A stretch of DNA of 64,000 nt from Methanosarcina sp. MTP4. Lineage in GTDB: Archaea > Halobacteriota > Methanosarcinia > Methanosarcinales > Methanosarcinaceae. Each line of letters starts with the position of its first letter. Positions within the stretch are counted from its first letter, which is position 1. Position numbers and translations under genes: made by a program. Shown here one piece after another: positions 1-64,000 of the stretch. Location of the stretch: contig NZ_CP009505.1 of the NCBI RefSeq assembly GCF_000970045.1, positions 1,488,001-1,552,000 on the forward strand, written 5' to 3'. Below the pieces are notes generated by a model that did not search any database, had not been told where the DNA came from, and worked only from the letters and a program-made list of their open reading frames with translations.

Positions 1-146
1 CCTTCGTAACGAGAAGCGGACTCTGGACCTCGGTGCATTCCTGGCAGGATTTTACCTCCGAAGGAATGGTAATCGCCCTTTTCCTCCTGGTACTCATCGC
101 TTCAAGTACAGGCCTTCTGGCCAGGAAATATTTCGGCGAGGAATGA
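1..146 (+). CDS. C-terminal fragment of a CcmF-like cytochrome c biogenesis protein
   Basis: An open frame runs from the left edge to a TGA at 144-146 and encodes about 47 residues. It starts FVTRSGLWTSVHSW, which resembles the TRSG...SVH motif of CcmF/CcmC-type haem lyases, and then has one hydrophobic segment (residues about 22-41) and a charged tail. CcmF ligates haem to apocytochrome c at the outer face of the membrane, and Methanosarcina species carry c-type cytochromes. Only the end of the gene is visible, so the family call rests on one short motif plus the membrane segment. Confidence 0.55.
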   Translation, partial: FVTRSGLWTSVHSWQDFTSEGMVIALFLLVLIASSTGLLARKYFGEE

Positions 147-180
147 ACAAATCGGTGAAGTGCAAATGTTAAGGTGATAA

Positions 181-345
181 TTGGTAAGAGAATAATTGGT
201 AAGAGAATAATTGGTAAGAGAATAATTGGTAAGAGAATAATTGGTAAGAGAATAATTGGTAAGAGAATAATTGGTAAGAGAATAATTGGTAAGAGAATAA
301 TTGGTAAGAGAATAATTGGTAAGGGAATAATTGGTAAGAGATAAA
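181..345. repeat. 15-bp tandem repeat, about 11 copies
   Basis: The unit TTGGTAAGAGAATAA is repeated head to tail about 11 times directly after the CcmF-like gene. Copies are nearly identical; one has AGGG for AGAG and the last is degenerate. There is no spacer sequence, so it is not a CRISPR. A second block with a related GGTAAGA core but a 16-bp unit lies at 17369-17528. Confidence 0.95.
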
Positions 346-1231
346 ATGGGAACTCGGTGAAGTGCAGGAAACTATCTCCTTTCCTTTTCTGGCTCTTTTT
401 GAGACATTCTCCGCTTAATCTCTTTATTTGGGTTCATTTAAATATACATTTAAATAATGTATTTGTCGTCTATATATTTTTTCATTTTTTATATTTGGTC
501 TGACTTTTTGATTTATGCTCTTGAGGTTAAGGCAGATGTTTAAGGGAAATGCCGATATTTTAATTCCAGGATTGATATTTTACTCGACAAAAAACGAAGT
601 ATTCTTAATCTTTTACGCATATGAGGGCTAATATAAATACTCTATATATTCTTGCCGTCTTCTTGCATATTCTTAACTACTTGTGCTCAAAATTTTTTTA
701 TTAAGAACTCCCCCACTTTTTTATTCAAACTTATGCATGATAATGCATAATAATTTCAGGCATTTTTTTAATAATAATATGTGTTCTGGAAGGAAAGAAG
801 TTTTTAAATTCCCTTTTAATATATACAACTTTAAATAGTATGAGTTCATTATTAGTTGTTGGAGATGAATAACCTTCTAATTATATACGTATACAGGTTT
901 AATTGTTAAGCCTATACGTTTCGTCCAATGAATCTATAAAACGGGGCTTTAAGGCTGGTTGTATAAAATATAATTTAATTGTTTTGATAACCGGCTAGTT
1001 GGACTAAAAACGGGGAACAATCCGCTGGATTGTAAAAACGATTTTTGATTGCTTTAAAATGGCAAAACATAGTTAGTTACTGAATTAATATCTACAGTAT
1101 TATAATTTGGTAAGTGTTGTTGGCTTTTAATGGCTGATCAGGAATCCGTTATTTAATGGTCTAATAATAATTACCAGGATATTCTTTAGCTAACGCCATG
1201 TTGTCGAAGTACAGAGTATGAAGGGGTTATC
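346..1231 (+). other. Long AT-rich leader region before the HTH regulator
   Basis: No convincing gene is present. The stretch is strongly AT-rich and has several TATA-like boxes (for example around 640-655 and 960-975). Two partly similar segments, about 925-950 and 998-1025, each carry AAAACGGGG or AAAACGGGGA, and the second is followed by a small hairpin (AATCC-GCT-GGATT, about 1018-1030). This would suit a long structured 5' untranslated region or a small RNA, but no known riboswitch is recognisable. Confidence 0.35.
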
Positions 1232-1630
1232 ATGAAAGATTTCGAAGTGAAAGTACTGGACGAAAATGACCACATATTTATTGAAACGTTAAGGAACCTC
1301 GGGATGTCAAGAAACGTTGCCACAACGATGGCATATCTTATGAATGTGGACGAGGCTTCATCCCGTGAAATCGAAATCAGTACCGGACTGAGGCAGCCGG
1401 AAGTCAGCCTTGCAATGCGGTTGATGAGAAACCAGTCCTGGGTCAACGTGCGTTCGGAAAAGAAGCCGGGCAAGGGACGCCCTATCAAGATATACTCTCT
1501 CGCGGCTCCGGTTGATGAGATTATCAGTTACTATGAGGACAAAATCTACAAAGAGTCCCAGGCCACCATTTCCGCAATCAAGAAACTGAAAGTTATGAGC
1601 AAAAAGGTGCCCATTAACCTTCCAAAATGA
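1232..1630 (+). CDS. Winged-helix transcriptional regulator (TrmB/ArsR-like)
   Basis: A 132-residue soluble protein. Residues about 20-95 form a typical archaeal winged helix: an N-terminal helical part, a recognition region around STGLRQPEVSLAMRLM, and a basic wing with KKPGKGRPIKIYSL near residues 78-92. The C-terminal 40 residues are helical and could dimerise. The start ATG follows a GAAGGGG Shine-Dalgarno-like stretch. It stands alone behind an unusually long leader, so its targets cannot be inferred from neighbours. The DNA-binding call is firm; the exact family is not. Confidence 0.75.
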   Translation: MKDFEVKVLDENDHIFIETLRNLGMSRNVATTMAYLMNVDEASSREIEISTGLRQPEVSLAMRLMRNQSWVNVRSEKKPGKGRPIKIYSLAAPVDEIISYYEDKIYKESQATISAIKKLKVMSKKVPINLPK

Positions 1631-2375
1631 GGGTATTTGAGGCACTGGATCAAAATAAGGTTTCGCTCCCATAATGGCTGTAAGTCCCTCGGGGAATTGC
1701 CCTCAGGAATTTGCCCATTATGGAAGTAAAATCCATGCATGTACTTTTCTGTTCTATCTTTCCTGACTTGTGTATTATTGTTCTGTTTTTCCCTAGTTTT
1801 TCCGGTTTTCTTGTTTCTTCTTATTTTCTTATTTGCTTACATATCAACTCTGTTAGTTTTATCCTGTCCCCTTATTCTATCCTGATTTTCTGTTGCCAAA
1901 TTCTGTTTTCTCTTAGATTTGTAATCTGAATATGGCTGATGATTCCTTAAGTTAATTCCAGCTCTTAACGATATTCTTTTTTCAAGTGAATGGTCATCTT
2001 AAACGAATGGTCATTTTGAGAGGTATCTTCTTTCCTGGCACATCGGATATAATGAACTAAATGCACCAATGTATCTGCAAAAAACTCTATAAAATAAGAA
2101 CTTTCTGAATTCCTGATCTTTGAGGATTCGGGGTTTTAAGAATTCCAGAATTTTGATGATTCGGCGCTTAGATGAATCAGCGCTTAGGGGATTCAGCCCT
2201 TTGAGAGTCCGGTATTTTGAGAAGTTGGGGCCTGGGGATTCGGCACTTTGAGAATTCGTAGTTTTTGGGCCGAAACTTCATATATTTCAAAACTTTGAGT
2301 TCTGAAAATAGAAAAATCCTGGATTCAAGAAAAAAGAAAATATAATAAAGGAAGGGGGTTCTCCTTCCGGACAGG
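1631..2375. other. Intergenic region with degenerate repeats of about 18-20 bp
   Basis: The first part after the regulator is T/C-rich and holds no gene with coding character. From about 2110 to 2260 the sequence repeats variants of GATTCGGCnCTTTGAGAATT with drifting length, a decayed tandem array. It separates two convergent genes, so both probably terminate here. Confidence 0.5.
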
Positions 2376-2588
2376 TCAACCCCCTGTTACTACTCTCAGG
2401 ATTGTAAGCTTGTCGGAAAGGACGGTCCCATCCAGGGGGACAGCATTCCCTTCATTTAATACAAGAACTGTTTCCTGATTAATGTCTAATGTATCAAGCA
2501 GGTCTTCGTAGCTAGCGTCATCTGCTACTTCTACGGTCTGCTCGGAAATTTCTCCGGCTTGAATGGTTATGTGTACTTTTTTGCTCAC
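2376..2588 (-). CDS. Ubiquitin-like small archaeal modifier / sulfur carrier protein
   Basis: This 70-residue protein has the beta-grasp pattern of the ThiS/MoaD/SAMP family and ends in the diagnostic di-glycine (RVVTGG). In this family the terminal glycine is adenylated by an E1-like enzyme, and the protein then acts as a sulfur donor (tRNA thiolation, molybdopterin) or is conjugated to lysines. The start is GTG and overlaps the stop of a 42-residue upstream ORF in a GTGA arrangement, so translation is probably coupled. No E1 homologue lies nearby. Whether it serves sulfur transfer or protein tagging cannot be told from sequence. Confidence 0.85.
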   Translation of the reverse strand: MSKKVHITIQAGEISEQTVEVADDASYEDLLDTLDINQETVLVLNEGNAVPLDGTVLSDKLTILRVVTGG

Positions 2589-2713
2589 TCTGTAGATCCA
2601 CCACCGCTTACCTGAATTTCGTGAACGACTTCCTTGATTAACTTCTGCTCCAGTTCATTCTGTTTCTTGTCACCTTTGCGCTCTGCATTTCTCTTCTGGA
2701 ACTTTGCTGACAT
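2585..2713 (-). CDS. Small charged protein coupled to the SAMP gene
   Basis: A 42-residue ORF (MSAKFQKRNAERKGDKKQNE...) starts at ATG 2713-2711 after an AGGAG-like site and stops at 2585. Its TGA overlaps the GTG start of the SAMP gene, the usual sign of translational coupling. The protein is basic and rich in Lys, Arg, Glu and Gln in its first half, and ends in a flexible GGGSTE tail. It has no recognisable domain. It could be a partner or specificity factor of the SAMP protein; this is inference from coupling only. Confidence 0.65.
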   Translation of the reverse strand: MSAKFQKRNAERKGDKKQNELEQKLIKEVVHEIQVSGGGSTE

Positions 2714-3121
2714 TTTAAGGTCTCCTTTTACGATTTTTCAGGTTTGCTAATAGGGTGGGTATAGATCTCCAAGCAGACTCTCTTGTCTTTTCGAGATTTA
2801 TATCCAATATTTATAATGATTTTTTGTTTTAATTAATGTTTTGGTTGACCATTCGCAGGTTGACAGAAACCCTTTTCGATGTTTATCGGGGTATCTGTTT
2901 CATTTTCTTTATGTTTTGCGAAGTTAACATTGAGCCTGATATCGTTTGAGCCCGGGGCTGAAAAATATTCATTTTGCTCACAACAAGGTCTAAAAGATAT
3001 GTTGTGTGGAAAAACCTTGAATTAATTTTGCATTGAAAAGAAAATAATGTCATCATAGGATTTGAACGGAAAACTATATTGCCTTGTAAAATTTGAGTGA
3101 AAAAAGATATTTATACGGAAA
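2714..3121. other. Intergenic region, no gene seen
   Basis: AT-rich spacer between the SAMP operon start and the tRNA cluster. It contains the presumed promoter of the SAMP operon (TATA-like stretch around 2806-2818) and the downstream end of the tRNA transcript. I see no further gene or repeat. Confidence 0.4.
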
Positions 3122-3193
3122 TACACCAGCCGGGATTCGAACCCGGGTTCGAGCGTTGGCAACGCCCGGTGATAACCGCTACACTACTGATGT
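3122..3193 (-). tRNA. tRNA-Gly (GCC), copy 2
   Basis: A complete cloverleaf reads on the minus strand: acceptor ACATCAG/CTGGTGT (one wobble), discriminator A, anticodon stem GGGCG/CGCTC with loop TTGCCAA (anticodon GCC), and T-arm CCGGG-TTCGAAT-CCCGG. No CCA is encoded. It is the last gene of the second Val-Phe-Gly trio. Confidence 0.93.
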
Positions 3194-3200
3194 TCTATGG

Positions 3201-3272
3201 TGCCCAGACCCGGATTCGAACCGGGGACAACTGCCTCTTCAGGGCAGCGCTCTCCCACTGAGCTACCTGGGC
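3201..3272 (-). tRNA. tRNA-Phe (GAA), copy 2
   Basis: Acceptor GCCCAGG pairs with TCTGGGC (one G-T). The anticodon loop is CTGAAGA (anticodon GAA) and the T-loop is TTCGAAT. The gene sits 7 nt upstream of tRNA-Gly on the same strand, so the two are surely processed from one transcript. No CCA is encoded. Confidence 0.93.
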
Positions 3273-3385
3273 ATGTGAGGTCGTCCACTACCTGGAAATC
3301 AGCTTTGATAAAAACGATAAGGTAGTGATTTAATGATTTAATTTGTTTTTATCTTTCCGAAAAAAACTCCGGAAAGGTTTTGATG

Positions 3386-3459
3386 TGGGCCCGCTGAGAT
3401 TCGAACTCAGGACCTCCGCCATGTCAAGGCGACGTCATAACCGACTAGACCACGAGCCC
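3386..3459 (-). tRNA. tRNA-Val (GAC), copy 2
   Basis: Acceptor GGGCTCG pairs perfectly with CGGGCCC and the discriminator is A. The anticodon stem TCGCC/GGCGG carries loop TTGACAT (anticodon GAC). It lies 113 nt upstream of tRNA-Phe copy 2. The spacer upstream of it (3460-3572) is AT-rich and may hold a second promoter. Confidence 0.93.
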
Positions 3460-3572
3460 TCTTGTGTGTTTTATTCCTTTCCTCAAAACCGTAACTGGAA
3501 AAAAGTTGTATGTAATATTTGAATATTTAGTATCTTCTTAACATCTTCATGTTTAGTATTTGAATATTTTAA

Positions 3573-3644
3573 TACACCAGCCGGGATTCGAACCCGGGTT
3601 CGAGCGTTGGCAACGCCCGGTGATAACCGCTACACTACTGATGT
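3573..3644 (-). tRNA. tRNA-Gly (GCC), copy 1
   Basis: Identical in sequence to the copy at 3122-3193, shifted by 451 bp. Anticodon GCC. It belongs to the promoter-proximal trio of the duplicated cluster. Confidence 0.93.
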
Positions 3645-3651
3645 TCTATGG

Positions 3652-3723
3652 TGCCCAGACCCGGATTCGAACCGGGGACAACTGCCTCTTCAGGGCAGCG
3701 CTCTCCCACTGAGCTACCTGGGC
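3652..3723 (-). tRNA. tRNA-Phe (GAA), copy 1
   Basis: Identical to the copy at 3201-3272, again shifted by 451 bp, with the same 7-nt spacer to tRNA-Gly. Anticodon GAA. Confidence 0.93.
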
Positions 3724-3826
3724 ATGTGAGATAGTTCACTACTAGAAAAACTGCTTTTATAAAACGGCATAGTAGTGATTTTCTTTATTTCACCTTTCCT
3801 GAAAAAACTCCGGAAAGATCTTAATG

Positions 3827-3900
3827 TGGGCCCGCTGAGATTCGAACTCAGGACCTCCGCCATGTCAAGGCGACGTCATAACCGACTAGACCACGAGCCC
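3827..3900 (-). tRNA. tRNA-Val (GAC), copy 1
   Basis: Identical to the copy at 3386-3459 but shifted by 441 bp, because the Val-Phe spacer is 10 bp shorter here (103 against 113 nt). It is the first tRNA of the cluster and has a recognisable archaeal promoter upstream at about 3940-3966. Confidence 0.93.
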
Positions 3901-3939
3901 TTTTGTGTTTTACTTCTGTGTCGCACCGTAGTACAACAC

Positions 3940-3966
3940 CATAGAATGCATTATCATTTATATAAG
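3940..3966 (-). promoter_or_regulatory. Archaeal promoter of the tRNA cluster
   Basis: On the minus strand a box A (CTTATATAA, 3966-3958) is followed by an ATGCATT box about 10-18 nt later, the arrangement seen at strong methanogen stable-RNA promoters. Transcription would start about 35-45 nt upstream of the first tRNA-Val. Confidence 0.5.
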
Positions 3967-4185
3967 TTTTGGGTGAGTTGGGGTTTTCCCACCCGAATAT
4001 TTGTATATCATACTTAAAAATTTGAGCGAATTAATTAATAATTTTTCACACTTCTTTGGAAATCTGCGCCTTTGACCCCAAACCGGGTGCATGCAATTCA
4101 GAATTTTTATTTTTTCCTTTAGAATTTTTGAAACTTCCGGGGTCTTGCCCGGATTTTGAGCCGTTTTTCAGTGTAATGTGGCGTA

Positions 4186-4318
4186 AGTCAGGTGGCGTAA
4201 GTCAGGTGGTGTAAAAGTCATGTGATGTAATTTAGATGGTGTAATTTAGATGGTGTAATTTAGATGGTGTAATTCGAATGGTGTATTAGGGTGTGTAATT
4301 CGGATATTGTAAGTAGGG
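4186..4318. repeat. Degenerate 13-14-bp tandem repeat
   Basis: Variants of GATGGTGTAATTTA recur about nine times just upstream of the marker 16 gene. The best copies at 4233-4275 are almost identical, and the outer ones (GGTGGCGTAAGTCA) have drifted. The rest of 3967-4388 shows no gene. Confidence 0.8.
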
Positions 4319-4388
4319 GATTCCTGACGGGTACTTTCCGACCTCGCCTCTAAAATAGGATTAAAACAATATTCCGGCTGAGGGTAAC

Positions 4389-5705
4389 ATGAGCGATGCA
4401 TCCGAATTCTCAGGGAAAAGCCGGACCGTTCCGGAAATTCAGGCAAAAATTGACTCTGGAGAAGCTTTAGTTCTTACAGCAGCGGAAATCAGCGAAAAAG
4501 TCCGGGCAGGAGAAGAGGTCCGCTTTGAAGATGTGGACGTGGTAACCACTGCCACTCGCGGGATCATGAGCGGGACTTATGCGGTCCTTTCTTTCAAGGT
4601 TTCGGAACCTGATTCCTTTGTCAGGGCTTCAGAGGTCCTCTTAAACGGGGTCCCGGCAGTCCCCGGACCCTGCCCCAACGAAAGGCTGGGAATCCTGGAC
4701 CTTGTCGTGCTCGGGACGGCGCACAGCGAGACCGATCCCCGTTATGGGGGAGGACACCTCTTCAGAGAGCTGGTTGAAGGAAAAAGTGTCCGTGTTGATG
4801 TTACGACCAGTGACGGGGAAACTTTCACAGCCGAAACTTCGCTTGCTGAAATGCCTTTTGCAAGGCTCTATGCCACAAGGCATGCTTTCAGGAACTACAA
4901 AGCTTTCGTAAATCCCGGAAAAGATTCTTTAAATACTATTTTCCACGCCCTTCCTTTTGAAGGCGAATTCAGGGAACTAACTTTCTGCGGCTGTGGGGAG
5001 TTAAACCCGATTGAAAATGATCCCGGGCTTGAAACCATCGGCATCGGGACAAGGGTCCTTCTCAACGGTGCAGAAGGTTTTGTGACAGGCTCGGGCACCC
5101 GAAGCTCTCCGAAAAACCCTAACCTAGCCGGTTTCGCTGACCTTCACGGCATGAAACCCGGGTACATGGGCGGCTTTATTACCTCCGGTGGGCCCGAAAT
5201 AATCAACACCTGGGCTGTCCCGATCCCCGTGATGCACCCGGGCATACTGGATAACATCCTCAAGGTGGACCGGGAAATCCCCCTCCAGCTAGTCGACGTT
5301 GCCGGAAGGCTGCCTCTTTGCGAGATCAGCTACGGGGATGTCTGGGACGGAGCCGATCTGAAAGTCCGCTATAAGCCGGAAGACTGCCTGGAATGCGAAA
5401 GCTGTGACGTGGACGGGGTCTGTCCCATGGAGGCAATCAAAAGGACTCCAGAAGGCAAAATCAAGCATAACCGCGGTCTCTGCTTTAACTGTGGGCTCTG
5501 TGTCTCCAGGTGCAAAGGGGGAGCCTTCGTGGCAAAGCTTGGCTCTGTCCGCTGTACAACAGGGGGCTGCATGCGCGAAATCAAGGTGACTCTGCGCCAG
5601 TCCGACCGCGCAAGGGCCGTGAAAGCTGCAGAAGAACTCAAAAAAGAGGTCCTTTCAGGAAAGTTCAGGATAACGGCACCGGTGGAAAAAATAAGGTTCC
5701 CCTGA
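4389..5705 (+). CDS. Methanogenesis marker 16 metalloprotein (DUF39 sulfurtransferase-like, ferredoxin tail)
   Basis: A 438-residue protein with an N-terminal DUF39 domain (about 1-320, related to L-aspartate semialdehyde sulfurtransferase) and a C-terminal pair of 4Fe-4S motifs between Cys333 and about Cys376 (CLECESCDVDGVCP and CFNCGLCVSRC). That layout is the one known for marker 16. Members of this sulfurtransferase family put sulfide onto aldehydes, and one has been proposed to convert sulfoacetaldehyde to coenzyme M. It is convergent with, and next to, the genes that make sulfoacetaldehyde, which favours that role here. The start ATG follows a GCTGAGGG ribosome-binding site. Confidence 0.85.
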   Translation: MSDASEFSGKSRTVPEIQAKIDSGEALVLTAAEISEKVRAGEEVRFEDVDVVTTATRGIMSGTYAVLSFKVSEPDSFVRASEVLLNGVPAVPGPCPNERLGILDLVVLGTAHSETDPRYGGGHLFRELVEGKSVRVDVTTSDGETFTAETSLAEMPFARLYATRHAFRNYKAFVNPGKDSLNTIFHALPFEGEFRELTFCGCGELNPIENDPGLETIGIGTRVLLNGAEGFVTGSGTRSSPKNPNLAGFADLHGMKPGYMGGFITSGGPEIINTWAVPIPVMHPGILDNILKVDREIPLQLVDVAGRLPLCEISYGDVWDGADLKVRYKPEDCLECESCDVDGVCPMEAIKRTPEGKIKHNRGLCFNCGLCVSRCKGGAFVAKLGSVRCTTGGCMREIKVTLRQSDRARAVKAAEELKKEVLSGKFRITAPVEKIRFP

Positions 5706-5821
5706 TCTCAGAGGTGACTCCTTTTCCCGGTTTTTATATTTTTTTCCATTTTTTTATTTTTTGTTGTTTTCCTGGCTTTTCTCAGCTTGGCTTTTCAGCC
5801 TGGCTTTTCAGCTTAAATTTT

Positions 5822-6979
5822 TCAACTTTCGTTTCTCAGGGCTTCCATGAAACGCTTCGTGATCTCCTCCGGACTGAAGGGGATGTTCTGGGCTTTTGTG
5901 TTCCCGGGCTTGAGGATCACATGGAGGAAGGAGGTCTGCCTGGCACTCAGGGAATCCTTGTACAGGTATGCAAGTTCCTCTTCCGTGTTGACCTTATGAG
6001 TGTTCGGGATCCCGCAGGCGTTTGCCAGGATCTCCAGGTCTATGTAGCGCAGAGCACAGGTTTCCTGGGAACCTGTGGAGCCGTAAGCCCCGTTGTCAAG
6101 GGCGATGATGGTCAGGTTTGCCGGGGCTTCCCTGCCTATTTCCAGGAGGGCGTTGGGGTTCATGAGGATACTTCCGTCCCCGTCGAATACCGCCACCTGC
6201 CGGTCCGTGCAAAGCGCAAGGCCGAGCCCGATTGAGGAGACGAGTCCCATGGACCCAAACATGTAAAAGTTAAGGTCCCGGTCCCTGGCAGCGTAAAGCT
6301 CCTTGCAGGGGACGCCGATGTTCGTTACCGTAACTTCCCCGTCCATTTCGGCTGCCACGGCTGAGATCGCGTCGTTCCGGACCATAAGGGGTTCGAGGAC
6401 TTTCTGGGTCAGGCGGAATTTGCAGACCTTTTCTTTTTTCGGTACTTCCGGGGTTTCCAGGGCTTCCCAGGTACAGCAGGTCGACCCTTCCCAGGTCTTT
6501 GGGGAAACCAGGGCAACGTGGGGGCGGAGGTTTTCGTATGCGTCCCGTATAACATCCTCAAGGAGCCCTATTTTTTCCGGGCTGTCTATGATTGTATATT
6601 TGATCCCTGCCCCTTCGAGAATCCCGGGAAGGTGGGCACCCAGCGGGATCTGGGCTTCGATGCCTTCCTTATAGACTCCCCTCCAGCTGCTAAGGATGGG
6701 GAGAGGGATTCCGCAGACGATGTTCAGGGATTCCAGGGCATTTATCATGTTCCCGAGCCCCGTGCTCTGGATCAGCATCATGGGCTTTCCCCCTGCCATG
6801 TACGCCCCGGCACAGATCCCGATTCCGTTTTCTTCCCTGGTTAGCTTGATTTCCCGGAAATTTTCCGAAACCAGGGGCAGCAAGTTCTTGATCCTGTCAC
6901 AGGGAAGGGTTGCTGTAAGGTCGATGCCCTCTTTTTTCATTATGGATATAACTTCTTCTTCCGGTGTCTGCATTTCCAT
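5822..6979 (-). CDS. comDE: Sulfopyruvate decarboxylase, fused alpha and beta subunits
   Basis: This 385-residue enzyme uses thiamine diphosphate to decarboxylate 3-sulfopyruvate to sulfoacetaldehyde in coenzyme M synthesis. The N-terminal half (about 1-165) matches the ComD part, with the cofactor-activating glutamate region LTREENGIGICAGAYMAGG. The C-terminal half (about 190-385) matches ComE, with the cofactor motif FDGDGSILMNPN...DNGAYG. The subunits are separate in many methanogens and fused in Methanosarcina. The gene lies 92 bp downstream of cysteate synthase on the same strand and is probably cotranscribed with it. Start ATG at 6979; the MQTPEEE methionine two codons later is an alternative. 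Confidence 0.93.
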   Translation of the reverse strand: MEMQTPEEEVISIMKKEGIDLTATLPCDRIKNLLPLVSENFREIKLTREENGIGICAGAYMAGGKPMMLIQSTGLGNMINALESLNIVCGIPLPILSSWRGVYKEGIEAQIPLGAHLPGILEGAGIKYTIIDSPEKIGLLEDVIRDAYENLRPHVALVSPKTWEGSTCCTWEALETPEVPKKEKVCKFRLTQKVLEPLMVRNDAISAVAAEMDGEVTVTNIGVPCKELYAARDRDLNFYMFGSMGLVSSIGLGLALCTDRQVAVFDGDGSILMNPNALLEIGREAPANLTIIALDNGAYGSTGSQETCALRYIDLEILANACGIPNTHKVNTEEELAYLYKDSLSARQTSFLHVILKPGNTKAQNIPFSPEEITKRFMEALRNES

Positions 6980-7071
6980 AAATATGGCTCCTGTTCTGTT
7001 TTTCCTTTTCGTTTTTAGTTCTCTTATCCTTTTAGTTCCCTTGTTCCTTTTTCAGCTGATCGATTCTTTTT

Positions 7072-8322
7072 TCAGCTGATCAGGTCTTCAAGAGGCACAT
7101 CCGGGTTTTCGGCTGTAGCTACAGGAGGGATGGGGATAGGGGTAAGGTCTTCCTTGAGTCTTTCGAACCCGCCGCCTGCGATGTTCAGGAGGATCACGTC
7201 GTCTTCTGCGACGTTTCCGGCGTCTGCGGCTTTCAGGAGAGAGGCAGCTCCGACTGCGGAGGGGGGTAGGATGTCGATTCCTTCCAGGGCTTCGAAGAGC
7301 TTCTTTGCCTCCAGGGCTTCTTCTCTGGTGATCCCGTACATAATCCCGTCCGTGTCGCTGAGCGCATCGTAGAGCCCTCCGTTGACCGCATAAGGAGGGG
7401 CGCGGTTGGTCAGGACCGAGGCGTAGGTCTCCGCTATCTGCTGCTTTGCGTCCGGCATGTCGATTTCGGGGATGATTTCCCTTCTCCCGGCTTCCCAGGC
7501 CCTGTATATCGGCGCAAAGGGCAGGTTCTGGGCGAGCTGGAGTTTGGGCAGTTTGACTCCGAAACGCCCGTCAGCCTGAAGGCGCAGGGCAGCTTCCCAG
7601 ACCGAAATCCCTCCCGTGCCGCTTCCAATTGCCTGGAAGTAGTGGTCCGGCATTTTCCCTATGGTCACGGCGGCGTCTACCATTACCGTGCCCATGCCGT
7701 CCCTGCGGGCGACGTTCCTGGCTCCTCCCTCAGAGACCATGCCCGGGAGTTTTGCAAGCCTGCCCGCCAGGTTGATGGCGTCAGTGTAGTCGTTTCCGGG
7801 CGCCATCCGGATCAGGTGAACGGAATCGGTGGGCTCCTCGGGCAGCCAGAGTTTCGGGATCCCGGACTCCGGGACCACGATATAGACGTCCGTCCCTGTC
7901 AGGGCTGAGACGTGGGCAAAAGCCCTCCCTGTGTTTCCGGCAGAAGCCAGGACAATGGCTTTTCCGCCCGTTTCTTTCAGGAACTGCATGGTAGGGTGGG
8001 CTTCGAGTTCCTTGAAACTGCAGGTCTTGATAAAAGCTTCCTTCTCCGGCCAGTACCCGCTAAAGCCAATATAGAGGTTCGAGAGCCCCAGTTCCCTGGC
8101 AAGGGCCTCGCTTTTATAGGTGATGGGTCCGGCTTCGGTCGTAAGTTCCTCCCGGACAGGAAGCCAGGAGTGGAACCTCCCTATTCCCGGTTGTTCCCTC
8201 AGTTCCAGTTTCTTTTCGTGGTAATCCGCCCGTAAAAGAGAGTTATCGTTCTCGCAGCTGAGCCTGTACTGCTCTCCGTATTCGGTTCCGCATTTCAGAC
8301 ATTTTAACGTGAATCTTCCCAT
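7072..8322 (-). CDS. Cysteate synthase (PLP enzyme, threonine-synthase paralogue)
   Basis: A 416-residue PLP enzyme expected to convert O-phospho-L-serine and sulfite into L-cysteate, the Methanosarcina entry to coenzyme M. It starts with a small zinc-ribbon-like segment (CLKCGTEY) as in threonine synthase, has the Schiff-base lysine context CSFKE near residue 108, and the phosphate-binding glycines ASAGNTGRAF. I chose ATG at 8322. A TTG three codons upstream is open but less likely. The adjacency to comDE distinguishes it from an ordinary threonine synthase, and its divergence from that family fits. Confidence 0.9.
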   Translation of the reverse strand: MGRFTLKCLKCGTEYGEQYRLSCENDNSLLRADYHEKKLELREQPGIGRFHSWLPVREELTTEAGPITYKSEALARELGLSNLYIGFSGYWPEKEAFIKTCSFKELEAHPTMQFLKETGGKAIVLASAGNTGRAFAHVSALTGTDVYIVVPESGIPKLWLPEEPTDSVHLIRMAPGNDYTDAINLAGRLAKLPGMVSEGGARNVARRDGMGTVMVDAAVTIGKMPDHYFQAIGSGTGGISVWEAALRLQADGRFGVKLPKLQLAQNLPFAPIYRAWEAGRREIIPEIDMPDAKQQIAETYASVLTNRAPPYAVNGGLYDALSDTDGIMYGITREEALEAKKLFEALEGIDILPPSAVGAASLLKAADAGNVAEDDVILLNIAGGGFERLKEDLTPIPIPPVATAENPDVPLEDLIS

Positions 8323-8431
8323 TGCTATCAAAAGAAAAATTGGGCATTTCCTGTTAAATATATGTTCCTAAAAAGAATGAGAAATGTCCTTTATGTGCAA
8401 TCTTTTGAAATAAAGGGGAATATTCCGGAAA

Positions 8432-8521
8432 GCGCCTGAATATGATCGGATATGGGCAGATACGCCGGATATGGCAGGACATGCCGGATATGAACAGATA
8501 TGTCGGATATGCCCTTGCCGG
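8432..8521. repeat. 19-bp tandem repeat, about four copies
   Basis: Units of the type GCCGGATATGGCAGGACAT repeat between the cysteate synthase promoter region and the end of the next gene. The two central copies are best preserved. Confidence 0.7.
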
Positions 8522-8523
8522 TC

Positions 8524-8982
8524 TCAGCCATAAAATGTGTTCGGGGTTTCTCTTGCGTTTTCGGCATTTCGCCGGGACCCGTCCGGGAACACAAGAGTAA
8601 GCATGTCGGGCTCCATCCCCAGTTGCCGGGTGTCATGGAGGTAGTAATCGTTGCTTTGCCTGGAAATGTCTTTTACAAGGACTTTTGCATGGGTCCTCCC
8701 GATTTCCTGGATTGTAACCTCATTGAAATCAGAAAAGATTTCCTTAATTTTCGGTTCCAGATGACTGCTCCCGAATAAAAACATGTAAGCCTGAGCAAAG
8801 GGTGTAAGACGATATTCAATAATAACCTCGGCATCGGTCTTATCAAATTCGATAGTGACCTGGTCAAGGTGGATGTACTTTCCTTCCCTGAACTCCTCCA
8901 TATCAATCCCGGGAGATACCTTGAACGCCATGAGGGACGCTGAGATGATCAGAGCAATTGTAATTATGGCTGTGGCTTTCAT
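8524..8982 (-). CDS. Exported protein of unknown function
   Basis: A 152-residue protein starting at ATG 8982 behind an ACAGGAG ribosome-binding site. Residues 1-22 form a signal peptide or single membrane anchor (MKATAIITIALIISASLMAF). The rest is acidic and of mixed beta character, with no cysteines and no motif I recognise. It lies upstream of cysteate synthase on the same strand but 200 bp away, with its own short-repeat spacer, so a role in coenzyme M synthesis should not be assumed. Confidence 0.7.
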   Translation of the reverse strand: MKATAIITIALIISASLMAFKVSPGIDMEEFREGKYIHLDQVTIEFDKTDAEVIIEYRLTPFAQAYMFLFGSSHLEPKIKEIFSDFNEVTIQEIGRTHAKVLVKDISRQSNDYYLHDTRQLGMEPDMLTLVFPDGSRRNAENARETPNTFYG

Positions 8983-9097
8983 GACTCCTGTTGGATAATC
9001 ATTCTCTTTGTTAATATTTCTTTCCTGCGAAAGAAATGCCGGAAAAGACCGGCTGATTCCAGCAATATTGAAGATTCTGAGATGCCGGATATTCTAA

Positions 9098-9149
9098 AGA
9101 TTCTGATTTTACTGGATATTCTGAGATTCTGATTTTACTGGATATTCTG
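9098..9149. repeat. 26-bp tandem repeat, two exact copies
   Basis: The unit starting AGATTCTGATTTTACTGGAT and ending ATTCTG occurs twice head to tail, with partial degenerate copies on both sides (9070-9097 and 9150-9165). Confidence 0.85.
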
Positions 9150-9221
9150 AGATCCTGAAGATATTGGAAGCAATAAACCGTTTTATCCATGCGGTTTATT
9201 CTTCCGTTTTTCTCTTCCGTT

Positions 9222-10061
9222 TTACCTTTCGTTTTTCTCTTCCGTTTTCTCTTCAGATTTCTCTTCGGCTTTCTTTTCTTCTGCCTTATCTTCCAGCTTC
9301 CCTTTTTCCCTGAGTTCCCTGAGCTTTTCCAGGGTAGTGTCATAGTCTGCTTTGTATCCCTGGTTTTCCTGGTCGCTTGCAAGGAGTTTGCCGCGGATTT
9401 CCAGGGCTTTTACCATGTTTTGCTCGGCTTCTTCTTTGAAGCCGTTTTTACCCTGCATAACTCCGAAGTTCATGTATGCGGTTCCCAGGTAAGACTGGTA
9501 GAGGTTATTTTCCGGCTCTTTTGCAAGGAGTTCCCCGTAAGTTTCCAGTGCCCGCCTGAATTGCTTCTCGCTGTTTTCAGTTTCTCCCAGCTCCGAGTAC
9601 AGGTTCCCCAGGTTGTTTGAGGCCATGCCGAGGTGGGTCAGGTAGGTGCTGTTTCCGCTGTCCTTTTCAAGCAGTTTCTCAAGCATTTTCAGCGCCCGTT
9701 CAAAGTGCTTTCCAGCCTCTTCCGGCTGCTTCAGCTCCTTCTTCAGCGTCCCCAGGTTATTGTTGACCGCAGCAACGCAGGTCTGAGCGTCTACATTCCC
9801 CGGATCTACGGCAATCATTCCTTCCGCAGCCTCAGAAGCCCTTTCGTAAAGCCCAAGAGCGTCCCTGTGCAGCCTCAAAGCCTGCATGAAGCTCCCTCTG
9901 GCATAGAGTACATTGTAAAGGATGTACGGGTTTCCCGACTCTACCGCAAATTTTTCAGCTTCCGAAAAAGTCTTCAGTGCCTCATTGAATCTGCCTTTCT
10001 TGACCAGTCCCATGCTCTTCTCAAGTAATCTCTCCGCCCGGTCAATTTTCTGTCTCGACAT
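9222..10061 (-). CDS. TPR-repeat protein with charged tail
   Basis: About 279 residues of tandem tetratricopeptide repeats of 40-44 residues; recurring features are NNLGNL and a Tyr/Pro-rich repeat end such as DSGNSTYLTHLG. The last 25 residues are a low-complexity Glu/Lys tail. I place the start at ATG 10061. A TATATAA box centred near 10087 would put transcription at about that position, giving a leaderless mRNA; an ATG at 10076 is the longer option. It is the first of four related TPR genes on this strand within 6 kb. TPR proteins hold partners together; none can be named here. Confidence 0.85.
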   Translation of the reverse strand: MSRQKIDRAERLLEKSMGLVKKGRFNEALKTFSEAEKFAVESGNPYILYNVLYARGSFMQALRLHRDALGLYERASEAAEGMIAVDPGNVDAQTCVAAVNNNLGTLKKELKQPEEAGKHFERALKMLEKLLEKDSGNSTYLTHLGMASNNLGNLYSELGETENSEKQFRRALETYGELLAKEPENNLYQSYLGTAYMNFGVMQGKNGFKEEAEQNMVKALEIRGKLLASDQENQGYKADYDTTLEKLRELREKGKLEDKAEEKKAEEKSEEKTEEKNER

Positions 10062-10216
10062 AAAATAAACGTCCATTTTATTTTTTTATATACGTTTTGA
10101 TTTTATCCCGCTCACTTCCAATAATATTAAATACAGCCAGGATAGAGCTAGGTGTATCTCACAACCCTTTATAAGCAATTTCATAATTCATCCCAAACCC
10201 GATAAGGAGATCCAGA

Positions 10217-10426
10217 ATGAGCAAAAAAATTAACTACATCTGCCCCAAATGCGGCAACACCTCATACGATACCGGCGAAATCCGCACAACCGGCGGCAGC
10301 ATCAGCAAACTCCTCGACGTCCAGAACAAGAAATTCACCCACGTATCCTGCAAACGCTGCAAATATACCGAATTCTACCAGGCCGATAGCAGCATGCTGG
10401 GGAACATTTTCGACCTTTTCACGTAA
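10217..10426 (+). CDS. Zinc-ribbon nucleic-acid-binding-like protein
   Basis: A 69-residue protein with two zinc knuckles, CPKCG at residues 9-13 and CKRCKY near residue 45, and a glycine-rich turn between them. This is the layout of the small Zn-ribbon family of PF09855/DUF2082 type, predicted to bind nucleic acid. A clear AAGGAG site precedes ATG 10217. It is transcribed away from the TPR gene, so the pair shares the 10062-10216 promoter region. Confidence 0.8.
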   Translation: MSKKINYICPKCGNTSYDTGEIRTTGGSISKLLDVQNKKFTHVSCKRCKYTEFYQADSSMLGNIFDLFT

Positions 10427-10519
10427 AGCCGTGGCAGAGTTAGCCGTGGCAGTGTTAGCCGTGGCAGCGCTGGGAGTTTCCGCAGAAACTTTCCGGCTAT
10501 CCTTTTTTCAATCTGTTTG

Positions 10520-10715
10520 ATTGCTATTAGCCCGGGCTGGGTGAATAGGTGTATCCCGTGGGTTTTTTCACGCTCGACGCAGGAGAGCGGCCTGAGCATG
10601 AAAATGAAATAGAAGAAGAAGAAGTAGCAGATTTTAATGACCTGGCGTTTCCGCTTATTAAGTTTTTTTTCAGCCCGGTTTTTCTGTGTGATGACTGGGT
10701 CATATTTCAAAGTAC
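10520..10715. repeat. Duplicated 3' flank of TPR genes, copy A (with dispersed hairpin)
   Basis: This block and 11901-12085 are about 85-90 percent identical by eye. Each begins TTGCTATTAGCCCGGGCTGG, carries the dispersed hairpin element (core 10571-10589, CGCTC...GAGCG) and runs into the end of a TPR gene. Together with the similarity of the genes and their promoters it shows that the whole TPR unit was duplicated. Confidence 0.85.
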
Positions 10716-10717
10716 TT

Positions 10718-11632
10718 TCAAAGTGCTTCGAGCTCTTTTTGGGTGAGTCTGATTTCTTCTTTCAGTTTTTCGTTCTCGGGCTCTTTTTCACTCAGGATTT
10801 TCAGGATATCAAGCGCTTTTTCGTATTTCGCTTTCGCCTCTTCGGTGCTGCCCATATCAGAAAGCAAATTTCCTAAATTGTTGAGTGTGGTTTCCACGAA
10901 TGATTGGTACCCTACATTTTCAGGGTCCGTTTTCAGAAGTGCTTCATAAATTTCGAGGGACGTTTCGTAGCGGTCCTTCGCCTCTTCAAGGTTACCAGTA
11001 TCAGAAAGCAAGGTCCCTAAATTGTTGAGGGTCATTGCGACATCTGATTGGTATGCTACGTTTTCAGGGTCCGTTTTCAGAAGTTCTTCATAAATTCCGA
11101 GAGCTTTTTCGTATTTCTCCTTCGCCTCTTCGACGCTGCCCATATCAAAAAGCAAGGAACCTAAATTGTTGAGGGTGTTTGCTGTGTAAATTATACAAAA
11201 ATCATCTTGAGGAAGTAAATCCAGCATTTTTTGAGAGACTGACAACCCTGTTTCATAGGCATCTTTAGCCTGGGGGAAATGCCCCATACTTTCAAAATGG
11301 TTCCCGGCTATTCCTACGTTATTAAGGTTCATCTGAAGGCATTGCAGGACAAAATCGTTTTCAGGATTTTGTGTTAAGATTTCTGCAAAAAGGTTTGAGG
11401 CATGACCACAGATCTCCAACGCTTCATCGAGAGCGCCGATGGACAGCATCAGCTGTCCTCTTATGTTCATGACATGGAGGAGGATGTCGTCTGCTTTCGC
11501 CTGCTGTGCGGCTTCTTCAGCTTTCTGGAGGGATTCGAGGGCTTCTTCAGGCTTCCCGCTTCGCATCAGGTTCAGAGTTTCCTGAAAATAATTTCCTGCT
11601 TCTTCTCTCAACTTCTCGGGACTCTCGGGCAT
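10718..11632 (-). CDS. TPR-repeat protein
   Basis: A 304-residue protein made almost entirely of TPR units of 42 residues. Three consecutive repeats near the C-terminus are almost identical (TLNNLG.LL.D.G..EEAK..YE), showing recent internal amplification. The N-terminus MPESPEKLREEA matches that of the gene at 12853, and the upstream 50 bp match as well, with a CTATAAAA box about 28 nt before ATG 11632, so the mRNA is probably leaderless. The function is unknown beyond protein binding. Confidence 0.87.
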   Translation of the reverse strand: MPESPEKLREEAGNYFQETLNLMRSGKPEEALESLQKAEEAAQQAKADDILLHVMNIRGQLMLSIGALDEALEICGHASNLFAEILTQNPENDFVLQCLQMNLNNVGIAGNHFESMGHFPQAKDAYETGLSVSQKMLDLLPQDDFCIIYTANTLNNLGSLLFDMGSVEEAKEKYEKALGIYEELLKTDPENVAYQSDVAMTLNNLGTLLSDTGNLEEAKDRYETSLEIYEALLKTDPENVGYQSFVETTLNNLGNLLSDMGSTEEAKAKYEKALDILKILSEKEPENEKLKEEIRLTQKELEAL

Positions 11633-11843
11633 GCTAAAAAATAGGTTTATACTGTTTTATAGCTTGTGTTTTTCTTTGCCTTTCTCTCCCTTTTTTTCCT
11701 TTCATACAGCTTCTTTTGTTAAGAGCTGGATCTTGTGGGTCGTGCGAATTTCAGTTCTTCGTTTTTGCCGCTGGAATTATTCAGGTTTTGAATCTCCGTC
11801 AATGAAAGTTAGAAGTCGCAGGATCGGGTGAAATTCCAAATTT

Positions 11844-11895
11844 TCTTTTATTTCAGCCGAATACCCCCCGCTTGCAACGGGGTGATCCAGCGCGA
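11844..11895. mobile_element. IS200/IS605-like end hairpin
   Basis: TTTCAGCCGAATACCCC leads into CCCCG-CTTGCAA-CGGGG (11866-11882). A related sequence with the same TTTATTTCAGnCGAATACCCC lead lies at 34390-34428. Such CCCC..GCTTGC..GGGG hairpins are typical ends of IS200/IS605 elements. No transposase gene is present, so these are relics or non-autonomous copies. Confidence 0.45.
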
Positions 11896-11900
11896 TTTCG

Positions 11901-12085
11901 ATTGCTATTAGCCCGGGCTGGGGGAATAGGTGTATCGAGTGGGTTTTTTCACGCTCGACGAAGGAGAGCGGCCTGAGCAGGGAAATGGAATGGAAGAAGT
12001 AGCAGATTTTAATGACCTGGCGTTTCAGCTTATTAAGTGTTTTTTTCAGCCTGGTTTTTCTGTGTGATGATCGGGTCATATTTCA
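11901..12085. repeat. Duplicated 3' flank of TPR genes, copy B (with dispersed hairpin)
   Basis: Second copy of the block at 10520-10715, with hairpin core at 11952-11970. Differences are point changes and a shorter GAAGAA run. Confidence 0.85.
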
Positions 12086-12853
12086 GAGCGCTTCGAGCCT
12101 TTCCAGGGTGAGGCTGATTTCTTCCTTGAGCTTTTCATTTTCAGGCTCTTTTTCACTCAGGTTTTTCAGGACCTCAAGCGCTTTTTCGAAGTTTTCTTTT
12201 GCCTCTGCTTTTTGCCCTTTTTCTGAAAACAGGATTCCGAGGTTGTTGAGGGTCATTGCTGTATCTGAGAGGTATTCTGAGTTTTCTGGGTGATTTTTGA
12301 GGAGGGGGGAGTAGGTTTTGAGGGCTTCTTCGTATTTTTCTTTTGCTTCTTCGTTTTGGTCCATTTTTGAGAGCAGTTCTCCGAGGTTGTTGAGTGTGTT
12401 TCCGACGTACATCTGGTAGAACTTGTTTTCGGGATGAAACTCGAGTTGTTTCCGGGAGGCTTCTATGCCAATTTCATAGCACTGCTGGGCGAATGGGAAG
12501 TTGTCTGCTCTCAGGAAGATATTGCCGAGGTTTCCGATGTTGTTAAGGTTCATGTGGAGGGTATCAAGGTAAAGTTTGTTTTCCGGGTCTGTTTCATGGA
12601 ATTTTTCGCAGGTTATTAAAGAAAAAATGTAGGTTTCCAGGGCTTCTTCAAGCCTGCCCAGGGACTGCAGCAGTTGTCCTCTCGTTTTTAAGGTGAGGAA
12701 CAAAATGGCTACATCTTTTGCATCCTGTGCGGTTTTTTCGGCTTTCCGGAGGGATTCAAGGGCTTCTTCGTTTTTTCCTTTCTGTATCAGGTCCAGGGTT
12801 TCATTGAAGTTTTTTACTGCTTCTTCTCTCAATTTCTCGGGGCTCTCGGACAT
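12083..12853 (-). CDS. TPR-repeat protein, paralogue of the 10718-11632 gene
   Basis: About 256 residues starting MSESPEKLREEAVKNF. The open frame extends 24 codons further upstream, but alignment of both N-terminus and promoter with the paralogue, plus a CTATAAAA box 28 nt before ATG 12853, favours this start and a leaderless mRNA. The TPR units resemble the paralogue, with one or two repeats fewer. The C-terminal LKNLSEKEPENEKLKEEISL ends the same way in both proteins. Confidence 0.87.
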   Translation of the reverse strand: MSESPEKLREEAVKNFNETLDLIQKGKNEEALESLRKAEKTAQDAKDVAILFLTLKTRGQLLQSLGRLEEALETYIFSLITCEKFHETDPENKLYLDTLHMNLNNIGNLGNIFLRADNFPFAQQCYEIGIEASRKQLEFHPENKFYQMYVGNTLNNLGELLSKMDQNEEAKEKYEEALKTYSPLLKNHPENSEYLSDTAMTLNNLGILFSEKGQKAEAKENFEKALEVLKNLSEKEPENEKLKEEISLTLERLEAL

Positions 12854-13057
12854 GCCAAAAAAATAGGTTTGTACTGTTTTATAGGTTGTGTTTTCATCTA
12901 CTTCACTTCTCCCTTCCTCTCCCAACTCCTTTTTATATTACTAAAAGCTAAATTATAGATGTGCAGAGTTCCATATCTTTCTTTTAACCTGTGTTTCTTG
13001 AAATTGCCACTTCAATCTATAATCTGGGGAAAATATCCGGGGAGAGGGAAATCCAGC

Positions 13058-13522
13058 GTGAAGCGGGAAGTAGAACGGGATAGGGAAATCGAAGCAGAAA
13101 TTAAAAGAGGGGGAGACATTCCGGAAAAGGGCAGGAAAGTACCCTCCGGAAAAAGCAGATACGAAAAACCGTACCACTTACTTTTGGCTATCTTCCTCGG
13201 AGCCATTCTCCTCTACACCTTCTACATAGGCCAGCTCCTCTGGGGCATAATCACTGACATTCTCATCCTGAGGCTGTTCTTCCTCATGAGACAGGAAAAG
13301 CGCTATTTCCGGGAGTACGACCTTAACGAAGACGAAGCAGGGACTCCACATGACCCCAAAATGAAGCGGAAGGTCAGGCTGGCAAATATACTGCTCACGT
13401 TGTTCGTGCTAGGGCTGGTCATCTATTCTTATTTCACTTACCAGTTCATCTGGGGGATTGTTGGCGGGCTGATGATCCTGCTCTACATGCACATGCTGCT
13501 CTTTTCTGGAGATAATCTCTGA
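13058..13522 (+). CDS. Small membrane protein with two LonB-anchor-like hairpins
   Basis: I start this 154-residue protein at GTG 13058, about 10 nt after a GGAGAGGG site. After a charged N-terminus (1-35) it has two transmembrane hairpins (about 38-75 and 110-150) joined by an acidic loop. Each hairpin resembles the membrane segment inserted in LonB, encoded 1.6 kb downstream: LonB IYSYFVGQLLWGIIAG against IYSYFTYQFIWGIVGG and LYTFYIGQLLWGIITD here. It has no ATPase or protease domain. It may assemble with LonB or have arisen from its anchor; the resemblance is direct, the role is inference. Confidence 0.75.
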   Translation: MKREVERDREIEAEIKRGGDIPEKGRKVPSGKSRYEKPYHLLLAIFLGAILLYTFYIGQLLWGIITDILILRLFFLMRQEKRYFREYDLNEDEAGTPHDPKMKRKVRLANILLTLFVLGLVIYSYFTYQFIWGIVGGLMILLYMHMLLFSGDNL

Positions 13523-13784
13523 AGCAGGGGCGTCGGTGGTTAAGGTGCTGATCTTCGTCCGGGTGCCGGAATGGAAATAAGTGGAAAAAAGGTTTTGCCG
13601 GGCTTTGAGGCAAGGGGGCGGTGAGAGCGTTCAATCGCTGAGAAAGGAGAAGTTCAGGGTTCGGTTTAAATGTATTAGTTTTCGCGTTGATTTTTCGGGT
13701 TTTTAGGGTTTGATCGCTGAAAGTTAAAAGTCGCGAAGTTGGTTGAAACTACACTTCTTCTTTTACTTCATTTTCAGGGAAAAG

Positions 13785-13956
13785 CCTTTCGCCTTCGGCG
13801 AACGGGGGTGGGCATGGGTGCTGGCACTCGGCGGTTGCTTGGGGTTCTAAAATAATTTAGTCCGCTTGAGTGAGCGTAGCGAGCGAAACGGACAGCGTAC
13901 TGCCGAGGCGCAATTCGGCTGGCACGGGTGCTGGCACTCGGCGGTTGCTTGGGGTT
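13785..13956. repeat. 31-bp direct repeats around a hairpin-rich spacer
   Basis: The 31-mer beginning GGGTGCTGGCACTCGGCGGT occurs exactly at 13816-13846 and 13926-13956, 110 bp apart. A CGCC-TTC-GGCG hairpin (about 13790-13800) precedes the first copy, and the spacer holds GAGTGAGCGTAGCGAGCG-type short palindromes. The remaining 13523-13784 shows no gene. The block could be the footprint of a small mobile element. Confidence 0.8.
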
Positions 13957-14001
13957 TTTAATGAATATAAATGGTCGAAAAAAGAAGGGTTGGTCCGGAG
14001 C

Positions 14002-14766
14002 TCAGAGGCCTTCCAGGCGTTCCCGGGTTAAATCGATGGCTTCTTTGATTTTTTCGTTGTCCGGCTGGTCTTTCAGGAGGGTTTCCTGTATTTCGAGGGC
14101 TTTTTCGAGTTTTTCTCTGGCTTCTTCAGCCTTTTCGGGGTCCATCTGTTTAAGACAGTTTCCAAGCTGGCTGAGGGTGGTGGAGAGTTCTGCCTGGTAG
14201 CCGGGGTTGTCGGGTTTTTCTTCGAGGAATTTGGAGTAGATTTCGACTGCGGCGTTCAGGGCTTCTTCGGCTTCATTGTAGGAGGCGGTTTCGGTGAGGA
14301 GGGCGCCGTAGTTGTTGAGGATTTCACCGGCAGAGGAGCGGAATACGGAGTTTTCGGGGTCCCTGGTGAGGAGTTTGGCGTAGATTTCGCGGGAGAGGGC
14401 GTAGGATTCGGCGGCTCGGGGGGTGTCTCCTTTGCTTTTCAGGAGGTTTCCCATGCTGCTCAGGGTTGTGCCCATATAGTGCTGGTAGTCGGAGTTTTCG
14501 GGGTCTTTTTCGAGGAGGGTGCCGCCGACTTCGAGGGTTTTTTCGTAGGTTTCGAGGGCTTCGTCGTACTTCTTTGCGGAGTAGAGGATTCCGCCGCGGG
14601 TGAAGAGGATGTAGTAAAGGGCATCCGTGGAGTTTGCTGAGCGGGCGGATTTTTCTGCCCGGTCAAGAGTCTCAAGGGCTTTTTCCAGGTTGCCTTTCTT
14701 GATCTGGGCCACGGCTTTGTGAATCTGCTTGAGGAGGAGGAGGTTTTTTACTTTACTTCTGGCCAT
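14002..14766 (-). CDS. TPR-repeat protein
   Basis: A 254-residue protein of about five TPR units, with repeated YQHYMGTTLSSMGNLL and YQAELSTTLSQLGNCL type segments. The N-terminus is basic (MARSKVKNLLLLKQ), unlike the MxESPEK start of the two closest relatives, so it is a more distant paralogue. A GGGGAAC stretch lies 10 nt before ATG 14766. It is divergent from lonB, with 367 bp between them. Confidence 0.87.
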   Translation of the reverse strand: MARSKVKNLLLLKQIHKAVAQIKKGNLEKALETLDRAEKSARSANSTDALYYILFTRGGILYSAKKYDEALETYEKTLEVGGTLLEKDPENSDYQHYMGTTLSSMGNLLKSKGDTPRAAESYALSREIYAKLLTRDPENSVFRSSAGEILNNYGALLTETASYNEAEEALNAAVEIYSKFLEEKPDNPGYQAELSTTLSQLGNCLKQMDPEKAEEAREKLEKALEIQETLLKDQPDNEKIKEAIDLTRERLEGL

Positions 14767-14910
14767 AGAGGGAGTTCCCCTTTATTTTTTTAAATAACTG
14801 TCGATATCATCTTTGAGGAAAGCTGGTACCCGAAATCCCGTAATATTATCCTTCCGGGCATTTTTTCCGGGTTGGAACGCAATTATCAAATAGTATATAA
14901 TAAATGATGG

Positions 14911-14927
14911 GTATATACTGTATATAC
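14911..14927. promoter_or_regulatory. Palindromic site upstream of lonB
   Basis: GTATATAC-T-GTATATAC is a self-complementary octamer repeated with a 1-nt spacer, in the AT-rich 14767-15133 region between the divergent TPR gene and lonB. The probable lonB TATA box (TATATATTAAAA, about 15079-15090) is further downstream. It could be a regulator site or simply promoter AT-richness. Confidence 0.35.
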
Positions 14928-15133
14928 AAGCGCAGGTTAATTATATATACCATATGTAAATATAATCGCTCGGAGTACAATTGGGATTACAGTAACTCTT
15001 TGAGATCCGGTTACCGTAACATCCAGCTTTTTGATCATCATTTTGTCACAGAGTTTATTATTTTTTAGAAAGCGTCAGGTATATATTAAAATGGAAACGT
15101 CTATTTAATAACGTTATAATATGTGAGCTAACC

Positions 15134-17272
15134 ATGGAGAATAATGTTAATCAGAACATGGACGAGTCTAAAGAGAGGGTGGACGAGTCTCTTCATAAAA
15201 TGGACGAGCGAGACGACGTTAGCCCTAAACTGGACGAGTCTGAAGCCAACCGGAAAGTGAATGAGCCGGAGGTGAATGAGCCGGAAGCAAACCAGAAGGT
15301 GGGCGAGTCTGACCAGAACACGGATAAGCCTGAGGCTATGCTTTTAGAGGAATCCGACCCTCAAGACGAGGATGTTGATATCGATTTCCACTTTGAGGAA
15401 ACTTCGAATATCGATGTCCCAAAACTCCTGATTGACCAGGTGCTCGGGCAGGAGCACGCGGTTGAAGTCGTGAAAAAAGCAGCCAGCCAGAGGCGGCATA
15501 TCATGATGATCGGGACCCCGGGTACGGGGAAGTCTCTTCTTGCAAAAGCGATGGCGGAGCTCCTTCCTAAAGAGGAACTCAAGGATATCCTTGTGTACCC
15601 GAACATGGAAGACCTGAACAACCCTAAGATCAGGGAAGTTCCGGCCGGGAAGGGCAGAGAAATTGTCATGGCTCACAAAATGGAAGCAAGAAAGAAAGCC
15701 CAGGCCCGGAACATGCTCATGATGCTCTTCGTGGTGGGCATTATTATTTACTCTTATTTTGTCGGACAATTACTCTGGGGAATCATTGCCGGTATTATGA
15801 TTCTCATGCTGACCCGCCAGTTCCTGCCAAAAGAGGAAATGATGATCCCGAAACTGGCGGTTTCCAACTATGACAAGGAACACGCACCTTACATTGACTC
15901 AACCGGCGCCCACGCAGGGGCTCTCCTCGGCGATGTCAGGCACGACCCCTTCCAGTCCGGAGGGCTTGAGACCCCGGCCCACGACCGTGTGGAAGCCGGC
16001 GACATCCACAAAGGCCACAAAGGGGTGCTTTTCATCGACGAAATCAACACCCTCAGGCTTGAATCCCAGCAGAGCCTGCTGACCGCGCTGCAGGAAAAGG
16101 AGTACCCGATTACCGGGCAGTCCGAGCGGAGTTCCGGAGCACTTGTTAAGACCGAACCCGTACCCTGTGACTTCATCATGATCTCTGCAGGAAACCTTGA
16201 TGCGGTCCAGAAAATGCACCCTGCTCTCCGGTCCAGGATAAAAGGTTATGGGTACGAGATCTACATGCGGGAGTCCATGGAAGACACCGCTGAGAACCGG
16301 AAGAAACTGGTCCGCTTCGTAGCCCAGGAAGTTGTCCGGGACGGGCATATCCCTCACTTTGACGAGGGTGCCGTAAAGGAAATTATCCGGGAAGCCCGGA
16401 GAAGGGCAGGCCGGAAAGGTCACCTTACCCTGAAACTCCGTGACCTCGGCGGGCTTGTCCGCGTGGCAGGAGATATCGCCCGCTCCGAAGACGCTCCACT
16501 GACGAAAACCGAGCACGTGCTTGCCGCAAAGCGGATAGCCAGATCCATCGAGCAGCAGCTTGCCGACCGCTACCTGGAACAGAAGCAGGACTACTCGTCT
16601 TTCCTGAGAAGCGGCGCAGCCGTTGGCAGGGTCAACGGGCTTGCTGTCATGGGCGGAGACTCCGGGATCGTGCTTCCCATCGTATCCGAAGTAACCCCCT
16701 CAATGTCAGGGGGCGAAGGGCGTATTATTGCAACCGGTAGGCTCAAAGCCATTGCAAAAGAAGCGGTACTTAACGTTTCCGCGGTTATCAAAAACATGAC
16801 CGGTGCCGACATAGCAACCCACGACGTCCATATCCAGTTTATCGGGACTTATGAAGGCGTGGAAGGGGACAGCGCGTCGGTTTCCATTGCTACTGCCGTC
16901 ATCTCTGCCCTGGAGAAGATTCCTATTGACCAGAGCGTGGCGATGACCGGGTCTCTTTCGGTAAGGGGGGATGTCCTGCCTGTGGGCGGGGTCACCTACA
17001 AGATCGAAGCTGCGGCCCAGGCAGGCATCAAAAAAGTCATCATTCCGAAAGCCAATGAGGCGGATGTCCTGATCGAAAAGAGGTATAGGGACAAGATCCA
17101 GATCATCCCGGTCTCTTCGATTGCGGAAGTCCTGGAACACAGCCTTGTGGGCCCGAAGAAGAACAGCATTGTAGAGAAACTCAAGAACATCACGAAACTG
17201 AGTTTTGATGTGCCGGACGTTGCCCAGGCTGCGTCCGTACAGGCCAGGAACTGTTTAGGGTACGGGAACTGA
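15134..17272 (+). CDS. lonB: Archaeal membrane-bound ATP-dependent Lon protease (LonB)
   Basis: This 712-residue protease is anchored to the inner face of the membrane and degrades proteins using ATP. It has an AAA+ domain with Walker A GTPGTGKS (127-134) and Walker B VLFIDEIN (298-305), a two-helix membrane insert between them (about 194-227), and an S16 protease domain with catalytic Ser580 (EGDSAS) and Lys623 (GVTYK). Odd here is an extra N-terminal region of about 85 residues, very acidic and built from degenerate repeats of MDES and NEPE type. The usual LonB starts near the IDVPKLLIDQVLGQ segment. The first ATG is 15134; a later start would remove part of the acidic region. Confidence 0.95.
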   Translation: MENNVNQNMDESKERVDESLHKMDERDDVSPKLDESEANRKVNEPEVNEPEANQKVGESDQNTDKPEAMLLEESDPQDEDVDIDFHFEETSNIDVPKLLIDQVLGQEHAVEVVKKAASQRRHIMMIGTPGTGKSLLAKAMAELLPKEELKDILVYPNMEDLNNPKIREVPAGKGREIVMAHKMEARKKAQARNMLMMLFVVGIIIYSYFVGQLLWGIIAGIMILMLTRQFLPKEEMMIPKLAVSNYDKEHAPYIDSTGAHAGALLGDVRHDPFQSGGLETPAHDRVEAGDIHKGHKGVLFIDEINTLRLESQQSLLTALQEKEYPITGQSERSSGALVKTEPVPCDFIMISAGNLDAVQKMHPALRSRIKGYGYEIYMRESMEDTAENRKKLVRFVAQEVVRDGHIPHFDEGAVKEIIREARRRAGRKGHLTLKLRDLGGLVRVAGDIARSEDAPLTKTEHVLAAKRIARSIEQQLADRYLEQKQDYSSFLRSGAAVGRVNGLAVMGGDSGIVLPIVSEVTPSMSGGEGRIIATGRLKAIAKEAVLNVSAVIKNMTGADIATHDVHIQFIGTYEGVEGDSASVSIATAVISALEKIPIDQSVAMTGSLSVRGDVLPVGGVTYKIEAAAQAGIKKVIIPKANEADVLIEKRYRDKIQIIPVSSIAEVLEHSLVGPKKNSIVEKLKNITKLSFDVPDVAQAASVQARNCLGYGN

Positions 17273-17283
17273 TCGTCCAACTA

Positions 17284-17306
17284 CCCCTGAGTTAAAGACT
17301 CAGGGG
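17284..17306 (+). mobile_element. Left hairpin of a putative IS200/IS605 relic
   Basis: CCCCTGAGT-TAAAG-ACTCAGGGG is a perfect 9-bp stem with a 5-nt loop, 12 bp after the lonB stop and followed by TTTGTCTT. It may double as the lonB terminator. A near-identical hairpin at 17842-17864 lies in the same orientation. Confidence 0.5.
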
Positions 17307-17368
17307 TTTGTCTTACAAGCCCTGGTTGACCGATCACCGATTCGGAACTTTGGAAAATCCGTAGGGCC

Positions 17369-17528
17369 GGTAAGATCAATAGTCGATAAGATCGATAATC
17401 GGTAAGATCGATAATCGGTAAGATCGATAATCGGTAAGATCGATAATCGGTAAGATCGATAATCGGTAAGATCGATAATCGGTAAGATCGATAATCGGTA
17501 AGATCGATAATCGGTAAGATCGGAAATA
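17369..17528. repeat. 16-bp tandem repeat, about ten copies
   Basis: The unit GGTAAGATCGATAATC is repeated about ten times, seven of them exact, with degenerate copies at both edges. There are no spacers, so it is not a CRISPR. It lies between the two IS605-like hairpins. Confidence 0.95.
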
Positions 17529-17599
17529 ATACATAGTTACCTAAAATGTTGCCTCATTTTCAGGCTCTAAGGATGGCCGGTTAAACAGTCCTGAGAGAT

Positions 17600-17864
17600 A
17601 GGGACGGTGCTTGCATCGTACAAAACCTTTCCATATCTGATCGAGAGAAAGACGGATTCCGGGATTGGCTCTTTTGCGGCTTCGCTGCAACACTTCCACT
17701 TCACAAAGCGGAAGTCCACAAACCCGGATACAAATTATCCTGCTCCGGCAGGAGGGAAGCTTATTATTGGCTTTCGCTATGGGGTTTGAACCCCCAATTA
17801 AACCTTATTCAAAATATCAGGAGTGGAGTTTACGCATTCCTCCCCTGAGCTAAAGACTCGGGGG
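17600..17864 (+). mobile_element. Hairpin-rich right end of an IS200/IS605-like element (possible omega-RNA relic)
   Basis: No protein-coding character, but several stable hairpins follow one another: CTTCC...GGAAG (about 17694-17717), CCTGC-TCC-GGCAGG (about 17740-17753), GGGGTT-TG-AACCCC (about 17779-17792) and CCCCTGAG-CTAAAGA-CTCGGGGG (17842-17864). The last is preceded by GTTTACGCATTCCT, a lead I associate with the right ends of TnpB-bearing elements, where the RNA guide scaffold is encoded. No tnpB remains. It ends 17 bp before tldD, so it may also serve as that gene's leader. Confidence 0.45.
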
Positions 17865-17881
17865 TTTCCTGCTGAGGTTTT

Positions 17882-19231
17882 ATGAACGAAATTATGCAGA
17901 ACATCAAATTTTTTGACTGCAGGGTGATTGAGGGCAGTTCAAGTTCGGTCATCCTGGACAACGGGAAGATCGAGGAAATTTCCAGGAACTTCATGAGGGG
18001 AGCAGGCATAAGGGCCCTTTGCGGAGGTTCCTGGGGTTACACGGCCGTGGAAGGGGAACTGGACCTTGAAAGGGGAGTTCGGGACGCTGCAAAACTTGCT
18101 TTTGCCATGGACGAAAACACCCCGAAAGAAGAAGTCGAACTTGCAGCCGTGGCCCCTCCTGTGGTAAAGAATCTCCCCCGGATAAAGATCGATCCCAGGG
18201 ATGTCCCAATCGAGGAAAAAGTAGAGCTTTTGAAAAACATCGAGTCCCGGGCCAGGGTAGAGGGCGTCCACAGCACGAAAGTGATGTTCTCCGAATCTGA
18301 ATTCAAGATCATGTACCGGAATTCCGAAGGTGTGGAATGCGAGTACGAGCTTTTGAACACGGGTTTTGCTGTTTCTGCGGTTGCGACCGAAAACGGGGTC
18401 TACCAGGCAGGCCGGGAAAGCCGTTTCGGCTACGGCTATGAAGTTTTTGATAATGTGGATGCCCCCGGGCTTGCGGAAAAGGCAGGAAAAACCGCAGTCG
18501 AACTTCTGGGCGCAAAGACCCCCAAGGGAGGGACAATGCCCGTGCTCCTTGACCAGGAACTTGCAGGCGTCTTTGCCCATGAAGCCGTGGGGCATGCCTC
18601 GGAAGCGGACCTGGTGCTCGAAGGGGACTCCATTCTTGCAAACCGGATCGGGGAACAGATTGCTTCTCCGCTTGTCACGATCATCGATGACCCGACCCTG
18701 CATGAGTTCGGGTACTATCCTTTCGATGCCGAAGGGGTTGAGTCCAGCCGGACTGAAATCATCAGAGGCGGGGTCCTTAATTCTTACCTCCATTCCCGGG
18801 AAACCGCAGGGAAGCTCGGGGAAGAGACCGGGAATCCCGGTAATTCGAGGGCTCAGGGCTATTCCATGCCCATTGTCCGGATGAGCAACACTTTCATCGA
18901 TAATGGGGACTCAAAGTTTGAGGAGATGCTCGAATCTGTCCGGGACGGGATGTACCTTATAGGGTCCCGGGGCGGACAGGTAAACACCGGGGAAGGGATT
19001 TTCCAGTTCAACGCCGAAAAGGGTTACCTGATCAAGAACGGGGAACTTACTGAACTTGTCAGGGACGTGTCCCTTTCGGGAAAGACCCTTGAGATCCTGA
19101 ACCACGTGACCGGGGTTGGGAACGACCTGAAAATGACTGCCGGTAGGTGCGGGAAAGGCGGGCAGCTTGCGCCCGTTTCCGACGGTTCTCCCCATCTTGC
19201 CATTTCCCGGGCTCTGGTGGGAGGTGCCTGA
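17882..19231 (+). CDS. tldD: TldD family metalloprotease
   Basis: A 449-residue member of the TldD/PmbA family. The zinc site HEAVGH (HExxxH) sits near residues 237-242 in the expected context FAHEAVGHASEADLV, and the C-terminal barrel ends with GKGGQ. TldD forms a heterodimer with TldE and cleaves unfolded peptides; in bacteria it matures microcin B17 and degrades CcdA, while the archaeal substrate is unknown. The gene is followed after only 2 bp by tldE, whose ribosome-binding site lies inside its last codons. The length is normal for the family. Confidence 0.93.
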   Translation: MNEIMQNIKFFDCRVIEGSSSSVILDNGKIEEISRNFMRGAGIRALCGGSWGYTAVEGELDLERGVRDAAKLAFAMDENTPKEEVELAAVAPPVVKNLPRIKIDPRDVPIEEKVELLKNIESRARVEGVHSTKVMFSESEFKIMYRNSEGVECEYELLNTGFAVSAVATENGVYQAGRESRFGYGYEVFDNVDAPGLAEKAGKTAVELLGAKTPKGGTMPVLLDQELAGVFAHEAVGHASEADLVLEGDSILANRIGEQIASPLVTIIDDPTLHEFGYYPFDAEGVESSRTEIIRGGVLNSYLHSRETAGKLGEETGNPGNSRAQGYSMPIVRMSNTFIDNGDSKFEEMLESVRDGMYLIGSRGGQVNTGEGIFQFNAEKGYLIKNGELTELVRDVSLSGKTLEILNHVTGVGNDLKMTAGRCGKGGQLAPVSDGSPHLAISRALVGGA

Positions 19232-19233
19232 AG

Positions 19234-20544
19234 ATGTACGAACTTGCAAAAAAAGCCCTGGATATTGCCGAAAAAGCCGGGGCAGAAGAAGCCGAAATCT
19301 ATTACATTTCAAATCATTCCACCAGCGTGAACTTCAAAAAGGATGCCCTGGAAAGTGCCAAGGACCGCTTCTCGGAAGGGATCGGGGTCCGGGCAATCGT
19401 AAACGGGGCAGTGGGTTTTGCCAGCACGAATTCGGCAAAAGACCTCGAAAATACGATCAAGATCGCAGTTGCCGAAGCCCGGGTCCGGGAAAATGACCCT
19501 GACTGGGTGGCTCTCCCCTCAAATGGAAAATATCCAACGGTGGCCGGGATTTTCGATAAGAGAATCGAAGCTATGAAACTCGAGGAGTGCATCGGGTATG
19601 CCATGGAACTTGTCGAAGGCACAAAGGAAGTTCCAGGGACCCTGCCCACTTCCGGATCTTTTACCCGGGGAAAGAGCAGGCAGCTTATCCTGAACACGAA
19701 CGGTGTGGAAATCGAAGAAGAATCCACAGCAGTTTCCGGTTTCGTGGACGTGATCACCGTAAACGGGGAAACTTCCACCGCATATGACTTTGACGTATCC
19801 CGCTCTCTTGGTATTGATTTCCGGGCACTCGGAAAGCACGCCTCGGAACTAGCCCTCAGCTCGGGCAACGGGATAACTATCGAAGCACAGAAAACAAATG
19901 TCGTTTTCCATCCCTTTGCTTTTTCGGACATCCTGGAAGCCGCTTTTGCCCCGTCTCTCGACGCTGATAACGTGCAGAAGGGCAGGTCCGGCTTGATAGG
20001 CAAGCTCGGGGAGGAACTTGCAGCCCCGGAACTTTCCATCTATGACGACGGGCTGGTCGAAGCGGGAATCGAGACCTCGGCTTCGGACGACGAAGGTGTC
20101 CCTTCCCAGCGCACTACCGTGCTTGAAAAAGGAGTCCTCAATAGCTACCTCTACGACAGTTACACTGCCGGAAAAGAGGGGACAAAGAGCACCGGCAACG
20201 CTGCGCGTGGCTCCTACACGAGCCCACCTGCTGTGGGACTCCGGAACTTCATAATCGATTATCCGCAAACGGACCTTATTGCCGATACCGATTCCGGAGT
20301 TTTCGTAAACACGGTGATCGGGGCTCATACCGCAAACTCGATTTCCGGGGATTTCTCCGTAGAGGCCAGGAACGCCTTCACCATCAAAGATGGGGCTCTC
20401 GATAAGCCTATCAAGTCCCTCATGATCTCGGGTAACGCCTTCGACCTTCTGAAAAATATCACAGGTGCAGGCACCGATGTCCGGAAAGTAGGCGGCTTCA
20501 TTTCGCCGTCGATCCGGGTCTCGGACATGAGCGTGATTGGCTAA
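19234..20544 (+). CDS. tldE: TldE/PmbA, partner subunit of TldD
   Basis: 436 residues from ATG 19234. The open frame extends 29 codons upstream, but that segment overlaps tldD, and GGGAGGTG directly before 19234 marks the true start. It has the PmbA fold but lacks the HExxxH zinc site, as TldE subunits do. Conserved family segments are SEGIGVRAIVNGAVGFAS near the start and the C-terminal GAGTDVRKVGGFISPSIRV. It should pair one to one with TldD in the cytoplasm. Confidence 0.93.
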   Translation: MYELAKKALDIAEKAGAEEAEIYYISNHSTSVNFKKDALESAKDRFSEGIGVRAIVNGAVGFASTNSAKDLENTIKIAVAEARVRENDPDWVALPSNGKYPTVAGIFDKRIEAMKLEECIGYAMELVEGTKEVPGTLPTSGSFTRGKSRQLILNTNGVEIEEESTAVSGFVDVITVNGETSTAYDFDVSRSLGIDFRALGKHASELALSSGNGITIEAQKTNVVFHPFAFSDILEAAFAPSLDADNVQKGRSGLIGKLGEELAAPELSIYDDGLVEAGIETSASDDEGVPSQRTTVLEKGVLNSYLYDSYTAGKEGTKSTGNAARGSYTSPPAVGLRNFIIDYPQTDLIADTDSGVFVNTVIGAHTANSISGDFSVEARNAFTIKDGALDKPIKSLMISGNAFDLLKNITGAGTDVRKVGGFISPSIRVSDMSVIG

Positions 20545-20550
20545 GAGCGT

Positions 20551-20644
20551 GGTTTTTTAAGTTAGCTTTTTGAGTTGGCTTTTTAAGTTGGCTTTTTAAG
20601 TTGGCTTTTTAAGTTGGCTTTTTAAGTTGACTTTTTAAGTTGAC
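20551..20644. repeat. 13-bp tandem repeat, about seven copies
   Basis: CTTTTTAAGTTGG is repeated about seven times immediately after the tldE stop, with T-rich runs in every unit. The T-runs could act as serial transcription terminators, since archaeal termination favours oligo-T. Confidence 0.9.
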
Positions 20645-20930
20645 CTATAAAGAGTGAAAGTTGTGGTTTTGGTCGGTTAAGATGGATCGGCTAAAACCTG
20701 CATCTTTTTTCTTCTTAAACCTGCCTGAAATTTTTACAGGTGTTCTGGTAAAAATATTTTTCAAAAAAAGTATAATTCCGGAGGAACAAAATCCGGTATC
20801 CGGAAGATAAGTCCAATCCCGGTGTTCTATCACCGGTACTTATTAAGCCGGGCGGGTATCTAAATGCTGAAGAAGTTCGGGAACAGGGTACTGAATAATT
20901 CTTATTTTTTGTTTTCAGCTTAAGTTTCAG

Positions 20931-21049
20931 GGCTTTATAGAAATCCTGTGAATTCAAACTTTGTCCGGTTTGAGTCGGATGCTTGAATCCGGGACTCTGG
21001 GTACCGGTTCAACTAAGGTGTGCCATTTTTTAGGGATTTCTACAGAGCC
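20931..21049. mobile_element. MITE-like element, 119 bp
   Basis: The left end GGCTTTATAGAAATCCTGTG is the imperfect inverse of the right end, whose reverse complement reads GGCTCTGTAGAAATCCC. A 122-bp element with the same ends lies at 42851-42972. There is no coding sequence inside. The length and terminal inverted repeats fit a non-autonomous element mobilised by a DDE transposase located elsewhere. Confidence 0.6.
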
Positions 21050-21147
21050 GTTTTCCGCATTCAACTTTTTTCTTGTTTTCAAATTACGCTTTCTCTTATT
21101 TTCAGCTTCAGTTTCCTTTTATTTTCAGGTTAGCTTCATTTTGGGGT

Positions 21148-21585
21148 TTAACCTCTTACCACAAGCACCGGTACCTTTGAATGCCTTACCACGTTTTCGG
21201 CAACGCTTCCGAGCAGGAACCTATCGAGTCCGGATTTGCCGAGTGTTCCTATCACGATCATATCGATGTCATTCTCTTCTGCAAACTCTACAATTTTGTC
21301 TGCGGGATGTCCTTCCAGGAGTAAGGATTCCTCCTCGACCCCGGCAGCCCTGGCGGCATCTTCCACAAAGCCTGTGGCTTTCTCACCTTCAGTCCTGAAG
21401 TGCTCCATGGCAGCCTTTTCCCAGCCAAAGTCCCTGGCAGAATGGGTCGTGGGGACGATCACATATACGGCGTAGAGTTTAGCTCCGCTCATCTTTGAAA
21501 TATCGATTCCTGTTTCAACCGCTTTTTTGCAGAGTTGCGAACCGTCGGTTGCAACCATTATTTTTTTGTAAGTTCCCTCTCTCAT
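21148..21585 (-). CDS. Universal stress protein (UspA family)
   Basis: 145 residues with the UspA nucleotide-binding fold: the N-terminal MVATDGS, the region DMIVIGTLGKSGLDRFLLGS with the G-2X-G-9X-G-S pattern of ATP-binding members, and a terminal KVPVLVV strand. A GAGGGAT site precedes ATG 21585. The gene at 23395 is a close paralogue with the same spacing of motifs. Both lie on the same strand around a membrane protein, suggesting the three respond to a shared signal. Confidence 0.92.
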   Translation of the reverse strand: MREGTYKKIMVATDGSQLCKKAVETGIDISKMSGAKLYAVYVIVPTTHSARDFGWEKAAMEHFRTEGEKATGFVEDAARAAGVEEESLLLEGHPADKIVEFAEENDIDMIVIGTLGKSGLDRFLLGSVAENVVRHSKVPVLVVRG

Positions 21586-22309
21586 ATTAAATCCCTCAAA
21601 TCTATTTCCTCATCGGCCCTGTGTTCAACTTCAGCTTTCTGAAGCATCTCCCGGCACAGGCCCACCCTTTCTTATCGGTGCGTGCATGCAGTCAGGTGCA
21701 TATTTGCTCTATATGGTGCATGCCTGCTCCTTATTCTACTATATTAATTATTATATATATGGCTTTTTCATAAAATAATAGCAGACAGGATTACTTTTCA
21801 TTTCCGAGGGCTATGTTCCCGAAAATAGCTGATGCAGGAATAACTTATGTAGTAACTTGAGTAAGGCCAGGAAGGTGAACTCAGCTGTAAATATCTCTTG
21901 AAGAAGCAGGTTCGGAGCTGAAATATTTTTTTTAAATCGTAGGAACTTTGGTTAGTTGTATGCGGAAAAAAATTTCTGAAAATATGGAATTCTTTATCAA
22001 TTTTTAGCACAAAAGGGCAGTAGCTTTAGGGTTATCGCAATGTTTATATATGGCTTTATCTTCACTTTGGAATGTGAACGGGTATCGCTCAACATAAAAT
22101 ACACTTTACAAAGACCAAATCCAACATATTTTAACCTCCCCCAAAAACCCCCGTTCACTCCTTTGTTTTTAATATATTTCTCCTGTATACTCAAGTAAAC
22201 TTGATTTTGTCTTTTTCCTTTCTTTCTTTCTTTTCCGTTTTTCCTTCCCGTTCCATTTTTTTCTTCCTTTCTCAGTTCCCGTTATTTTACCTTTATTCCT
22301 TATTTTCGC
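21586..22309. other. Intergenic region, no gene seen
   Basis: AT-rich, with a TATA-like TTATTATATATATGG near 21750-21765 that suits the USP promoter. Short open frames here have no coding character. The 22200-22300 part is a T/C-rich stretch downstream of the Gate-domain gene and probably holds its terminator. Confidence 0.4.
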
Positions 22310-23248
22310 TTAAGGGGAGATGCTGAGCAGTCCCATGAGGATTACGAACCTTATCAGGATGCTCATCCCAGTGGAGCAGGCAACGATCCGGAAACCCAGG
22401 CGGGGGCCGAAGATTGCCACTTTCTTGGGGATCTGGCTGCGGAGGGCAAAGATAGGGAGCATGAACATGCTGCCCAGCATAAGCACGATCATTGCCTGGA
22501 GCTGTGTGATCTCTCCGGCATGGATCATGGGGCCGAGCAGAGAAATTCCCAGGATCGGGCTTGCCACGTAACTTGTCAGGGGGACAATGGCTTCGGGGGG
22601 GATTTTGAATAGTTCGGCAAGGGGGAGCACGGTGAAAATTTCAAAAGCTCCCTGTTCCCTGAGGAAGAATACGATGGTCGTGGCGATCAGGTAGACTCTG
22701 GCAATTTTCAAAAAGACTTTAAACTCTTTCCTAACGGCTCTTTCAACCGCCGTTTTCAGGGATACTTTCCCGTTGAATTTGCTCTCCGGCGGCTTGCAGG
22801 AATTGCCTTTTAGAAGGAGTTTGCTTGCGACAGCTACTGCCAGGACCTTGAATATTGCAGTGAATATGAATACGAAGGCATAAAAACCTCCCACGACGAG
22901 TCCCAGAGCCGGAAGTACGATAGGGACCTGGTAGGTGAAGAGTTCCCTGACATAGGCGGGGGTGCTGTTCATTATGGCACAGAGGGTGACCTCCCTGTCA
23001 TCCAGGCAGCCGTTTTCCTTTTCCTGCAGGAGCATACTGTTTGCGGCCACAGTAGACCCTATGGACACTAAAAAGGCCGATGAACAGGTCTCAGGCAGGT
23101 TCGTATGGGCAAAAATAGGGCTCGTAAGCCTGGAAAACTTCTGCATGAGGCCCAGTTCCACAAGCACGGCAGTTCCGACAAGCCCTATAAAAATCATGAA
23201 AAGTATGGGAATGGCAAAGTCCAGTACCTGAAGGAAAAGTCCTATCAT
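22310..23248 (-). CDS. Gate-domain (nucleoside recognition / SpmA-like) membrane protein
   Basis: A 312-residue integral membrane protein with about eight hydrophobic segments. The first half (about 10-130) and second half (about 180-300) each carry a Gate-type block, including SIGSTVAANSMLLQE and, later, TSYVASPILGISLLGPMI. Such proteins are distant relatives of nucleoside transporters and spore-maturation SpmA/B; in archaea the transported solute is unknown. No ribosome-binding site is obvious before ATG 23248. It lies between two universal stress protein genes on the same strand. Confidence 0.75.
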   Translation of the reverse strand: MIGLFLQVLDFAIPILFMIFIGLVGTAVLVELGLMQKFSRLTSPIFAHTNLPETCSSAFLVSIGSTVAANSMLLQEKENGCLDDREVTLCAIMNSTPAYVRELFTYQVPIVLPALGLVVGGFYAFVFIFTAIFKVLAVAVASKLLLKGNSCKPPESKFNGKVSLKTAVERAVRKEFKVFLKIARVYLIATTIVFFLREQGAFEIFTVLPLAELFKIPPEAIVPLTSYVASPILGISLLGPMIHAGEITQLQAMIVLMLGSMFMLPIFALRSQIPKKVAIFGPRLGFRIVACSTGMSILIRFVILMGLLSISP

Positions 23249-23394
23249 CGGCAGTTATTAGAGTCGGACAGGTACATCAATTTATCCCGAGAATTCCGGA
23301 TAAGCTGCCCGAAAACTTTTACATTTTTTAGTTTTTGTTTTCGACTTTGCTATTTTCAACTGTGCTTCATGCTTTGCTTTCTGCTTTGCTATTT

Positions 23395-23856
23395 TCAGCT
23401 TTCTTCGGCTTTCTCTCCCCTCACGACGAGCACCGCGTTCTTTGAGTGCCTGACCACGTTTTCAGCCACACTTCCAAGGAGGAAGCGCTGGACTCCGGAT
23501 TTCCCCTGCGTCCCCATCACGACCAGGTCGATGTCGTTCTTGTCCGCAAATTTAACAAGCTCGTCCCCGGGGTTTCCTTCGAGGATTACGGATTTCACCT
23601 CGACACCGGCAGCTTTGCCTTTTTCTTCAATGAAGTTTGTAGCATTTTCCCCTTCGGTCCTGAGGTGTTCTTTCATTGCTTTTTCCCAGCCAGCATCCCT
23701 GGGTATTGCGGAACGCCCTCCCGAACTTACCACATAAACAGCATAGACTTTTGCCCCGCTCAGTCTTGCAATTTCAATTCCATTGTGGACAGCTTTCCTG
23801 CCCAGTTCCGAACCGTCGCTTGCAATCATTACCCTATTATATGTTCCGGTTTCCAT
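23395..23856 (-). CDS. Universal stress protein (UspA family)
   Basis: 153 residues from ATG 23856. The frame is open for 33 more codons upstream, but GGGGAG directly before 23856 and alignment with the paralogue at 21148 (METGTYNRVMIASDGS against MREGTYKKIMVATDGS) fix this start. It has the ATP-binding pattern GTQGKSGVQRFLLGS. The insert VVSSGGRSAIPRDAGWEKAM before the central helix matches the paralogue's position. Confidence 0.92.
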   Translation of the reverse strand: METGTYNRVMIASDGSELGRKAVHNGIEIARLSGAKVYAVYVVSSGGRSAIPRDAGWEKAMKEHLRTEGENATNFIEEKGKAAGVEVKSVILEGNPGDELVKFADKNDIDLVVMGTQGKSGVQRFLLGSVAENVVRHSKNAVLVVRGEKAEES

Positions 23857-24221
23857 ACCAAACTCCCCTTTTAAGTTCGCCTTCAGTCCTATGCCCGGGA
23901 TTCCCGCTTCAAGAAACTTTATCCTGGCACAGTCGGCTTTTTCTTTCAAGTGCATGCGTGCATTAATCTACGCGCATCCCGGCTTAAATTAATTATATGT
24001 TGAGTATATTATAATACTACTCTATATTAATTGTTATCCGATTTATCCATTATGGAATTATCTCTTAAAAGATGGTCGTAAACTCCTGTTGAAAGTGTTG
24101 CTAATCGGAACGTAGGAAAAATATGGATTAATAGAGACAAAAAATAAAAATCCTGAAAAAGTGTGGATGAAGCCCGGACAGAATTAACTGGTCTAATCAA
24201 CTGGTCTAATCAACTGGTCTG
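23857..24221. other. Intergenic region with a short ACTGGTCTAATCA repeat
   Basis: AT-rich, with a TATA-like box around 23990-24015 for the USP gene. At 24187-24220 the 13-mer AACTGGTCTAATC occurs about two and a half times. No gene is seen. Confidence 0.45.
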
Positions 24222-24386
24222 TAGTCCCGAACGTACATATTTATACTTACTTTACAACCACGGAAGACACGGAAAGCACGGAAGGATTGTGCCCCTATTT
24301 CCTTTATTCCGTGTTTTCCGGGCTTTCTGTGGTTAAACTTTCACTTGAGATTGGGGAAGGAATTCGGGGCATTGACTATAATTGAT
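24222..24386 (+). repeat. Dispersed 160-bp repeat with long hairpin, copy 1
   Basis: This block and 52650-52812 (inverted) are about 85-90 percent identical by eye. The centre forms a 26-bp imperfect stem: the left arm 24258-24283 is made of CACGGAA repeats (CCACGGAAGACACGGAAAGC...), and the right arm 24307-24332 contains TTCCGTGTTTTCCGGGC. It ends 20-25 bp from the end of the Fe-S gene. It could be a structured RNA, a terminator or a non-autonomous mobile repeat. Confidence 0.8.
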
Positions 24387-24408
24387 ACTGCCGGGCTTTT
24401 TCGATTTT

Positions 24409-24858
24409 TTAAAACTTTCTTGCCTGAATAATTGTTTCTGCTTGCTTTTCTCTGAACGCTGCCTGACGACAGCCGGGGCAGAGTTCCACCCAGAAGCCTC
24501 CTGTTGGAGGAAGGGGGATTTTTTCCGAAATAGCTGTCCTTATCTTCTCGAGTTCCCTTCTGGTTGCAAAGGCAGTCCCGCATTTCTGGCAGGGCACAAG
24601 CTCGAAGTCAAGGGTCTGGCTTTCGAGTGGGACCCGGCTTTTTTCCAACTCTACAGGGAAAATGAAGCTTATTGCCTTTTCAGGGCAGGCAAGGGCGCAG
24701 AGCTCGCAGTCCGGGCTGCAGTTTGCAGGGAAGCTTATACGTCGCATGTTTCCCTCTTCGGAAAAGGCGATGAGCTTCTCGGGGCAGACTGTGGTGCAGG
24801 CCCTGCACCCGATGCACTTTTCTTCATCAGGTACGAGCATCCTTGTGCTTTCTTTCAT
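24409..24858 (-). CDS. HycF/HyfH-like 4Fe-4S protein with zinc-ribbon tail
   Basis: 149 residues. The N-terminal half has two 4Fe-4S motifs (CIGCRACTTVCP and CSPDCELCALACP). The C-terminal half has CQKCGTAFATRRE followed 35 residues later by CPGC, the four-cysteine arrangement of formate hydrogenlyase subunit 6 (HycF/HyfH). Its ATG overlaps the TGA of the preceding ferredoxin-like gene by 4 nt. It is the last gene of the cooS operon and probably passes electrons between the Fe-S proteins and the molybdoenzyme. Confidence 0.8.
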   Translation of the reverse strand: MKESTRMLVPDEEKCIGCRACTTVCPEKLIAFSEEGNMRRISFPANCSPDCELCALACPEKAISFIFPVELEKSRVPLESQTLDFELVPCQKCGTAFATRRELEKIRTAISEKIPLPPTGGFWVELCPGCRQAAFREKQAETIIQARKF

Positions 24859-25331
24859 CTGTTTTCCCTCCTGCCGGCAGGCTCCGGGGTTCCAAGGGCT
24901 TTTTTAATCCTTTCTGCCCTTCTGGTCCTGGTATTTCCTCCGAGGCTTTCGGCTTCGGCACGGAAGAGAGCTCCTGCAGGGCAGGTCGCCACACAGGCAG
25001 GAATTTCTTTTCCCTGGCAGAGGTCACAGCGCTCCACAACACCAGCCCTTAATTCCGCAGTCCCGAAGGGACAGGCAAGGACGCAGAGCCGGCATCCGAT
25101 ACATTTTTCGGCATCGTACTCAAGCCCGCTGTCCCCGTAGTTCAGGGCTTCTCCGGGACAGACGGCAGCGCAGAGGGGGGTTTCGCACTGGCGGCAGGAA
25201 ACGGGAACGGCAGCAAGGCCCCTTACGACCTGTACGGAAATCCTTGCGCTTTCGTTTTCCCTCTCGCAGGCAAGTTCGCAGGCGTGGCAGGCGATACAGC
25301 GGGACAGGTCAGCATAGACGGCTTCCGGCAT
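24855..25331 (-). CDS. HycB/HydN-like protein with four 4Fe-4S clusters
   Basis: 158 residues with sixteen cysteines in four motifs: CIACHACELACE, CRQCETPLCAAVCP, CIGCRLCVLACP and CDLCQGKEIPACVATCP. This is the usual electron-transfer subunit of formate dehydrogenases and related molybdoenzymes. The start ATG lies 3 bp after the fdhA-like stop, behind a GGAGGG site within that gene. The tail after residue 125 is basic and poorly conserved in type. It is a paralogue of the CooF-like protein at 27443. Confidence 0.88.
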   Translation of the reverse strand: MPEAVYADLSRCIACHACELACERENESARISVQVVRGLAAVPVSCRQCETPLCAAVCPGEALNYGDSGLEYDAEKCIGCRLCVLACPFGTAELRAGVVERCDLCQGKEIPACVATCPAGALFRAEAESLGGNTRTRRAERIKKALGTPEPAGRRENR

Positions 25332-25334
25332 TTT

Positions 25335-27404
25335 TCAATCCCTCCTGATCCTGCAGGCCGAAACCTTGAATTCGGGGATTTTGGCTTCCCTGTCAAGGGA
25401 ACCTGCGGTCAGGGCATTTGTCCCCGGGAAATGGAAGGGCAGGAAGAGCACCCCTTGCCCCACTCTTTCGGTCAGCCGGGCTATTACTTCCGTTTTCCCC
25501 CGCCGGGTTTCCAGCAAAAGTTTGTTCCCTTCCCTGATTTCCATTGTCCTGGCATCTGCGGGGTTGATCTCCACGTAGAGTTCGGGTTCTTTTTTAAGCA
25601 GGGATTTGCTCCGCCTGCTCATGGAGCCTGCATTATAGTGGAGCACTGTTCTCCCGGTGGTGAGCAAGAATGGATACTCGGGACCCGGGGTTTCCGCAGG
25701 GCTCCTGTGTTCCACGGGGACGATCCTGGCAAGCCCGTCCAGGGTCCTGAAACTGTTCGTGTGCAGGACAGGGGTTCCGGGGTGGCCGGGGTAGGGACAG
25801 GGCCAGATAAGTCCGAAGTCCTTTTTCAGCCTCTCTTTTGTCATACCCCCGTAAGCCGGGACAGCAGCGGTAATTTCTTCCAGGACCTCTCCTGCATCTC
25901 TGCAGGGGAAATCCAGCCCGAGGTTTTTCGCAAGCCTGAACAGGATCTCCAGGTCAGCCCTGGCTTCGCCGGGCGGCAGAAGGGCAGGTTCCACCCACTG
26001 GACCCGCCTTTCCGTGGAGGTGAAGCTGCCTTCTTTTTCGGCAAAGGAAGCCGCGGGGAGAACCAGGTCGGCATGTTCGGCAGTGTCGGTCATGAAAATG
26101 TCCTGTACCACCAGGAAGTCCAGTTTCTCCAGGGCTTTTTTCACCTGTGAGGAGTCCGGGTTCGAGTTGACCGGGTCTTCTCCCATCACGTAGAGGGCTT
26201 TGATTTTTCCTTCCCCTGCGGCTTCAAGCATTTCCGTCGCCGTAAGGCCCGGACTTTCGGGAAGCTTTTTTGCCCCCCAGAGGCTCTGCATGCGTCCGGC
26301 TGCGTCGGGGTCCCCCACTTTCCCGTACCCCGGGTAGAATTCGGCCAGGGCTCCCATGTCACAGGCTCCCTGCACGTTGTTCTGGCCTCTAAGGGGGAGG
26401 ATTCCGGTCCCTTTTTTCCCTATGTGCCCGCAGATAAGGGCAAGGTCTGCACAGGCTGTTACGTTGTCCGTGCCCGAAACGTGCTGGGTAATCCCCATGG
26501 AGTAGACGATGGCTGCAGTCCCTGCGCGCGCATAAGCCCTTGCAGCTTTTATTATGTCTGCCGAAGGGATGCCTGTAATGTTGGAGACAGTTTCGGGGTC
26601 ATACCTTTGAAGGTTCTGTTCCAGTTCGGAAAAGCCCCTGGTCCTTTCCCGGACAAATTCCCTGTCCCAGAGCCCTTCGGAGACGATTACGTGCATCATC
26701 CCGTTCAGGAGGGCAATGTCGGTTCCCGGTTCAAGCCGCAGTGCAAGGTCCGCAAGCCAGCTTGTAGGGGTTATGCGAGGGTCGGCTACAATCACAAGGG
26801 CCCCTTTTTCCTTTGCCCTGAGGACCTGTCGGGAAACGGGAGGGTGGTTTTCTGCGAAGTTTGACCCAATCACGAAAATGCACTCCGAGGAGGCAAGGTC
26901 TGAAATGGGGTTTGTCATAGCTCCCGTACCCAGGGTTTTTCCAAGGCCGGTCAAGGTGGAAGCATGGCAGAGCCTTGCGCAGTTGTCCACATTATTCGTC
27001 CCGAGTAGCCTGGCAATTTTCTGGAATATGTAGTTTTCTTCGTTACTGCACTTGGCAGAGCCCAGAAAAGCCAGGGAGGCTGGCCCGGATTTTTCCAGCG
27101 ACCCTTTCAGTTTTGCCGCCGCAAGCTCCAGGGCTGCTTCCCATTCGATCCTTTCCCAGCCGTTTTCGGTCTTTTTCATGGGGTATTTAAGGCGGTCGGG
27201 GTGGTTCAGGACTTCCAGGACAGTGTTGCCTTTCGGGCAGAGGCTTCCTTCGTTTACCGGGTGTTCGGGCATATAGCGGATGCCTGCGGCTTTACCTTCT
27301 TCAAGCTCCAGATAAAATCCGCATCCAAGGCTGCAGTAGGGGCAGATTGTAGGGTGGGAGACTGTCGGGAGAGGGGGTTTTTCTTGCGTGGGTTTCACTT
27401 CCAT
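25335..27404 (-). CDS. Formate-dehydrogenase-like molybdopterin oxidoreductase, catalytic subunit
   Basis: A 689-residue bis-MGD enzyme of the FdhA/FdhF family. The N-terminal cluster is bound by Cys21, Cys24, Cys28 and Cys56 (CPYCSLGC...LCPKG). At the position of the metal-binding selenocysteine of E. coli FdhF it has Cys146 followed by His147 (NNVDNCARLCHAST), as in cysteine-type formate dehydrogenases. There is no twin-arginine signal, so it should be cytoplasmic. No F420-binding FdhB is encoded next to it; CooS and three Fe-S proteins are instead. It could reduce CO2 to formate with electrons from CO, or oxidise formate. Another oxo-acid substrate cannot be ruled out. Confidence 0.85.
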   Translation of the reverse strand: MEVKPTQEKPPLPTVSHPTICPYCSLGCGFYLELEEGKAAGIRYMPEHPVNEGSLCPKGNTVLEVLNHPDRLKYPMKKTENGWERIEWEAALELAAAKLKGSLEKSGPASLAFLGSAKCSNEENYIFQKIARLLGTNNVDNCARLCHASTLTGLGKTLGTGAMTNPISDLASSECIFVIGSNFAENHPPVSRQVLRAKEKGALVIVADPRITPTSWLADLALRLEPGTDIALLNGMMHVIVSEGLWDREFVRERTRGFSELEQNLQRYDPETVSNITGIPSADIIKAARAYARAGTAAIVYSMGITQHVSGTDNVTACADLALICGHIGKKGTGILPLRGQNNVQGACDMGALAEFYPGYGKVGDPDAAGRMQSLWGAKKLPESPGLTATEMLEAAGEGKIKALYVMGEDPVNSNPDSSQVKKALEKLDFLVVQDIFMTDTAEHADLVLPAASFAEKEGSFTSTERRVQWVEPALLPPGEARADLEILFRLAKNLGLDFPCRDAGEVLEEITAAVPAYGGMTKERLKKDFGLIWPCPYPGHPGTPVLHTNSFRTLDGLARIVPVEHRSPAETPGPEYPFLLTTGRTVLHYNAGSMSRRSKSLLKKEPELYVEINPADARTMEIREGNKLLLETRRGKTEVIARLTERVGQGVLFLPFHFPGTNALTAGSLDREAKIPEFKVSACRIRRD

Positions 27405-27442
27405 TCACCGGATTTTTTCTGGTGTTTCCGTATAGGGTTTGA

Positions 27443-27958
27443 TCAGGGAACGATTCCGGTCTGTACTCCTTTTGCCAGTTTCAGGGCGGCCTGGCTGCGT
27501 TTGATCCCCGAGAAATCCTTAACTTCGGCGAAGACCAGGGCGCCGGTTGGACAGGCTTCCACACAGGCAGGGACTTCCCTGTCCGGGCAGAGGTCACATT
27601 TCACGGCAACGCGTGCTTCTTTTTGCCTCCCGATTACCCCGTAATTGCAGACCATGGAACAGGTCCAGCAACCAATGCAGAGGTCCGGGTTGTGGGTAAC
27701 TCTCCTGCTAACCTCGTCTCGGGAAAGGGCGTTTGTGGGGCAGACGGTGGTGCAGGGAGCATCTTCACAGTGCCGGCAGGTTATGGGGACCGCAACGGCA
27801 AAGTCCGGGATATACTCAACATAAATTCGCTTGCGGGGTACCGGGCTTTCCCCTATGGCCGTGAAGAGGTCCTTGCTTTCGGAGTGTTCCACGGCACAGG
27901 CAATCTCACAGGACCGGCAGCCCATGCAGCGCTCCGGGCGGATCATGACTTCCTTCAT
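27443..27958 (-). CDS. CooF-like electron-transfer protein with four 4Fe-4S clusters
   Basis: 171 residues from ATG 27958, which follows the AGAGGTGG site just after the cooS stop; a GTG three codons upstream is the alternative. Four cysteine motifs are present: CMGCRSCEIACA, CRHCEDAPCTTVCP, CIGCWTCSMVCN and CDLCPDREVPACVEACP. CooF accepts electrons from CooS, and its gene is normally next to cooS as here. In this operon the next acceptor would be the fdhA-like enzyme. Confidence 0.88.
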   Translation of the reverse strand: MKEVMIRPERCMGCRSCEIACAVEHSESKDLFTAIGESPVPRKRIYVEYIPDFAVAVPITCRHCEDAPCTTVCPTNALSRDEVSRRVTHNPDLCIGCWTCSMVCNYGVIGRQKEARVAVKCDLCPDREVPACVEACPTGALVFAEVKDFSGIKRSQAALKLAKGVQTGIVP

Positions 27959-27971
27959 CAGGTCCACCTCT

Positions 27972-29849
27972 TCAGGGCTCGAGGCCCAGGGCTTTTCTTT
28001 TATCTTCTATGTGCTCGATCATCAGGTCAGCAGCCTTGAAGGGGTCCGGTTCCACGGCAAAGCTTGCTCCGACTACCTCATCGAGTCCTTCTGTCAGGAG
28101 CCCTGTGACTGCCCCGCTTCCGAGGACCGGGGGCACTGTCCCGAGTACGGTATAAACGCCCGAAGAGACCACGTATGTCCCGATGCTGACGGCTTTTTCG
28201 CTCATCCATTCGGGGGCTGCCCCTGCTGCCGGAAGGTCGCTGATGTCCACGCCAAGGGCCTTTGCCACAACTGCGGCGAGCACCAGAATCCGGCTAATGT
28301 CTACACAGGAACCCATGTGCAGGACAGGGGGGATTCCCAGGGCTTTGCAGACGCCTTTTAACCCTTCTCCTGCCTGGTCAGCAGCTTCGGGTTTGAGCAG
28401 GCCTTCTTCGGCACAGGCAATTGCGTTGCAGCCGGTGGTGACTACCAGAACGTTGTTCTTAATCAGTTCCTTTACAAGGTTGACGTGCCCGTAGTTGTGC
28501 TTGACCTTGACATTGTTGCAGCCCACAACTGCCCCGATACCCTTTACGTCTCCACCGGTAATCGCGTCTATGAGGGGGGCAGGGCTGCCTCCAAGGGCGG
28601 CGAGGATGGCTTCAGCGCTGAAACCGACCATGCATTCCTGTTTCTCGGCAGGGATGTTGACTCTTGCAGGGTTCCTGTTCGGGTAGTTTTCGACCGCGGT
28701 CCTTACGATCTCTTTTGCAGTCTCATAGGCGGTTTCTTCGTGGAACTCCATTCTCACGGTTCCCGGAAAGTCGGCTTTCGGGGAGGTGGAGATGAATTTC
28801 GTGTGGTAGCAGCTAGTAAGTGCCCCGAGGGCCGGCATGATACACTGCACGTCCACGACCATGGCTTCCACAGCCCCGGTTATGACGGCAAGTTCCTGCT
28901 GGAGGAAGTTTCCCGCGGTAGGGATCCCGTGGCGCATGAGGGTCTCGTTTCCGGTGCAGCACATGCCTGTAATGTTAATTCCTTTTGCTCCTTTTTCCTT
29001 TGCAAGCTTCAGGATTTCGGGGTCATCGGAAGCTTCCAGAATCATTTCCGAGAGGATGGATTCGTGCCCGTGCATTACAAGGTTAACCTTGTCTTCGGCA
29101 AGCACCCCGAGGTTTACGGTGGATTTGATCGGAGTCGGGGTCCCGAAGAGCACGTCCTGGACGTCCGTCGCGATCATGGACCCGCCCCAGCCGTCCGAAA
29201 GACTGGTCCTGAGCCCGTGCAGGAGGATATGGACCGGGTCGTTGTCCACACCGATATGGGTCCTGTGCATGCACTCCACTATTTCCCTGTCCACACCTCT
29301 CGGGTCAATTCCGAGTTTCGTCCAGAGCTTAACCCTTTCTACGGGAGCCCGGCGGGTAAACTGTATCGGACCTTCCTGTTTTCCGAATTCGGCAACCAGG
29401 GCATCGGCAAGTTCGGCTGCTATTTCTTCCTTGCTCCTCTCTTCGACAGAGATGCCGTACTCGGCTGCAAGAGCTTTTAGTTTCGCTTCGTCTTTCAGGC
29501 CGTAGCTTCCGGCTTCGCCTTCGGTCATTTTCTTGAAGGTCAGCACGGCGTCCCTGGCATGGTCAGAATGGGCGGCTGCGCCTGCTGCGATCATCCTGAG
29601 GAGGTTTCTTGCTACAATGATGTCTGCCGTAGCTCCGCAAACTCCTTTATCCGCGCCTTCCCCGAAGGGGTCTATTCTGCAGGGGCCCATGTTGCAGTTC
29701 CTGCAGCAAATTCCTAACTGTCCGAAGCTGCACTGAGGCTGCTGTTTCTCGTAGCGGTCCCAGGCGGTTTCTATACCTTCCTTTTCAGCCTGTTTGAGCA
29801 TGATCAGGGAAGCTGGGTCGATGCTTCTGTCCTGTGCTTTTGATGCCAT
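27972..29849 (-). CDS. cooS: Monofunctional carbon monoxide dehydrogenase, catalytic subunit
   Basis: A 625-residue Ni-Fe enzyme catalysing CO + H2O = CO2 + 2 H+ + 2 electrons. N-terminal cysteines C40, C48, C49, C52, C57 and C71 match the D- and B-cluster ligands. C-cluster ligands occur in the expected contexts MHGHES, VDVQCIMP, VVGCNNVK, TTGCNAIA and MGSCVDIS. It is the monofunctional type, not the acetyl-CoA-synthase-linked CdhA. It is the first gene of the five-gene operon, 13 bp ahead of the CooF-like gene. An 8-bp-arm palindrome lies 37-59 bp upstream of the start. Confidence 0.95.
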   Translation of the reverse strand: MASKAQDRSIDPASLIMLKQAEKEGIETAWDRYEKQQPQCSFGQLGICCRNCNMGPCRIDPFGEGADKGVCGATADIIVARNLLRMIAAGAAAHSDHARDAVLTFKKMTEGEAGSYGLKDEAKLKALAAEYGISVEERSKEEIAAELADALVAEFGKQEGPIQFTRRAPVERVKLWTKLGIDPRGVDREIVECMHRTHIGVDNDPVHILLHGLRTSLSDGWGGSMIATDVQDVLFGTPTPIKSTVNLGVLAEDKVNLVMHGHESILSEMILEASDDPEILKLAKEKGAKGINITGMCCTGNETLMRHGIPTAGNFLQQELAVITGAVEAMVVDVQCIMPALGALTSCYHTKFISTSPKADFPGTVRMEFHEETAYETAKEIVRTAVENYPNRNPARVNIPAEKQECMVGFSAEAILAALGGSPAPLIDAITGGDVKGIGAVVGCNNVKVKHNYGHVNLVKELIKNNVLVVTTGCNAIACAEEGLLKPEAADQAGEGLKGVCKALGIPPVLHMGSCVDISRILVLAAVVAKALGVDISDLPAAGAAPEWMSEKAVSIGTYVVSSGVYTVLGTVPPVLGSGAVTGLLTEGLDEVVGASFAVEPDPFKAADLMIEHIEDKRKALGLEP

Positions 29850-29885
29850 CTTATCACTTCATTGTTTATTTTTATGTTTTGAAGG

Positions 29886-29908
29886 GTTGTTACCTTTAAA
29901 GTAACAAC
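29886..29908. promoter_or_regulatory. Palindromic operator candidate upstream of cooS
   Basis: GTTGTTAC-CTTTAAA-GTAACAAC is a perfect inverted repeat with 8-bp arms and a 7-bp spacer. Further GTTAC/GTAAC half-sites occur at 30001-30006 (TGTTACCC), 30077-30081, 30089-30093 and 30097-30102 in the same 565-bp intergenic region. That clustering suggests binding sites for a dedicated regulator of the CO/formate operon. The rest of 29850-30414 has no gene. Confidence 0.6.
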
Positions 29909-30414
29909 TATTCTTTCACAGTTCCCTCCCTGCCAACTCCTTTATGTTTTTCAATTTCTTAAATTTCCAAAGGCAGTTTCGCTATTTAAACATTCTGAAA
30001 TGTTACCCTATGTTAATATATTTACAACGTCTTACTGTTCTTGTATATAGTTGTCACTGGATCGTTTTTTTAAATTGTAACCCGGGGGGTAACATTGTTA
30101 ACTTGTCTGAATATTTTTTGAGCTTCAAAAGCAACAAAATTTGTTTTCACGAAAGTTCTCTTTATTCTCTCCTGCTTTTAAGCTAAAATGGCCAAAACCC
30201 CAAATCGTAAATAATTTGGAAGTTATACAGATCAGTAAAATACAAAGATGATTTTAATATTTTGAAGAATAAGTTGATTTTATGCTGAAGAATAAGTTTA
30301 TTCCTAATGCTCTGAGAATAAGTTGATTTTAATAAATGGAAAAATAGATACTTTAATCTAAAGGGAAATCCCTTTCCTGCTATCCTCACAACTGACTTTG
30401 ATGGTGAAAATAGA

Positions 30415-30597
30415 GTGAAAAAAGATCTGATGGAGATTTTGGCCTGCCCGGTCTGCAAAGGCGACCTGGTTTTGAATGTGGTGGAAGAAAATGAAGAAGA
30501 GATCATATCCGGGACCCTCTACTGCCCTGCTTGCGGTGAGCATTACCCTATAGATGAGGGGATTCCTAACCTGCTTCCTCCTGATCTCCGAAATTGA
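30415..30597 (+). CDS. Trm112-like zinc protein
   Basis: 60 residues with two zinc knuckles (CPVCKG and CPACGE) and the C-terminal YPIDEGIPNLLPPDLR, the signature of Trm112-family proteins. These act as small activating partners of several methyltransferases that modify tRNA, rRNA and translation factors. The start is GTG 30415 (MKKDLMEILACP); an internal ATG five codons later is possible. The next gene begins 12-18 bp downstream. Confidence 0.88.
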   Translation: MKKDLMEILACPVCKGDLVLNVVEENEEEIISGTLYCPACGEHYPIDEGIPNLLPPDLRN

Positions 30598-30614
30598 TTT
30601 GAGGGGTTTTGAAC

Positions 30615-31373
30615 TTGCAGCAGATAGTGCAGAATGTTATAATTAACCGGCAGGAACTTAACTCTATAGAGTTTGAGACGGAGGATATTGAAATCCCCCT
30701 GGCTCCCGGGGAAGAGCAGACCTTTGAAATCCTGGTCACAAACCAGGGTTCTCCAACCCACATTCATTTTTCGGTTAGCGAGGATTTGAAAGGAAATATT
30801 ACTTTTTTGAGGGATAACCCCTACGTCCTGCACAAGGAATACGTTTCTGCGGTTGCGAGGATCCCGCGGGACGGAAAGGTGCTCACCGAAGGGAAGATTT
30901 TCATTACCGCCGGTTACGGTTCGAAAAAGAACGGATTTCCCGTCCAGCTCGGAAAAAAGGACGAAAAGCTAAAAGAGCCCGAAGATGAAATCCAGGTTTG
31001 GGAAGATAACGATGAGCTCAGGCCTTACAGGCCGGGAGGGGATGCCCATAAAAAGAAGGTTTCAAACCCCAGGGGAAGCGGAAGCGGAGCTGGTAGCTTT
31101 TCCGTTTCATTCCTGAAAAAGCTCTTCGGAAGTGAGGGTTCACAAACCTGGAAATCCGGGAACAAAACCCGGAAACCAGTTAATGAGGCCGATAAGTTGC
31201 CTTTGACCCTGGCTCTTGGAGGTTTCCTGCTGCTTGTCTCCCTTTTTTCTCTCTACTTCGTTTTGCCTGAGGGAATGGGGTTCAGAGTCAGTTTCGCCCA
31301 TGCCCTGGTGTTTTCGATCCTTTTTGTCACCTGCATAACCTATCTCCTGCTGAAAATAATGGAGGATGGCTGA
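30615..31373 (+). CDS. Membrane protein with N-terminal beta-sandwich domain
   Basis: About 252 residues. TTG 30615 lies 8 nt after GAGGGG and seems the best start; TTG 30609 is also open. Residues about 15-115 look like an all-beta domain (APGEEQTFEILVTNQGSPTH resembles alpha-galactosidase-NEW3/COG1470-type domains). A Gly/Ser/Lys linker follows (about 120-190), then two transmembrane helices (about 196-215 and 225-247) and a short cytoplasmic end. There is no signal peptide, so the beta domain should be on the cytoplasmic side. Function unknown; its coupling to the Trm112-like gene may be accidental. Confidence 0.75.
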   Translation: MQQIVQNVIINRQELNSIEFETEDIEIPLAPGEEQTFEILVTNQGSPTHIHFSVSEDLKGNITFLRDNPYVLHKEYVSAVARIPRDGKVLTEGKIFITAGYGSKKNGFPVQLGKKDEKLKEPEDEIQVWEDNDELRPYRPGGDAHKKKVSNPRGSGSGAGSFSVSFLKKLFGSEGSQTWKSGNKTRKPVNEADKLPLTLALGGFLLLVSLFSLYFVLPEGMGFRVSFAHALVFSILFVTCITYLLLKIMEDG

Positions 31374-31449
31374 CCCTTCCCTGAAAATCAGACTGTTTTG
31401 GAGACAAATCGAAAGTCCCGGAAGAGCTGAGGGGTGGGGTGTGAATTAA

Positions 31450-31735
31450 AATTCCTGAACTGATTATTAAGGCTGAATAATGCCTTTAACTGCTATTAAC
31501 TTCCTTTAATGCCTAAAAAAGATTTTAAAAGGTTTAAAAAGTTCTTAATAGGCTGATTAATTTCTTTAATGGCTGATTAATTCTTTTAATGGCTTATTAA
31601 TGGCTTAATATTTTTTTTAAATGGCTGAAAAACTCTTAAATGACTTATTAATTCCTTTAATGGCTTACCAATGGCTGAAATATTTGGTTAAAGGCTGAAA
31701 TGGTTAGGCAAAGGCTGAAATATATGAATAAGGAA
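31450..31735. repeat. Degenerate TTAATGGCTGATTAATTC-type repeats upstream of pyrG
   Basis: Variants of TTAATGGCTGATTAATTCTT and AAAGGCTGAAATGG recur more than ten times with changing spacing, forming a decayed tandem array rather than a strict one. The following part up to 31956 is AT-rich and contains the pyrG promoter. No gene is seen. Confidence 0.7.
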
Positions 31736-31953
31736 AAGGACTAAAGACTATTTTTTTATATTATGAGCCTATTGGTATTGTGTTCTTATGCAGGCACAAT
31801 ATTGAAAATTATGCGGATGTTGCCCGCAATGTTACCCACAACACTGGTTTCAATTTCAATATCATATTATTCTTTGAATCAGTGTTATCCTTTTAATACT
31901 CCCATTAACTTATTAATTCCTATTAATCCCTATTAAATTGTCGAGGAAGCTGA

Positions 31954-33561
<1,608 letters not shown>

Positions 33562-33763
33562 AGCGAAGTGAAGCAAAGTGAAGCAAAGGGCCATCCGGCT
33601 CTTTCTCTCTACTTTTTTTGCAGTGTCTTTTCATCAGTTGCTTGCTGGAAACCAAACCCCTTTTTTAGCTATTTTTTGTGCTGATTTCCGGCTTTGGTTG
33701 AAATTTGGTGCGGGTATCCGGGTGCAGGGGTTCCCATTTCGTATCCAGGACCCGGCAGCAGTC

Positions 33764-33782
33764 CCGTTCACGAAGTGAACGG
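33764..33782 (+). terminator. Hairpin followed by T-run
   Basis: CCGTTCAC-GAA-GTGAACGG forms a perfect 8-bp stem with a GAA loop and is followed by CTTTTC. It lies 200 bp after pyrG in a region (33562-34018) without genes. It resembles the core of the dispersed hairpin family but with different stem bases. Confidence 0.45.
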
Positions 33783-34018
33783 CTTTTCAATTAGACTGAA
33801 TATGGAAAACAAGACTTTGAATAGCTGCTACATTTGGCCAATAGACTTCTTATTAAATTTAAACTTTACAGTTTTTGAATTGAATGTTGAATTATAGGGT
33901 TTATTATCTGGTTCAGCCCTCAATATTTGCCCTTCGTTAAATTTCTGCACGTGTATAATTTATTTGCGAGTCTGGACATTTATAAATATTTATATATGTA
34001 TGTGGTGTTTTCCTAATT

Positions 34019-34366
34019 ATGAGGCATATTTCTATTTTAGTCTTAGTTTTAGTTCTTTTGGCATGTTCATTTGTTGGTTGTATTGATGAAGCAGGAATTG
34101 TTGTTGTACAGGATAGATGTGAGTCTTCTTTTGATTTATCTAAAGGAATTGTCTATCACGTTGATTTGTGGGTACAGAATGAAGGAAGCGTTTCAAAAAG
34201 TTCAAAAGTAACGGCGGAACTGTTAGTAGAAAACACTGGGGAAGTGCGAGATTCAGAAACTCAAATTGTAAATTTAGAACCAGGCGAAACCAAGCAAATA
34301 ACCCTTGTTCTTGATGGGGAAAGAAATATAGATTACGAATATACTTATTATGTTGATGGACTTTAA
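34019..34366 (+). CDS. Small lipoprotein of unknown function
   Basis: 115 residues. Residues 1-21 are a lipoprotein signal (basic MRH, hydrophobic core, FVGC lipobox), so the mature protein should be lipid-anchored outside at Cys21. The rest is a small beta-rich domain resembling FxLYD/DUF11-like extracytoplasmic folds (VQNEGSVSKSSKVTAELLVE, LEPGETKQITLVL). A TTTATATATG box about 29 nt upstream of ATG 34019 suggests a leaderless mRNA. Its low G+C and AT-ending codons differ from the neighbouring pyrG, which fits recent acquisition. Confidence 0.75.
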   Translation: MRHISILVLVLVLLACSFVGCIDEAGIVVVQDRCESSFDLSKGIVYHVDLWVQNEGSVSKSSKVTAELLVENTGEVRDSETQIVNLEPGETKQITLVLDGERNIDYEYTYYVDGL

Positions 34367-34389
34367 CCCTCTATATGAGGGCTTACTCT

Positions 34390-34445
34390 TTTTATTTCAG
34401 TCGAATACCCCGTAGCTTGCAGTGGGGTGCGCCAGCGTAACTTTG
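34390..34445. mobile_element. IS200/IS605-like end hairpin, second copy
   Basis: TTTATTTCAGTCGAATACCCC followed by a hairpin ACCCC...GGGGT (34407-34428) and GCGCCAGCG matches the sequence at 11844-11895. There is no transposase nearby. Confidence 0.45.
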
Positions 34446-34501
34446 ATTTATAGGTTGAAATTTGGTAAATTATTTTTTTCCTTTAGAACCCGATACTTTA
34501 A

Positions 34502-34538
34502 AGTACTAATCCAAATTAGTACTAATCATGATTAGTAC
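34502..34538. promoter_or_regulatory. Double palindrome covering the start codon of the ATPase gene
   Basis: Two abutting inverted repeats share a half-site. The first is AGTACTAAT-CCAA-ATTAGTACT (34502-34523). The second is the perfect 20-mer GTACTAATCATGATTAGTAC (34519-34538), whose centre contains the ATG at 34528. A protein bound here would block both transcription and initiation. The same pair of sites occurs at 41431-41465 before a decayed start. Confidence 0.75.
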
Positions 34539-35907
34539 TTTTGTCGGCCGCGAGAAAGAACTCTCCCTCCTCGAAAAGGAATGGAAGAAAAAGCGAGGAA
34601 GCCTTATTGTGCTTTACGGCCGCCGCCGGATTGGAAAGACCCGCCTGCTGACCGAGTTTATCAGGGACAAACCGGGAGTTTTCTATGTCGGCGAAGATGT
34701 ATCTCCCCACATCCAGATCATGCGTTTCAGGGAGAAACTTGCCGAGTTCTTGGAGGACGAACTTCTTGGAAGCCTGGACTTCAGGGACTGGGACCAGCTT
34801 TTTGCTTATTTCACGAAAAATTTGCCGGAGGAGCGTTTCTACCTCTGCATCGATGAATTTTCCTACCTTATAAAAAACGACCGTAGCATTCTCAGCACCC
34901 TTCAAAAGTACTGGGACTCTGTCCTTTCGGGGTCAAACGTCTGCATCGTGCTTTCCGGGTCCATGCTCGGGCTCATGAGTGAGATGGTGCTTTCCCATGC
35001 ATCTCCGCTTTACGGGAGGCGAACCCGGGATATCCTCCTTGAAGGGCTTCCGTTTGCAGATGCCTGTAAGTTTCTGAATATGCCTTTTGAAGATACCCTG
35101 AAGACGTATATGACCCTCGGAGGGGTTCCCGAGTACCTGCTCAAGGCTTCGGAATATGGTTCCCTGGACGAATTCATCGAAAATGAGTTCTTTGACAGGT
35201 ACGGGTACTTTTATCGGGAACCTTACTTCATTATCTCGCAGGAATTCCGGGAACTCAAGACTTATTTTTCCATTCTGGACGCTGTTGCTTCCGGAAACAC
35301 GAAGCCGGGTGAAATTGCCAATTTCGTGGGCATGGAGGCCAGGAAGATCTACCCATATCTCGAAAACCTGATCCGCCTCGGTTTTCTGGAGCGCAGGGTT
35401 TCACTTTTCGGAAGTTCCAGAATGGGCATCTACCTTATAAAAGACCAGGTCTTCGACTTCTGGTTCAATTTCGTTTCCGCAAACAAGGAGGTTATCGAAA
35501 GGGACAGTCTGGAATTCAGGGCTGACCCTGAAGCCCTTAGAATGTATTTTGCCAGGAAATTCGAGACTTTTGTGGAGAAAGAATTCGTTCCTCTTCTTAT
35601 TCCGTCGGCTCTTCGCACTGGCAGGTGGTGGCACAGGAATGAGGAAATCGACGTTCTTGCCGTAAACGAGGCCGAGAATGCGATCACTTTTATCGAGTGC
35701 AAATGGCGAACCTTGAACAAAAAATCAGCAGAAAAATCCCTCGAAGCCCTTAAAAGAAAATCCCCTCTCGTAAGATGGAGGGACAGTTCCCGGAATGAAA
35801 TTTACGGGATTGTCGCAAGGAAAATCGATGGGAAAGGAGGGCTCAGGGAGAAAGGTTATCTGGTCTTTGACCTTGAAGACCTTGAGAAGGTAGTGTCTTG
35901 CCGTTAA
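34528..35907 (+). CDS. Archaeal AAA ATPase fused to a DUF234 nuclease-like domain
   Basis: 459 residues. The N-terminal P-loop ATPase domain (about 1-220, PF01637 type) has the Walker A GRRRIGKTR near residue 31 and Walker B CIDEFSYL near 110. A winged-helix segment follows (about 250-300). The C-terminal DUF234 domain has EEIDVLAVNEAENAITFIEC followed by KW, a PD-(D/E)xK nuclease-like core (Asp...Glu-Cys-Lys). These ATPases are abundant in archaea and often mobile or regulatory; no function is firmly known. The start ATG lies inside a palindrome, hinting at autoregulation. Confidence 0.87.
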   Translation: MISTFVGREKELSLLEKEWKKKRGSLIVLYGRRRIGKTRLLTEFIRDKPGVFYVGEDVSPHIQIMRFREKLAEFLEDELLGSLDFRDWDQLFAYFTKNLPEERFYLCIDEFSYLIKNDRSILSTLQKYWDSVLSGSNVCIVLSGSMLGLMSEMVLSHASPLYGRRTRDILLEGLPFADACKFLNMPFEDTLKTYMTLGGVPEYLLKASEYGSLDEFIENEFFDRYGYFYREPYFIISQEFRELKTYFSILDAVASGNTKPGEIANFVGMEARKIYPYLENLIRLGFLERRVSLFGSSRMGIYLIKDQVFDFWFNFVSANKEVIERDSLEFRADPEALRMYFARKFETFVEKEFVPLLIPSALRTGRWWHRNEEIDVLAVNEAENAITFIECKWRTLNKKSAEKSLEALKRKSPLVRWRDSSRNEIYGIVARKIDGKGGLREKGYLVFDLEDLEKVVSCR

Positions 35908-35986
35908 TCTTGAAGACCTTAAAAAGGCGGTAACTTGCTTTTTGCTCCATTTTCAGGCAAGAAATAAATCACATCGGCGATAATAT

Positions 35987-36931
35987 ATGAGTGGTATGGT
36001 AAAGAAAATTCTGACATTCCTTCTGATTTTATCCCTGGTCCTAAACGCTTACTTCGTCTGGTTCGCCCAGCCGCAGCCTCTCGGAGCCGGGGAGAGTGCG
36101 GAGCAGATTCGGGAGATGCAGGCCCGGATCAATTCCCTTGAAGAGGAGAACGAGGCCCTGAAAGTGCAGGTCCTCCTCAATAACCAGTCCCTGCAGTCCT
36201 ACGCTTCCCAGATCGAGTTCTACCGGAACCGGGTTGTCGAGCTCGAAACGACGTTCCAGGCCTGCCCTGTGGGCCAGGAAGGCTTTGCAACCCTGCAGGC
36301 TCCGGCTGTGGTCCAGAGAATCGAGGAAGGAGAAAATGGGCCCTTTGTCTCGGAAACGGTTATTGAGGAAGGTGCCCTTATCGATGTCTCGGTTGAGGTC
36401 AGGCCAGGGAAAGGCCGCGTACTCGTCCAGACGACCCCCCTGATGGGTGTGGTCTTCCAGGACGCCGCCAACACCGCGGTCTTTGTTGCCCAGGACCAGG
36501 CCAATATGAGCCTCACCGGTACCGACACGATCTTCAGCATCACGGCTGAAGAGCCGATCCCTGCCGTAGACGGGCCAAGCGCCGGTGCCCTCATGACCCT
36601 CCTCACCATCGCCGCTCTTGACAACGACACCGAACTTAACGACTCCGTAACCCTCACCGGCACCATCGACAGCGAAGGCAACGTCGGCCCCATCAGTGGC
36701 GTGATCGAAAAATCCGAAGCCGCAAAAGCCGGAGGCAAGACCCTGATCCTCCTTCCCAGGGAAAACGACCAGCTTGTCAGCTACACCTATGTCCAGAGAG
36801 ATGCAGGCCCCTTCACAATCGTTGAAAGAAAACCCGAATTCATTGATACCGAGGAGTTCATCGAGGAAAATGTGGGGATCGACGTCGAGTTTGTTGATAC
36901 TATTGAGGATGTCGTGAGGTATGCGGTGTGA
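35987..36931 (+). CDS. Membrane-anchored S16 (Lon-like) serine protease
   Basis: A 314-residue protein of the archaeal COG1750 type. One N-terminal membrane helix (about 6-25) is followed by a coiled coil (about 40-90, REMQARINSLEEENEALKVQ), and then an S16 protease domain with catalytic Ser198 (VDGPSAG) and Lys242 (GVIEKSEAAKAGG). It has no ATPase domain, so it should work outside the membrane without ATP. It begins 79 bp after the ATPase-nuclease gene on the same strand. ATG 35987 (MSGMVKK) or 35996 (MVKK) could be the start. Confidence 0.88.
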   Translation: MSGMVKKILTFLLILSLVLNAYFVWFAQPQPLGAGESAEQIREMQARINSLEEENEALKVQVLLNNQSLQSYASQIEFYRNRVVELETTFQACPVGQEGFATLQAPAVVQRIEEGENGPFVSETVIEEGALIDVSVEVRPGKGRVLVQTTPLMGVVFQDAANTAVFVAQDQANMSLTGTDTIFSITAEEPIPAVDGPSAGALMTLLTIAALDNDTELNDSVTLTGTIDSEGNVGPISGVIEKSEAAKAGGKTLILLPRENDQLVSYTYVQRDAGPFTIVERKPEFIDTEEFIEENVGIDVEFVDTIEDVVRYAV

Positions 36932-37028
36932 TGGAAAGGGTCTGTGAAGTGATTTTTTGAAGTATGATCTTTAATTGTGGGATGTCTTCAACTCATAAAA
37001 AATGAGAAATTAGAAATGAAGGAAATTT

Positions 37029-40000
37029 TTATGCCATACATGCTTCAAAGGAGACGTCCCTGCACAGCAGTTCCGCCTGTTTAAGGATGCTCTCGGTCGC
37101 AAGTTTCCGCTTGTCGGGGGGATATCCGTATTTTTTCAGCAGCCGCTTTACGCTGATCCTCATTTTTGCCTGGATATTTTTCCGGAGGGTCCAGTCGATG
37201 CCTGCGTTCTTCCTTATGATGCCGACGAGTTCCGCCGCCATGAGCCTTAAGGTCTCATTGCCAAGGACTTCCACGGCACTTTCATTGTCGGCAAGGGCAT
37301 CGTAAAAGGCGATTTCTTCTTCGCTGAGGCCCAGTTCCTCGCCCCTTTTGTCGGCTTCGCTGATTTTCTTTGCCAGGTCGAGGAGTTCTTCGATGACCTG
37401 AACGGTATCAATGCCCCGGTTTTTGTATTCGTTGATTGCCCGCTCAAGCATTTCGGCAAAGGACTTTCCCTGGATAAAGTTCTTGCGGGAACGGGTTTTG
37501 ATCTCGTCGTAGAGCAGTTTTTTCAGGACTTCATAGGCAAGGTTCTTCTGGGGCAGGTCCCGCACTTCGGCAAGGAAGTCTTCGGAGAGAATTGAGATGT
37601 CGGGTCTTTTTATTCCGACAAGGTCAAAGAAATCGATGATCTCTTTGTTGGCAATCGATTTTGAAACAAGTTCTTTTATTGCCGAATTCACTTCGTACTT
37701 TGATTTTGCAGGCTTCCTGTCCACCTTTACAAGGATGGCTCTTACAGCCTGGAAATATGCCACTTCATCCCTGATCCTGTCTGCCTCGGAATGCGGGACG
37801 GAAAGGGCAAAGGCTTTCGAAAGCTCGGTTACGTGCTGGATGAGGCGCTTTTTTTCCTGGGTCCTCTGGGCTTCGGACCTCCCCTTCGAAAGGATGAAAT
37901 CCGCCCCTTCCCTGACGATTCCGAGTTTTTCTTTCGGGGAAGCAGAAAAGATCCGCATGTAGTCAAAGCCGTAGAAAAGGTCCCGGACGATTTCGTACTT
38001 TTCGAGCATGAGCTCGACGGCTTCGTCCTTGTAGTCCGCAGGGCTGCCCCGGCCACCGCTTTTCGTGTAGTTTGCCATGGCGTACTTGAGGTCGTAGAGG
38101 AGGCCCACGTAGTCAACGATAAGGCCCCCAGGCTTGTCCATGAAGACCCGGTTTACGCGGGCAATAGCCTGCATAAGGTTGTGCCCCTGGAGCCATTTCA
38201 TGAAGTACATGGTATGCAGGCAGGGGGCGTCAAAACCGGTCAGCCACATATCGCAGACGATTACGAGCTTCAGGGGGTCTTCTGGGTCCTGCATCCTGTC
38301 CCGGATCTTTGTCCTGCGGCTTTTGTTCCTTATGTGCGGCTGTAAAAGCTCGTCATCCGCCGCGCTGCCGGTGATGATCACTTTTATCCTGCCTTTCAGG
38401 TCGTCCCCGTCATGCCATTCCGGGCGAAGGGCTATTATTTCGTTGTAGAGGTCAGCACAGATCCGTCTGCTCATACAGACTATCATGCCTTTTCCGTCCA
38501 TTCCGTCTTCAAGCCTTTTCTCGAAGTGGAAGACTATGTCGGCTGCAAGTTTTTTCAGGTTATCTTCAGTTCCGACCACGGCTTCGAGCCTGGACCACTT
38601 TGACTTGAGCTTTTCTGCCTCGTAGAGTTCCCTGCCTTCCGTTATCATGGAAAATTCCGAGTCCAGGGTTTCCCTTGCTTCCTTTACCAGGTCCAGCTTT
38701 GAAAGCCGGCTTTCGTAGAAGATAGGGACCGTGACCCCGTCATTTACGGCCTGCTCGATGTCGTAGATGTCGATGTAGTCCCCGAAGACCGCAGGGGTGC
38801 TCCGGTCATCAAACTCAATGGGAGTCCCTGTAAAGCCGATAAAGGAGGCGCTGGGAAGGGCATCTCGCATGTGCTTTGCAAAGCCGTAGGAGATTTCCGC
38901 AACCTTTTCCTCTTCGACTTCTTTTTCCCGGAACTTCGCATCAAACCCGTACTGGCTCCTGTGGGCTTCGTCGGCGATAACAATGATATTCCGCCGTCCG
39001 GAAAGGGTCGGGAACCGGTCCTCTTCATTTTCGGGTGAGAACTTCTGGATCGTTGTAAACACAATCCCTCCCGAAGCCACTGCAAGGAGTTCCCGGAGCT
39101 GTGCCCTTGTCTCAGCCTGCACAGGCTGCTGGCGCAGGATCTCGCTGCAGCGGGCAAAATTATCGAAAAGCTGCCCGTCCAGGTCATTCCGGTCCGTGAT
39201 CACGACAATGGTCGGGTTGTCAAGCCCGAGCACCAGCTTTCCCGCATAAAAGACCATGGAAAGGCTCTTTCCCGACCCCTGCGTATGCCAGATGACCCCG
39301 CACTTCCGGTCCCCTTCGGGCATGGAAGCAAGCTTCGTCTTCTCCACAGCCCTGTTCACGGCGTGGTACTGGTGGTACCGCGCAAGTTTCTTGATAAGCT
39401 TCCCCCGGTCGTCCTCAAAAACAATAAAGTGCCTGACCAGGTCTATCAGAATCTCAGGCCTGCACATCCCCCGGAAGAGCACCTCCATGGGCGGCACCTT
39501 AAACTCCGCAAGCTTTTCCCCGTCAACCGTCTTCCAGGGCACGAACCATTCCCGGTTCGAAGTAAGCGTCCCTGCCATCGCTTCCTGCCCGTCACTGATA
39601 ATCAGGAAAGCGTTGTAGCGAAAGAGCGTCGGAATCTCTTTTTTGTAAGTCTGGAACTGCTTATAGGCATCCCAGACAATCTCCTCGTCCTCATACCCGT
39701 TTTCCTCATCGGGACGCTTTAACTCAACCACAACAAGGGGTAGCCCGTTCACAAAAAGCACGATATCAGGGCGCCTTTCGTTTCCGTCCTCTATAACGGT
39801 AAACTGGTTGACCGCCAGAAACTCGTTTTCCTCAGGCTCCGCAAAGTCAAAAAGCCAGACCTTATCATAAACCGTTTCCCCGTCTTTCCCCTGATATTCC
39901 ACATCAACCCCGTTTACCAGCATCTCGTGAAAAGCCCGGTTGTTGTGTATGAGGTCCTGGCTCTCTTCCCGAAGCACCTTTTTTATTGCTTCTTCCCTCG

Positions 40001-40199
40001 CTTCTTTCGGGATCCCCTCGTTCAATTTCTCTACGGCAGCCCGGAGCCTGTGGGGCAGAATGACGGTCCCGAAGTTTTCCCTTTCGGCATCCGGCGTATC
40101 AGGAGCAATGTCAGGACCGTAAAGGTACCCGTAGCCAAGCTCGGAGAGGATTTCAAGGGCCGCTTCTTCTACTTCGGATTCGGGGATGATTGCCGGGAT
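37029..40199 (-). CDS. hsdR: Type I restriction enzyme, endonuclease/translocase subunit R
   Basis: About 1056 residues. The nuclease core is [20 protein letters not shown] (PD-ExK), followed by a superfamily 2 helicase with Walker [10 protein letters not shown] and DEAH box [10 protein letters not shown]. HsdR translocates DNA and cuts unmethylated targets as part of HsdR2M2S. The conserved N-terminal segment ([20 protein letters not shown]) lies upstream of any ATG, GTG or TTG. An AAGGAG site at about 40207-40212 is ideally spaced for a start at 40199, but that codon is ATC. A TTG at 40025 would cut off 58 conserved residues. So either initiation is non-canonical or the start codon was lost. 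Confidence 0.85.
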
Positions 40200-40410
40200 G
40201 TTAATTTCTCCTTTTCTGGTTTGTCAGGTTTTTGCCAGGTTTTGTCCTTTTTTGCATTTCTAAAAGCAGGCTTTCGCTAAAGAGTGCACTTTGGCCATTA
40301 AAACCTGAGTGTAAATATTATAATTGTGTATCCCTTTAAATTTATTTAAACATAGCTGTTTGGATGGAACTCATCAGCCGGTGTGTGCAGGTGTTAGTCT
40401 AAAAGCAGGG

Positions 40411-40556
40411 CAGCCTTATTGGGTGTCTTCACGGTGTCTTGTCACGCTCGACGAAGGAGAGCGGCTTTTCCCAAAAATTAATAATTGAAGAAGAGAATCG
40501 GTTAAAAACGGCATAGTTTTTTTAATATATTTCTTGTGTCGGCGGCCCCCCACCAA
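40411..40556 (+). repeat. Dispersed hairpin element, full-length copy
   Basis: The core CGCTC...GAGCG hairpin (40445-40463) is preceded by GGTGTCTTCACGGTGTCTTG and followed by GGCTTTTCC, and about 60 bp later by TTTTTTAATATATTTCTT and GTCGGCGGCCCCCCACCAA. The copy at 42138-42272 matches along the whole length. Other copies share only the core and upstream part. The rest of 40200-40616 has no gene. Confidence 0.8.
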
Positions 40557-40616
40557 ACTTTCTAAGGTTAACACCAAAGACATAAAACACAGATTATTCA
40601 AAAAAGAATAGCAATA

Positions 40617-41354
40617 GTGAGTATTGAACCATACTTTGAGGAAGCTATGAAGACTATAGACACAGTATTCAAAGAGTTTCTTGATGAATATCGCCAGTGC
40701 CTGAACCCTGATCCTTATGGCGATTATGAAGATGTGATTGATCTTTTCACAGAGTTTCTTAACAGCCGTGCTTATCTTTTCCTGAGTGTAAGAGACGAAG
40801 CGAATTTCAAAGCCCTGCACAGGGAAGAAGGCAAGGAGTACTGTGAAATCTTCGGGCCCGGGTACATCGGAGATTCCGAAGTGGAAGCATTCCTCAGCTA
40901 TGACCTGGTCAGGAATGTGCTTTTAGATATTGATTCCCTGAAGGCTGCTGTAAAAGTCATCTACGACCTCATTGAATGGACGCACGCTAGGGGTTACATG
41001 GCTGATGAGATTTATGAGGAAACCGAAAAGGATGTCAGGGAACTCACACCTGACGTCCCCGCAGCCAAAGAACTCGCCCTCCTACTCCTGAACTATGTTG
41101 ACTCCCATCCTGCTAAAAAATACACACGCAGGCTCTCTGGCTACTTCGAGATTGAAAAAATCGAACCCGGCAAACTATGGCTTTATGAGTACTATACATT
41201 GGGACAGACTGTAGGCCCTGTTATCGTTTCCCGGGAAATCAGCTCAAAAGCAAAAGTCGGCTGGACCGTCTATCTAGCTGTAGGAAAAACAGGTGAAACC
41301 TGGCAGCTCCTGCTTGCAGGCCTCGCATACCCCCGCTTTTCCGGGGAGCTTTGA
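40617..41354 (+). CDS. Conserved-looking protein of unknown function
   Basis: 245 residues starting at GTG 40617 (MSIEPYFEEA) or perhaps at ATG 40647 behind GAGGA. The first 150 residues are acidic and helical (YEDVIDLFTEFLNSRAYLFL). The last 60 are beta-rich (GKLWLYEYYTLGQTVGPVIV...WQLLLAGLAYPRF). I recognise no family, catalytic motif or membrane segment. It lies on the opposite strand to hsdR, with a dispersed hairpin element in between. Coding bias resembles the core genes, so it is probably expressed. Confidence 0.7.
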   Translation: MSIEPYFEEAMKTIDTVFKEFLDEYRQCLNPDPYGDYEDVIDLFTEFLNSRAYLFLSVRDEANFKALHREEGKEYCEIFGPGYIGDSEVEAFLSYDLVRNVLLDIDSLKAAVKVIYDLIEWTHARGYMADEIYEETEKDVRELTPDVPAAKELALLLLNYVDSHPAKKYTRRLSGYFEIEKIEPGKLWLYEYYTLGQTVGPVIVSREISSKAKVGWTVYLAVGKTGETWQLLLAGLAYPRFSGEL

Positions 41355-41430
41355 ATATCGAACTTTGAATATCGAACTTCGAACTTCTTGAGATACACCG
41401 GGGATCTCCCATGGCTTTTGCATCTCAAAA

Positions 41431-41491
41431 TACTAATCAAAAATAGTACTAATCGTGATTAGTACAGATGACGTGAAAGTCTAATGTTACT
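41431..41491 (+). pseudogene. Decayed 5' end of a second ATPase-type gene with its palindromic operator
   Basis: TACTAATC..TAGTACTAATC..GATTAGTAC (palindrome 41446-41465) repeats the site at 34502-34538. In the equivalent position GTG ATT AGT ACA reads M-I-S-T, as in the intact ATPase (MIST), but the frame stops after about nine codons and the rest of the gene is absent. This is what remains of a paralogue removed by deletion or recombination. Confidence 0.6.
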
Positions 41492-41638
41492 TGTTTGATG
41501 TTTCTTTGATCGAGCTTCCGGTATGGCTATTGTTCGTTTTCACCATTACCTATTTCTAACATATATTTCATGTAAGTTCAATTATCACCTTCCTCACATC
41601 GAGTATTATAAAAATAACAGAATTAAGGGGAGCTGTTT

Positions 41639-41899
41639 ATGAACGATGAAGAAATTCTCAATCTTATCCGGACTAACCCGGAGGCTGCTGTTTCCTTAAT
41701 TGAGGAGCTTGAAGCCAAAAAAATGAAACTTAAAGCCAAAAAAGAGAAGCTTGAAGCCGAAAATAGAACTCTTAAAGCCGAACAAGAAACCCTTGATGCT
41801 GAAAACAGAACTCTTTTTATAAGAAAAGAAATTCTCGAAGCCATGAATGGGAAACTTGATCCCATTAGCATCGAACTTAGGAAACGAATACTGAGCTAA
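41639..41899 (+). CDS. Coiled-coil protein, likely relic of an IS66-type transposase N-terminus
   Basis: 86 residues from ATG 41639, which has a clear AAGGGGAG site. The first 24 residues (MNDEEILNLIRTNPEAAVSL) resemble the start of IS66-family transposases, where NPEAA/GPEAV-type helices precede a leucine-rich coiled coil. The rest is a long coiled coil made of near-repeats (KLKAKKEKLEAENRTLKAEQ). The zinc-finger and catalytic parts of a transposase are missing, so it is a truncated remnant or has been kept as a small coiled-coil protein. Confidence 0.6.
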   Translation: MNDEEILNLIRTNPEAAVSLIEELEAKKMKLKAKKEKLEAENRTLKAEQETLDAENRTLFIRKEILEAMNGKLDPISIELRKRILS

Positions 41900-41942
41900 C
41901 TGGTTTACGTTTCCTCCATTTTTAGAATCGGGTGCCACGAAC

Positions 41943-41999
41943 GAAAACTAGGCATAGCTTTTTTAATATATTTTTTGAGTCGGCGGCTCCCCACCAACC
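41943..41999 (+). repeat. Dispersed hairpin element, 3' part only
   Basis: AGGCATAGCTTTTTTAATAT...GTCGGCGGCTCCCCACCAAC matches the downstream half of the element at 40411-40556. The hairpin part is missing. The rest of 42000-42137 is without genes and contains TTCTCGAAnAC-type short repeats. Confidence 0.7.
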
Positions 42000-42137
42000 A
42001 CCCTAAAAAAAGTACAAACGGACCGGGGCTGTTCGAGAAAACGATCTGAATGAAAAGCCGACAGCCGTTTTTGGAGAAGTTTTTCTCGAAAACTGCGGAA
42101 GCCTTTATTGAGGATCTTTTTTCTCGAAGAACGAGAC

Positions 42138-42272
42138 ATCCGTATTAGGTGTATTCACGGTGTCTTGTCACGCTCGACGAAGGAGAGCGGCTTTTTCCGA
42201 AAATCCATAACTGAATAGTAGCACAGACAAAAGGCGTATATATTTTTAAATATATTTCTTATGTTGGCAGCC
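42138..42272 (+). repeat. Dispersed hairpin element, full-length copy
   Basis: Core CGCTCGACGAAGGAGAGCG at 42171-42189, preceded by TATTCACGGTGTCTTGTCA and followed by the AT-rich TATTTTTAAATATATTTCTT part. Same orientation as 40411-40556. Confidence 0.8.
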
Positions 42273-42346
42273 TGCAAAATCTAGACTTTATCCGCAAATT
42301 CTTCATTTGCTATAAAAAAGAAAACATATTATTTGAAGATAAATGA

Positions 42347-42748
42347 CTATTTTTTTGAAGGAATTTTTTTGCCCTCTTCAATCGCAATTTTTCTTCCAAA
42401 GTATTCCAACATGCCATTTAATGTCCAATTATATTGTTGATGGCATCCACGTTTCAATCCTATTTCCCATGCATTTTTATGCAAGTCTTTAATTCTCTCT
42501 ATTAAATCCATACTTTGTGCATTTTTATACATTAATGGTCCGGCTTTACCTGCGTTCTTACCAATCATTTCTTTGCCAAGATATCCTAGCATCCCGGCGT
42601 AAGTCCACGAATTGGGACCATGAAGCCTTTTTTGCAAACCTTCTTCCCATGTAATTTCGCATAACTTTTTGATATCTTCAACTAATCCCATTTGTTGTGC
42701 GACTTCGTACATTATTTTGCCAGAACATCCCTCTTTATCATACATCAT
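42347..42748 (-). CDS. Two-repeat protein of unknown function
   Basis: 133 residues formed by two homologous repeats of about 58 residues (about 10-68 and 69-126). Shared pattern: G.LMY..AQ.M.L.E.IK.L, then WE.GL.R, then W.Y.GML.Y.G..I. The repeats are helical and rich in Trp, Tyr and Cys; no known motif is recognised. It lies in the hsd island on the same strand as hsdR and hsdS. Start at ATG 42748 (MMYDKEG) or the next codon. Confidence 0.65.
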   Translation of the reverse strand: MMYDKEGCSGKIMYEVAQQMGLVEDIKKLCEITWEEGLQKRLHGPNSWTYAGMLGYLGKEMIGKNAGKAGPLMYKNAQSMDLIERIKDLHKNAWEIGLKRGCHQQYNWTLNGMLEYFGRKIAIEEGKKIPSKK

Positions 42749-42850
42749 AAATCTTCCCGCTTAGTTAAAAAATTAAGTAATTCTTCATTGCATCTTACAT
42801 TCTTATTTTCCTCTATGCAATTTTACCCTGTTTTCAATTATACTTTTTCA

Positions 42851-42972
42851 GGCTCTGTAGAAAACCTGTATTAATCAGTTGCAAGAGGCTGAAAATAAAT
42901 ACGTGAAATCATATCAATCCATTCAGTTCAAATTAATGGATATTCTTTATTTCAGAGGATTTCTACAGAGCC
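42851..42972. mobile_element. MITE-like element, 122 bp
   Basis: Terminal inverted repeats GGCTCTGTAGAAAACCTGTA and, at the other end, the reverse complement GGCTCTGTAGAAATCCTCTG. The same ends occur at 20931-21049. CA dinucleotides flank both sides. It lies 13 bp from the end of the GIY-YIG/HEPN/TPR gene. Confidence 0.65.
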
Positions 42973-42984
42973 CATTTTTGATGT

Positions 42985-45030
42985 TCACAATGTCCTCTTA
43001 TAAACTTTCTCAGCTTCCTTTTCTCTCCCAAGATTATAAAGGACATCAATCTTTTTGTACAAGGCATCTATATTTTCCTGATTAATTTCCAAAACTTTAT
43101 CCAATGCTTTCAAGGCTTCCTCATAACTTTCAAGCCATGAATAAATCATGCTTTTGATAAACCAGGAATTTTCATCATTTGGATCGATAGCTATGTTGAG
43201 AGCTTTCTTAAATACAGCAAGGCTCTCATCATATTGACCAAATTCATCATAAATAATTCCCAGATTATACCAAGCTTCTATATTTTCAGGGTAAATTTCA
43301 AGTGATTTTTCAGCTGCTTTTTTCGCTTTTTTGTATCTTCGGAGTTCTGACAGAATTACACCTTTATGACTCCAGGCTTCAGCATAATTCTCGTCTATTT
43401 CCAGCGCTTTTTCAACAGCTCTCAGGGCTTTTTTATGCTGCCCCAAATTTCCAAGAATGATTCCTTTATCCAGCCATGCATCAGCCTTTTCAGCATAATA
43501 AATATCTTCCAACTTATTCAGTATTTTATTTGCCACATCGAGGAGGAAAGGAAATTCTTCAATGAGAGGAAGTCCTGGAAGATAAAAGTCCAGAGGATCA
43601 AAATCCTGGTCTTTATCAGGGTACCTGGCGTTCATGGCATGATTTTCAGTTAAAATAGAAAGAGAAGGTAAGCAGGTAAATATGTGGTATAGATCTAAAA
43701 TGTAGAGCAAAAAGGGGATTATAGTATCTTTTTCCATAAAATCAGGAATAGGTTTTTCCAATTCCCTTTCCATCCTCTCCAGTTCAGTATCTTCTATAAA
43801 GGGAGAATCCCGGAGTTCATTGAAATTCCTGATTTCATGTATCATTTTTGATGAATTTCGTTTCCACTCTTCTATTTCCTCATTTGTAAAAGAAATTTCC
43901 TTAATCTCTTTTTTTGAGATCTCATACTCCTGAGTCTCTACTTTCAATTTCTCGATAATCTCAAACATCAAAAACGGATTGCTGAAGTTTCCGGAGATTT
44001 CATTCAAAAAGTTCAGATGTCCCTTAAATCCTTTTTCAACATCATCCAAGCTTTTCGGTTCTTCGCAGGATATTATTTTCATTATCTCGTTGATTCTTTG
44101 ATGTGTCCCTGCATCCTTTTTGAGTTGAGATAATTGAATGGCAGATCTATTTAGGGGCTTTTTAAATACTTCTGAACTTTTATGCCCAACACCCTTATCT
44201 CCTCCTTTTAATTGCTTCTCACTTATGAACCTCTGATTGAGTCCAAAAAATTTGGCACTTTTTTCCACTGCCTGTTGCAGGTAAAATACGGCTTGCATGT
44301 AGCACCCGTTTTCATAGAGGCACCTCGAAGCTTTGAGATCTTGCTGGGCAATGATAAGAAAAGTTCTGGAATGGTCTGAAGAGTTCATACCTTGATCCCT
44401 ATCAATTATTGACTTTATTAGCTGCATATCCTCATCAGACAACGGTTCTTTGTACAACTGATTTACCAACCATAGTCCGCTTGTCCTTATTTTTTCTTTT
44501 GGGGAATACAAGCCCGTCCAGTCTGATGAAGGTCTACATTTATCGCACAAGGAAACTGTAGAGATGATTTTGGCTTCTAACTCAAGCCTTTTTTCCTGAT
44601 CTTCTACTTCAATTACAACGAAGCTGAAGTTTTTCTGGATATACTGGCTTACTCTCTTTTCTGTTTCTTCCTGCTTCTCAGAGTCAATCAAACCAGCATT
44701 TTCTTTTTTTGCCTTCCTGCTGGTCAAATCTATTTCCCACTGCTCAAGAAATGGATCTTTATCCCTGTTCAGTAAAGCTCTTCCAACGTTCTTTCTAAAA
44801 ATGCTTCTATCCTTATTTTCATGGATAAAATGTTGCTCAAGCCGTGATCTTAACTGATCTTTACCCCTATGAGTCCCTATGCGAACGATTCTGTCCTTAC
44901 CGAGGGCAGTCTCCCCTGCTTCAAATAAGATGTATATTCCATTGTGAGGTATTTTTCTATCATCAAAGGGAAAGCTCATCCTTTCCATACCGTTAAGCCA
45001 TTGATGTAGTTGTTCGCATTTTTCACTCAT
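42985..45030 (-). CDS. GIY-YIG-like nuclease / HEPN / TPR fusion protein
   Basis: 681 residues. Residues about 28-190 form a divergent GIY-YIG domain: GIYILFE at 31-37, RIVRIGTHRG at 48-56, Arg63 in LRSRLEQHF, Glu152 in LEAKIIS, and the family tail IRTSGLWLVNQL. Residues about 218-330 resemble a HEPN domain (IIAQQDLKASRCLYENGCYM...LQQAVEKSAKFFG). Four to five TPR units fill about 500-675. GIY-YIG and HEPN domains both occur as nucleic-acid-degrading effectors in defence systems, with TPRs often as sensors. It overlaps the preceding DUF6884-like gene by 8 nt within the hsd locus, so a two-gene defence module is likely, but unproven. Confidence 0.8.
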   Translation of the reverse strand: MSEKCEQLHQWLNGMERMSFPFDDRKIPHNGIYILFEAGETALGKDRIVRIGTHRGKDQLRSRLEQHFIHENKDRSIFRKNVGRALLNRDKDPFLEQWEIDLTSRKAKKENAGLIDSEKQEETEKRVSQYIQKNFSFVVIEVEDQEKRLELEAKIISTVSLCDKCRPSSDWTGLYSPKEKIRTSGLWLVNQLYKEPLSDEDMQLIKSIIDRDQGMNSSDHSRTFLIIAQQDLKASRCLYENGCYMQAVFYLQQAVEKSAKFFGLNQRFISEKQLKGGDKGVGHKSSEVFKKPLNRSAIQLSQLKKDAGTHQRINEIMKIISCEEPKSLDDVEKGFKGHLNFLNEISGNFSNPFLMFEIIEKLKVETQEYEISKKEIKEISFTNEEIEEWKRNSSKMIHEIRNFNELRDSPFIEDTELERMERELEKPIPDFMEKDTIIPFLLYILDLYHIFTCLPSLSILTENHAMNARYPDKDQDFDPLDFYLPGLPLIEEFPFLLDVANKILNKLEDIYYAEKADAWLDKGIILGNLGQHKKALRAVEKALEIDENYAEAWSHKGVILSELRRYKKAKKAAEKSLEIYPENIEAWYNLGIIYDEFGQYDESLAVFKKALNIAIDPNDENSWFIKSMIYSWLESYEEALKALDKVLEINQENIDALYKKIDVLYNLGREKEAEKVYKRTL

Positions 45031-45442
45031 TTGAAACCCTTTCCTTAAGATAGTGGATCTGCTCCCCTATTTTTAATCCTTCAAGAGGAATCTGGTAATT
45101 TGAAATGTGAGGTATCAAATATTTTCTGTATTTTGCACCCGCAAGGAAAATGAATTCATCCTTCTCTAGGTCAGCTTCTTTTTTGAGTTGAACTATTACA
45201 CCATCTGCCCATTCCCTGATTTCTTTAGATGGCATATTGTTCAATGTTTTATCATAAGGCTCAATTTCCCTTTCTATATCTACCATACCATATTTTGCAG
45301 AAAGAATGAAAACTTTGTCAGGGTTCAAAGATTTCGCATATTTAAAGTTGTATTTGAAAAGAGGACTAACGTACAGATTCTTTGCCTTTGATTTACAAGG
45401 TAATTTTTTATTTACACAAGATATCAAAGCAATTTTTGACAT
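45023..45442 (-). CDS. DUF6884-like protein (YaaA-like fold)
   Basis: 139 residues from ATG 45442, one base after the hsdS stop; a TTG four codons upstream would overlap hsdS. Features are KIALISCVNKK at the N-terminus, a YVSPLFK segment, LSAKYGMVD, and a YDKTLNNM motif, a pattern I associate with DUF6884/YaaA-like proteins seen near defence genes. It ends 8 nt inside the GIY-YIG/HEPN/TPR gene, so the two are translated together. The biochemical role is unknown; base-handling or DNA-linked functions have been suggested for relatives, and I cannot confirm this here. Confidence 0.7.
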   Translation of the reverse strand: MSKIALISCVNKKLPCKSKAKNLYVSPLFKYNFKYAKSLNPDKVFILSAKYGMVDIEREIEPYDKTLNNMPSKEIREWADGVIVQLKKEADLEKDEFIFLAGAKYRKYLIPHISNYQIPLEGLKIGEQIHYLKERVSNE

Positions 45443-45443
45443 T

Positions 45444-46688
45444 TTAACAGCCAACCCTTATTTTTCCTGACATGAGTTTTGGAAGAAGAGAATCGCGGAG
45501 TTGGGATAATATTCGAATCTGAATCTCAAAATTAAAAATCTGCTGATCTATAACCCCCGCAGCATGTGTAAATACTTCAACAATACTACTTGATGGCTTC
45601 AATACTTTTAGTGCTTTCAAGTCTTTTTGATTTATCGAACCAAACACAGTCCCTTCTGAGTCAAAGCTCTTAAAGTTTCGACTTAAGTCCATCAGGGAAT
45701 AATAAGTATAGGCTTCACACCCAGATTTATGGCGAAGTGCTGCTAAACCACGACCAATACAACAATCTGAGGTTGCTTTGTTAATATCACCAACTGGCGC
45801 TCTTACACTTAGTAAAGTATCGCCTTTTTTAGCCATTCGGTTTGGTTGGGTGCAATAAACGCGATTCTCTGGATAACGCCAACCGAAATCTCTTCTACCT
45901 TGGAAGAATGGTTCACCTTCTCCATTTTCATTATATGTATTCCCTGGAGGAGACTGTCCCATTATTATATCGTACTCTGCACCTACAGACGAAGGTTTCC
46001 ACCCCTCTGGAATCTCCCCCAATTCTGAATCGACCATCCTGCCGCCGCTTGACCTGTAAGGGTTCCCATTTTCATCCGGGAACTCGAAATCGATGAACCA
46101 GCGTTTGAAAAGGGCCTGGGCGATTTGTTCGAGGGTGGAGTTCATTTGGCGGTTGAGTTCGATTTTTTGATCTAAAAGAAAAAGACTATTTCCAATATTC
46201 TGCTGTTCCTCTAATGGTGGTATTATTATGTGGCATCTTTTAAACTGTCTATGAGTTAAATCGGATTGAACGCTACTTGCTAAACATCCTTTTATGAAAT
46301 TTTGGACATACTTGCTTTTTAGGTAATAAAAAAGAAAATTTCGGTCTATTTCTCTTGGGTCTGTTATTATCTTAAAACAATTATTATGTAAGACACCAAT
46401 TAGGTTTGTATATACCAGACCAACTTGCCCAGTTCTGGTAAAAATTATATCATCTTTAGATGTTACGTATTTTTTTTGGGGATCAACAATATACTCTGAA
46501 AAGTTATTTGTGCCCATATCCGTAATTTTTAATAGTGGATAACTGTTCTCTACGGGCTCACCTCTACGTTGAGACTTAGCTATTTGTAGCCCTTGTCTAA
46601 ATTCTGCAATTTCACCTAATTCTTTGACTTGCCAATCTTCAGGAATCGACCCGATCTCAGTTTCTTTAAATTTCGTTTTTGAATTCAA
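45444..46688 (-). CDS. hsdS: Type I restriction-modification specificity subunit S
   Basis: 414 residues with the classic two-half layout. Each target-recognition domain begins with a similar motif (EIGSIPEDWQVKELGEI near residue 11 and ELGEIPEGWKPSSVG near 225), and each half ends in a conserved helix (NIGNSLFLLDQKIELNRQMN; VIDQQIFNFEIQIRILSQLR). HsdS selects the DNA sequence for HsdM and HsdR. The start is TTG 46688, overlapping the stop of the upstream membrane protein as TTGA, which implies coupled translation. Confidence 0.92.
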   Translation of the reverse strand: MNSKTKFKETEIGSIPEDWQVKELGEIAEFRQGLQIAKSQRRGEPVENSYPLLKITDMGTNNFSEYIVDPQKKYVTSKDDIIFTRTGQVGLVYTNLIGVLHNNCFKIITDPREIDRNFLFYYLKSKYVQNFIKGCLASSVQSDLTHRQFKRCHIIIPPLEEQQNIGNSLFLLDQKIELNRQMNSTLEQIAQALFKRWFIDFEFPDENGNPYRSSGGRMVDSELGEIPEGWKPSSVGAEYDIIMGQSPPGNTYNENGEGEPFFQGRRDFGWRYPENRVYCTQPNRMAKKGDTLLSVRAPVGDINKATSDCCIGRGLAALRHKSGCEAYTYYSLMDLSRNFKSFDSEGTVFGSINQKDLKALKVLKPSSSIVEVFTHAAGVIDQQIFNFEIQIRILSQLRDSLLPKLMSGKIRVGC

Positions 46689-47359
46689 AACATCCCACCA
46701 TTTGATCCACCTTCATTCGGATTTTCGATTATTTTTACTTCTTGTACTGTTTTATTTATCTTGTATATGTAGAAATTTTTATTACGTTTGTTCCAGCAAT
46801 GAAATCTGGTAACATAGTTCGCGTCTTGAGTTTTTATGGCGTGTCCCCATTCTATATAGTAATCATCAGTGGTCTCGTATTTTCCATGATTTGCAAAAAT
46901 AGGATTGTAGCGAACTTTGATTGATACGTCAATTCTTAGCGTTTCTTTAGGAGTTATTATGGTCGTGTTTCCCTCTTCTATCTCTTCAAAATATTCTGTG
47001 TGCTTCTCCATAAAATCTGAAGTTTGAATAAAAAATCTTGTTGCTTCTCCGGGATTCAGGTAATCAAGTTTTTTATTCTGATCGTTTTCTGTTGTGAATT
47101 GATCTTTGAATTTAAACTGGCAGTCTATGTCCAAAGAGCGTGCAGTATTTTTTGAATAGTTTGAAATGATTGCATAAAGGTCGCCGGATTCTAAAACAAA
47201 TTGCCTATCAGTTTGTTCCTTATCTCTTGAAAGAACATTTATTGAAATAATGGGTTTTCTTGAATCCCTTATTTGGAGAAAAACAAAGGCTACCAAAATC
47301 AGGTTACCAAAGGCTATAATTATATTGGCATAATTACCCAATTCGCTTATATTAACCAT
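46685..47359 (-). CDS. Membrane-anchored protein coupled to hsdS
   Basis: 224 residues. One N-terminal transmembrane helix (about 10-29, YANIIIAFGNLILVAFVFLQ) is followed by a soluble, probably cytoplasmic domain rich in beta strands and charged residues (IISNYSKNTARSLDIDCQFK). No catalytic motif is recognised. The TGA overlaps the TTG start of hsdS, so it is translated with the specificity subunit. It may be a membrane-localised accessory of the restriction locus or a recent insert. Confidence 0.75.
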   Translation of the reverse strand: MVNISELGNYANIIIAFGNLILVAFVFLQIRDSRKPIISINVLSRDKEQTDRQFVLESGDLYAIISNYSKNTARSLDIDCQFKFKDQFTTENDQNKKLDYLNPGEATRFFIQTSDFMEKHTEYFEEIEEGNTTIITPKETLRIDVSIKVRYNPIFANHGKYETTDDYYIEWGHAIKTQDANYVTRFHCWNKRNKNFYIYKINKTVQEVKIIENPNEGGSNGGMF

Positions 47360-47404
47360 CTAACACACTCTCTTTTTCTGAGGACTTCTCTTTACAGCAT
47401 TTCT

Positions 47405-47475
47405 GAAAAGGCTGCTCTCCTTCGTCGAGCGTGACAAGACAGGTTAAATACGGCTATTCCGGTTGCCTCGTTTTC
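47405..47475 (-). repeat. Dispersed hairpin element, core copy on the minus strand
   Basis: GCTCTCCTTCGTCGAGCGTG followed by ACAAGACAG is the reverse complement of the element core (47413-47431). TATTCCGGTTGCCTCG nearby matches the copy at 51184-51248. It lies between hsdS-side and AlbA_2-side genes. Confidence 0.75.
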
Positions 47476-47499
47476 TATTTAATGTATCTTCTTTCTCCG

Positions 47500-47790
47500 G
47501 CTGCCCTTTTTCTCGATCTGCTGAATCTATTTCATCTGGCCTCTTTTTCTGCTCAGCTTTGGCCTCTTTTTTGTTCAGCTTTGGCCTCTTTTTCTGTTTA
47601 GCTTGGGCCTCTTTTTTGTCCAGCTAGGGCCTCTTTTTCTGTTTAGCTTGGGCCTTTTTTTTGTTCAGCTTGGGCCTCTTTTTTGTCCAGCTAGGGCCTC
47701 TTTTTCTGTTTAGCTTGGGCCTTTTTTTTGTTCAGCTTGGGCCTCTTTTCTTTTCAGCTTGGGCCTCTTTTCTTTTCAGCTTGGGCCTCA
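47500..47790. repeat. Imperfect tandem repeat of GGCCTCTTTTT-CTGTTCAGCTT type
   Basis: A 22-26-bp unit, for example TTGGGCCTCTTTTTTGTTCA, repeats about a dozen times with alternating variants. It runs right up to the stop of the AlbA_2 gene. A related short array lies at 52360-52480 after another gene on the same strand, so these repeats sit at the 3' ends of minus-strand genes. Confidence 0.85.
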
Positions 47791-47791
47791 T

Positions 47792-49261
47792 TTATTCATC
47801 AGTTAGGGGTTCATATGTGTTTTTTATTATTTTTACAATCTCATCTTTTGTTTTGTACTTTTGATTGGGGCTTCTTGGTTTATTGGGCAGTGTCCGAACT
47901 AATATGTTTAAATCCAATAATTTTTTTAATGATTTTTTATAAGAACCTGGCCTTTCTTTATATCCCAATTTTTCCAATATTTCATTTGAAGAATGTGGTC
48001 TCTCAGCACAGATTGTAAGAATTTTAATCTCATTATCACTCAGATTTATTTGCTCCTCTATGGTATGAGATTCATCGGTTTTTGCTTTCTTTTTTTTGCG
48101 CTTTGTTTCATCGTTTTCTAAGCTGTATTCTTTGCTTCGAACCGGCCTCTTGAAGATTATTGTGAAAAAACGGTTCAGGTCGAATTCTATTTCTACGCCT
48201 CTTTCGCGGGTCTGGTTTAGAATTCTTCCAATGCCGGACCCTACCTTCTCAATCAAGCCAAGCCTGTGGAAAATATCAAAAATAACGGGGTTTCTGGCAA
48301 CGCTTCTGCGGCCCAGGTCTTCTTTGTCGAAGAGGAGTTCACCGGGGTTTGAAATCTCTACCCTGTTATCGAAAATTTCTACCATCACCCTTGCACCTTC
48401 CTCAAAGTAGTCACGGTGGATGATCGCGTTCATCAAAGCTTCCCTCAGGGCTTCGTAAGGGATTTCAGGAATTTCGAGGCGGGGGCCTCCTCCTTTGATC
48501 ACGTATTCGAGGTTCAGGTGCTGCTGGAGGAAAATGAATGAATTCTCGTAATCAGTAACAGGCTCTTCTCTGAAATCTTTTCTGTCGAGGATTTTGTACC
48601 TGTCAATTCCTTTATAGAGGACGCAGGTCACGTATGCCTGGCGCAGGTAAGTCTGTCTTTTTTTGCCAAAAAACAGGATTCCGGCATTGTTTATCAAAAA
48701 GTGGGCATTTTTTTCTCCCATCCCGAGTGTCTCAAGCATACCTTCTCTTGAAACAGTTAGAGTAAGGCCCATTTTACGCATCAGGTCATCAAATTTCTTT
48801 TCGTCAAAATCAGCCGGATATTTGAAATCTGACCTGTGCTGGCTTTCGAAACGGATCCTTCCGGTCTTCTGGGCATACTGGAAGATTTCTTCCCGCTGCA
48901 TTTTCTGGGAGTTTGCTCCTTCCCGGTAAAAAAAGCCTTCAGAGCACTGGACCGGTTTGTCTCTGCTTTCCGGAACTTTGATCAGTATGACTTCCTTACC
49001 GTCGTAATTGCCAGATTCTATCTTAATTGGAATTCTTGGTTTGCAGTTGTTGGCAATATCCTGAATTCGGGATTTCATCTCATTGTTAAGTTGCGTGCCA
49101 ACTACTTTATTGGAATCATCTATCCCAACAAATATGGTTCCACCTGCTGTATTGGCAAATGCAACAATTTCTTTTACAATCGACGGAGAAAAAGATTTCT
49201 TGAACTCTATAAGAGCGCCTTCTCCTTCCTGTAGAATCTGTTCAAGCCGATCTCGTTCCAT
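47792..49261 (-). CDS. AlbA_2/Schlafen-type ATP-binding protein with winged-helix tail
   Basis: 489 residues from ATG 49261; GTG 49270 is the alternative. The N-terminal AlbA_2 domain (about 5-115) has EFKKSFSP and ANTAGGTIFVGIDD. The middle part resembles the HATPase-type C-terminal domain of this family (ALREALMNAIIHRDY, DNRVEISNPGELL, VARNPVIFDIFHRLGLIEKV followed by GSGIGR). A basic KRKKKKAK linker and a winged helix (about 405-490) follow. Such proteins act as regulators or helper factors and are frequent in restriction and defence loci. It lies between hsdM and hsdS. Confidence 0.85.
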   Translation of the reverse strand: MERDRLEQILQEGEGALIEFKKSFSPSIVKEIVAFANTAGGTIFVGIDDSNKVVGTQLNNEMKSRIQDIANNCKPRIPIKIESGNYDGKEVILIKVPESRDKPVQCSEGFFYREGANSQKMQREEIFQYAQKTGRIRFESQHRSDFKYPADFDEKKFDDLMRKMGLTLTVSREGMLETLGMGEKNAHFLINNAGILFFGKKRQTYLRQAYVTCVLYKGIDRYKILDRKDFREEPVTDYENSFIFLQQHLNLEYVIKGGGPRLEIPEIPYEALREALMNAIIHRDYFEEGARVMVEIFDNRVEISNPGELLFDKEDLGRRSVARNPVIFDIFHRLGLIEKVGSGIGRILNQTRERGVEIEFDLNRFFTIIFKRPVRSKEYSLENDETKRKKKKAKTDESHTIEEQINLSDNEIKILTICAERPHSSNEILEKLGYKERPGSYKKSLKKLLDLNILVRTLPNKPRSPNQKYKTKDEIVKIIKNTYEPLTDE

Positions 49262-49338
49262 TATCAACACATACTTGCCTGCTTGTATTCACATCTTACG
49301 CATCTTAGTTACCGTATAATGTTTAATTCCTCTGGCTT

Positions 49339-50892
49339 TCAAACTTCATACCCAAGCCCTGCCAGATTCTCCTTAATCTTCTTCTCCAGTTCCTCGGACT
49401 TCCTGAACTGCTCTGAAAGTTCCGACGTCAACCTGTCCATCTTCTCTTCAAATACCTCGTCGTCTTCCTCTTCTTCGACAAAGCCTACGTAGCGCCCGGG
49501 GGTCAAGATATGATCGTGCTTTTTGATCTCTTCGAGAGTTGCGGACTTGCAGAAGCCCGGCACGTCTTCATATTCTCCGCTTTCAACGGTTTCCCCGCGC
49601 CAGGCATGGTAGGTGTCGGCAATTTTCCGGACTTCCTCTTCGGTTAGTTCGCGGTGGGTGCGGTCCCGTAAAACTCCCATGTTCCGGGCATCGATGAAGA
49701 GGACTTCTCCGCGGCGGTCGCGGAAACCGCTGTTCTGCTTGTTTCGGGCGAAGAACCAGAGGCAGGCGGGGATTGCGGTGTTGTAAAATAGCTGGCCTGG
49801 AAGGGCGATCATGCAGTCCACAAGGTCGGCTTCGATGATGTTTTTGCGGATTTCGCCTTCGCCGGAGGAGTTTGAGGACATGGAGCCGTTGGCGAGGACG
49901 AAGCCTGCGATTCCCGTGGGAGATAGGTGGTGGATGTAGTGCTGGACCCAGGCGAAGTTGGCGTTACCTTTTGGGGGGATGCCGTATTTCCAGCGGGTGT
50001 CTTCGGGCAGGAGTTCGCCTTTCCAGTCGGAGTCGTTGAAGGGGGGGTTTGAGAGGATGAAGTCGGCTTTGAGGTCTTTGTGCAGGTCGTTGTGGAAGGT
50101 ATCGCCCCATTTTATGCCGTCGTTGTCGATTCCCCGGATGGCGAGGTTCATTTTGCAGAGGCGCCAGGTTGTCTGGTTGGATTCCTGGCCGGAAATGGAG
50201 ATGTTTTCAAGGCGGCCGCCGTGGGCTTCGATGAATTTCTCGCTCTGGACGAACATTCCGCCCGAGCCGCAGCAGGGGTCGTAGACTCTGCCGGTGTAGG
50301 GCTCGATCATCTCTACAAGGACCCGGACTATGCTTCTCGGGGTGTAGAACTGGCCACCGCGTTTGCCTTCCGCATTTGCGAACATGCCGAGGAAGTATTC
50401 GTAGACCCTGCCGAGCACGTCCTTGCTCCGGCTCTCCTTATCCCCAAGCCCGATTGTGCCCACAAGGTCGATCAGCTCGCCCAGGCGTTGTTTGTCAAGG
50501 CCTTCCCTGGCGTAGTTCTTTGGGAGCACGCCTTTCAGGGAGGGGTTTTCCCGCTCGATTGCGGTCATGGCGTCGTCAACAAGTTTTCCTATGGTGGGCT
50601 GTTTTGCGCTCTTTTTCAGGTGGTTCCAGCGGGCTTCGGAAGGTACCCAGAAGATGTTTTCCGCAAGGTATTCATCCGGGTCTTCCGGGTCTGCGCCCTC
50701 CTCGATTTCTGAGGTCAGCTGTGTGTGCATTTCTTCGAAAGCATCCGAGATGTATTTCAGGAAAATCAGGCCGAGTACCACATGCTTGTACTCTGCTGCG
50801 TCCATGTTGTTCCGGAGCTTATCCGCTGTCTGCCAGAGTTTCTCTTCAAAGCCGAGATTTGCGCCGTTTGAGCCTGTTGTTTTTTTCGCCAT
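49339..50892 (-). CDS. hsdM: Type I restriction-modification DNA methyltransferase subunit M
   Basis: A 517-residue N6-adenine methyltransferase. The helical N-terminal domain (about 5-150) is followed by the methylase with S-adenosylmethionine motif [12 protein letters not shown] near residue 200 and catalytic NPPF ([11 protein letters not shown]) near 290. The C-terminal 60 residues form a charged coiled coil ([20 protein letters not shown]). With HsdS it methylates host DNA and, with HsdR, forms the nuclease. It is the first gene of the hsd operon on the minus strand, while hsdR lies 9 kb downstream. Confidence 0.95.
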
Positions 50893-51119
50893 GGGTGATC
50901 AACGTTATCTTGAATGTGTCTTGAATAATATTATACTGTTATAAATGTGTTGATTTCCTGTTTCCGGTTCCGGATTTCCTGATGCCTGATAACTACTTTT
51001 TCGGATCAAAGCTAAAGAAATCAGCAAGAGTAAAATTGGTAGTTAGTGGGAGCGGTGGTTCAAAGGTTGCTGGGGAAATCGCTAAGCGAAATATAATAAA
51101 ATAGTTATAATAAATTGGC

Positions 51120-51250
51120 TTTAAGTCCTCTTGAGCGGAGCGAAAAGGACACCGTTCTCCCGAAGCGGAACTCGGGTGGGAAAGGCCGCTCGCCCTCGGC
51201 GAGCGTGACAAGACACCACAAAATACACCTATTCCGGTTGCCTTTGCCTC
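51120..51250 (-). repeat. Dispersed hairpin element with altered perfect stem
   Basis: CGCTCGCC-CTC-GGCGAGCG (51187-51205) is an 8-bp perfect stem where other copies have CGCTCGAC/GGAGAGCG. It is flanked by TGACAAGACACC and, further on, TACACCTATTCCGGTTGCC as in the copy at 47405. A second hairpin-rich segment (GAGCGGAGCGAAAAGG, about 51132-51180) precedes it. The remainder of 50893-51353 has no gene. Confidence 0.75.
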
Positions 51251-51353
51251 CAAAATACTCATTAATGAACTAGCCAGTCCCCGGCTCAAGAATTATCTTT
51301 CCTTTCGGGACCTGTTTCATTACCCGATTACTGCCTACTTCGGTGTTTTTCTT

Positions 51354-52331
51354 TTACTTTTCCGATTTTTCAATGAGTTTTCCCAGAAGGGAGATGCTTT
51401 CTCTCAGGTCCTCTTTCGTTTCTTTGGGGATTTCTTCTAAGGTGTCGACAATTCTCAGGGTTTCCTGGAAACAGGATTTTGCAAAGGCGGGGTCTTTTCC
51501 AAGATAGATTGTGCCCATCATCAGGTGAAGGGGGAAGAAGTTTTTCTCTTTTTCACTGAGCTTTTTGTAGAAGGCCTGAAGCTTTTCAAAATCTTCTTTT
51601 TCCGCAAGGTCGGAGATATAGGACTGTACTAGATCGATGTAATCCGGGCCGTTTTCGAGCAGGAAATCGAATTTTTCGTCGTCGGTCATCAAAAAGAAAC
51701 CTGTTTCAAGGTCATCTGCTACGGTTTCTCTGGCCAAAACTTCGCTTTCTTCCCTGCCTTCAAATAAGCCGCCTTCTTCGAAGAATTCATCTGCGTCCTT
51801 TTTCAAAAGGAGCATATCAGCCTGGGCATCGGTCAGGCCCATTTCGCTGGTAATCTTTTTGAACTGCTTTTCGTAGTCTTCCTCTTCTTCTTTTGAAAAC
51901 AGGCCCAGGACGTATGCGGTCCACTTTACGTAGGCCTGCTCATCCTCCACCCAGGACCTGTTGTCAATGACCCACAGGATGTAGTCAAAGAGCAGCTTGA
52001 ACTCATGGTGGCTGAGCGGGAACTCTTCAAGGGTTTCAAGCAGGTCTTCAATGATCAGCATTTCAAGGTCACTTTTGAAGAAAGAAATATCTTTTTCGTA
52101 GTTTTGCTTGATATTCTTTAATGCCGAGATGACATCCTTGTCCTTTAATTCCCTGTAAGTGTTATAATAATAGTCGGCAATTGCATATTCAATCGTGCCC
52201 AGATACTCACTGTACTCATATTCCATATTGTACAGGCTTTTTATTTCCAGTATTTCCGGGGTGTCGGGTTTCAGGTATTCGGACAATGAAAGTTCTTCTT
52301 CAACAATCTCATTATTTTCTTCAGAAGCCAT
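51354..52331 (-). CDS. Acidic helical protein of unknown function
   Basis: 325 residues, strongly acidic, without signal peptide, membrane segment or cysteine motif. The middle has a KEEEEDYEKQ stretch, and the C-terminal 90 residues look TPR-like (FFPLHLMMGTIYLGKDPAFA, then KSCFQETLRIVDTLEEI). It may be a TPR-type scaffold. It lies outside the hsd operon on the same strand, separated by the dispersed hairpin element. Start ATG 52331 (MASEENNE). Confidence 0.75.
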   Translation of the reverse strand: MASEENNEIVEEELSLSEYLKPDTPEILEIKSLYNMEYEYSEYLGTIEYAIADYYYNTYRELKDKDVISALKNIKQNYEKDISFFKSDLEMLIIEDLLETLEEFPLSHHEFKLLFDYILWVIDNRSWVEDEQAYVKWTAYVLGLFSKEEEEDYEKQFKKITSEMGLTDAQADMLLLKKDADEFFEEGGLFEGREESEVLARETVADDLETGFFLMTDDEKFDFLLENGPDYIDLVQSYISDLAEKEDFEKLQAFYKKLSEKEKNFFPLHLMMGTIYLGKDPAFAKSCFQETLRIVDTLEEIPKETKEDLRESISLLGKLIEKSEK

Positions 52332-52359
52332 AAATGATACTCTCCGGTGCTTGATTTAT

Positions 52360-52500
52360 TTTCTATTCAGCTTTGCCCTCTTTTCTATTCAGCTAGGGCT
52401 TTTTTCTGTTTAGCTCGGATCTCTTTTTCTGTTTAGCCAGGGCCTTATTTTTGTTCAGCCGGAGCCTCTTGTTCCTTTAGCTTTTGTCTTTTTTCCTTTC
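52360..52500. repeat. Imperfect tandem repeat related to the 47500-47790 array
   Basis: Units such as TCTATTCAGCTTTGCCCTCT and TCTGTTTAGCTCGGATCTCT recur about five times upstream of the acidic protein gene. They share the TTCAGCTnnGnCCTCTTTT core of the larger array. Confidence 0.7.
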
Positions 52501-52649
52501 ATCCGGAGTTTTTTAATTCTGGAACAGAGCCAGAAAGGGCCAGAAAGGGTTAGACAGAACCAGGTTAACGTCCACAGCAAGGCTTAAAGATAGATTTTAA
52601 TGGTGTTTTTGATGGTTTTGACAGGATCAAAATTGAACTTGAAATGGCA

Positions 52650-52812
52650 TAACTATAGTCAAGTACCCAGATGCCTTCACCAATCTCAAGTGAAAGTTTA
52701 ACCACAGAAAGCCCGGAAAACACGGAATAAAGGAAATAGGGGCACAATCCTTCCGTGCTTTCTGTGTCTTCCGTGGTTATAATGTAAGTGTAAATATTTA
52801 CCTCCGGGACTA
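52650..52812 (-). repeat. Dispersed 160-bp repeat with long hairpin, copy 2
   Basis: Reverse-complement copy of 24222-24386, including the 26-bp imperfect stem and the AGTCCCGGAGG-like end. Differences between copies are scattered substitutions. The surrounding 52501-53043 has no other gene. Confidence 0.8.
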
Positions 52813-53043
52813 TAAATGAAGGTATTACCCTAACAGATGTCATACTGTTATATATGTGTTGAACGTTTGCGTTGATTTCCTGCTTTTGGCTCCGAATTTC
52901 CTGCTGCCCGGCAATTTTTCATCTCAACAAAAAATTTCACATCCCGCCGGAAACTGATAAGTACTTTTAATACAGAGGGTAATAGATTGCATCAGTGCCC
53001 TTTGAGAGCTTGCGCTGCAGCAGCATATTAAGGAGACTGCATT

Positions 53044-53085
53044 ATGGCAGTCCATATGAAGGTATTTTGTTATGGCAATGTCTAA
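53044..53085 (+). CDS. Possible 13-codon leader ORF
   Basis: ATG 53044 follows a strong TAAGGAGA site and encodes MAVHMKVFCYGNV before TAA at 53083-53085. It overlaps the start of the next small ORF in another frame. The good ribosome-binding site belongs to this ORF, not to the downstream one, which suggests coupled translation or attenuation. Confidence 0.35.
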   Translation: MAVHMKVFCYGNV

Positions 53086-53206
53086 AAGAGATAAGGAAAG
53101 AAAGCAGAAGGCTCAGAGAGATAAAATGGAACAGCTTGAAAAGATGGCTGCTTCCGGAAGTAAGGATGCCAAGAAGAAACTGGCAAAAGAAAAGAAGAAG
53201 AAATAA
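53072..53206 (+). CDS. Small very basic protein
   Basis: 44 residues from ATG 53072, or 42 from ATG 53078 (MSKRDKERKQKAQRDKMEQL). More than 40 percent is Lys or Arg, with a short SGSKDAKKK turn and a Lys-only end, and the composition is low in hydrophobic residues. It could bind nucleic acid or ribosomes. It resembles in style the 42-residue protein at 2585-2713. Coding is supported by the compact ORF, the upstream ribosome-binding site and the leader overlap. Confidence 0.6.
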   Translation: MAMSKRDKERKQKAQRDKMEQLEKMAASGSKDAKKKLAKEKKKK

Positions 53207-53494
53207 GGATTTTTTGGTCTTTCCCTGTCCATGATGGTCATGAGCAGGTCGGGTGGGGTTATCAATAACCCGGCCCCAAGTACCTTTTTCCCAGTATAAT
53301 GTTGTGGTCTGAAGGGCTTTTTGAAAATTGATCTTTTTGAGGGATTCCTTCATTTAGGGCTATTTTACCATTTTCTCAACATTTAACATTTCATTTTCGG
53401 ACTATTTTCTCTTTCTTTTCACTGGGTCCGGATAAGTAAATAGTCCCCTTCACCAGCGCTTTTTATTTATCGAAAGGAGCCGATATCTTAGGAC

Positions 53495-54061
53495 ATGGAA
53501 AGCTACGAAGATTGTTCTACGGAAGAACTTATCCGGAAACTGGTAAATTCGGAACTTGTAGTTGACCCCGGACTTGCCTGGGAAATTTCCCGGATGCCGG
53601 ATGCCGTTCCCCATCTGGTACGCATTATTGAAGACGATGCCTCTTTTATGGAAGGGAGTCCGGGAGACGGTTGGGCGCCCATACATGCGAGTTTTTTACT
53701 AGGGGCAATAAAAACCCCTGCAGCCCGGAATGCAGTTTTCTGGCTCCTTCGGGGAAGGGATGAGGAACTCGGGGATTGGATTACGGAAGATTTTCCAACA
53801 ATCCTGGCAAATTTAGGGCTGGACGCGGTTGAGGATTTGAAGAAGTTTATCTCTGACAGGACAACTGGCTTATATCAACGGTCTGCTGCAAGTGGAGCCC
53901 TTTCTACCATTGCTCACAAGCACCCTGAAATATGGGATTCCACTGTCAGGTTTTTCAGACAGCTCCTGCAGGAAGAAGACGACCCTGAACTCCTTGGCTT
54001 TCTGATTTCCGACCTCTCGGAATTCAAGGGGCCGTTAAAAAATCCCTTATCCTGTCAATAA
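53495..54061 (+). CDS. HEAT-like repeat protein, probably truncated at the C-terminus
   Basis: 188 residues of helical repeats (MPDAVPHLVRIIEDDASFME, LLGAIKTPAARNAVFWLL, YQRSAASGALSTIAHKHPEI), resembling the PBS-lyase HEAT/DUF1186 type. Near the end, SDLSEFKGPLKNPLSCQ leaves the expected pattern: relatives continue with further repeats after SEFKDP. The last 38 bp overlap the 3' end of the convergent beta-helix gene. A deletion or frameshift near 54030 probably fused the frame to the neighbour's end. Confidence 0.7.
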   Translation: MESYEDCSTEELIRKLVNSELVVDPGLAWEISRMPDAVPHLVRIIEDDASFMEGSPGDGWAPIHASFLLGAIKTPAARNAVFWLLRGRDEELGDWITEDFPTILANLGLDAVEDLKKFISDRTTGLYQRSAASGALSTIAHKHPEIWDSTVRFFRQLLQEEDDPELLGFLISDLSEFKGPLKNPLSCQ

Positions 54062-55517
54062 CTGCCGTTATCCTTGAGGCGAAAGGCGCTTCAGGAGTTG
54101 TTTTACCGTCGAAGTGGTTGTCGTAAATGTTGTTTTCGGAATAATTTGCCACGATTGCTTCACTATTGCTGCTCAGGTAATTCCCGCTTACCGTATTGTT
54201 GTTGCTGGAATCCTCAAGGAACCTGCAGTACTTGAAATCCGCGGTTATGATGTCGGGGTTCACTCTTTTATTATTCGATGGGTCGAGATAGATGCCGTAA
54301 AGCCCGTTTGAGTTTACTGTGTTGTTATTGAGCATGTTGAAAGTTGATGACTTGAGATAGATCCCGTGCCCGCCGTTCGAGTTTGCAGTGTTTGCTTCCA
54401 GGGTGTTGCCGGCGGTTTCGTTCAGGTAAATCCCGTTTTTGCTGTTAAGGTTTGCAGTGTTTCCTTTCAGGGAGGTGTTTTCGCTGTAATAATACAGCAT
54501 GATCCCGTCTTCGTTCTTTGAAGCGGTATTGTTTCTAAGCACGTTGTTCCAGGAAAAATGGTTGAGGTGGATGCCGTATTTCCTGTTCAGGTCTGCCCTG
54601 TTGCCTTTCAGGGTGTTATTTGAGGAGGAGTCCAGGCAGATCCCGGTTTCATTGTTCGAGCTTGCGTTGTTGTTTATCAGCGTGATATTTTCGGCGCCCC
54701 GGATATAGAAGCCGTTTTCATTGTCCAGGGCGGCGTTGTTGCTAAAAATATTATTACTGCTGTAATACTCCAGCAGGAAACCGGTCCCACTGCTCAAAAT
54801 CCTGTTTTCGTTAAATGTGTTGTTTGCGCCTCCGAACATAAAGACTCCGCCCTTATTGTCCGACGCGGAGTTTCCCTTCAGTTCGTTGCTGTCGGCTGCA
54901 GCCAGAAAGATTGCGATATAGTTCTCCGAGGCGGTATTATTGCTCAGGGTGTTGTTATCGGATTCTTCAAGGAAAATGCCCAAGCTGTTGTTGGAAATTA
55001 TATTGTTGGTGATGGTGCAGGCGTGAACTTCTTCATCGCCTCCTTTATCGATTCCTCCATCGATTTCTCCATTATCTCCATCATCCGAATCTCCCTCCGG
55101 AGCTCTGAATAATTCGGATCTTCCGTCAAGGTATATCCCGCAGGGTTCGCGGCTTTTCCTGGTACTGTTTGCTCCTGTAACTTTAAAGCCGCTAATTGTA
55201 ACGTTACTAGCCGTCACATGGAACACATGATCTCCAGGGTCGGCTGCCTGGACGACCGTATCCTCCGGGTTTCCGGACTTTGAGATTATGGTTAGTTCTT
55301 TGTCCACATCCACATTTTCCGTATACGTTCCGCTGAAAACGCGAATTGTATCCCCGGATTTAGAATTGTTCACAGCTTCCTTTATGGAGGTATAGTCTGC
55401 TCCTCCGTTCCCATCCACGTTGATGTTCATAGCTGCTTCAGCGGAACCTGCAGAAACTATTATTAAAAAGAATACCAGTAAAAAGAATTCCAGTGCAAGG
55501 CAGTTTTTTATTTTCAG
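54024..55517 (-). CDS. Secreted right-handed beta-helix (NosD-like) surface protein
   Basis: About 497 residues if read from 55517. The body is a parallel beta-helix of about 17 coils of 22-24 residues (SSNNTLKGN, NGIYLNETAGNTLEAN), starting with the DYTSIKEAVNNSKSGDTIRV motif of this family. The only ATG (55430) lies after the signal sequence. Upstream in frame are 29 codons encoding LKIKNCLALEFFLLVFFLII and an AEAA cleavage region, a good signal peptide, but the first codon after the in-frame stop is CTG (55517-55515). So initiation at CTG, or a lost start codon, must be assumed. Confidence 0.75.
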   Translation of the reverse strand: MKIKNCLALEFFLLVFFLIIVSAGSAEAAMNINVDGNGGADYTSIKEAVNNSKSGDTIRVFSGTYTENVDVDKELTIISKSGNPEDTVVQAADPGDHVFHVTASNVTISGFKVTGANSTRKSREPCGIYLDGRSELFRAPEGDSDDGDNGEIDGGIDKGGDEEVHACTITNNIISNNSLGIFLEESDNNTLSNNTASENYIAIFLAAADSNELKGNSASDNKGGVFMFGGANNTFNENRILSSGTGFLLEYYSSNNIFSNNAALDNENGFYIRGAENITLINNNASSNNETGICLDSSSNNTLKGNRADLNRKYGIHLNHFSWNNVLRNNTASKNEDGIMLYYYSENTSLKGNTANLNSKNGIYLNETAGNTLEANTANSNGGHGIYLKSSTFNMLNNNTVNSNGLYGIYLDPSNNKRVNPDIITADFKYCRFLEDSSNNNTVSGNYLSSNSEAIVANYSENNIYDNHFDGKTTPEAPFASRITAVIDRIRDFLTAP

Positions 55518-55577
55518 TTATCTCAACCCCTTTTTTCAAATTCCGCTTTTATTTCTATACAATATCTAACAGTTTGT

Positions 55578-55808
55578 TTAATTTCCTTTAATATGCCTGA
55601 AAACGAGTTTGAAGGCTGATATGCTTAGAGCGCCTACGGCCACTATCAGCAGGACAAAAAACACTCCGCCCACGAACTGGCTAAAGAGCATAAAAGAAGA
55701 ACCGTGCCCCGGAAAAAACGACTCTGCTATGTAATACAAAATTGTAACAAGTATTAAAGTTCCTAAAGCGGCCGTTGCTAAAGACCGGGTGGATATTTTT
55801 CGTAACAT
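55578..55808 (-). CDS. Small two-helix membrane protein
   Basis: 76 residues with two transmembrane helices (about 10-30 and 43-65) and basic ends (MLRKISTR; FRHIKGN). ATG 55808 is preceded by GGAGGGG. No family is recognised. It lies 60 bp upstream of the beta-helix gene on the same strand and may be cotranscribed with it. Confidence 0.65.
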   Translation of the reverse strand: MLRKISTRSLATAALGTLILVTILYYIAESFFPGHGSSFMLFSQFVGGVFFVLLIVAVGALSISAFKLVFRHIKGN

Positions 55809-56113
55809 TTTTGCCTGTTCCCCTCCTGTTACTTATCTTCAGTTTTTCTTTTTCTCCTTTCCAGGCGCCCAACTCCATTAATTTTTAAATATAAGATATA
55901 TTTGTCTTTTTCTCTCCATGCCATCAAATTCAAAGAAAACATTTGAATTTTGTTCCTTAAACTATTCAATTCAAAATTGACATTTGATTTTTCACAGAAA
56001 AGTTATATGGTTTAAATTTTCTTATTTTGTAATGCAACTAATGTCCTGTAACTGAGTTGATTTCCTGCAACTGATTTCTTATACGCAATCTTGAGACCTA
56101 TGGAGAGTCTGAC
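55809..56113. promoter_or_regulatory. Divergent promoter region with inverted repeat
   Basis: AT-rich region between divergent membrane-protein genes. AAATTCAAA-GAAAACA-TTTGAATTT (55926-55950) is a perfect inverted repeat with 9-bp arms, followed by further TTCAAATT-like half-sites up to 55990. It is a candidate operator. Confidence 0.4.
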
Positions 56114-56572
56114 ATGAATAAAATATGGATCGCAGTAATCGCAGTTTTTGTGTGTATTATAGGAATCCTCGGACTAAATTACACAAGCCCGGACGAAATG
56201 GCAGGCGGCATCCCCCTTGATGCGGATGTGAGCTATACGGATGCCGAAATGCAAGAACTGTATGAAAAATACAACATCACCGAGAATGATATCAAATTTG
56301 CGAGAGGGGAACTTCCTCACTACCTGGAAGGCACGGTTTTTCAAAGCGACTTAAGAATCATAGTCTCCGAGACAGGCGAGCCTCCGGAGGGTTCGAAAGA
56401 AGGCGCGGATTATGATGTTGTGCTGAGCGAGCAGGAAATGTCAAAAATAATGGAGGAGGCAAGGGCAGCCTATATTGAAAAATACGGGGTGGACCCGGCA
56501 AACCCCAAACTTGACGAGGTCAAAGGCTATCTTATTCCCACACAGGAAGCAGGAAAACTCGTGTTTTTTTAA
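56114..56572 (+). CDS. Membrane-anchored or exported protein of unknown function
   Basis: 152 residues. Residues 4-22 form a hydrophobic N-terminal anchor (IWIAVIAVFVCIIGILGL). The rest is acidic and soluble, with DADVSYTDAEMQELYEKYNI, a YLEGTVFQSDLRI segment and a hydrophobic KLVFF end. No family recognised. A GAGAGTCTG stretch 8 nt upstream could be the ribosome-binding site of ATG 56114. The HEAT-repeat surface protein follows 107 bp later on the same strand. Confidence 0.7.
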   Translation: MNKIWIAVIAVFVCIIGILGLNYTSPDEMAGGIPLDADVSYTDAEMQELYEKYNITENDIKFARGELPHYLEGTVFQSDLRIIVSETGEPPEGSKEGADYDVVLSEQEMSKIMEEARAAYIEKYGVDPANPKLDEVKGYLIPTQEAGKLVFF

Positions 56573-56679
56573 ATCAGACAGGTATCAGATTCAAAATTAC
56601 AATACTGTTTCCAATTTATGAAAGTCCTCACAGGCAAAGTCATTGAGTAAAAATGAATTAATTTCGAATTGGGGATCAA

Positions 56680-58026
56680 ATGAAAGTTGAAAAATTAAGT
56701 ATTGTTCTGGCGATTTTCGCACTGATAGTCATTCAATCGGCCATATATGTCGGAACTGGTATAGCCAGTGCCGATTCTATCGATCAGGAGTTAGAGGCTC
56801 CAGATTCAGACTTTTCAAACTTAAATTCTTCGGATTCAAACGTCTCGGACTCAAAAGTCTCGAACCCAAGCTCTCCGGAATTAGAAGCATTAATCCGGGA
56901 CCTCAATTCCCCGGATCTGGCTGTTAAAGAGAATGCCGTAAAAGCCCTAGTTGGAATAGGGTCTCCAGCAGTGGAACCTTTAATCTTGGCCCTGGAATCC
57001 GAAGATCCGGATACCCGGGAAAATGCAGCCTGCGCTCTCGGGAAGATAGGAGATGAAAAAGCCATAAAACCTCTCATTCTGCTCCTGGCGGATGAAGAGT
57101 GGGAAGTTGAAAAAGCTGCAAATGATGCCCTTGTTGCAATCGGGGAGCCTGCGGTTGAACCCCTTATCCAGGTTTTACAGAATGATAACGAAAATGTCTA
57201 CTTGCAGACGAAAGTAATTCACGTTCTTGGGGATATAGGGGATGAAAGAGCAATTCCACCAATGATTCAGGCCCTGAAGAGCGGAGATCCTGAACTTCGG
57301 GCAGATCTGGCGTATTCCCTTGGTTTAATGGGAGAAACTGCTGTTGAGCCTTTGATACAGGTCCTTGGGGACGAAGACCCCTATGTTCGGGTCCGTGCGG
57401 CGGAGGCTCTTGGCAGAATCGGGGACGAGCGCGCAATAGGGCCGCTTACCGATGCCCTGGATGATGATTTTGAGAGAGTCCGGATATTTGCAAAAAAGGG
57501 CCTTGAAAAAATTGAAAATCAGAATAAAAATGTGGTCATTGCCGCTTACGGAGAAAAGCGTGAGTTCTACATTGAGGACCGGAGGAGAGAATGGCTCGAT
57601 CAGCTCCATTCTATAACCACCGGTGCAAGATACGATATGAAATCATACTTTTATCCGGGTGGGCCTGTTATAAGTTATGGCACGAGCATAGAAAACCGAA
57701 TCGAAGTCGGAATTCTGGAAGGTTCGGATGTTAACGATTCCACTCTGGACGAGATCTACGGAATATTTGACAGGGAGGGAAAAGAACTTGGAATTGATGA
57801 AGTGCCACTCGTGTTCAAATATGAAGGCCCCATCCGGGAAGATGAGGAACTGGTAGAGGAAACCGAAGCGTCAACAGAAGCGTCAACAGAAGCGTCAACA
57901 GAAGCGTCAAGTGAAGATATGCAGTCAACAGAAGATATGCAAGAATCCAGGGATATTCCTGGGTTCAAGGTAATGTTTACTTTGTTAGGAGTATTGGTTT
58001 CGGTTTGCATTCTAAAGAGGCGCTGA
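56680..58026 (+). CDS. Exported HEAT-repeat protein with PGF-CTERM-like sorting end
   Basis: 448 residues. A signal peptide (about 1-30) and a Ser/Asp-rich linker precede six to seven PBS-lyase HEAT repeats (about 65-280; ALGKIGDEKAIKPLILLLAD type). Then follow a separate alpha/beta domain (about 285-395), a low-complexity EAST repeat encoded by four tandem 12-bp units (57865-57912), and a C-terminus with IPGF, a hydrophobic helix and KRR. Such PGF-type tripartite ends are removed by archaeosortases and replaced by a lipid anchor, so the protein is probably attached to the cell surface. Confidence 0.82.
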   Translation: MKVEKLSIVLAIFALIVIQSAIYVGTGIASADSIDQELEAPDSDFSNLNSSDSNVSDSKVSNPSSPELEALIRDLNSPDLAVKENAVKALVGIGSPAVEPLILALESEDPDTRENAACALGKIGDEKAIKPLILLLADEEWEVEKAANDALVAIGEPAVEPLIQVLQNDNENVYLQTKVIHVLGDIGDERAIPPMIQALKSGDPELRADLAYSLGLMGETAVEPLIQVLGDEDPYVRVRAAEALGRIGDERAIGPLTDALDDDFERVRIFAKKGLEKIENQNKNVVIAAYGEKREFYIEDRRREWLDQLHSITTGARYDMKSYFYPGGPVISYGTSIENRIEVGILEGSDVNDSTLDEIYGIFDREGKELGIDEVPLVFKYEGPIREDEELVEETEASTEASTEASTEASSEDMQSTEDMQESRDIPGFKVMFTLLGVLVSVCILKRR

Positions 58027-58191
58027 TTTGGACGCTGATTTGAATCTTATGATTGCGAGTTGAGGTAAGGAGTCAGGTGTCAGGAAATAGGGGACTGCCA
58101 GGCTGGAAATAGTAGACAGTGACATGGAGCAACCCTTTTTTCCTGCAGCCTGATTTTCCTGCAACCCGGTTTGCTTCGAATTATCAGCTTC

Positions 58192-59508
58192 TCAGCTCAT
58201 CTGCAGCGGGTTAGCTTTCATATATTCTCGCAGCACCGTTGTCGCATAACTCCCCTTGGGGAGCATGAACTCCAGCACTGCCTTTGATTTTCCGGGGTTC
58301 AGTTCGTCTTCCGAGACCTCGAATTTGGGTTCCACATTCAGGAGGACTTCCCGGCGGATGCCTTTCGAGCTCATTTCCGGGATTTCTTTGATGTTGAAGC
58401 CTTCGAGAGGAACTTCAAATTCTTTCAGGACTTCCTGCTCGATCTCTCCCGGGACCCCGGATGCGAATTCTGTGGCATGGCCCGGGAGGGGGGCTGTTAT
58501 GAAGGCGCGGCCGCGTTTGAGCAGGCGGTTCATTGCGTTTACCTTTTCGGCGGTGACTGACTCGGTCCGGGAACTGTCCGGGAGTCCGGCTTCGTTTTTG
58601 AAGCAGACGATATCCCCTTCCACGGCAAGGTTCAGGGGGAGACCCTTTTCAATCCGGCGGCAGAGGATAGTGTTGTATATGCAGGACTGGTAAGCGTGGG
58701 CGAACATGCGGTAGAGGTTTTTCGGGAGCACCAGGAAAGATCCCGCAAAGTCATCCGGGTTTGCTATAAGGTGGTTCATCATTGCCCGTTCGTGCCCCAT
58801 GCGGAGAGGGTATTTATCAAGGCCGGTCCTGAAGTCCCTGGTCTCCTTTACGTACTGTCGGGCGGCTTTTGTCTCTTCTGGCTCGTCGGGGAAGGGCTCG
58901 GCAATGTAGGTCATGGCTGCTTTTTCAAAGTCGCCTTCAACTATGGCTTTTCCTACCAGATGAGTGACCGGGCGGACCGAGCCAAAGCGCTGGATCCCGA
59001 AAAAGTTGGGGACGCCGCCGGCAGCCAGGATCTCTTCCGTGGCTTTTCCAAGGATGGTCCGGGTCTCATCCACGGGAAGGTCGATATTCCGGATGGTGAT
59101 TATGAACTCGTTTCCGGTGAGGTCTCCGAGTTCCACGGATTTTTTAGACCGACCCAGGACTTTCATTTCTACGTCTTTCAGGCGGACCTTTTCGATAGCC
59201 TCTGCGTCCACACCAAAGATGCTGATCTTCTGGGTTGTCAGCGCCCGCTTGTCCTTCGTACCTGCAACGGTGATCCGCTTCTGGCTTATCTTCAGGATCT
59301 TTGCAAGGGTCCGGGTAAAATGGTGGGTGTCCCAGTCGCGTTTGGTGACTTCAAGGACCAGGTGCTTGCCTTCAGTCCCCTCCTCCCGGTTCGTGATCTC
59401 TTTTACGATGAAGTCCTCCACTTCCTGCCGGAGCTGTCCCCCGAGACCTGCGCTGTCTGTGGAGTAAAGGCTGATTCCAATCTGTTTTTCGATATTGGGA
59501 ACTTCCAT
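58192..59508 (-). CDS. truD: tRNA pseudouridine synthase D
   Basis: A 438-residue TruD-family enzyme forming pseudouridine in tRNA (position 13 in bacteria and most archaea). It has the catalytic-aspartate motif GTKDKRALTTQ near residue 82, the family motif NFFGIQRFGSVRP near 172, and the large archaeal insertion domain (TRUD domain, about 200-370). Length and motifs are normal. ATG 59508 (MEVPNIEKQIG) follows a GGAGTG site. Single gene, convergent with the HEAT-repeat protein. Confidence 0.95.
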   Translation of the reverse strand: MEVPNIEKQIGISLYSTDSAGLGGQLRQEVEDFIVKEITNREEGTEGKHLVLEVTKRDWDTHHFTRTLAKILKISQKRITVAGTKDKRALTTQKISIFGVDAEAIEKVRLKDVEMKVLGRSKKSVELGDLTGNEFIITIRNIDLPVDETRTILGKATEEILAAGGVPNFFGIQRFGSVRPVTHLVGKAIVEGDFEKAAMTYIAEPFPDEPEETKAARQYVKETRDFRTGLDKYPLRMGHERAMMNHLIANPDDFAGSFLVLPKNLYRMFAHAYQSCIYNTILCRRIEKGLPLNLAVEGDIVCFKNEAGLPDSSRTESVTAEKVNAMNRLLKRGRAFITAPLPGHATEFASGVPGEIEQEVLKEFEVPLEGFNIKEIPEMSSKGIRREVLLNVEPKFEVSEDELNPGKSKAVLEFMLPKGSYATTVLREYMKANPLQMS

Positions 59509-59698
59509 AAGCTTTAAACACTCCTTAAGCGGTTATTGGAAAAATTAAGGAAAAATGAATAAAGAAAGGGTCTCATGAGTTTGATTAATTCCCTCATGAG
59601 GTTATCGTGTCACGGGTTTGGTATACCGTACTTTATGAATTTATGAGCTTATTGCGTTTCGGGTTTATCGCGTTGTTGTTTATTACGTTTACGTTGAA

Positions 59699-60949
59699 TT
59701 ATCCTATGGCTTCCGAGCTGATGTCAATAACCTGTACTCTGCTCGTATTCACAAAAGTCCAGCTGTCCACAAGGGTATTGGGGTTTTCCCCGGTTGCGAG
59801 TTTTGCCGGGGCAGTAGTCCCCGGGAGGCCTCCTGCGTAGAGGCTGGAACTCGGGTCGAGCATCAGCCAGGAGCCGTAATCGTCGGTCAGGTAGTAGACG
59901 TCGACGTTGCCGTAGTAGGCCCTTACCCCTTCGATTATGGCATTTGTCGTCTCGGTTTCGTTGCCTATGTAGGCCGCGGCAAAAGCGTGGTTGTCCGTGA
60001 GGTAGAGCCTCGTTGTGCCTCCCACGGCTTCGATCAGTGAAGCCAGGAGGATTGCCTGGTCTTCACAGTCCCCTGCGCCTATTTTCAGGGTCGCATTGGC
60101 GGGTTCCCAGATGTCGTTTCCTCTCGGGTCATTTATATACCCGATATCCACGCTTACCCGGTCAAAAAGGGCACAGACCTGATAGATGTTGAACGCTCCC
60201 GGATATTCCTCCGAGCTTTCTGCGGCAGCTTTCCTGACGGACAGGTCTCCCGGTTCCACAAGCCCGTTCAGGATTCCGAAATAGGGAAGGGTGTTGTATT
60301 TGTAGGGAGGGTCGAGTTTTGGGGGCATGGGCTTTGCTTCAACCTTAAACTCTTCCAGAAACTGGGGTTCGTATTCGTGCCATTTCCCTTCCGAAGTACT
60401 TGCAAGTAGCCAGAGGACAATGTTCAGGGTGGGCCTGGCTTCCCCTTCTGGCATCCTGACCGAAAGCACTCCCAGGCACTGCTCCTCTTCCGGATCGAGC
60501 AGGGTGCCGCAGTCCTCGGAATACACCAGGCTTTCGGAATTGCCGACCGAAACCCCGTAACTGTCGATAAAGATGGGGTTTCTGCCCTCATTTTTGACAT
60601 TTACCTTGATATAGCTCACCGCACCCTGGTAAAATTCGGCAGTCTGGTAACTTGTGCTCAGGGAAAACCCGGGGTCCATGGGGGTCCTGAGAACCGGAGT
60701 TACCTCATTTTCCCGGGGGAAATAAGCCGGCACCTGCGGAACAGTGAATAAGCTGGAATCAGGTTTGAAAACCTCTTCCTGGTTTTCCCCCGAATTTGAA
60801 TCAAAAAAATTTCCAAATCCGTCCCTGAAGGCTCCGAACCCGGGAACTGAGTCCGAAAGCAGAATTCCGGCCGTGGCCACCACAAGGCCTATGCATAAAA
60901 CGGCAAGTATCGAGGCTATGGCTTTTCCTGACAACCTGGGTTTTTCCAT
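59699..60949 (-). CDS. Membrane-anchored transglutaminase-like protein
   Basis: 416 residues. One N-terminal transmembrane helix (about 11-32) is followed by a Ser/Asn-rich linker, a beta-sandwich region (about 90-200) and a transglutaminase-like core. The core has the probable catalytic cysteine in KIGAGDCEDQAILLASL (near residue 298), histidine in TDNHAFAAAYIG and aspartate in SWLMLDPSS. The fold is used by proteases and peptide-handling enzymes. The active site should face outward. Start ATG 60949; the partner is unknown. Confidence 0.85.
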   Translation of the reverse strand: MEKPRLSGKAIASILAVLCIGLVVATAGILLSDSVPGFGAFRDGFGNFFDSNSGENQEEVFKPDSSLFTVPQVPAYFPRENEVTPVLRTPMDPGFSLSTSYQTAEFYQGAVSYIKVNVKNEGRNPIFIDSYGVSVGNSESLVYSEDCGTLLDPEEEQCLGVLSVRMPEGEARPTLNIVLWLLASTSEGKWHEYEPQFLEEFKVEAKPMPPKLDPPYKYNTLPYFGILNGLVEPGDLSVRKAAAESSEEYPGAFNIYQVCALFDRVSVDIGYINDPRGNDIWEPANATLKIGAGDCEDQAILLASLIEAVGGTTRLYLTDNHAFAAAYIGNETETTNAIIEGVRAYYGNVDVYYLTDDYGSWLMLDPSSSLYAGGLPGTTAPAKLATGENPNTLVDSWTFVNTSRVQVIDISSEAIG

Positions 60950-61095
60950 GAACTCACTCCCAAATCCGGTCCTAAAGGAACTTTCCGATTTCCCCGTATT
61001 TCCGGAGAATCAATTCATCCGGTGAATTATTTACCTTGAGAACCACCCTATTAACTCTACACAATACGGGTTTTCTTGCTTTTTTTCAAAAGCGT

Positions 61096-61443
61096 TCACA
61101 AAAGTTTCAGGTCCTTTGTGACCTTATCTATAAGCTCTTCTTTTGCCGGCCCGATTCCGAGGACTGTGACCGTGCCCGGGGGGATTTCGGTCAGCCCTGC
61201 GTCCTGGATCAAAGCTGTGGGCAGTCCTTCCCGTCTTGCCTTTTCTTTAAGTTCGTAAAGGTCTTTCAGGGTCGGAACTTTGAGGACAACCTTTTTCTGT
61301 CCTCCATCCTTCCATTTTTCAAGATCACTCTTGCTTGCCCATTCCGAAGCCGAAACCGCAGCATGGGCCACCTGCACCGCAAATTTCCCTTTGGACAATT
61401 TCAGGTCGTTCCGGGTAACTATGCACTGTTTGTATTCACTCAT
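61096..61443 (-). CDS. pth2: Peptidyl-tRNA hydrolase, archaeal/eukaryotic type
   Basis: 115 residues, the full length of Pth2. It releases tRNA from prematurely terminated peptidyl-tRNA. Conserved features are the N-terminal [20 protein letters not shown] with QVAHAA after it, [19 protein letters not shown], and the C-terminal [20 protein letters not shown]. Start ATG 61443 or the next few codons. Single gene between two unrelated membrane and cofactor genes. Confidence 0.96.
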
Positions 61444-61574
61444 CCTTTGCCTCGGGCCTAATCAAGGTCAACTTATACTTTAAACGTTTCCTGTACTTTT
61501 TTGAGGGTTCTATCTAATTTTTCATATTATTTTTCATAGGGCCTTCAATATTTATTGTATCTTTGTAATCAATT

Positions 61575-62504
61575 TCATAAAATATTTTTCATGTACCCCA
61601 GGATATCCACGGCGGGATTTATCCCCCAGGAATCGAAGATGCCTTTTCCTGAAGGCGTCCCGTTAACTTCCAGGATTTTCTGGCCACTCTGGTTTCCACT
61701 CTCCTCTTCCGTACCCTCTATGATATCCACACCCGCAAAAACAGCCCCGATTGCTTTAGCTGCTTTTTCTGCAAGGGTTTTTTGCTCTTCGGTCAGCACG
61801 CAGCGGTCCGCGCTTCCGCCCTGGCTGAGGTTGTTCACCCAGGAACCGGCAGGAGCCCTGCGGTAAATGGCCCCGACGGTTTTGCCTCCGACCACAAAAG
61901 CCCTGATGTCCCTGCCCGGGTTTTCAATGAACTCCTGAATGTAGAGCATTCCCCTTTCTGCAAGCAGGGCTTCCAGGGCCTCTTCCACGGGAACAGGCTG
62001 GCTTTTCCGGTCAGAAAAAAGGACTTCTCCGTCCCTTACCCTTACAATATCCTTTCCCTTGTACCCGAAAACAGGTTTTATGACCGCGTCCCCGAACCCT
62101 GAGACAACCTTCAAGGCAGCGCTGGAGCTCTGTACGGCTTCGGTTTCGGGCACAGGAAGCCCGGTTTTTGCCAGGAGCCAGGAAGCGTGGTATTTGTTGG
62201 CGGCGTTCTGGATTGCTTCGGGGGAATTGATGACCGGGATTCCTTCCGCTTCAAGCTCCCTCAGGATGTCGAACCTGAAAGAAACCCCTTCCAGGGTGCC
62301 TGCTCCAACGTCCCGCACGACCACGGCGTCAAGGTCGCTAAGGCGGGTTTCCCCTACTTTAAAATCAATTTGTGAGTTTATGCTGACCTCTGCGCTCCTG
62401 AGGTCAAGAATAAGAGGAAAAAAGCCTTCTTCCCGGGCTGCCTCGATCAGGGCCCGGGCCGTCCAGTCCTCAGGGTCGGTTACTACAATCCCTATTTTTT
62501 TCAT
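61575..62504 (-). CDS. RimK-family ATP-grasp ligase, probably tetrahydromethanopterin:glutamate ligase
   Basis: A 309-residue RimK-type ATP-grasp enzyme. Key segments are [20 protein letters not shown] (ATP-grasp lead-in), [16 protein letters not shown] (nucleotide lysine), [20 protein letters not shown], and the metal-binding end [13 protein letters not shown]. In Methanosarcina a member of this family (MptN) adds glutamate to tetrahydromethanopterin to give tetrahydrosarcinapterin; other members (CofF, RimK) glutamylate F420 or proteins. The single-domain length fits MptN best, but I cannot distinguish it from CofF by eye. Confidence 0.8.
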
Positions 62505-63005
62505 AGGGTAAAATCTGAGCTTTTCCTGATTAAGTTTACGATAAAACAGGAGCAGGATGTTTAAAATTTCTGACAGGGCAAATTATTTTTATAACTTTTT
62601 GGCACTTTCCTGAAACTGTTTCAGTTTTAGTTCTGGTGCCCATCGTTAGCTTTTCGAATATAATTCGTTAGCTAAATAATATGCTTTATGTTACTTGATC
62701 TTGTTTTACTACCTTGCATAGCAAACATGAGCGGAGGTAAACCCACCGAATTTGCAAGTTTGAGCATTTTCCTCCAAAAAAAAGCTAAGGCTGACTTCAA
62801 CAAAGTTCTTTCCAGGTATCATGCTGCCTTCAGAGGTTTTACGCTGCCTCAAGTCAGCCTTTGCTTGAAAACAGTCCTCAAACCTTAACTGAGAATCTCT
62901 TCTCTCTGAGCTTCTCCGCATGCGGTTCTTTTAGGGTTTTAGGGGCTGCCCTCAGTTCTCCGGGATCTCAGTTTTAGGGACTTCAATTTTCCGGGCTTAC
63001 CTCTG
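62505..63005. other. Intergenic region, no convincing gene
   Basis: AT-rich near 62640-62690, then a short open frame at 62688-62888 on the plus strand that lacks a ribosome-binding site and known motifs. A CTTCTCCGCATGCGGTTCTT segment at 62907-62930 suggests an old mobile-element or structured relic. Nothing here can be assigned with confidence. Confidence 0.35.
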
Positions 63006-63151
63006 CTCCTTTCTTTCTCCCCTTCCTCTTTTTTCTTTCTTTCTCCCCTTCCTCTTTTTTCTTTCTTTCTCCCCTTCCTCTTTTTTCCTTCTCTTCTTTC
63101 TATTTCCTTTTCCTCTTCCTCTTTCTCCTTTTTCTCATCCTTTTCTTCTCT
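63006..63151. repeat. Homopyrimidine tract with three exact 26-bp repeats
   Basis: The plus strand is almost purely C/T for about 145 bp. The 26-bp unit starting CTTTCTTTCTCCCCTTCCTC and ending TTTTTT occurs exactly three times at 63009-63086. It begins just after the iscU stop on the minus strand, so the transcript would be purine-rich. It could adopt triplex (H-DNA) structure or act as a terminator region. Confidence 0.85.
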
Positions 63152-63164
63152 AAGGGCCGGGTTT

Positions 63165-63557
63165 TTACTGCTGTTTCTCTTCCCAGGGCTCAAGTCCCTG
63201 CTTTTTCCTATATTCGTTGATCGCCATGTGGATGGCTTCCTTGGAGACCACCGAGCACTCCAGTTTTCCGGGAGGCAGGCCCCCAAGGGCTTCGGAAACG
63301 GCTTCGTTTGTCAGGTCCCAGGCTTCTTCCAGGGTTTTTCCCTTGATCAGTTCCGTTGCCATGCTGCTCGATGCGATTGCCGCCGCGCAGCCGAAGGTCT
63401 TGAACTTCACGTCCTCGATGCGGTTGTCCTTTATCTTAAGGAAAATTTTCATGAAATCCCCGTGAGGGTTTCCGGCTTCCCCCACTCCGTCGGAGTCTTC
63501 GATTTCTCCCACGTTTCGCGGGTTTGTGAAGTGGTCCATTACCTTTTCATTATACAC
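63165..63557 (-). CDS. iscU: IscU-like iron-sulfur cluster scaffold lacking the first ligand cysteine
   Basis: 130 residues aligning with IscU along its length (MYNEKVMDHFTNPRNVGEIE...). IscU receives sulfur from IscS and assembles 2Fe-2S clusters on three cysteines. The second (FKTFGCAAAIASSS) and third (KLECSVVSKEAI) are present, but the first, in the usual GNPxCGD segment, is missing: the sequence reads GNPHGDFM. The conserved aspartate is retained. The Leu-His before the third cysteine is Leu-Glu. It follows iscS by 51 bp on the same strand. Function may be altered or use histidine as ligand. Confidence 0.88.
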   Translation of the reverse strand: MYNEKVMDHFTNPRNVGEIEDSDGVGEAGNPHGDFMKIFLKIKDNRIEDVKFKTFGCAAAIASSSMATELIKGKTLEEAWDLTNEAVSEALGGLPPGKLECSVVSKEAIHMAINEYRKKQGLEPWEEKQQ

Positions 63558-63608
63558 CCGATTTCCTCCTGGAATTTGTTTCTCACGTGCTTGCTTCAGG
63601 CTATTGGC

Positions 63609-64000
63609 TCAGGTTGTCGGCTTATAGAACGGGGACATTGCTCTCAACTTCTCGACAACTTCCGGCAGCAGCTCGAGCACGTAGTCTATATCCTCTTCGC
63701 TGTTGGCGTCCCCCAGGGTCAGGCGAAGGGTCCCCTGAGCGATTTCCGGAGAGAGCCCGATTGCGGTGAGCACATGCGAAGGGCCGACCGAACCCGAGGA
63801 ACAGGCGCTTCCCGTAGACCCGCAGATCCCTGCCTGATCGAGCATGAGCAGCAGGGACTCTCCCTCAATAAACTCGAAGCTGAAGTTCAGGTTCCCAGGC
63901 AGGCGCTTTTCCGGGTGCCCGTTCAGCCGGGTATGGGGAATTTCCAGGACGCCTACCCTGAGCCGGTCCCGAAGCTTCATTATCTTTTTATTATGGGTTT
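63609..64000 (-). CDS. iscS: Cysteine desulfurase IscS, C-terminal part
   Basis: The frame runs from the stop at 63609 through the right edge, giving about 130 C-terminal residues. It has the sulfur-accepting cysteine loop ICGSTGSACSSGSVGPSHVL and the family motif NGHPEKRLPGNLNFSFEFIE. IscS removes sulfur from cysteine using PLP and hands it to IscU, encoded directly downstream. The methionine at 63980 is internal: the preceding codons (HNKKI) continue the alignment. The PLP lysine domain lies outside the window. Confidence 0.93.
   Translation of the reverse strand, partial: THNKKIMKLRDRLRVGVLEIPHTRLNGHPEKRLPGNLNFSFEFIEGESLLLMLDQAGICGSTGSACSSGSVGPSHVLTAIGLSPEIAQGTLRLTLGDANSEEDIDYVLELLPEVVEKLRAMSPFYKPTT

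Follow-up and report, generated by a model that had tools for sequence, protein, structure and literature searches.

A small gene near lonB encodes a predicted four-helix membrane protein

The locus analyzed here raises the question of why a small membrane protein lacking a catalytic domain should be encoded near the gene for LonB, the archaeal membrane-bound ATP-dependent protease. The gene for this mini-protein lies 1.6 kb from lonB (Table 1) in a 64,000-nucleotide stretch of the Methanosarcina sp. MTP4 genome, which we refer to as the window. Its 154-amino-acid reading frame begins with GTG and is open throughout, and the start site is backed by relatives: those in the window's genus also have GTG at this position, and most other Methanosarcina-type genomes have ATG. 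The mean pairwise dN/dS was about 0.11 within the genus and 0.15 to 0.21 in two other groups (last 123 codons). Because these values are low, we conclude that the frame is a real, maintained gene. By part, the within-genus dN/dS was 0.08 and 0.06 in the hairpins versus 0.33 in the linker. At loci L033 to L035, L038, L039, L041, and L042, the conserved frame starts behind a stop codon and contains no ATG, GTG, or TTG before helix 1, and its codons are under purifying selection (dN/dS about 0.2); the frame at L036 opens in the same way.

Table 1. Coordinates of the mini-protein gene, its parts, and its neighbors in the window
Feature	Position	Strand	Basis or remark
LonB-anchor mini-protein gene	13058..13522	+	Predicted cytosolic N terminus, hairpin 1, charged linker, hairpin 2; orthologs in 30 genomes
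Hairpin 1 (HP1), residues 41-76	13178..13285	+	LonB-type core; Y53, Q59, W62, G63 conserved
Charged linker, presumably cytosolic	13286..13387	+	Conserved stretch EAGTPHDP
Hairpin 2 (HP2), residues 111-146	13388..13495	+	Most LonB-like; GxxxG kept
TPR-repeat gene between mini-protein gene and lonB	14002..14766	-	Conserved block; TPR matches in L005 ortholog
lonB, archaeal membrane-bound ATP-dependent protease	15134..17272	+	TIGR00764, 938.7 bits vs cut-off 516.6
Membrane hairpin of LonB (residues 194-229), from which both hairpins are proposed to derive	15713..15820	+	LonB profile
tldD-like gene downstream of lonB, block end	17882..19231	+	Name assigned from its sequence

Pfam and NCBIfam scans, together with a LonB profile, found hairpins only and no catalytic domain. 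There was no NCBIfam match (TIGR00764) to the AAA+ or protease domain of LonB in the 154 residues, and no degron or substrate-binding domain was recognized in the Pfam and NCBIfam scans. The N-terminal stretch is charged. Judged from its sequence, the product is probably a membrane protein of four helices, arranged as two LonB-type hairpins, without an ATPase or protease domain. A single-chain AlphaFold2 model from seven sequences had a pLDDT of 73 and a pTM of 0.51; because of this moderate confidence and its continuous long helices, the model was not used for topology. A fold search of the PDB with it returned no match at an E value of ≤0.001. An AlphaFold2 model of LonB from five close sequences had a pLDDT of 34, and the closest PDB relative of LonB found from sequence, 3k1j, is without the hairpin.

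Both hairpins are homologous to the membrane hairpin of LonB

In a BLASTP comparison of the mini-protein with the LonB of the window, HP2 aligned with an E value of 2e-14 (43% identity over 51 aa), and an alignment over HP1 had an E value of 1e-11. We then scored both hairpins with a LonB-only profile of 21 Methanosarcinaceae LonB inserts from which mini-protein sequences were excluded, and obtained 34.0 bits for HP1 (residues 41 to 73) and 43.4 bits for HP2 (residues 103 to 147). When residues were permuted only within the hydrophobic, polar/small, and charged classes, none of 20,000 shuffles attained the real score (maxima of 29.6 for HP1 and 31.2 for HP2, against 37.1 and 46.1), and the reversed LonB profile had no match in 112 Methanosarcinaceae genomes. 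The forward profile matched the window's own genome at four places only, namely, LonB, HP1, HP2, and one other protein, and across the 112 genomes it found LonB almost everywhere, plus the hairpins of the orthologs. Conversely, when the mini-protein was the query and one of these genomes had a match but no ortholog, the best match was the LonB insert, with one exception. A mini-protein profile run over 238 genomes of the class found the 30 orthologs, and the other matches listed were almost all LonB; in the family and class searches together, LonB was the best nonortholog match in nearly all genomes.

Because the profile matches are specific, the shuffled and reversed controls are empty, and the reciprocal searches return LonB, hydrophobic composition does not explain the likeness. 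Thus, both hairpins are homologous, at the level of this segment, to the LonB membrane hairpin. These results bear out the preliminary description, which had seen two copies of the LonB anchor and no catalytic domain and had raised the concern that the resemblance might be that of any two hydrophobic helices; the similarity exceeds that level.

The likeness is greatest within the lineage. Over 36 anchored positions, the mean BLOSUM scores to Methanosarcinaceae LonB were 76 for HP1 and 85 for HP2, versus 39 and 55 to other archaeal LonB, and the mean bit scores with own-lineage LonB were 25 and 33, versus 4 and 0 with LonB of the haloarchaeal type. In HP2, the likeness begins before the first helix (KRKVRLAN versus RKKAQARN in LonB). 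The similarity of HP1 to HP2 (mean 58) is lower than that of either hairpin to LonB. Most likely, the hairpin segment would have been copied from the neighboring lonB gene before Methanosarcina and its sister genera separated; a single internal duplication would look the same here as two independent copyings of the LonB hairpin, because LonB evolves slowly and the segment has only 36 residues.

We also considered whether the mini-protein could be a divergent member of DUF1673 (PF07895), whose members are Methanosarcina membrane proteins with a similar number of helices, so that its likeness to LonB would be incidental. It has a subthreshold Pfam match to this family (25.7 bits versus a cut-off of 30.4), as do five of seven relatives. 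However, the match is not carried by the hairpins, since it stays at 23.4 to 23.6 bits after they are scrambled, and hhalign against a profile of the DUF1673 proteins of the same genome gave a probability of 5%. In addition, the N-terminal MGWCP motif of the family, named for arCOG06827 (PMC4158269), is absent from the mini-protein, and the LonB signature is absent from DUF1673. Membership in DUF1673 was therefore rejected, and we regard this origin as extremely unlikely.

The mini-protein gene is kept near lonB but not in an operon with it

Orthologs are present in 30 genomes of the window's genus (g1), genus g4, and g13 (most of them); the named loci L004 and L005 suggest that g13 is Methanosarcina. 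All 30 lie on the contig and strand of lonB, 2 to 4.5 kb upstream of the LonB hairpin, and the block has the conserved order mini-protein gene (+), TPR gene (-), lonB (+), tldD-like gene (+). The gene had been described as next to lonB. This is right as to distance, but the TPR gene at 14002 to 14766 stands between the two on the opposite strand, and because of it the mini-protein gene and lonB do not form one operon. Five g13 genomes (G085, G090, G091, G098, and G102) have lonB without an ortholog, the upstream region being empty of the mini-protein gene in G091 and G102, and the ortholog in G089 is broken in its 5' part.

The proximity to lonB in 30 of 30 genomes is compatible with a functional link, although conserved gene order says little about function when the genomes are closely related. 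The earlier interpretation of the protein as a LonB partner that could join the ring, alter its gate, or recruit substrates is therefore retained in part: its anchor-only make-up and conserved placement agree with it, whereas the lack of an operon, the species that keep lonB without the mini-protein, and the presence of this hairpin in several other Methanosarcinaceae proteins encoded away from lonB do not.

Two further observations concern this neighborhood. Between 9222 and 14766 of the window, four minus-strand TPR-repeat paralogs are broken up by a zinc-ribbon-like gene (10217 to 10426) and the mini-protein gene, and the number of these paralogs differs among related genomes. The hairpin seems to be duplicated in tandem within lonB at L006 (2969 to 3228) and in G100, but the two 130-nt copies meet at NN, and the duplication was rejected as an assembly artifact.

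HP2 keeps the LonB pattern, and HP1 is altered

LonB, HP1, and HP2 have in common the pattern Y-x5-Q-xx-[W/F/L]-G, and the LonB hairpin is nearly invariant where the mini-protein occurs. The second helix of LonB also carries G-xxx-A/G, a pattern that favors helix packing, with G in 33 of 33 sequences and A or G in 31 of 33. HP2 has G-xxx-G in all 28 orthologs examined and shares with the archaeal LonB insert (TIGR00764, MEROPS S16) the basic segment before the first helix; its Trp is lost in some species. In HP1, the small residue of LonB is replaced by Asp67 (G-xxx-D; 26 of 28 orthologs), and Arg72, five residues farther on, is present in 28 of 28. Thus, HP2 is still LonB-like and HP1 is altered. 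The mini-protein differs from LonB in this Asp and Arg of the second HP1 helix, in having two hairpins per chain, and in lacking the AAA+ module and the protease domain.

The LonB hairpin is reused in other proteins of Methanosarcinaceae

The hairpin is not restricted to LonB and the mini-protein, as had been supposed, since other Methanosarcinaceae proteins carry it away from lonB. More than one LonB-hairpin match was found in 53 of 112 Methanosarcinaceae genomes, a count that includes the mini-protein orthologs, versus one of the 129 genomes sampled from other families. Outside Methanosarcinaceae, every genome but one gave the LonB profile a single match, which was LonB itself. When family f5 was searched with the hairpin of its own LonB, LonB was recovered, and none of the 55 genomes encoded a small extra protein. 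In one f5 genome, two partial hairpin matches fell on different contigs, probably because lonB is split there.

The carriers are of several types. In type C (L046, L049, L051 to L053, L126, L127, L130, L143, and L157), the hairpin is followed by a soluble C-terminal domain with the signature SDSKVYExPxFFxGIP...GDRLxIxG...; the one member scanned had no Pfam match. L046 is encoded in the window's own genome (G000:C1:225747-225923), where, at 225.7 kb, it is separated by about 6 kb from a group of eight clustered DUF1673 genes. Type D comprises small proteins in which the hairpin runs into a PLDc_N-like segment, matched by Pfam in the two that were scanned (L047, L048, L050, L128, L129, L131 to L134, L145 to L149, L152, L154 to L156, and L158 to L160); two of them have a DUF1673-type MGWCPN N terminus in front. 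Type E is represented by L141 (G105:C123), with a LonB-type hairpin fused ahead of a Yip1 domain, and short single-hairpin proteins occur as well. The mean BLOSUM scores to Methanosarcinaceae LonB were 73 for type C and 67 for type D, and LonB is central among HP1, HP2, C, and D.

Could such hairpins have arisen independently, with Y-x5-Q-xx-W-G simply favored for short hairpins in these membranes? The segment has 36 residues, the motif is common to many Methanosarcinaceae proteins, and the Trp of HP2 can be lost. However, the confinement of the LonB profile to LonB in all but one genome of other families, the lack of small extra proteins in f5, and a likeness that runs past the membrane segment into the stretch before the helix all make convergence very unlikely.

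A more serious possibility, though on balance a doubtful one, is that repeated copying in Methanosarcinaceae has spread the LonB hairpin as a prefabricated membrane element, that the mini-protein now has nothing to do with LonB, and that its location marks the site of copying. In the listed genomes, proteins that combine the hairpin with a soluble domain, PLDc_N, Yip1, or a DUF1673-type N terminus are encoded away from lonB. This arrangement fits the explanation, as do the excess of extra hairpins in Methanosarcinaceae and the interposed TPR gene on the opposite strand. It leaves unexplained the invariant Q and G, the GxxxG of HP2, and the likeness in the segment before the helix of LonB. Moreover, the unlinked hairpin proteins could likewise be partners of LonB.

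Anchor-only proteins also occur in genomes inferred to be haloarchaeal

Reuse as a mere membrane module also fails to explain a parallel in a second family. For family f20, which we take from its LonB sequence to be haloarchaeal, the search profile consisted of three haloarchaeal-type LonB hairpins. LonB was found in 79 of 79 genomes, and about a third had weaker extra matches, part of which are second lonB genes; the reversed f20 hairpin profile gave no extra matches. Small proteins with two or three haloarchaeal-type hairpins, with the signature Y[SA]-xxx-[AG]-x-Q-x-LLG, are encoded at L161, L162, and L164 to L168 (genomes G311, G326, G328, G233, G288, G277, and G290). L163 (G290:C9, a 173-aa frame) and L169 (G340:C1, a 217-aa frame) are stand-alone fragments of the LonB insert with the pattern VPAGxGxRVVAA...hairpin...VPxVVA and no other part of LonB.

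The proteins of L161 to L169 resemble the mini-protein in being small and built of LonB-type hairpins, and the six haloarchaeal-type accessory proteins scanned had no Pfam family above cut-off. They differ in their signature, in lying away from lonB in the genomes inspected, and in not being recognizable as orthologs. A profile of the accessory hairpins alone matched 172 of the 194 genomes searched in the class, mostly in LonB-sized frames. Accessory hairpins score highest with the LonB of their own lineage, a result that is biased for the haloarchaeal-type set, which was found with that profile, but not for HP1 and HP2, which were not so selected. As to a viral origin, no relative of either the methanogen mini-protein or the haloarchaeal-type protein was found in IMG/VR. 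Lineage-matched anchor-only proteins in these putatively haloarchaeal genomes favor a LonB-related role for the mini-protein, without proving contact.

A possible modulator of the LonB membrane ring

What might such a role be? The conserved gene, the specific likeness of both hairpins to LonB of the same lineage, and the conserved proximity to lonB support a partner role. We lean, tentatively, toward the reading that the mini-protein is a catalysis-free LonB-anchor protein that inserts into or around the LonB membrane ring and modulates it. Its hairpins would pack on those of LonB, inside or around the ring, through the inherited Y-x5-Q-xx-W-G-xxx-small face, and this packing could tune the access of membrane substrates or the assembly of the ring. 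HP2, which retains the LonB packing motif, would dock on the ring, and HP1, whose second helix contains Asp67 and Arg72, would be the modified unit that alters it. In another AAA+ protease, YME1L, the membrane anchor drives hexamerization (PMC5095350).

Alternatively, the hairpins might reach LonB for another purpose, with the mini-protein itself being degraded or its linker (EAGTPHDP) handing membrane proteins to LonB. The linker is conserved between the hairpins, and in bacteria the FtsH modulators HflK and HflC control the proteolysis of membrane proteins (PMC12048511). However, within the genus the linker has changed more rapidly than the hairpins have, and a degron or substrate-binding domain was not recognized; we find a recruiter or substrate quite unlikely. 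For our preferred reading, modulation of the ring, HflK and HflC are a parallel in proposed role only, as membrane partners that control an AAA+ membrane protease (PMC12048511). The mini-protein is unrelated to them in sequence and probably derives from the anchor of the protease itself, and Pfam found no SPFH/Band 7 domain in it or its relatives.

MicroProteins are small proteins reduced to the domain through which a larger relative makes its interactions. The mini-protein would be similar in that, of a multidomain enzyme made in the same cell, it keeps nothing but the presumed assembly element, with the hairpin as a putative interaction element. It differs in being membrane embedded, archaeal, and present in double copy, and its heteromer with LonB is putative. 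A wider proposal, which we consider rather unlikely, is that archaea at least twice, in Methanosarcinaceae and in haloarchaea, made anchor-only proteins of one to three hairpins that are matched to their own LonB and act as microProtein-like regulators inserting into its ring, with the carriers of PLDc_N, Yip1, and soluble domains belonging to the same LonB-docking set.

In the literature searched, in which subscription journals were thinly covered, we found neither a published description of such a mini-protein nor a dedicated regulator or membrane partner of LonB. In Haloferax volcanii, LonB is an essential protein with effects on cell shape and on the synthesis of carotenoids (PMC9263693). 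If the mini-protein is a regulator, its new aspect may be that the assembly segment of an enzyme acts alone, here membrane embedded, doubled, and archaeal. The lineage-matched anchor-only set, if real, would offer a direct way to study how the LonB membrane region is assembled and gated. It would also be an example, in a prokaryote and within the membrane, of an enzyme regulated by a protein that bears its anchor and nothing else. Even without contact with LonB, the repeated reuse of the hairpin of one enzyme within a single archaeal family would be an unusual route to new membrane proteins.

Follow-up and report, generated by a model that had tools for sequence, protein, structure and literature searches.

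The locus

The window analysed here, a stretch of 64,000 nucleotides from Methanosarcina sp. MTP4 (contig NZ_CP009505.1, positions 1,488,001 to 1,552,000), carries at its pyrG-lon locus a gene for an ATPase-nuclease of 459 residues with a DUF234 domain (34528..35907, forward strand). This gene begins inside an inverted repeat. The sequence GTACTAATCATGATTAGTAC, at 34519-34538, is a perfect 20-bp palindrome with the start codon ATG in its centre, and the pairing in fact extends to 22 bp (11/11 pairs). The preliminary description of this DNA, which had singled out this palindrome, had also reported a second inverted repeat beside it and a further copy of the double site some distance away; all three observations are borne out. 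The left partner lies at 34503-34522, differs from the right palindrome by 3 mismatches and overlaps it by 4 bases. The double site recurs at 41430-41465 (the 41431 copy), with a right palindrome at 41446-41465 that has a single mismatch, a left partner that fits less well and a GTG at 41455-41457 in the right centre; no gene follows there. The palindrome is real and far above chance expectation: with up to 3 mismatches allowed, the window holds three occurrences and 100 dinucleotide-shuffled versions of it gave none, and the whole 4.21-Mb genome, searched with the same tolerance, has no copy beyond those three.

Taken together, the two palindromes at the gene start form one 42-bp dyad (34500-34541; 18/21 pairs complementary), which we propose to be an operator. 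Its centre, at 34520.5, lies 7.5 nt ahead of the ATG (34528), and it ends inside the DUF234 gene. Because the site of this gene belongs to a class with CTAATC half-sites, we refer to its relatives as CTAATC-type operators; in that class, the window gene included, the dyad is centred at -7.5. A TATA-like box, TTTAAA, occupies 34497..34502 on the forward strand, that is -31 to -26 relative to the ATG. A 115-residue open reading frame (34019-34366), located between pyrG and the DUF234 gene, has no Pfam match and is present only in the window genome among four of its genus.

A predicted switch ATPase joined to a nuclease domain

The protein matches PF01637 (ATPase_2; 71.2 bits, cut-off 33.2) and PF03008 (DUF234; 67.6 bits, cut-off 22.5), and PADLOC assigns it to PDC-S27 (E 3e-45). 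Eight residues are invariant in an alignment of 40 proteins: G36, K37, D109 and E110, which we take to be the Walker residues, and E346, D375, E390 and K392, presumably the motif of a PD-(D/E)XK nuclease. The latter four lie in the DUF234 domain (residues 312-403, PD-(D/E)XK-like, encoded by 35461..35736, forward strand). An AlphaFold2 model built from the 40 aligned relatives (mean pLDDT 95, pTM 0.91) places a winged helix-turn-helix (wHTH) at residues 243-304, the third helix of which, residues 271-283, is the predicted recognition helix (codons at 35338..35376, forward strand), a prediction that draws on the model together with the operator covariation presented below. Foldseek finds its best matches in 2QEN (E 1.5e-13) and 2FNA (E 2.8e-12), and further ones in 6MFV, a STAND protein, in Apaf-1, in NLR resistosomes and in Orc/Cdc6. 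The predicted fold is that of a STAND switch ATPase with a winged helix, joined to a nuclease domain.

PDC-S27 is an abundant archaeal defence candidate, its anti-phage role being putative. According to the main text of PMC12988326, it has 3503 members in Archaea, with an ATPase fused to a domain of the PD-(D/E)XK superfamily, and most PDCs have no experimental validation; the words 'promoter' and 'operator' do not appear in that main text, and its passages on PDC-S27 do not mention regulation. More generally, a search of the literature on the DUF234/PDC-S27 family, conducted mostly outside subscription journals, found no description of start-codon palindromes or of control of the gene.

Archaeal distribution of the CTAATC-type site

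A degenerate pattern of the double site was searched over 84,980 species genomes, a collection from which the window genome's own records were possibly excluded. Near-consensus matches are found in 92 stretches and 99 sites, all archaeal. The hosts are members of the Methanosarcinales, Methanomicrobiales, Thermococcus, Archaeoglobi, Thermoplasmata, Caldarchaeum and Thaumarchaeota, as well as Aenigmatarchaeota, Woesearchaeota, Micrarchaeota, Nanoarchaeota and three Asgard groups. The palindrome had been suggested to mark the starts of DUF234-ATPase genes, and this is what 62 of the 99 sites do: 53 are the start of an intact DUF234 gene, with the start codon in the second centre, and 9 belong to genes cut by the end of a contig. 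Another 13 sites adjoin genes that are broken or displaced, and no gene is detectable at the remaining 24. In these 84,980 genomes, the palindrome is not widespread at unrelated positions, the outcome that had been put forward as counting against the association. No near-consensus double site is found in IMG/VR when the exact pattern is used, and spread of the site by viruses was set aside on that ground and because phage records gave 8 protein matches, all below 60% identity.

Two side observations concern the arrangement of these sites. Four loci carry an extra double site, placed 97-309 bp upstream of that at the gene start (L082, 2861 and 3067; L112, 3296 and 3513; L126, 3749 and 4058; L160, 6493 and 6590), and in three of the four the extra site has no start codon in its centre. 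These might be auxiliary operators for DNA looping, or the remains of tandem copies. Elsewhere, DUF234 genes or pieces of genes follow one another in the same direction and nearly abut (L156, 1388-5579; L153, 1362-2981; L102, 2575-4281); L156 has three of them, each with its own, different start palindrome.

A family-wide dyad with variable letters

Gathered by protein similarity, DUF234 genes mostly begin in palindromes of other sequence. In all, we kept 178 DUF234 genes, 99 of them from PF03008 searches, after dropping those with no recognisable F..R anchor, truncated genes and identical N-termini. The PF03008 loci were 60 hand-picked places out of about 150 listed, plus 30 given ones, and removal of genes with no ATG or GTG near the anchor left 96 of the 99. 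Some genes come from genomes that had been picked for one CTAATC site; the other DUF234 genes of those genomes were not picked by site. Symmetry was measured on 127 genes, in two sets not selected for the site, which were reduced to 57 clusters below 60% identity; this cut and the operator classes are our own choice.

Among the 57 representative proteins, Watson-Crick symmetry peaks at exactly -7.0 nt from the start codon (0.492, with 0.301 expected), the next best offsets giving 0.409 and 0.390. At least 9 of 17 pairs form at -7 in 28 of the 57 genes (49%), against 1.7% of 346 control genes. In the PF03008-selected set, half of the genes reach this level at -7 (48/96) and half stay below it (48/96), while at five other offsets 3, 1, 3, 9 and 1 of the 96 do so. 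The dyad is not a fixture of every member: some haloarchaeal DUF234 genes have it centred at -13, some family genes have none, and L018, a paralogue in the window genome, forms only 6/17 pairs. Three further paralogues of that genome (L014, L015, L017) have differing operators. Among 12 plasmid-borne relatives, 6 have a dyad equalled by at most 2 of 200 shuffles and 6 have no clear dyad; strong ones lie 19-30 nt upstream of the start in relatives from Methanocaldococcus (M.) jannaschii, Rhodothermus and Mesorhizobium. The bacterial ones, on the Rhodothermus marinus plasmid (L294, 16/17 pairs) and the Mesorhizobium plasmid (L297, 15/17), are near-perfect and both centred 19 nt upstream. Across a large family of suspected archaeal antiviral proteins, the design recurs while the palindrome changes with the type of protein.

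The dyad at the core promoter

In archaeal promoters, the centre of the TATA box lies about 26-27 bp upstream of where transcription starts. We counted TATA-like boxes in 56 of the 57 clusters. One occurs within -46 to -25 in 30 of the 56 genes, with -31 or -30 as the commonest start and a clustering of the family's boxes at -31 to -29; the pattern fits only 23 of 50 CTAATC-type genes and these 30 of 56 family genes. With a TATA box at about -30, transcription would begin at the start codon or right beside it and, consequently, the left half of the dyad would fall outside the mRNA. Transcription of DUF234 genes is thus probably leaderless, as judged from promoter geometry. The dyad lies at the core promoter of the putative regulator's own gene, which is where an autoregulatory operator is expected.

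Operator type covaries with the predicted recognition helix

Each protein type having its own palindrome, the letters of the operator can be compared with those of the protein. The comparison used 138 of 175 genes, those forming at least 8/17 pairs, and included the CTAATC genes selected by pattern. Operator similarity correlates with protein identity over residues 145-300 (rho 0.28-0.48 for all windows starting at residues 145-274), hardly with the nuclease end (residues 353-457, rho 0.03-0.11), and to an intermediate degree with the N-terminus of the ATPase, although the latter is closer to the operator along the DNA. A scan of single columns in 62 proteins below 60% identity puts residue 272 first (z 12.3), followed by 220 (11.2), 279 (10.1), 210, 275 and 276, all six exceeding the null maximum (95% level 4.99). 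Since residues 271-283 make up the third wHTH helix, four of these six columns share one face of the predicted recognition helix. The remaining two, 220 and 210, lie outside the wHTH; they covary strongly as well and may mark clades.

The correspondence can be read residue by residue. Proteins with TACTAATC operators have R272 in 48 of 49 cases, Y275 in 47 of 49 and P276 in all 49; those with GTTG..CAAC operators have K271 (21/22), S275 (21/22) and lysine or arginine at 276 (22/22); those with CGRA..TYCG operators have D273 (13/13) and K272 (12/13). With the CTAATC type removed, column 271 is still at the top (z 6.8, null 4.42) and residues 271-283 stand above the other columns (p 1.5e-5 below 80% identity, p 0.01 below 60%). 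Among pairs less than 38% identical, proteins matched to their nearest neighbour at six helix positions have 0.48 of the operator in common, against a baseline of 0.346 and at most 0.387 for random sixes of positions. At the strictest cut, 31 proteins below 45% identity, no column exceeds the null maximum, with 271, 272 and 275 among the top eight. Part of the covariation may come from shared descent rather than from function, as the two cannot be fully separated in these sequences. Because the type of palindrome tracks the recognition helix, the ATPase-nuclease family is itself the likely binder, in agreement with what the preliminary description had surmised.

A proposed autoregulatory operator

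In our reading, which we regard as very probable, the double palindrome serves as an autoregulatory operator that each protein recognises through its own helix. The mRNA would be leaderless, with transcription driven by a TATA box some 30 bp before the ATG and starting at or near the start codon, and the operator would fill the space from the TATA box to codon 4. The ATPase-nuclease would bind there, probably as two dimers on four half-sites, making contact through the recognition helix of its own wHTH (R272, Y275, P276 and E279 in the window protein). Once bound, it would block access of TBP, TFB and the polymerase; it is repression rather than activation that we infer, a blockade that would keep a potentially dangerous nuclease at a low level. 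The overlap of operator and coding sequence would make the gene and its switch travel together between archaea. With its own helix-operator pair for each protein type, several paralogues could run independently in one genome, and the different operators of L014, L015 and L017 suggest that these paralogues of the window genome would stay independent. A nuclease that represses itself and is kept under tight control would suit the putative defence role that PMC12988326 proposes for PDC-S27.

Autoregulation is compatible with a further step, in which the operator is also an anchor on self-DNA that holds the nuclease inactive, release activating both expression and nuclease. We consider this extension possible, if unlikely: a switch-type ATPase, a wHTH and a nuclease are united in one polypeptide whose fold is near that of STAND, Apaf-1, NLR and Orc/Cdc6 proteins, but the domains could act separately. 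It is improbable, on the other hand, that the site is the operator of another, unlinked regulator and not of the gene's own product. Such a regulator would account for solo sites that persist in genomes where the subfamily gene was not found, G001, G003, G080 and G096 among them; against it, operator type follows the protein's own recognition helix across the family, a gene moving between phyla would rarely meet a foreign regulator able to serve it, and the gene-less 41431 copy is not conserved above its flanks.

Gene-less copies and the question of integration

The 41431 copy had been described as a gene decayed after about nine codons, the survival of its palindrome being taken as a sign of function. 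Neither point holds up well. What follows the GTG at 41455 has only the letters of the palindrome in common with the DUF234 gene, and no DUF234 homology better than E 0.01 appears at 41301-43300 with 178 family queries; a dead gene at 41455 was rejected for this lack of homology beyond the palindrome. Orthologues of the copy exist in G003 and in G096, which is of another genus, and the gene is absent in all. In three pairwise comparisons, the identity of the site (0.97, 0.91, 0.91) ranks 47th, 54th and 121st of 504 windows, and selection on the gene-less site was discarded as an explanation, conservation there being not clearly above the surroundings. With no trace of a gene and conservation like that of the neighbourhood, the survival of the 41431 copy is weak evidence of function. 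Downstream of it, the intergenic stretch 41480-41640 is conserved between genera about as coding sequence is, and is possibly an unrecognised RNA or regulatory element.

Gene-less copies elsewhere are mostly scars of lost or broken genes. As illustrations, G110 (C70) has the start of a DUF234 gene joined to a piece of its end, G093 retains only the 3' half of the gene, with stops, followed by a site. Several of the sites that lack an intact or detectable gene, L111, L117, L096, L138 and L169 among them, retain the first codons before a stop, a frameshift or the contig end.

We view as highly improbable the suggestion that the palindrome is a recombination or integration target, or the end of a mobile element, at which the gene enters and leaves genomes. 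The comparison of strains that had been proposed does find presence and absence at one place: the gene occupies the pyrG-lon locus in G000 and G002, while in G001 and G003 the site there is intact but no gene accompanies it. There are also solo sites and tandem copies, and the spread of the gene across archaeal phyla is patchy, as integration would have it. Yet G002, the most divergent of the four genomes by CODH, PyrG and Lon, carries the gene at this same locus; the outgroup having it, the gene-less state looks derived, and loss is simpler than two insertions. An empty site as the ancestral state, which an integration target would call for, is thus not what these four genomes give. In 42 of 44 intact genes of CTAATC type there is no second site in the 200 bp downstream of the stop, the other two preceding further sites; a homing target would not stay whole next to the gene, as this site does; neither TATA spacing nor covariation with the wHTH helix would be expected, and the site pattern is absent from IMG/VR contigs. 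A cassette model was not retained as first choice, for want of a flanking second site and because loss is more parsimonious.

Two observations on the surroundings stand apart from this question. A dispersed repeat of about 50-130 bp lies at 40401-40471, 42140-42215 and 47400-47456 of the window and is common to the G080, G093, G096, G001 and G003 loci; it looks like a small mobile or MITE-like element. In G080 (L043, 6142-6722), there are stretches that match the two ends of a long gene, a homologue of window 37029-40025 which we read as type I restriction-like; its middle is missing, and the stretches adjoin a gene-less double site.

DNA rather than RNA

As computed over the 57 proteins, the dyad is a DNA site and not an RNA element. 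An mRNA hairpin hiding the start codon and controlling translation is extremely improbable and was dropped: the start codon does lie inside the palindrome and G-U pairing reaches 47% at one position, an exception forced by the G of the start codon, but symmetry runs to the very centre, through positions that could not pair in a loop, G-U pairs are not in excess overall (0.087 observed against 0.097 expected), a TATA-like box near -30 would leave the left arm outside the transcript, and operator sequence covaries with the DNA-recognition helix. In some plasmid-borne relatives, moreover, the dyad is shifted upstream, which suits an element positioned by the promoter rather than by the coding sequence.

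Comparison with known systems

The autoregulatory operator proposed here has partial counterparts. IniR of mycobacteria and MalT are STAND regulators which, as the window protein does, combine a switch ATPase with a DNA-binding domain. Both are activators of other genes and have no nuclease, whereas the window protein has one, and its proposed target is the start of its own gene. Archaeal repressors of the NrpR, Lrp and MDR1 types act at a palindromic operator that covers the transcription start, downstream of the TATA box; the operator in the window differs in that it includes the start codon and the first codons, and in that the proposed regulator is also a nuclease. In autoregulated toxin-antitoxin operons, the product itself reads several palindromes that span the promoter and the start of the gene. 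By contrast, the window system is a single gene, and a separate antitoxin was not seen. The best structural matches, the archaeal AAA+ ATPases SSO1545 (2FNA) and PAB2304 (2QEN), have about 350 residues, against 459 with the DUF234 end in the window protein, and are 18-21% identical to it; PMC5760070 contains a comparison likening the ATPase part of IniR to SSO1545.

Significance for the family

In the main text of PMC12988326, DUF234 proteins are among the commonest archaeal defence candidates. For each of them, the palindromes predict a DNA ligand and a mode of control, and they supply a code linking helix to operator. The operators also help in fixing gene starts, with a leaderless ATG in the dyad, and in exposing lost copies. 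A broader reading, which we offer tentatively and hold to be doubtful, is that of a pan-archaeal, partly bacterial family of NLR-like ATPase-nucleases, each anchored at the operator of its own start codon and kept there both repressed and inactive, until a viral trigger flips the ATPase, freeing promoter and nuclease. If that were true, diversified helix-operator pairs would keep the many paralogues of a cell orthogonal, and the whole family would have a readable DNA-recognition code.
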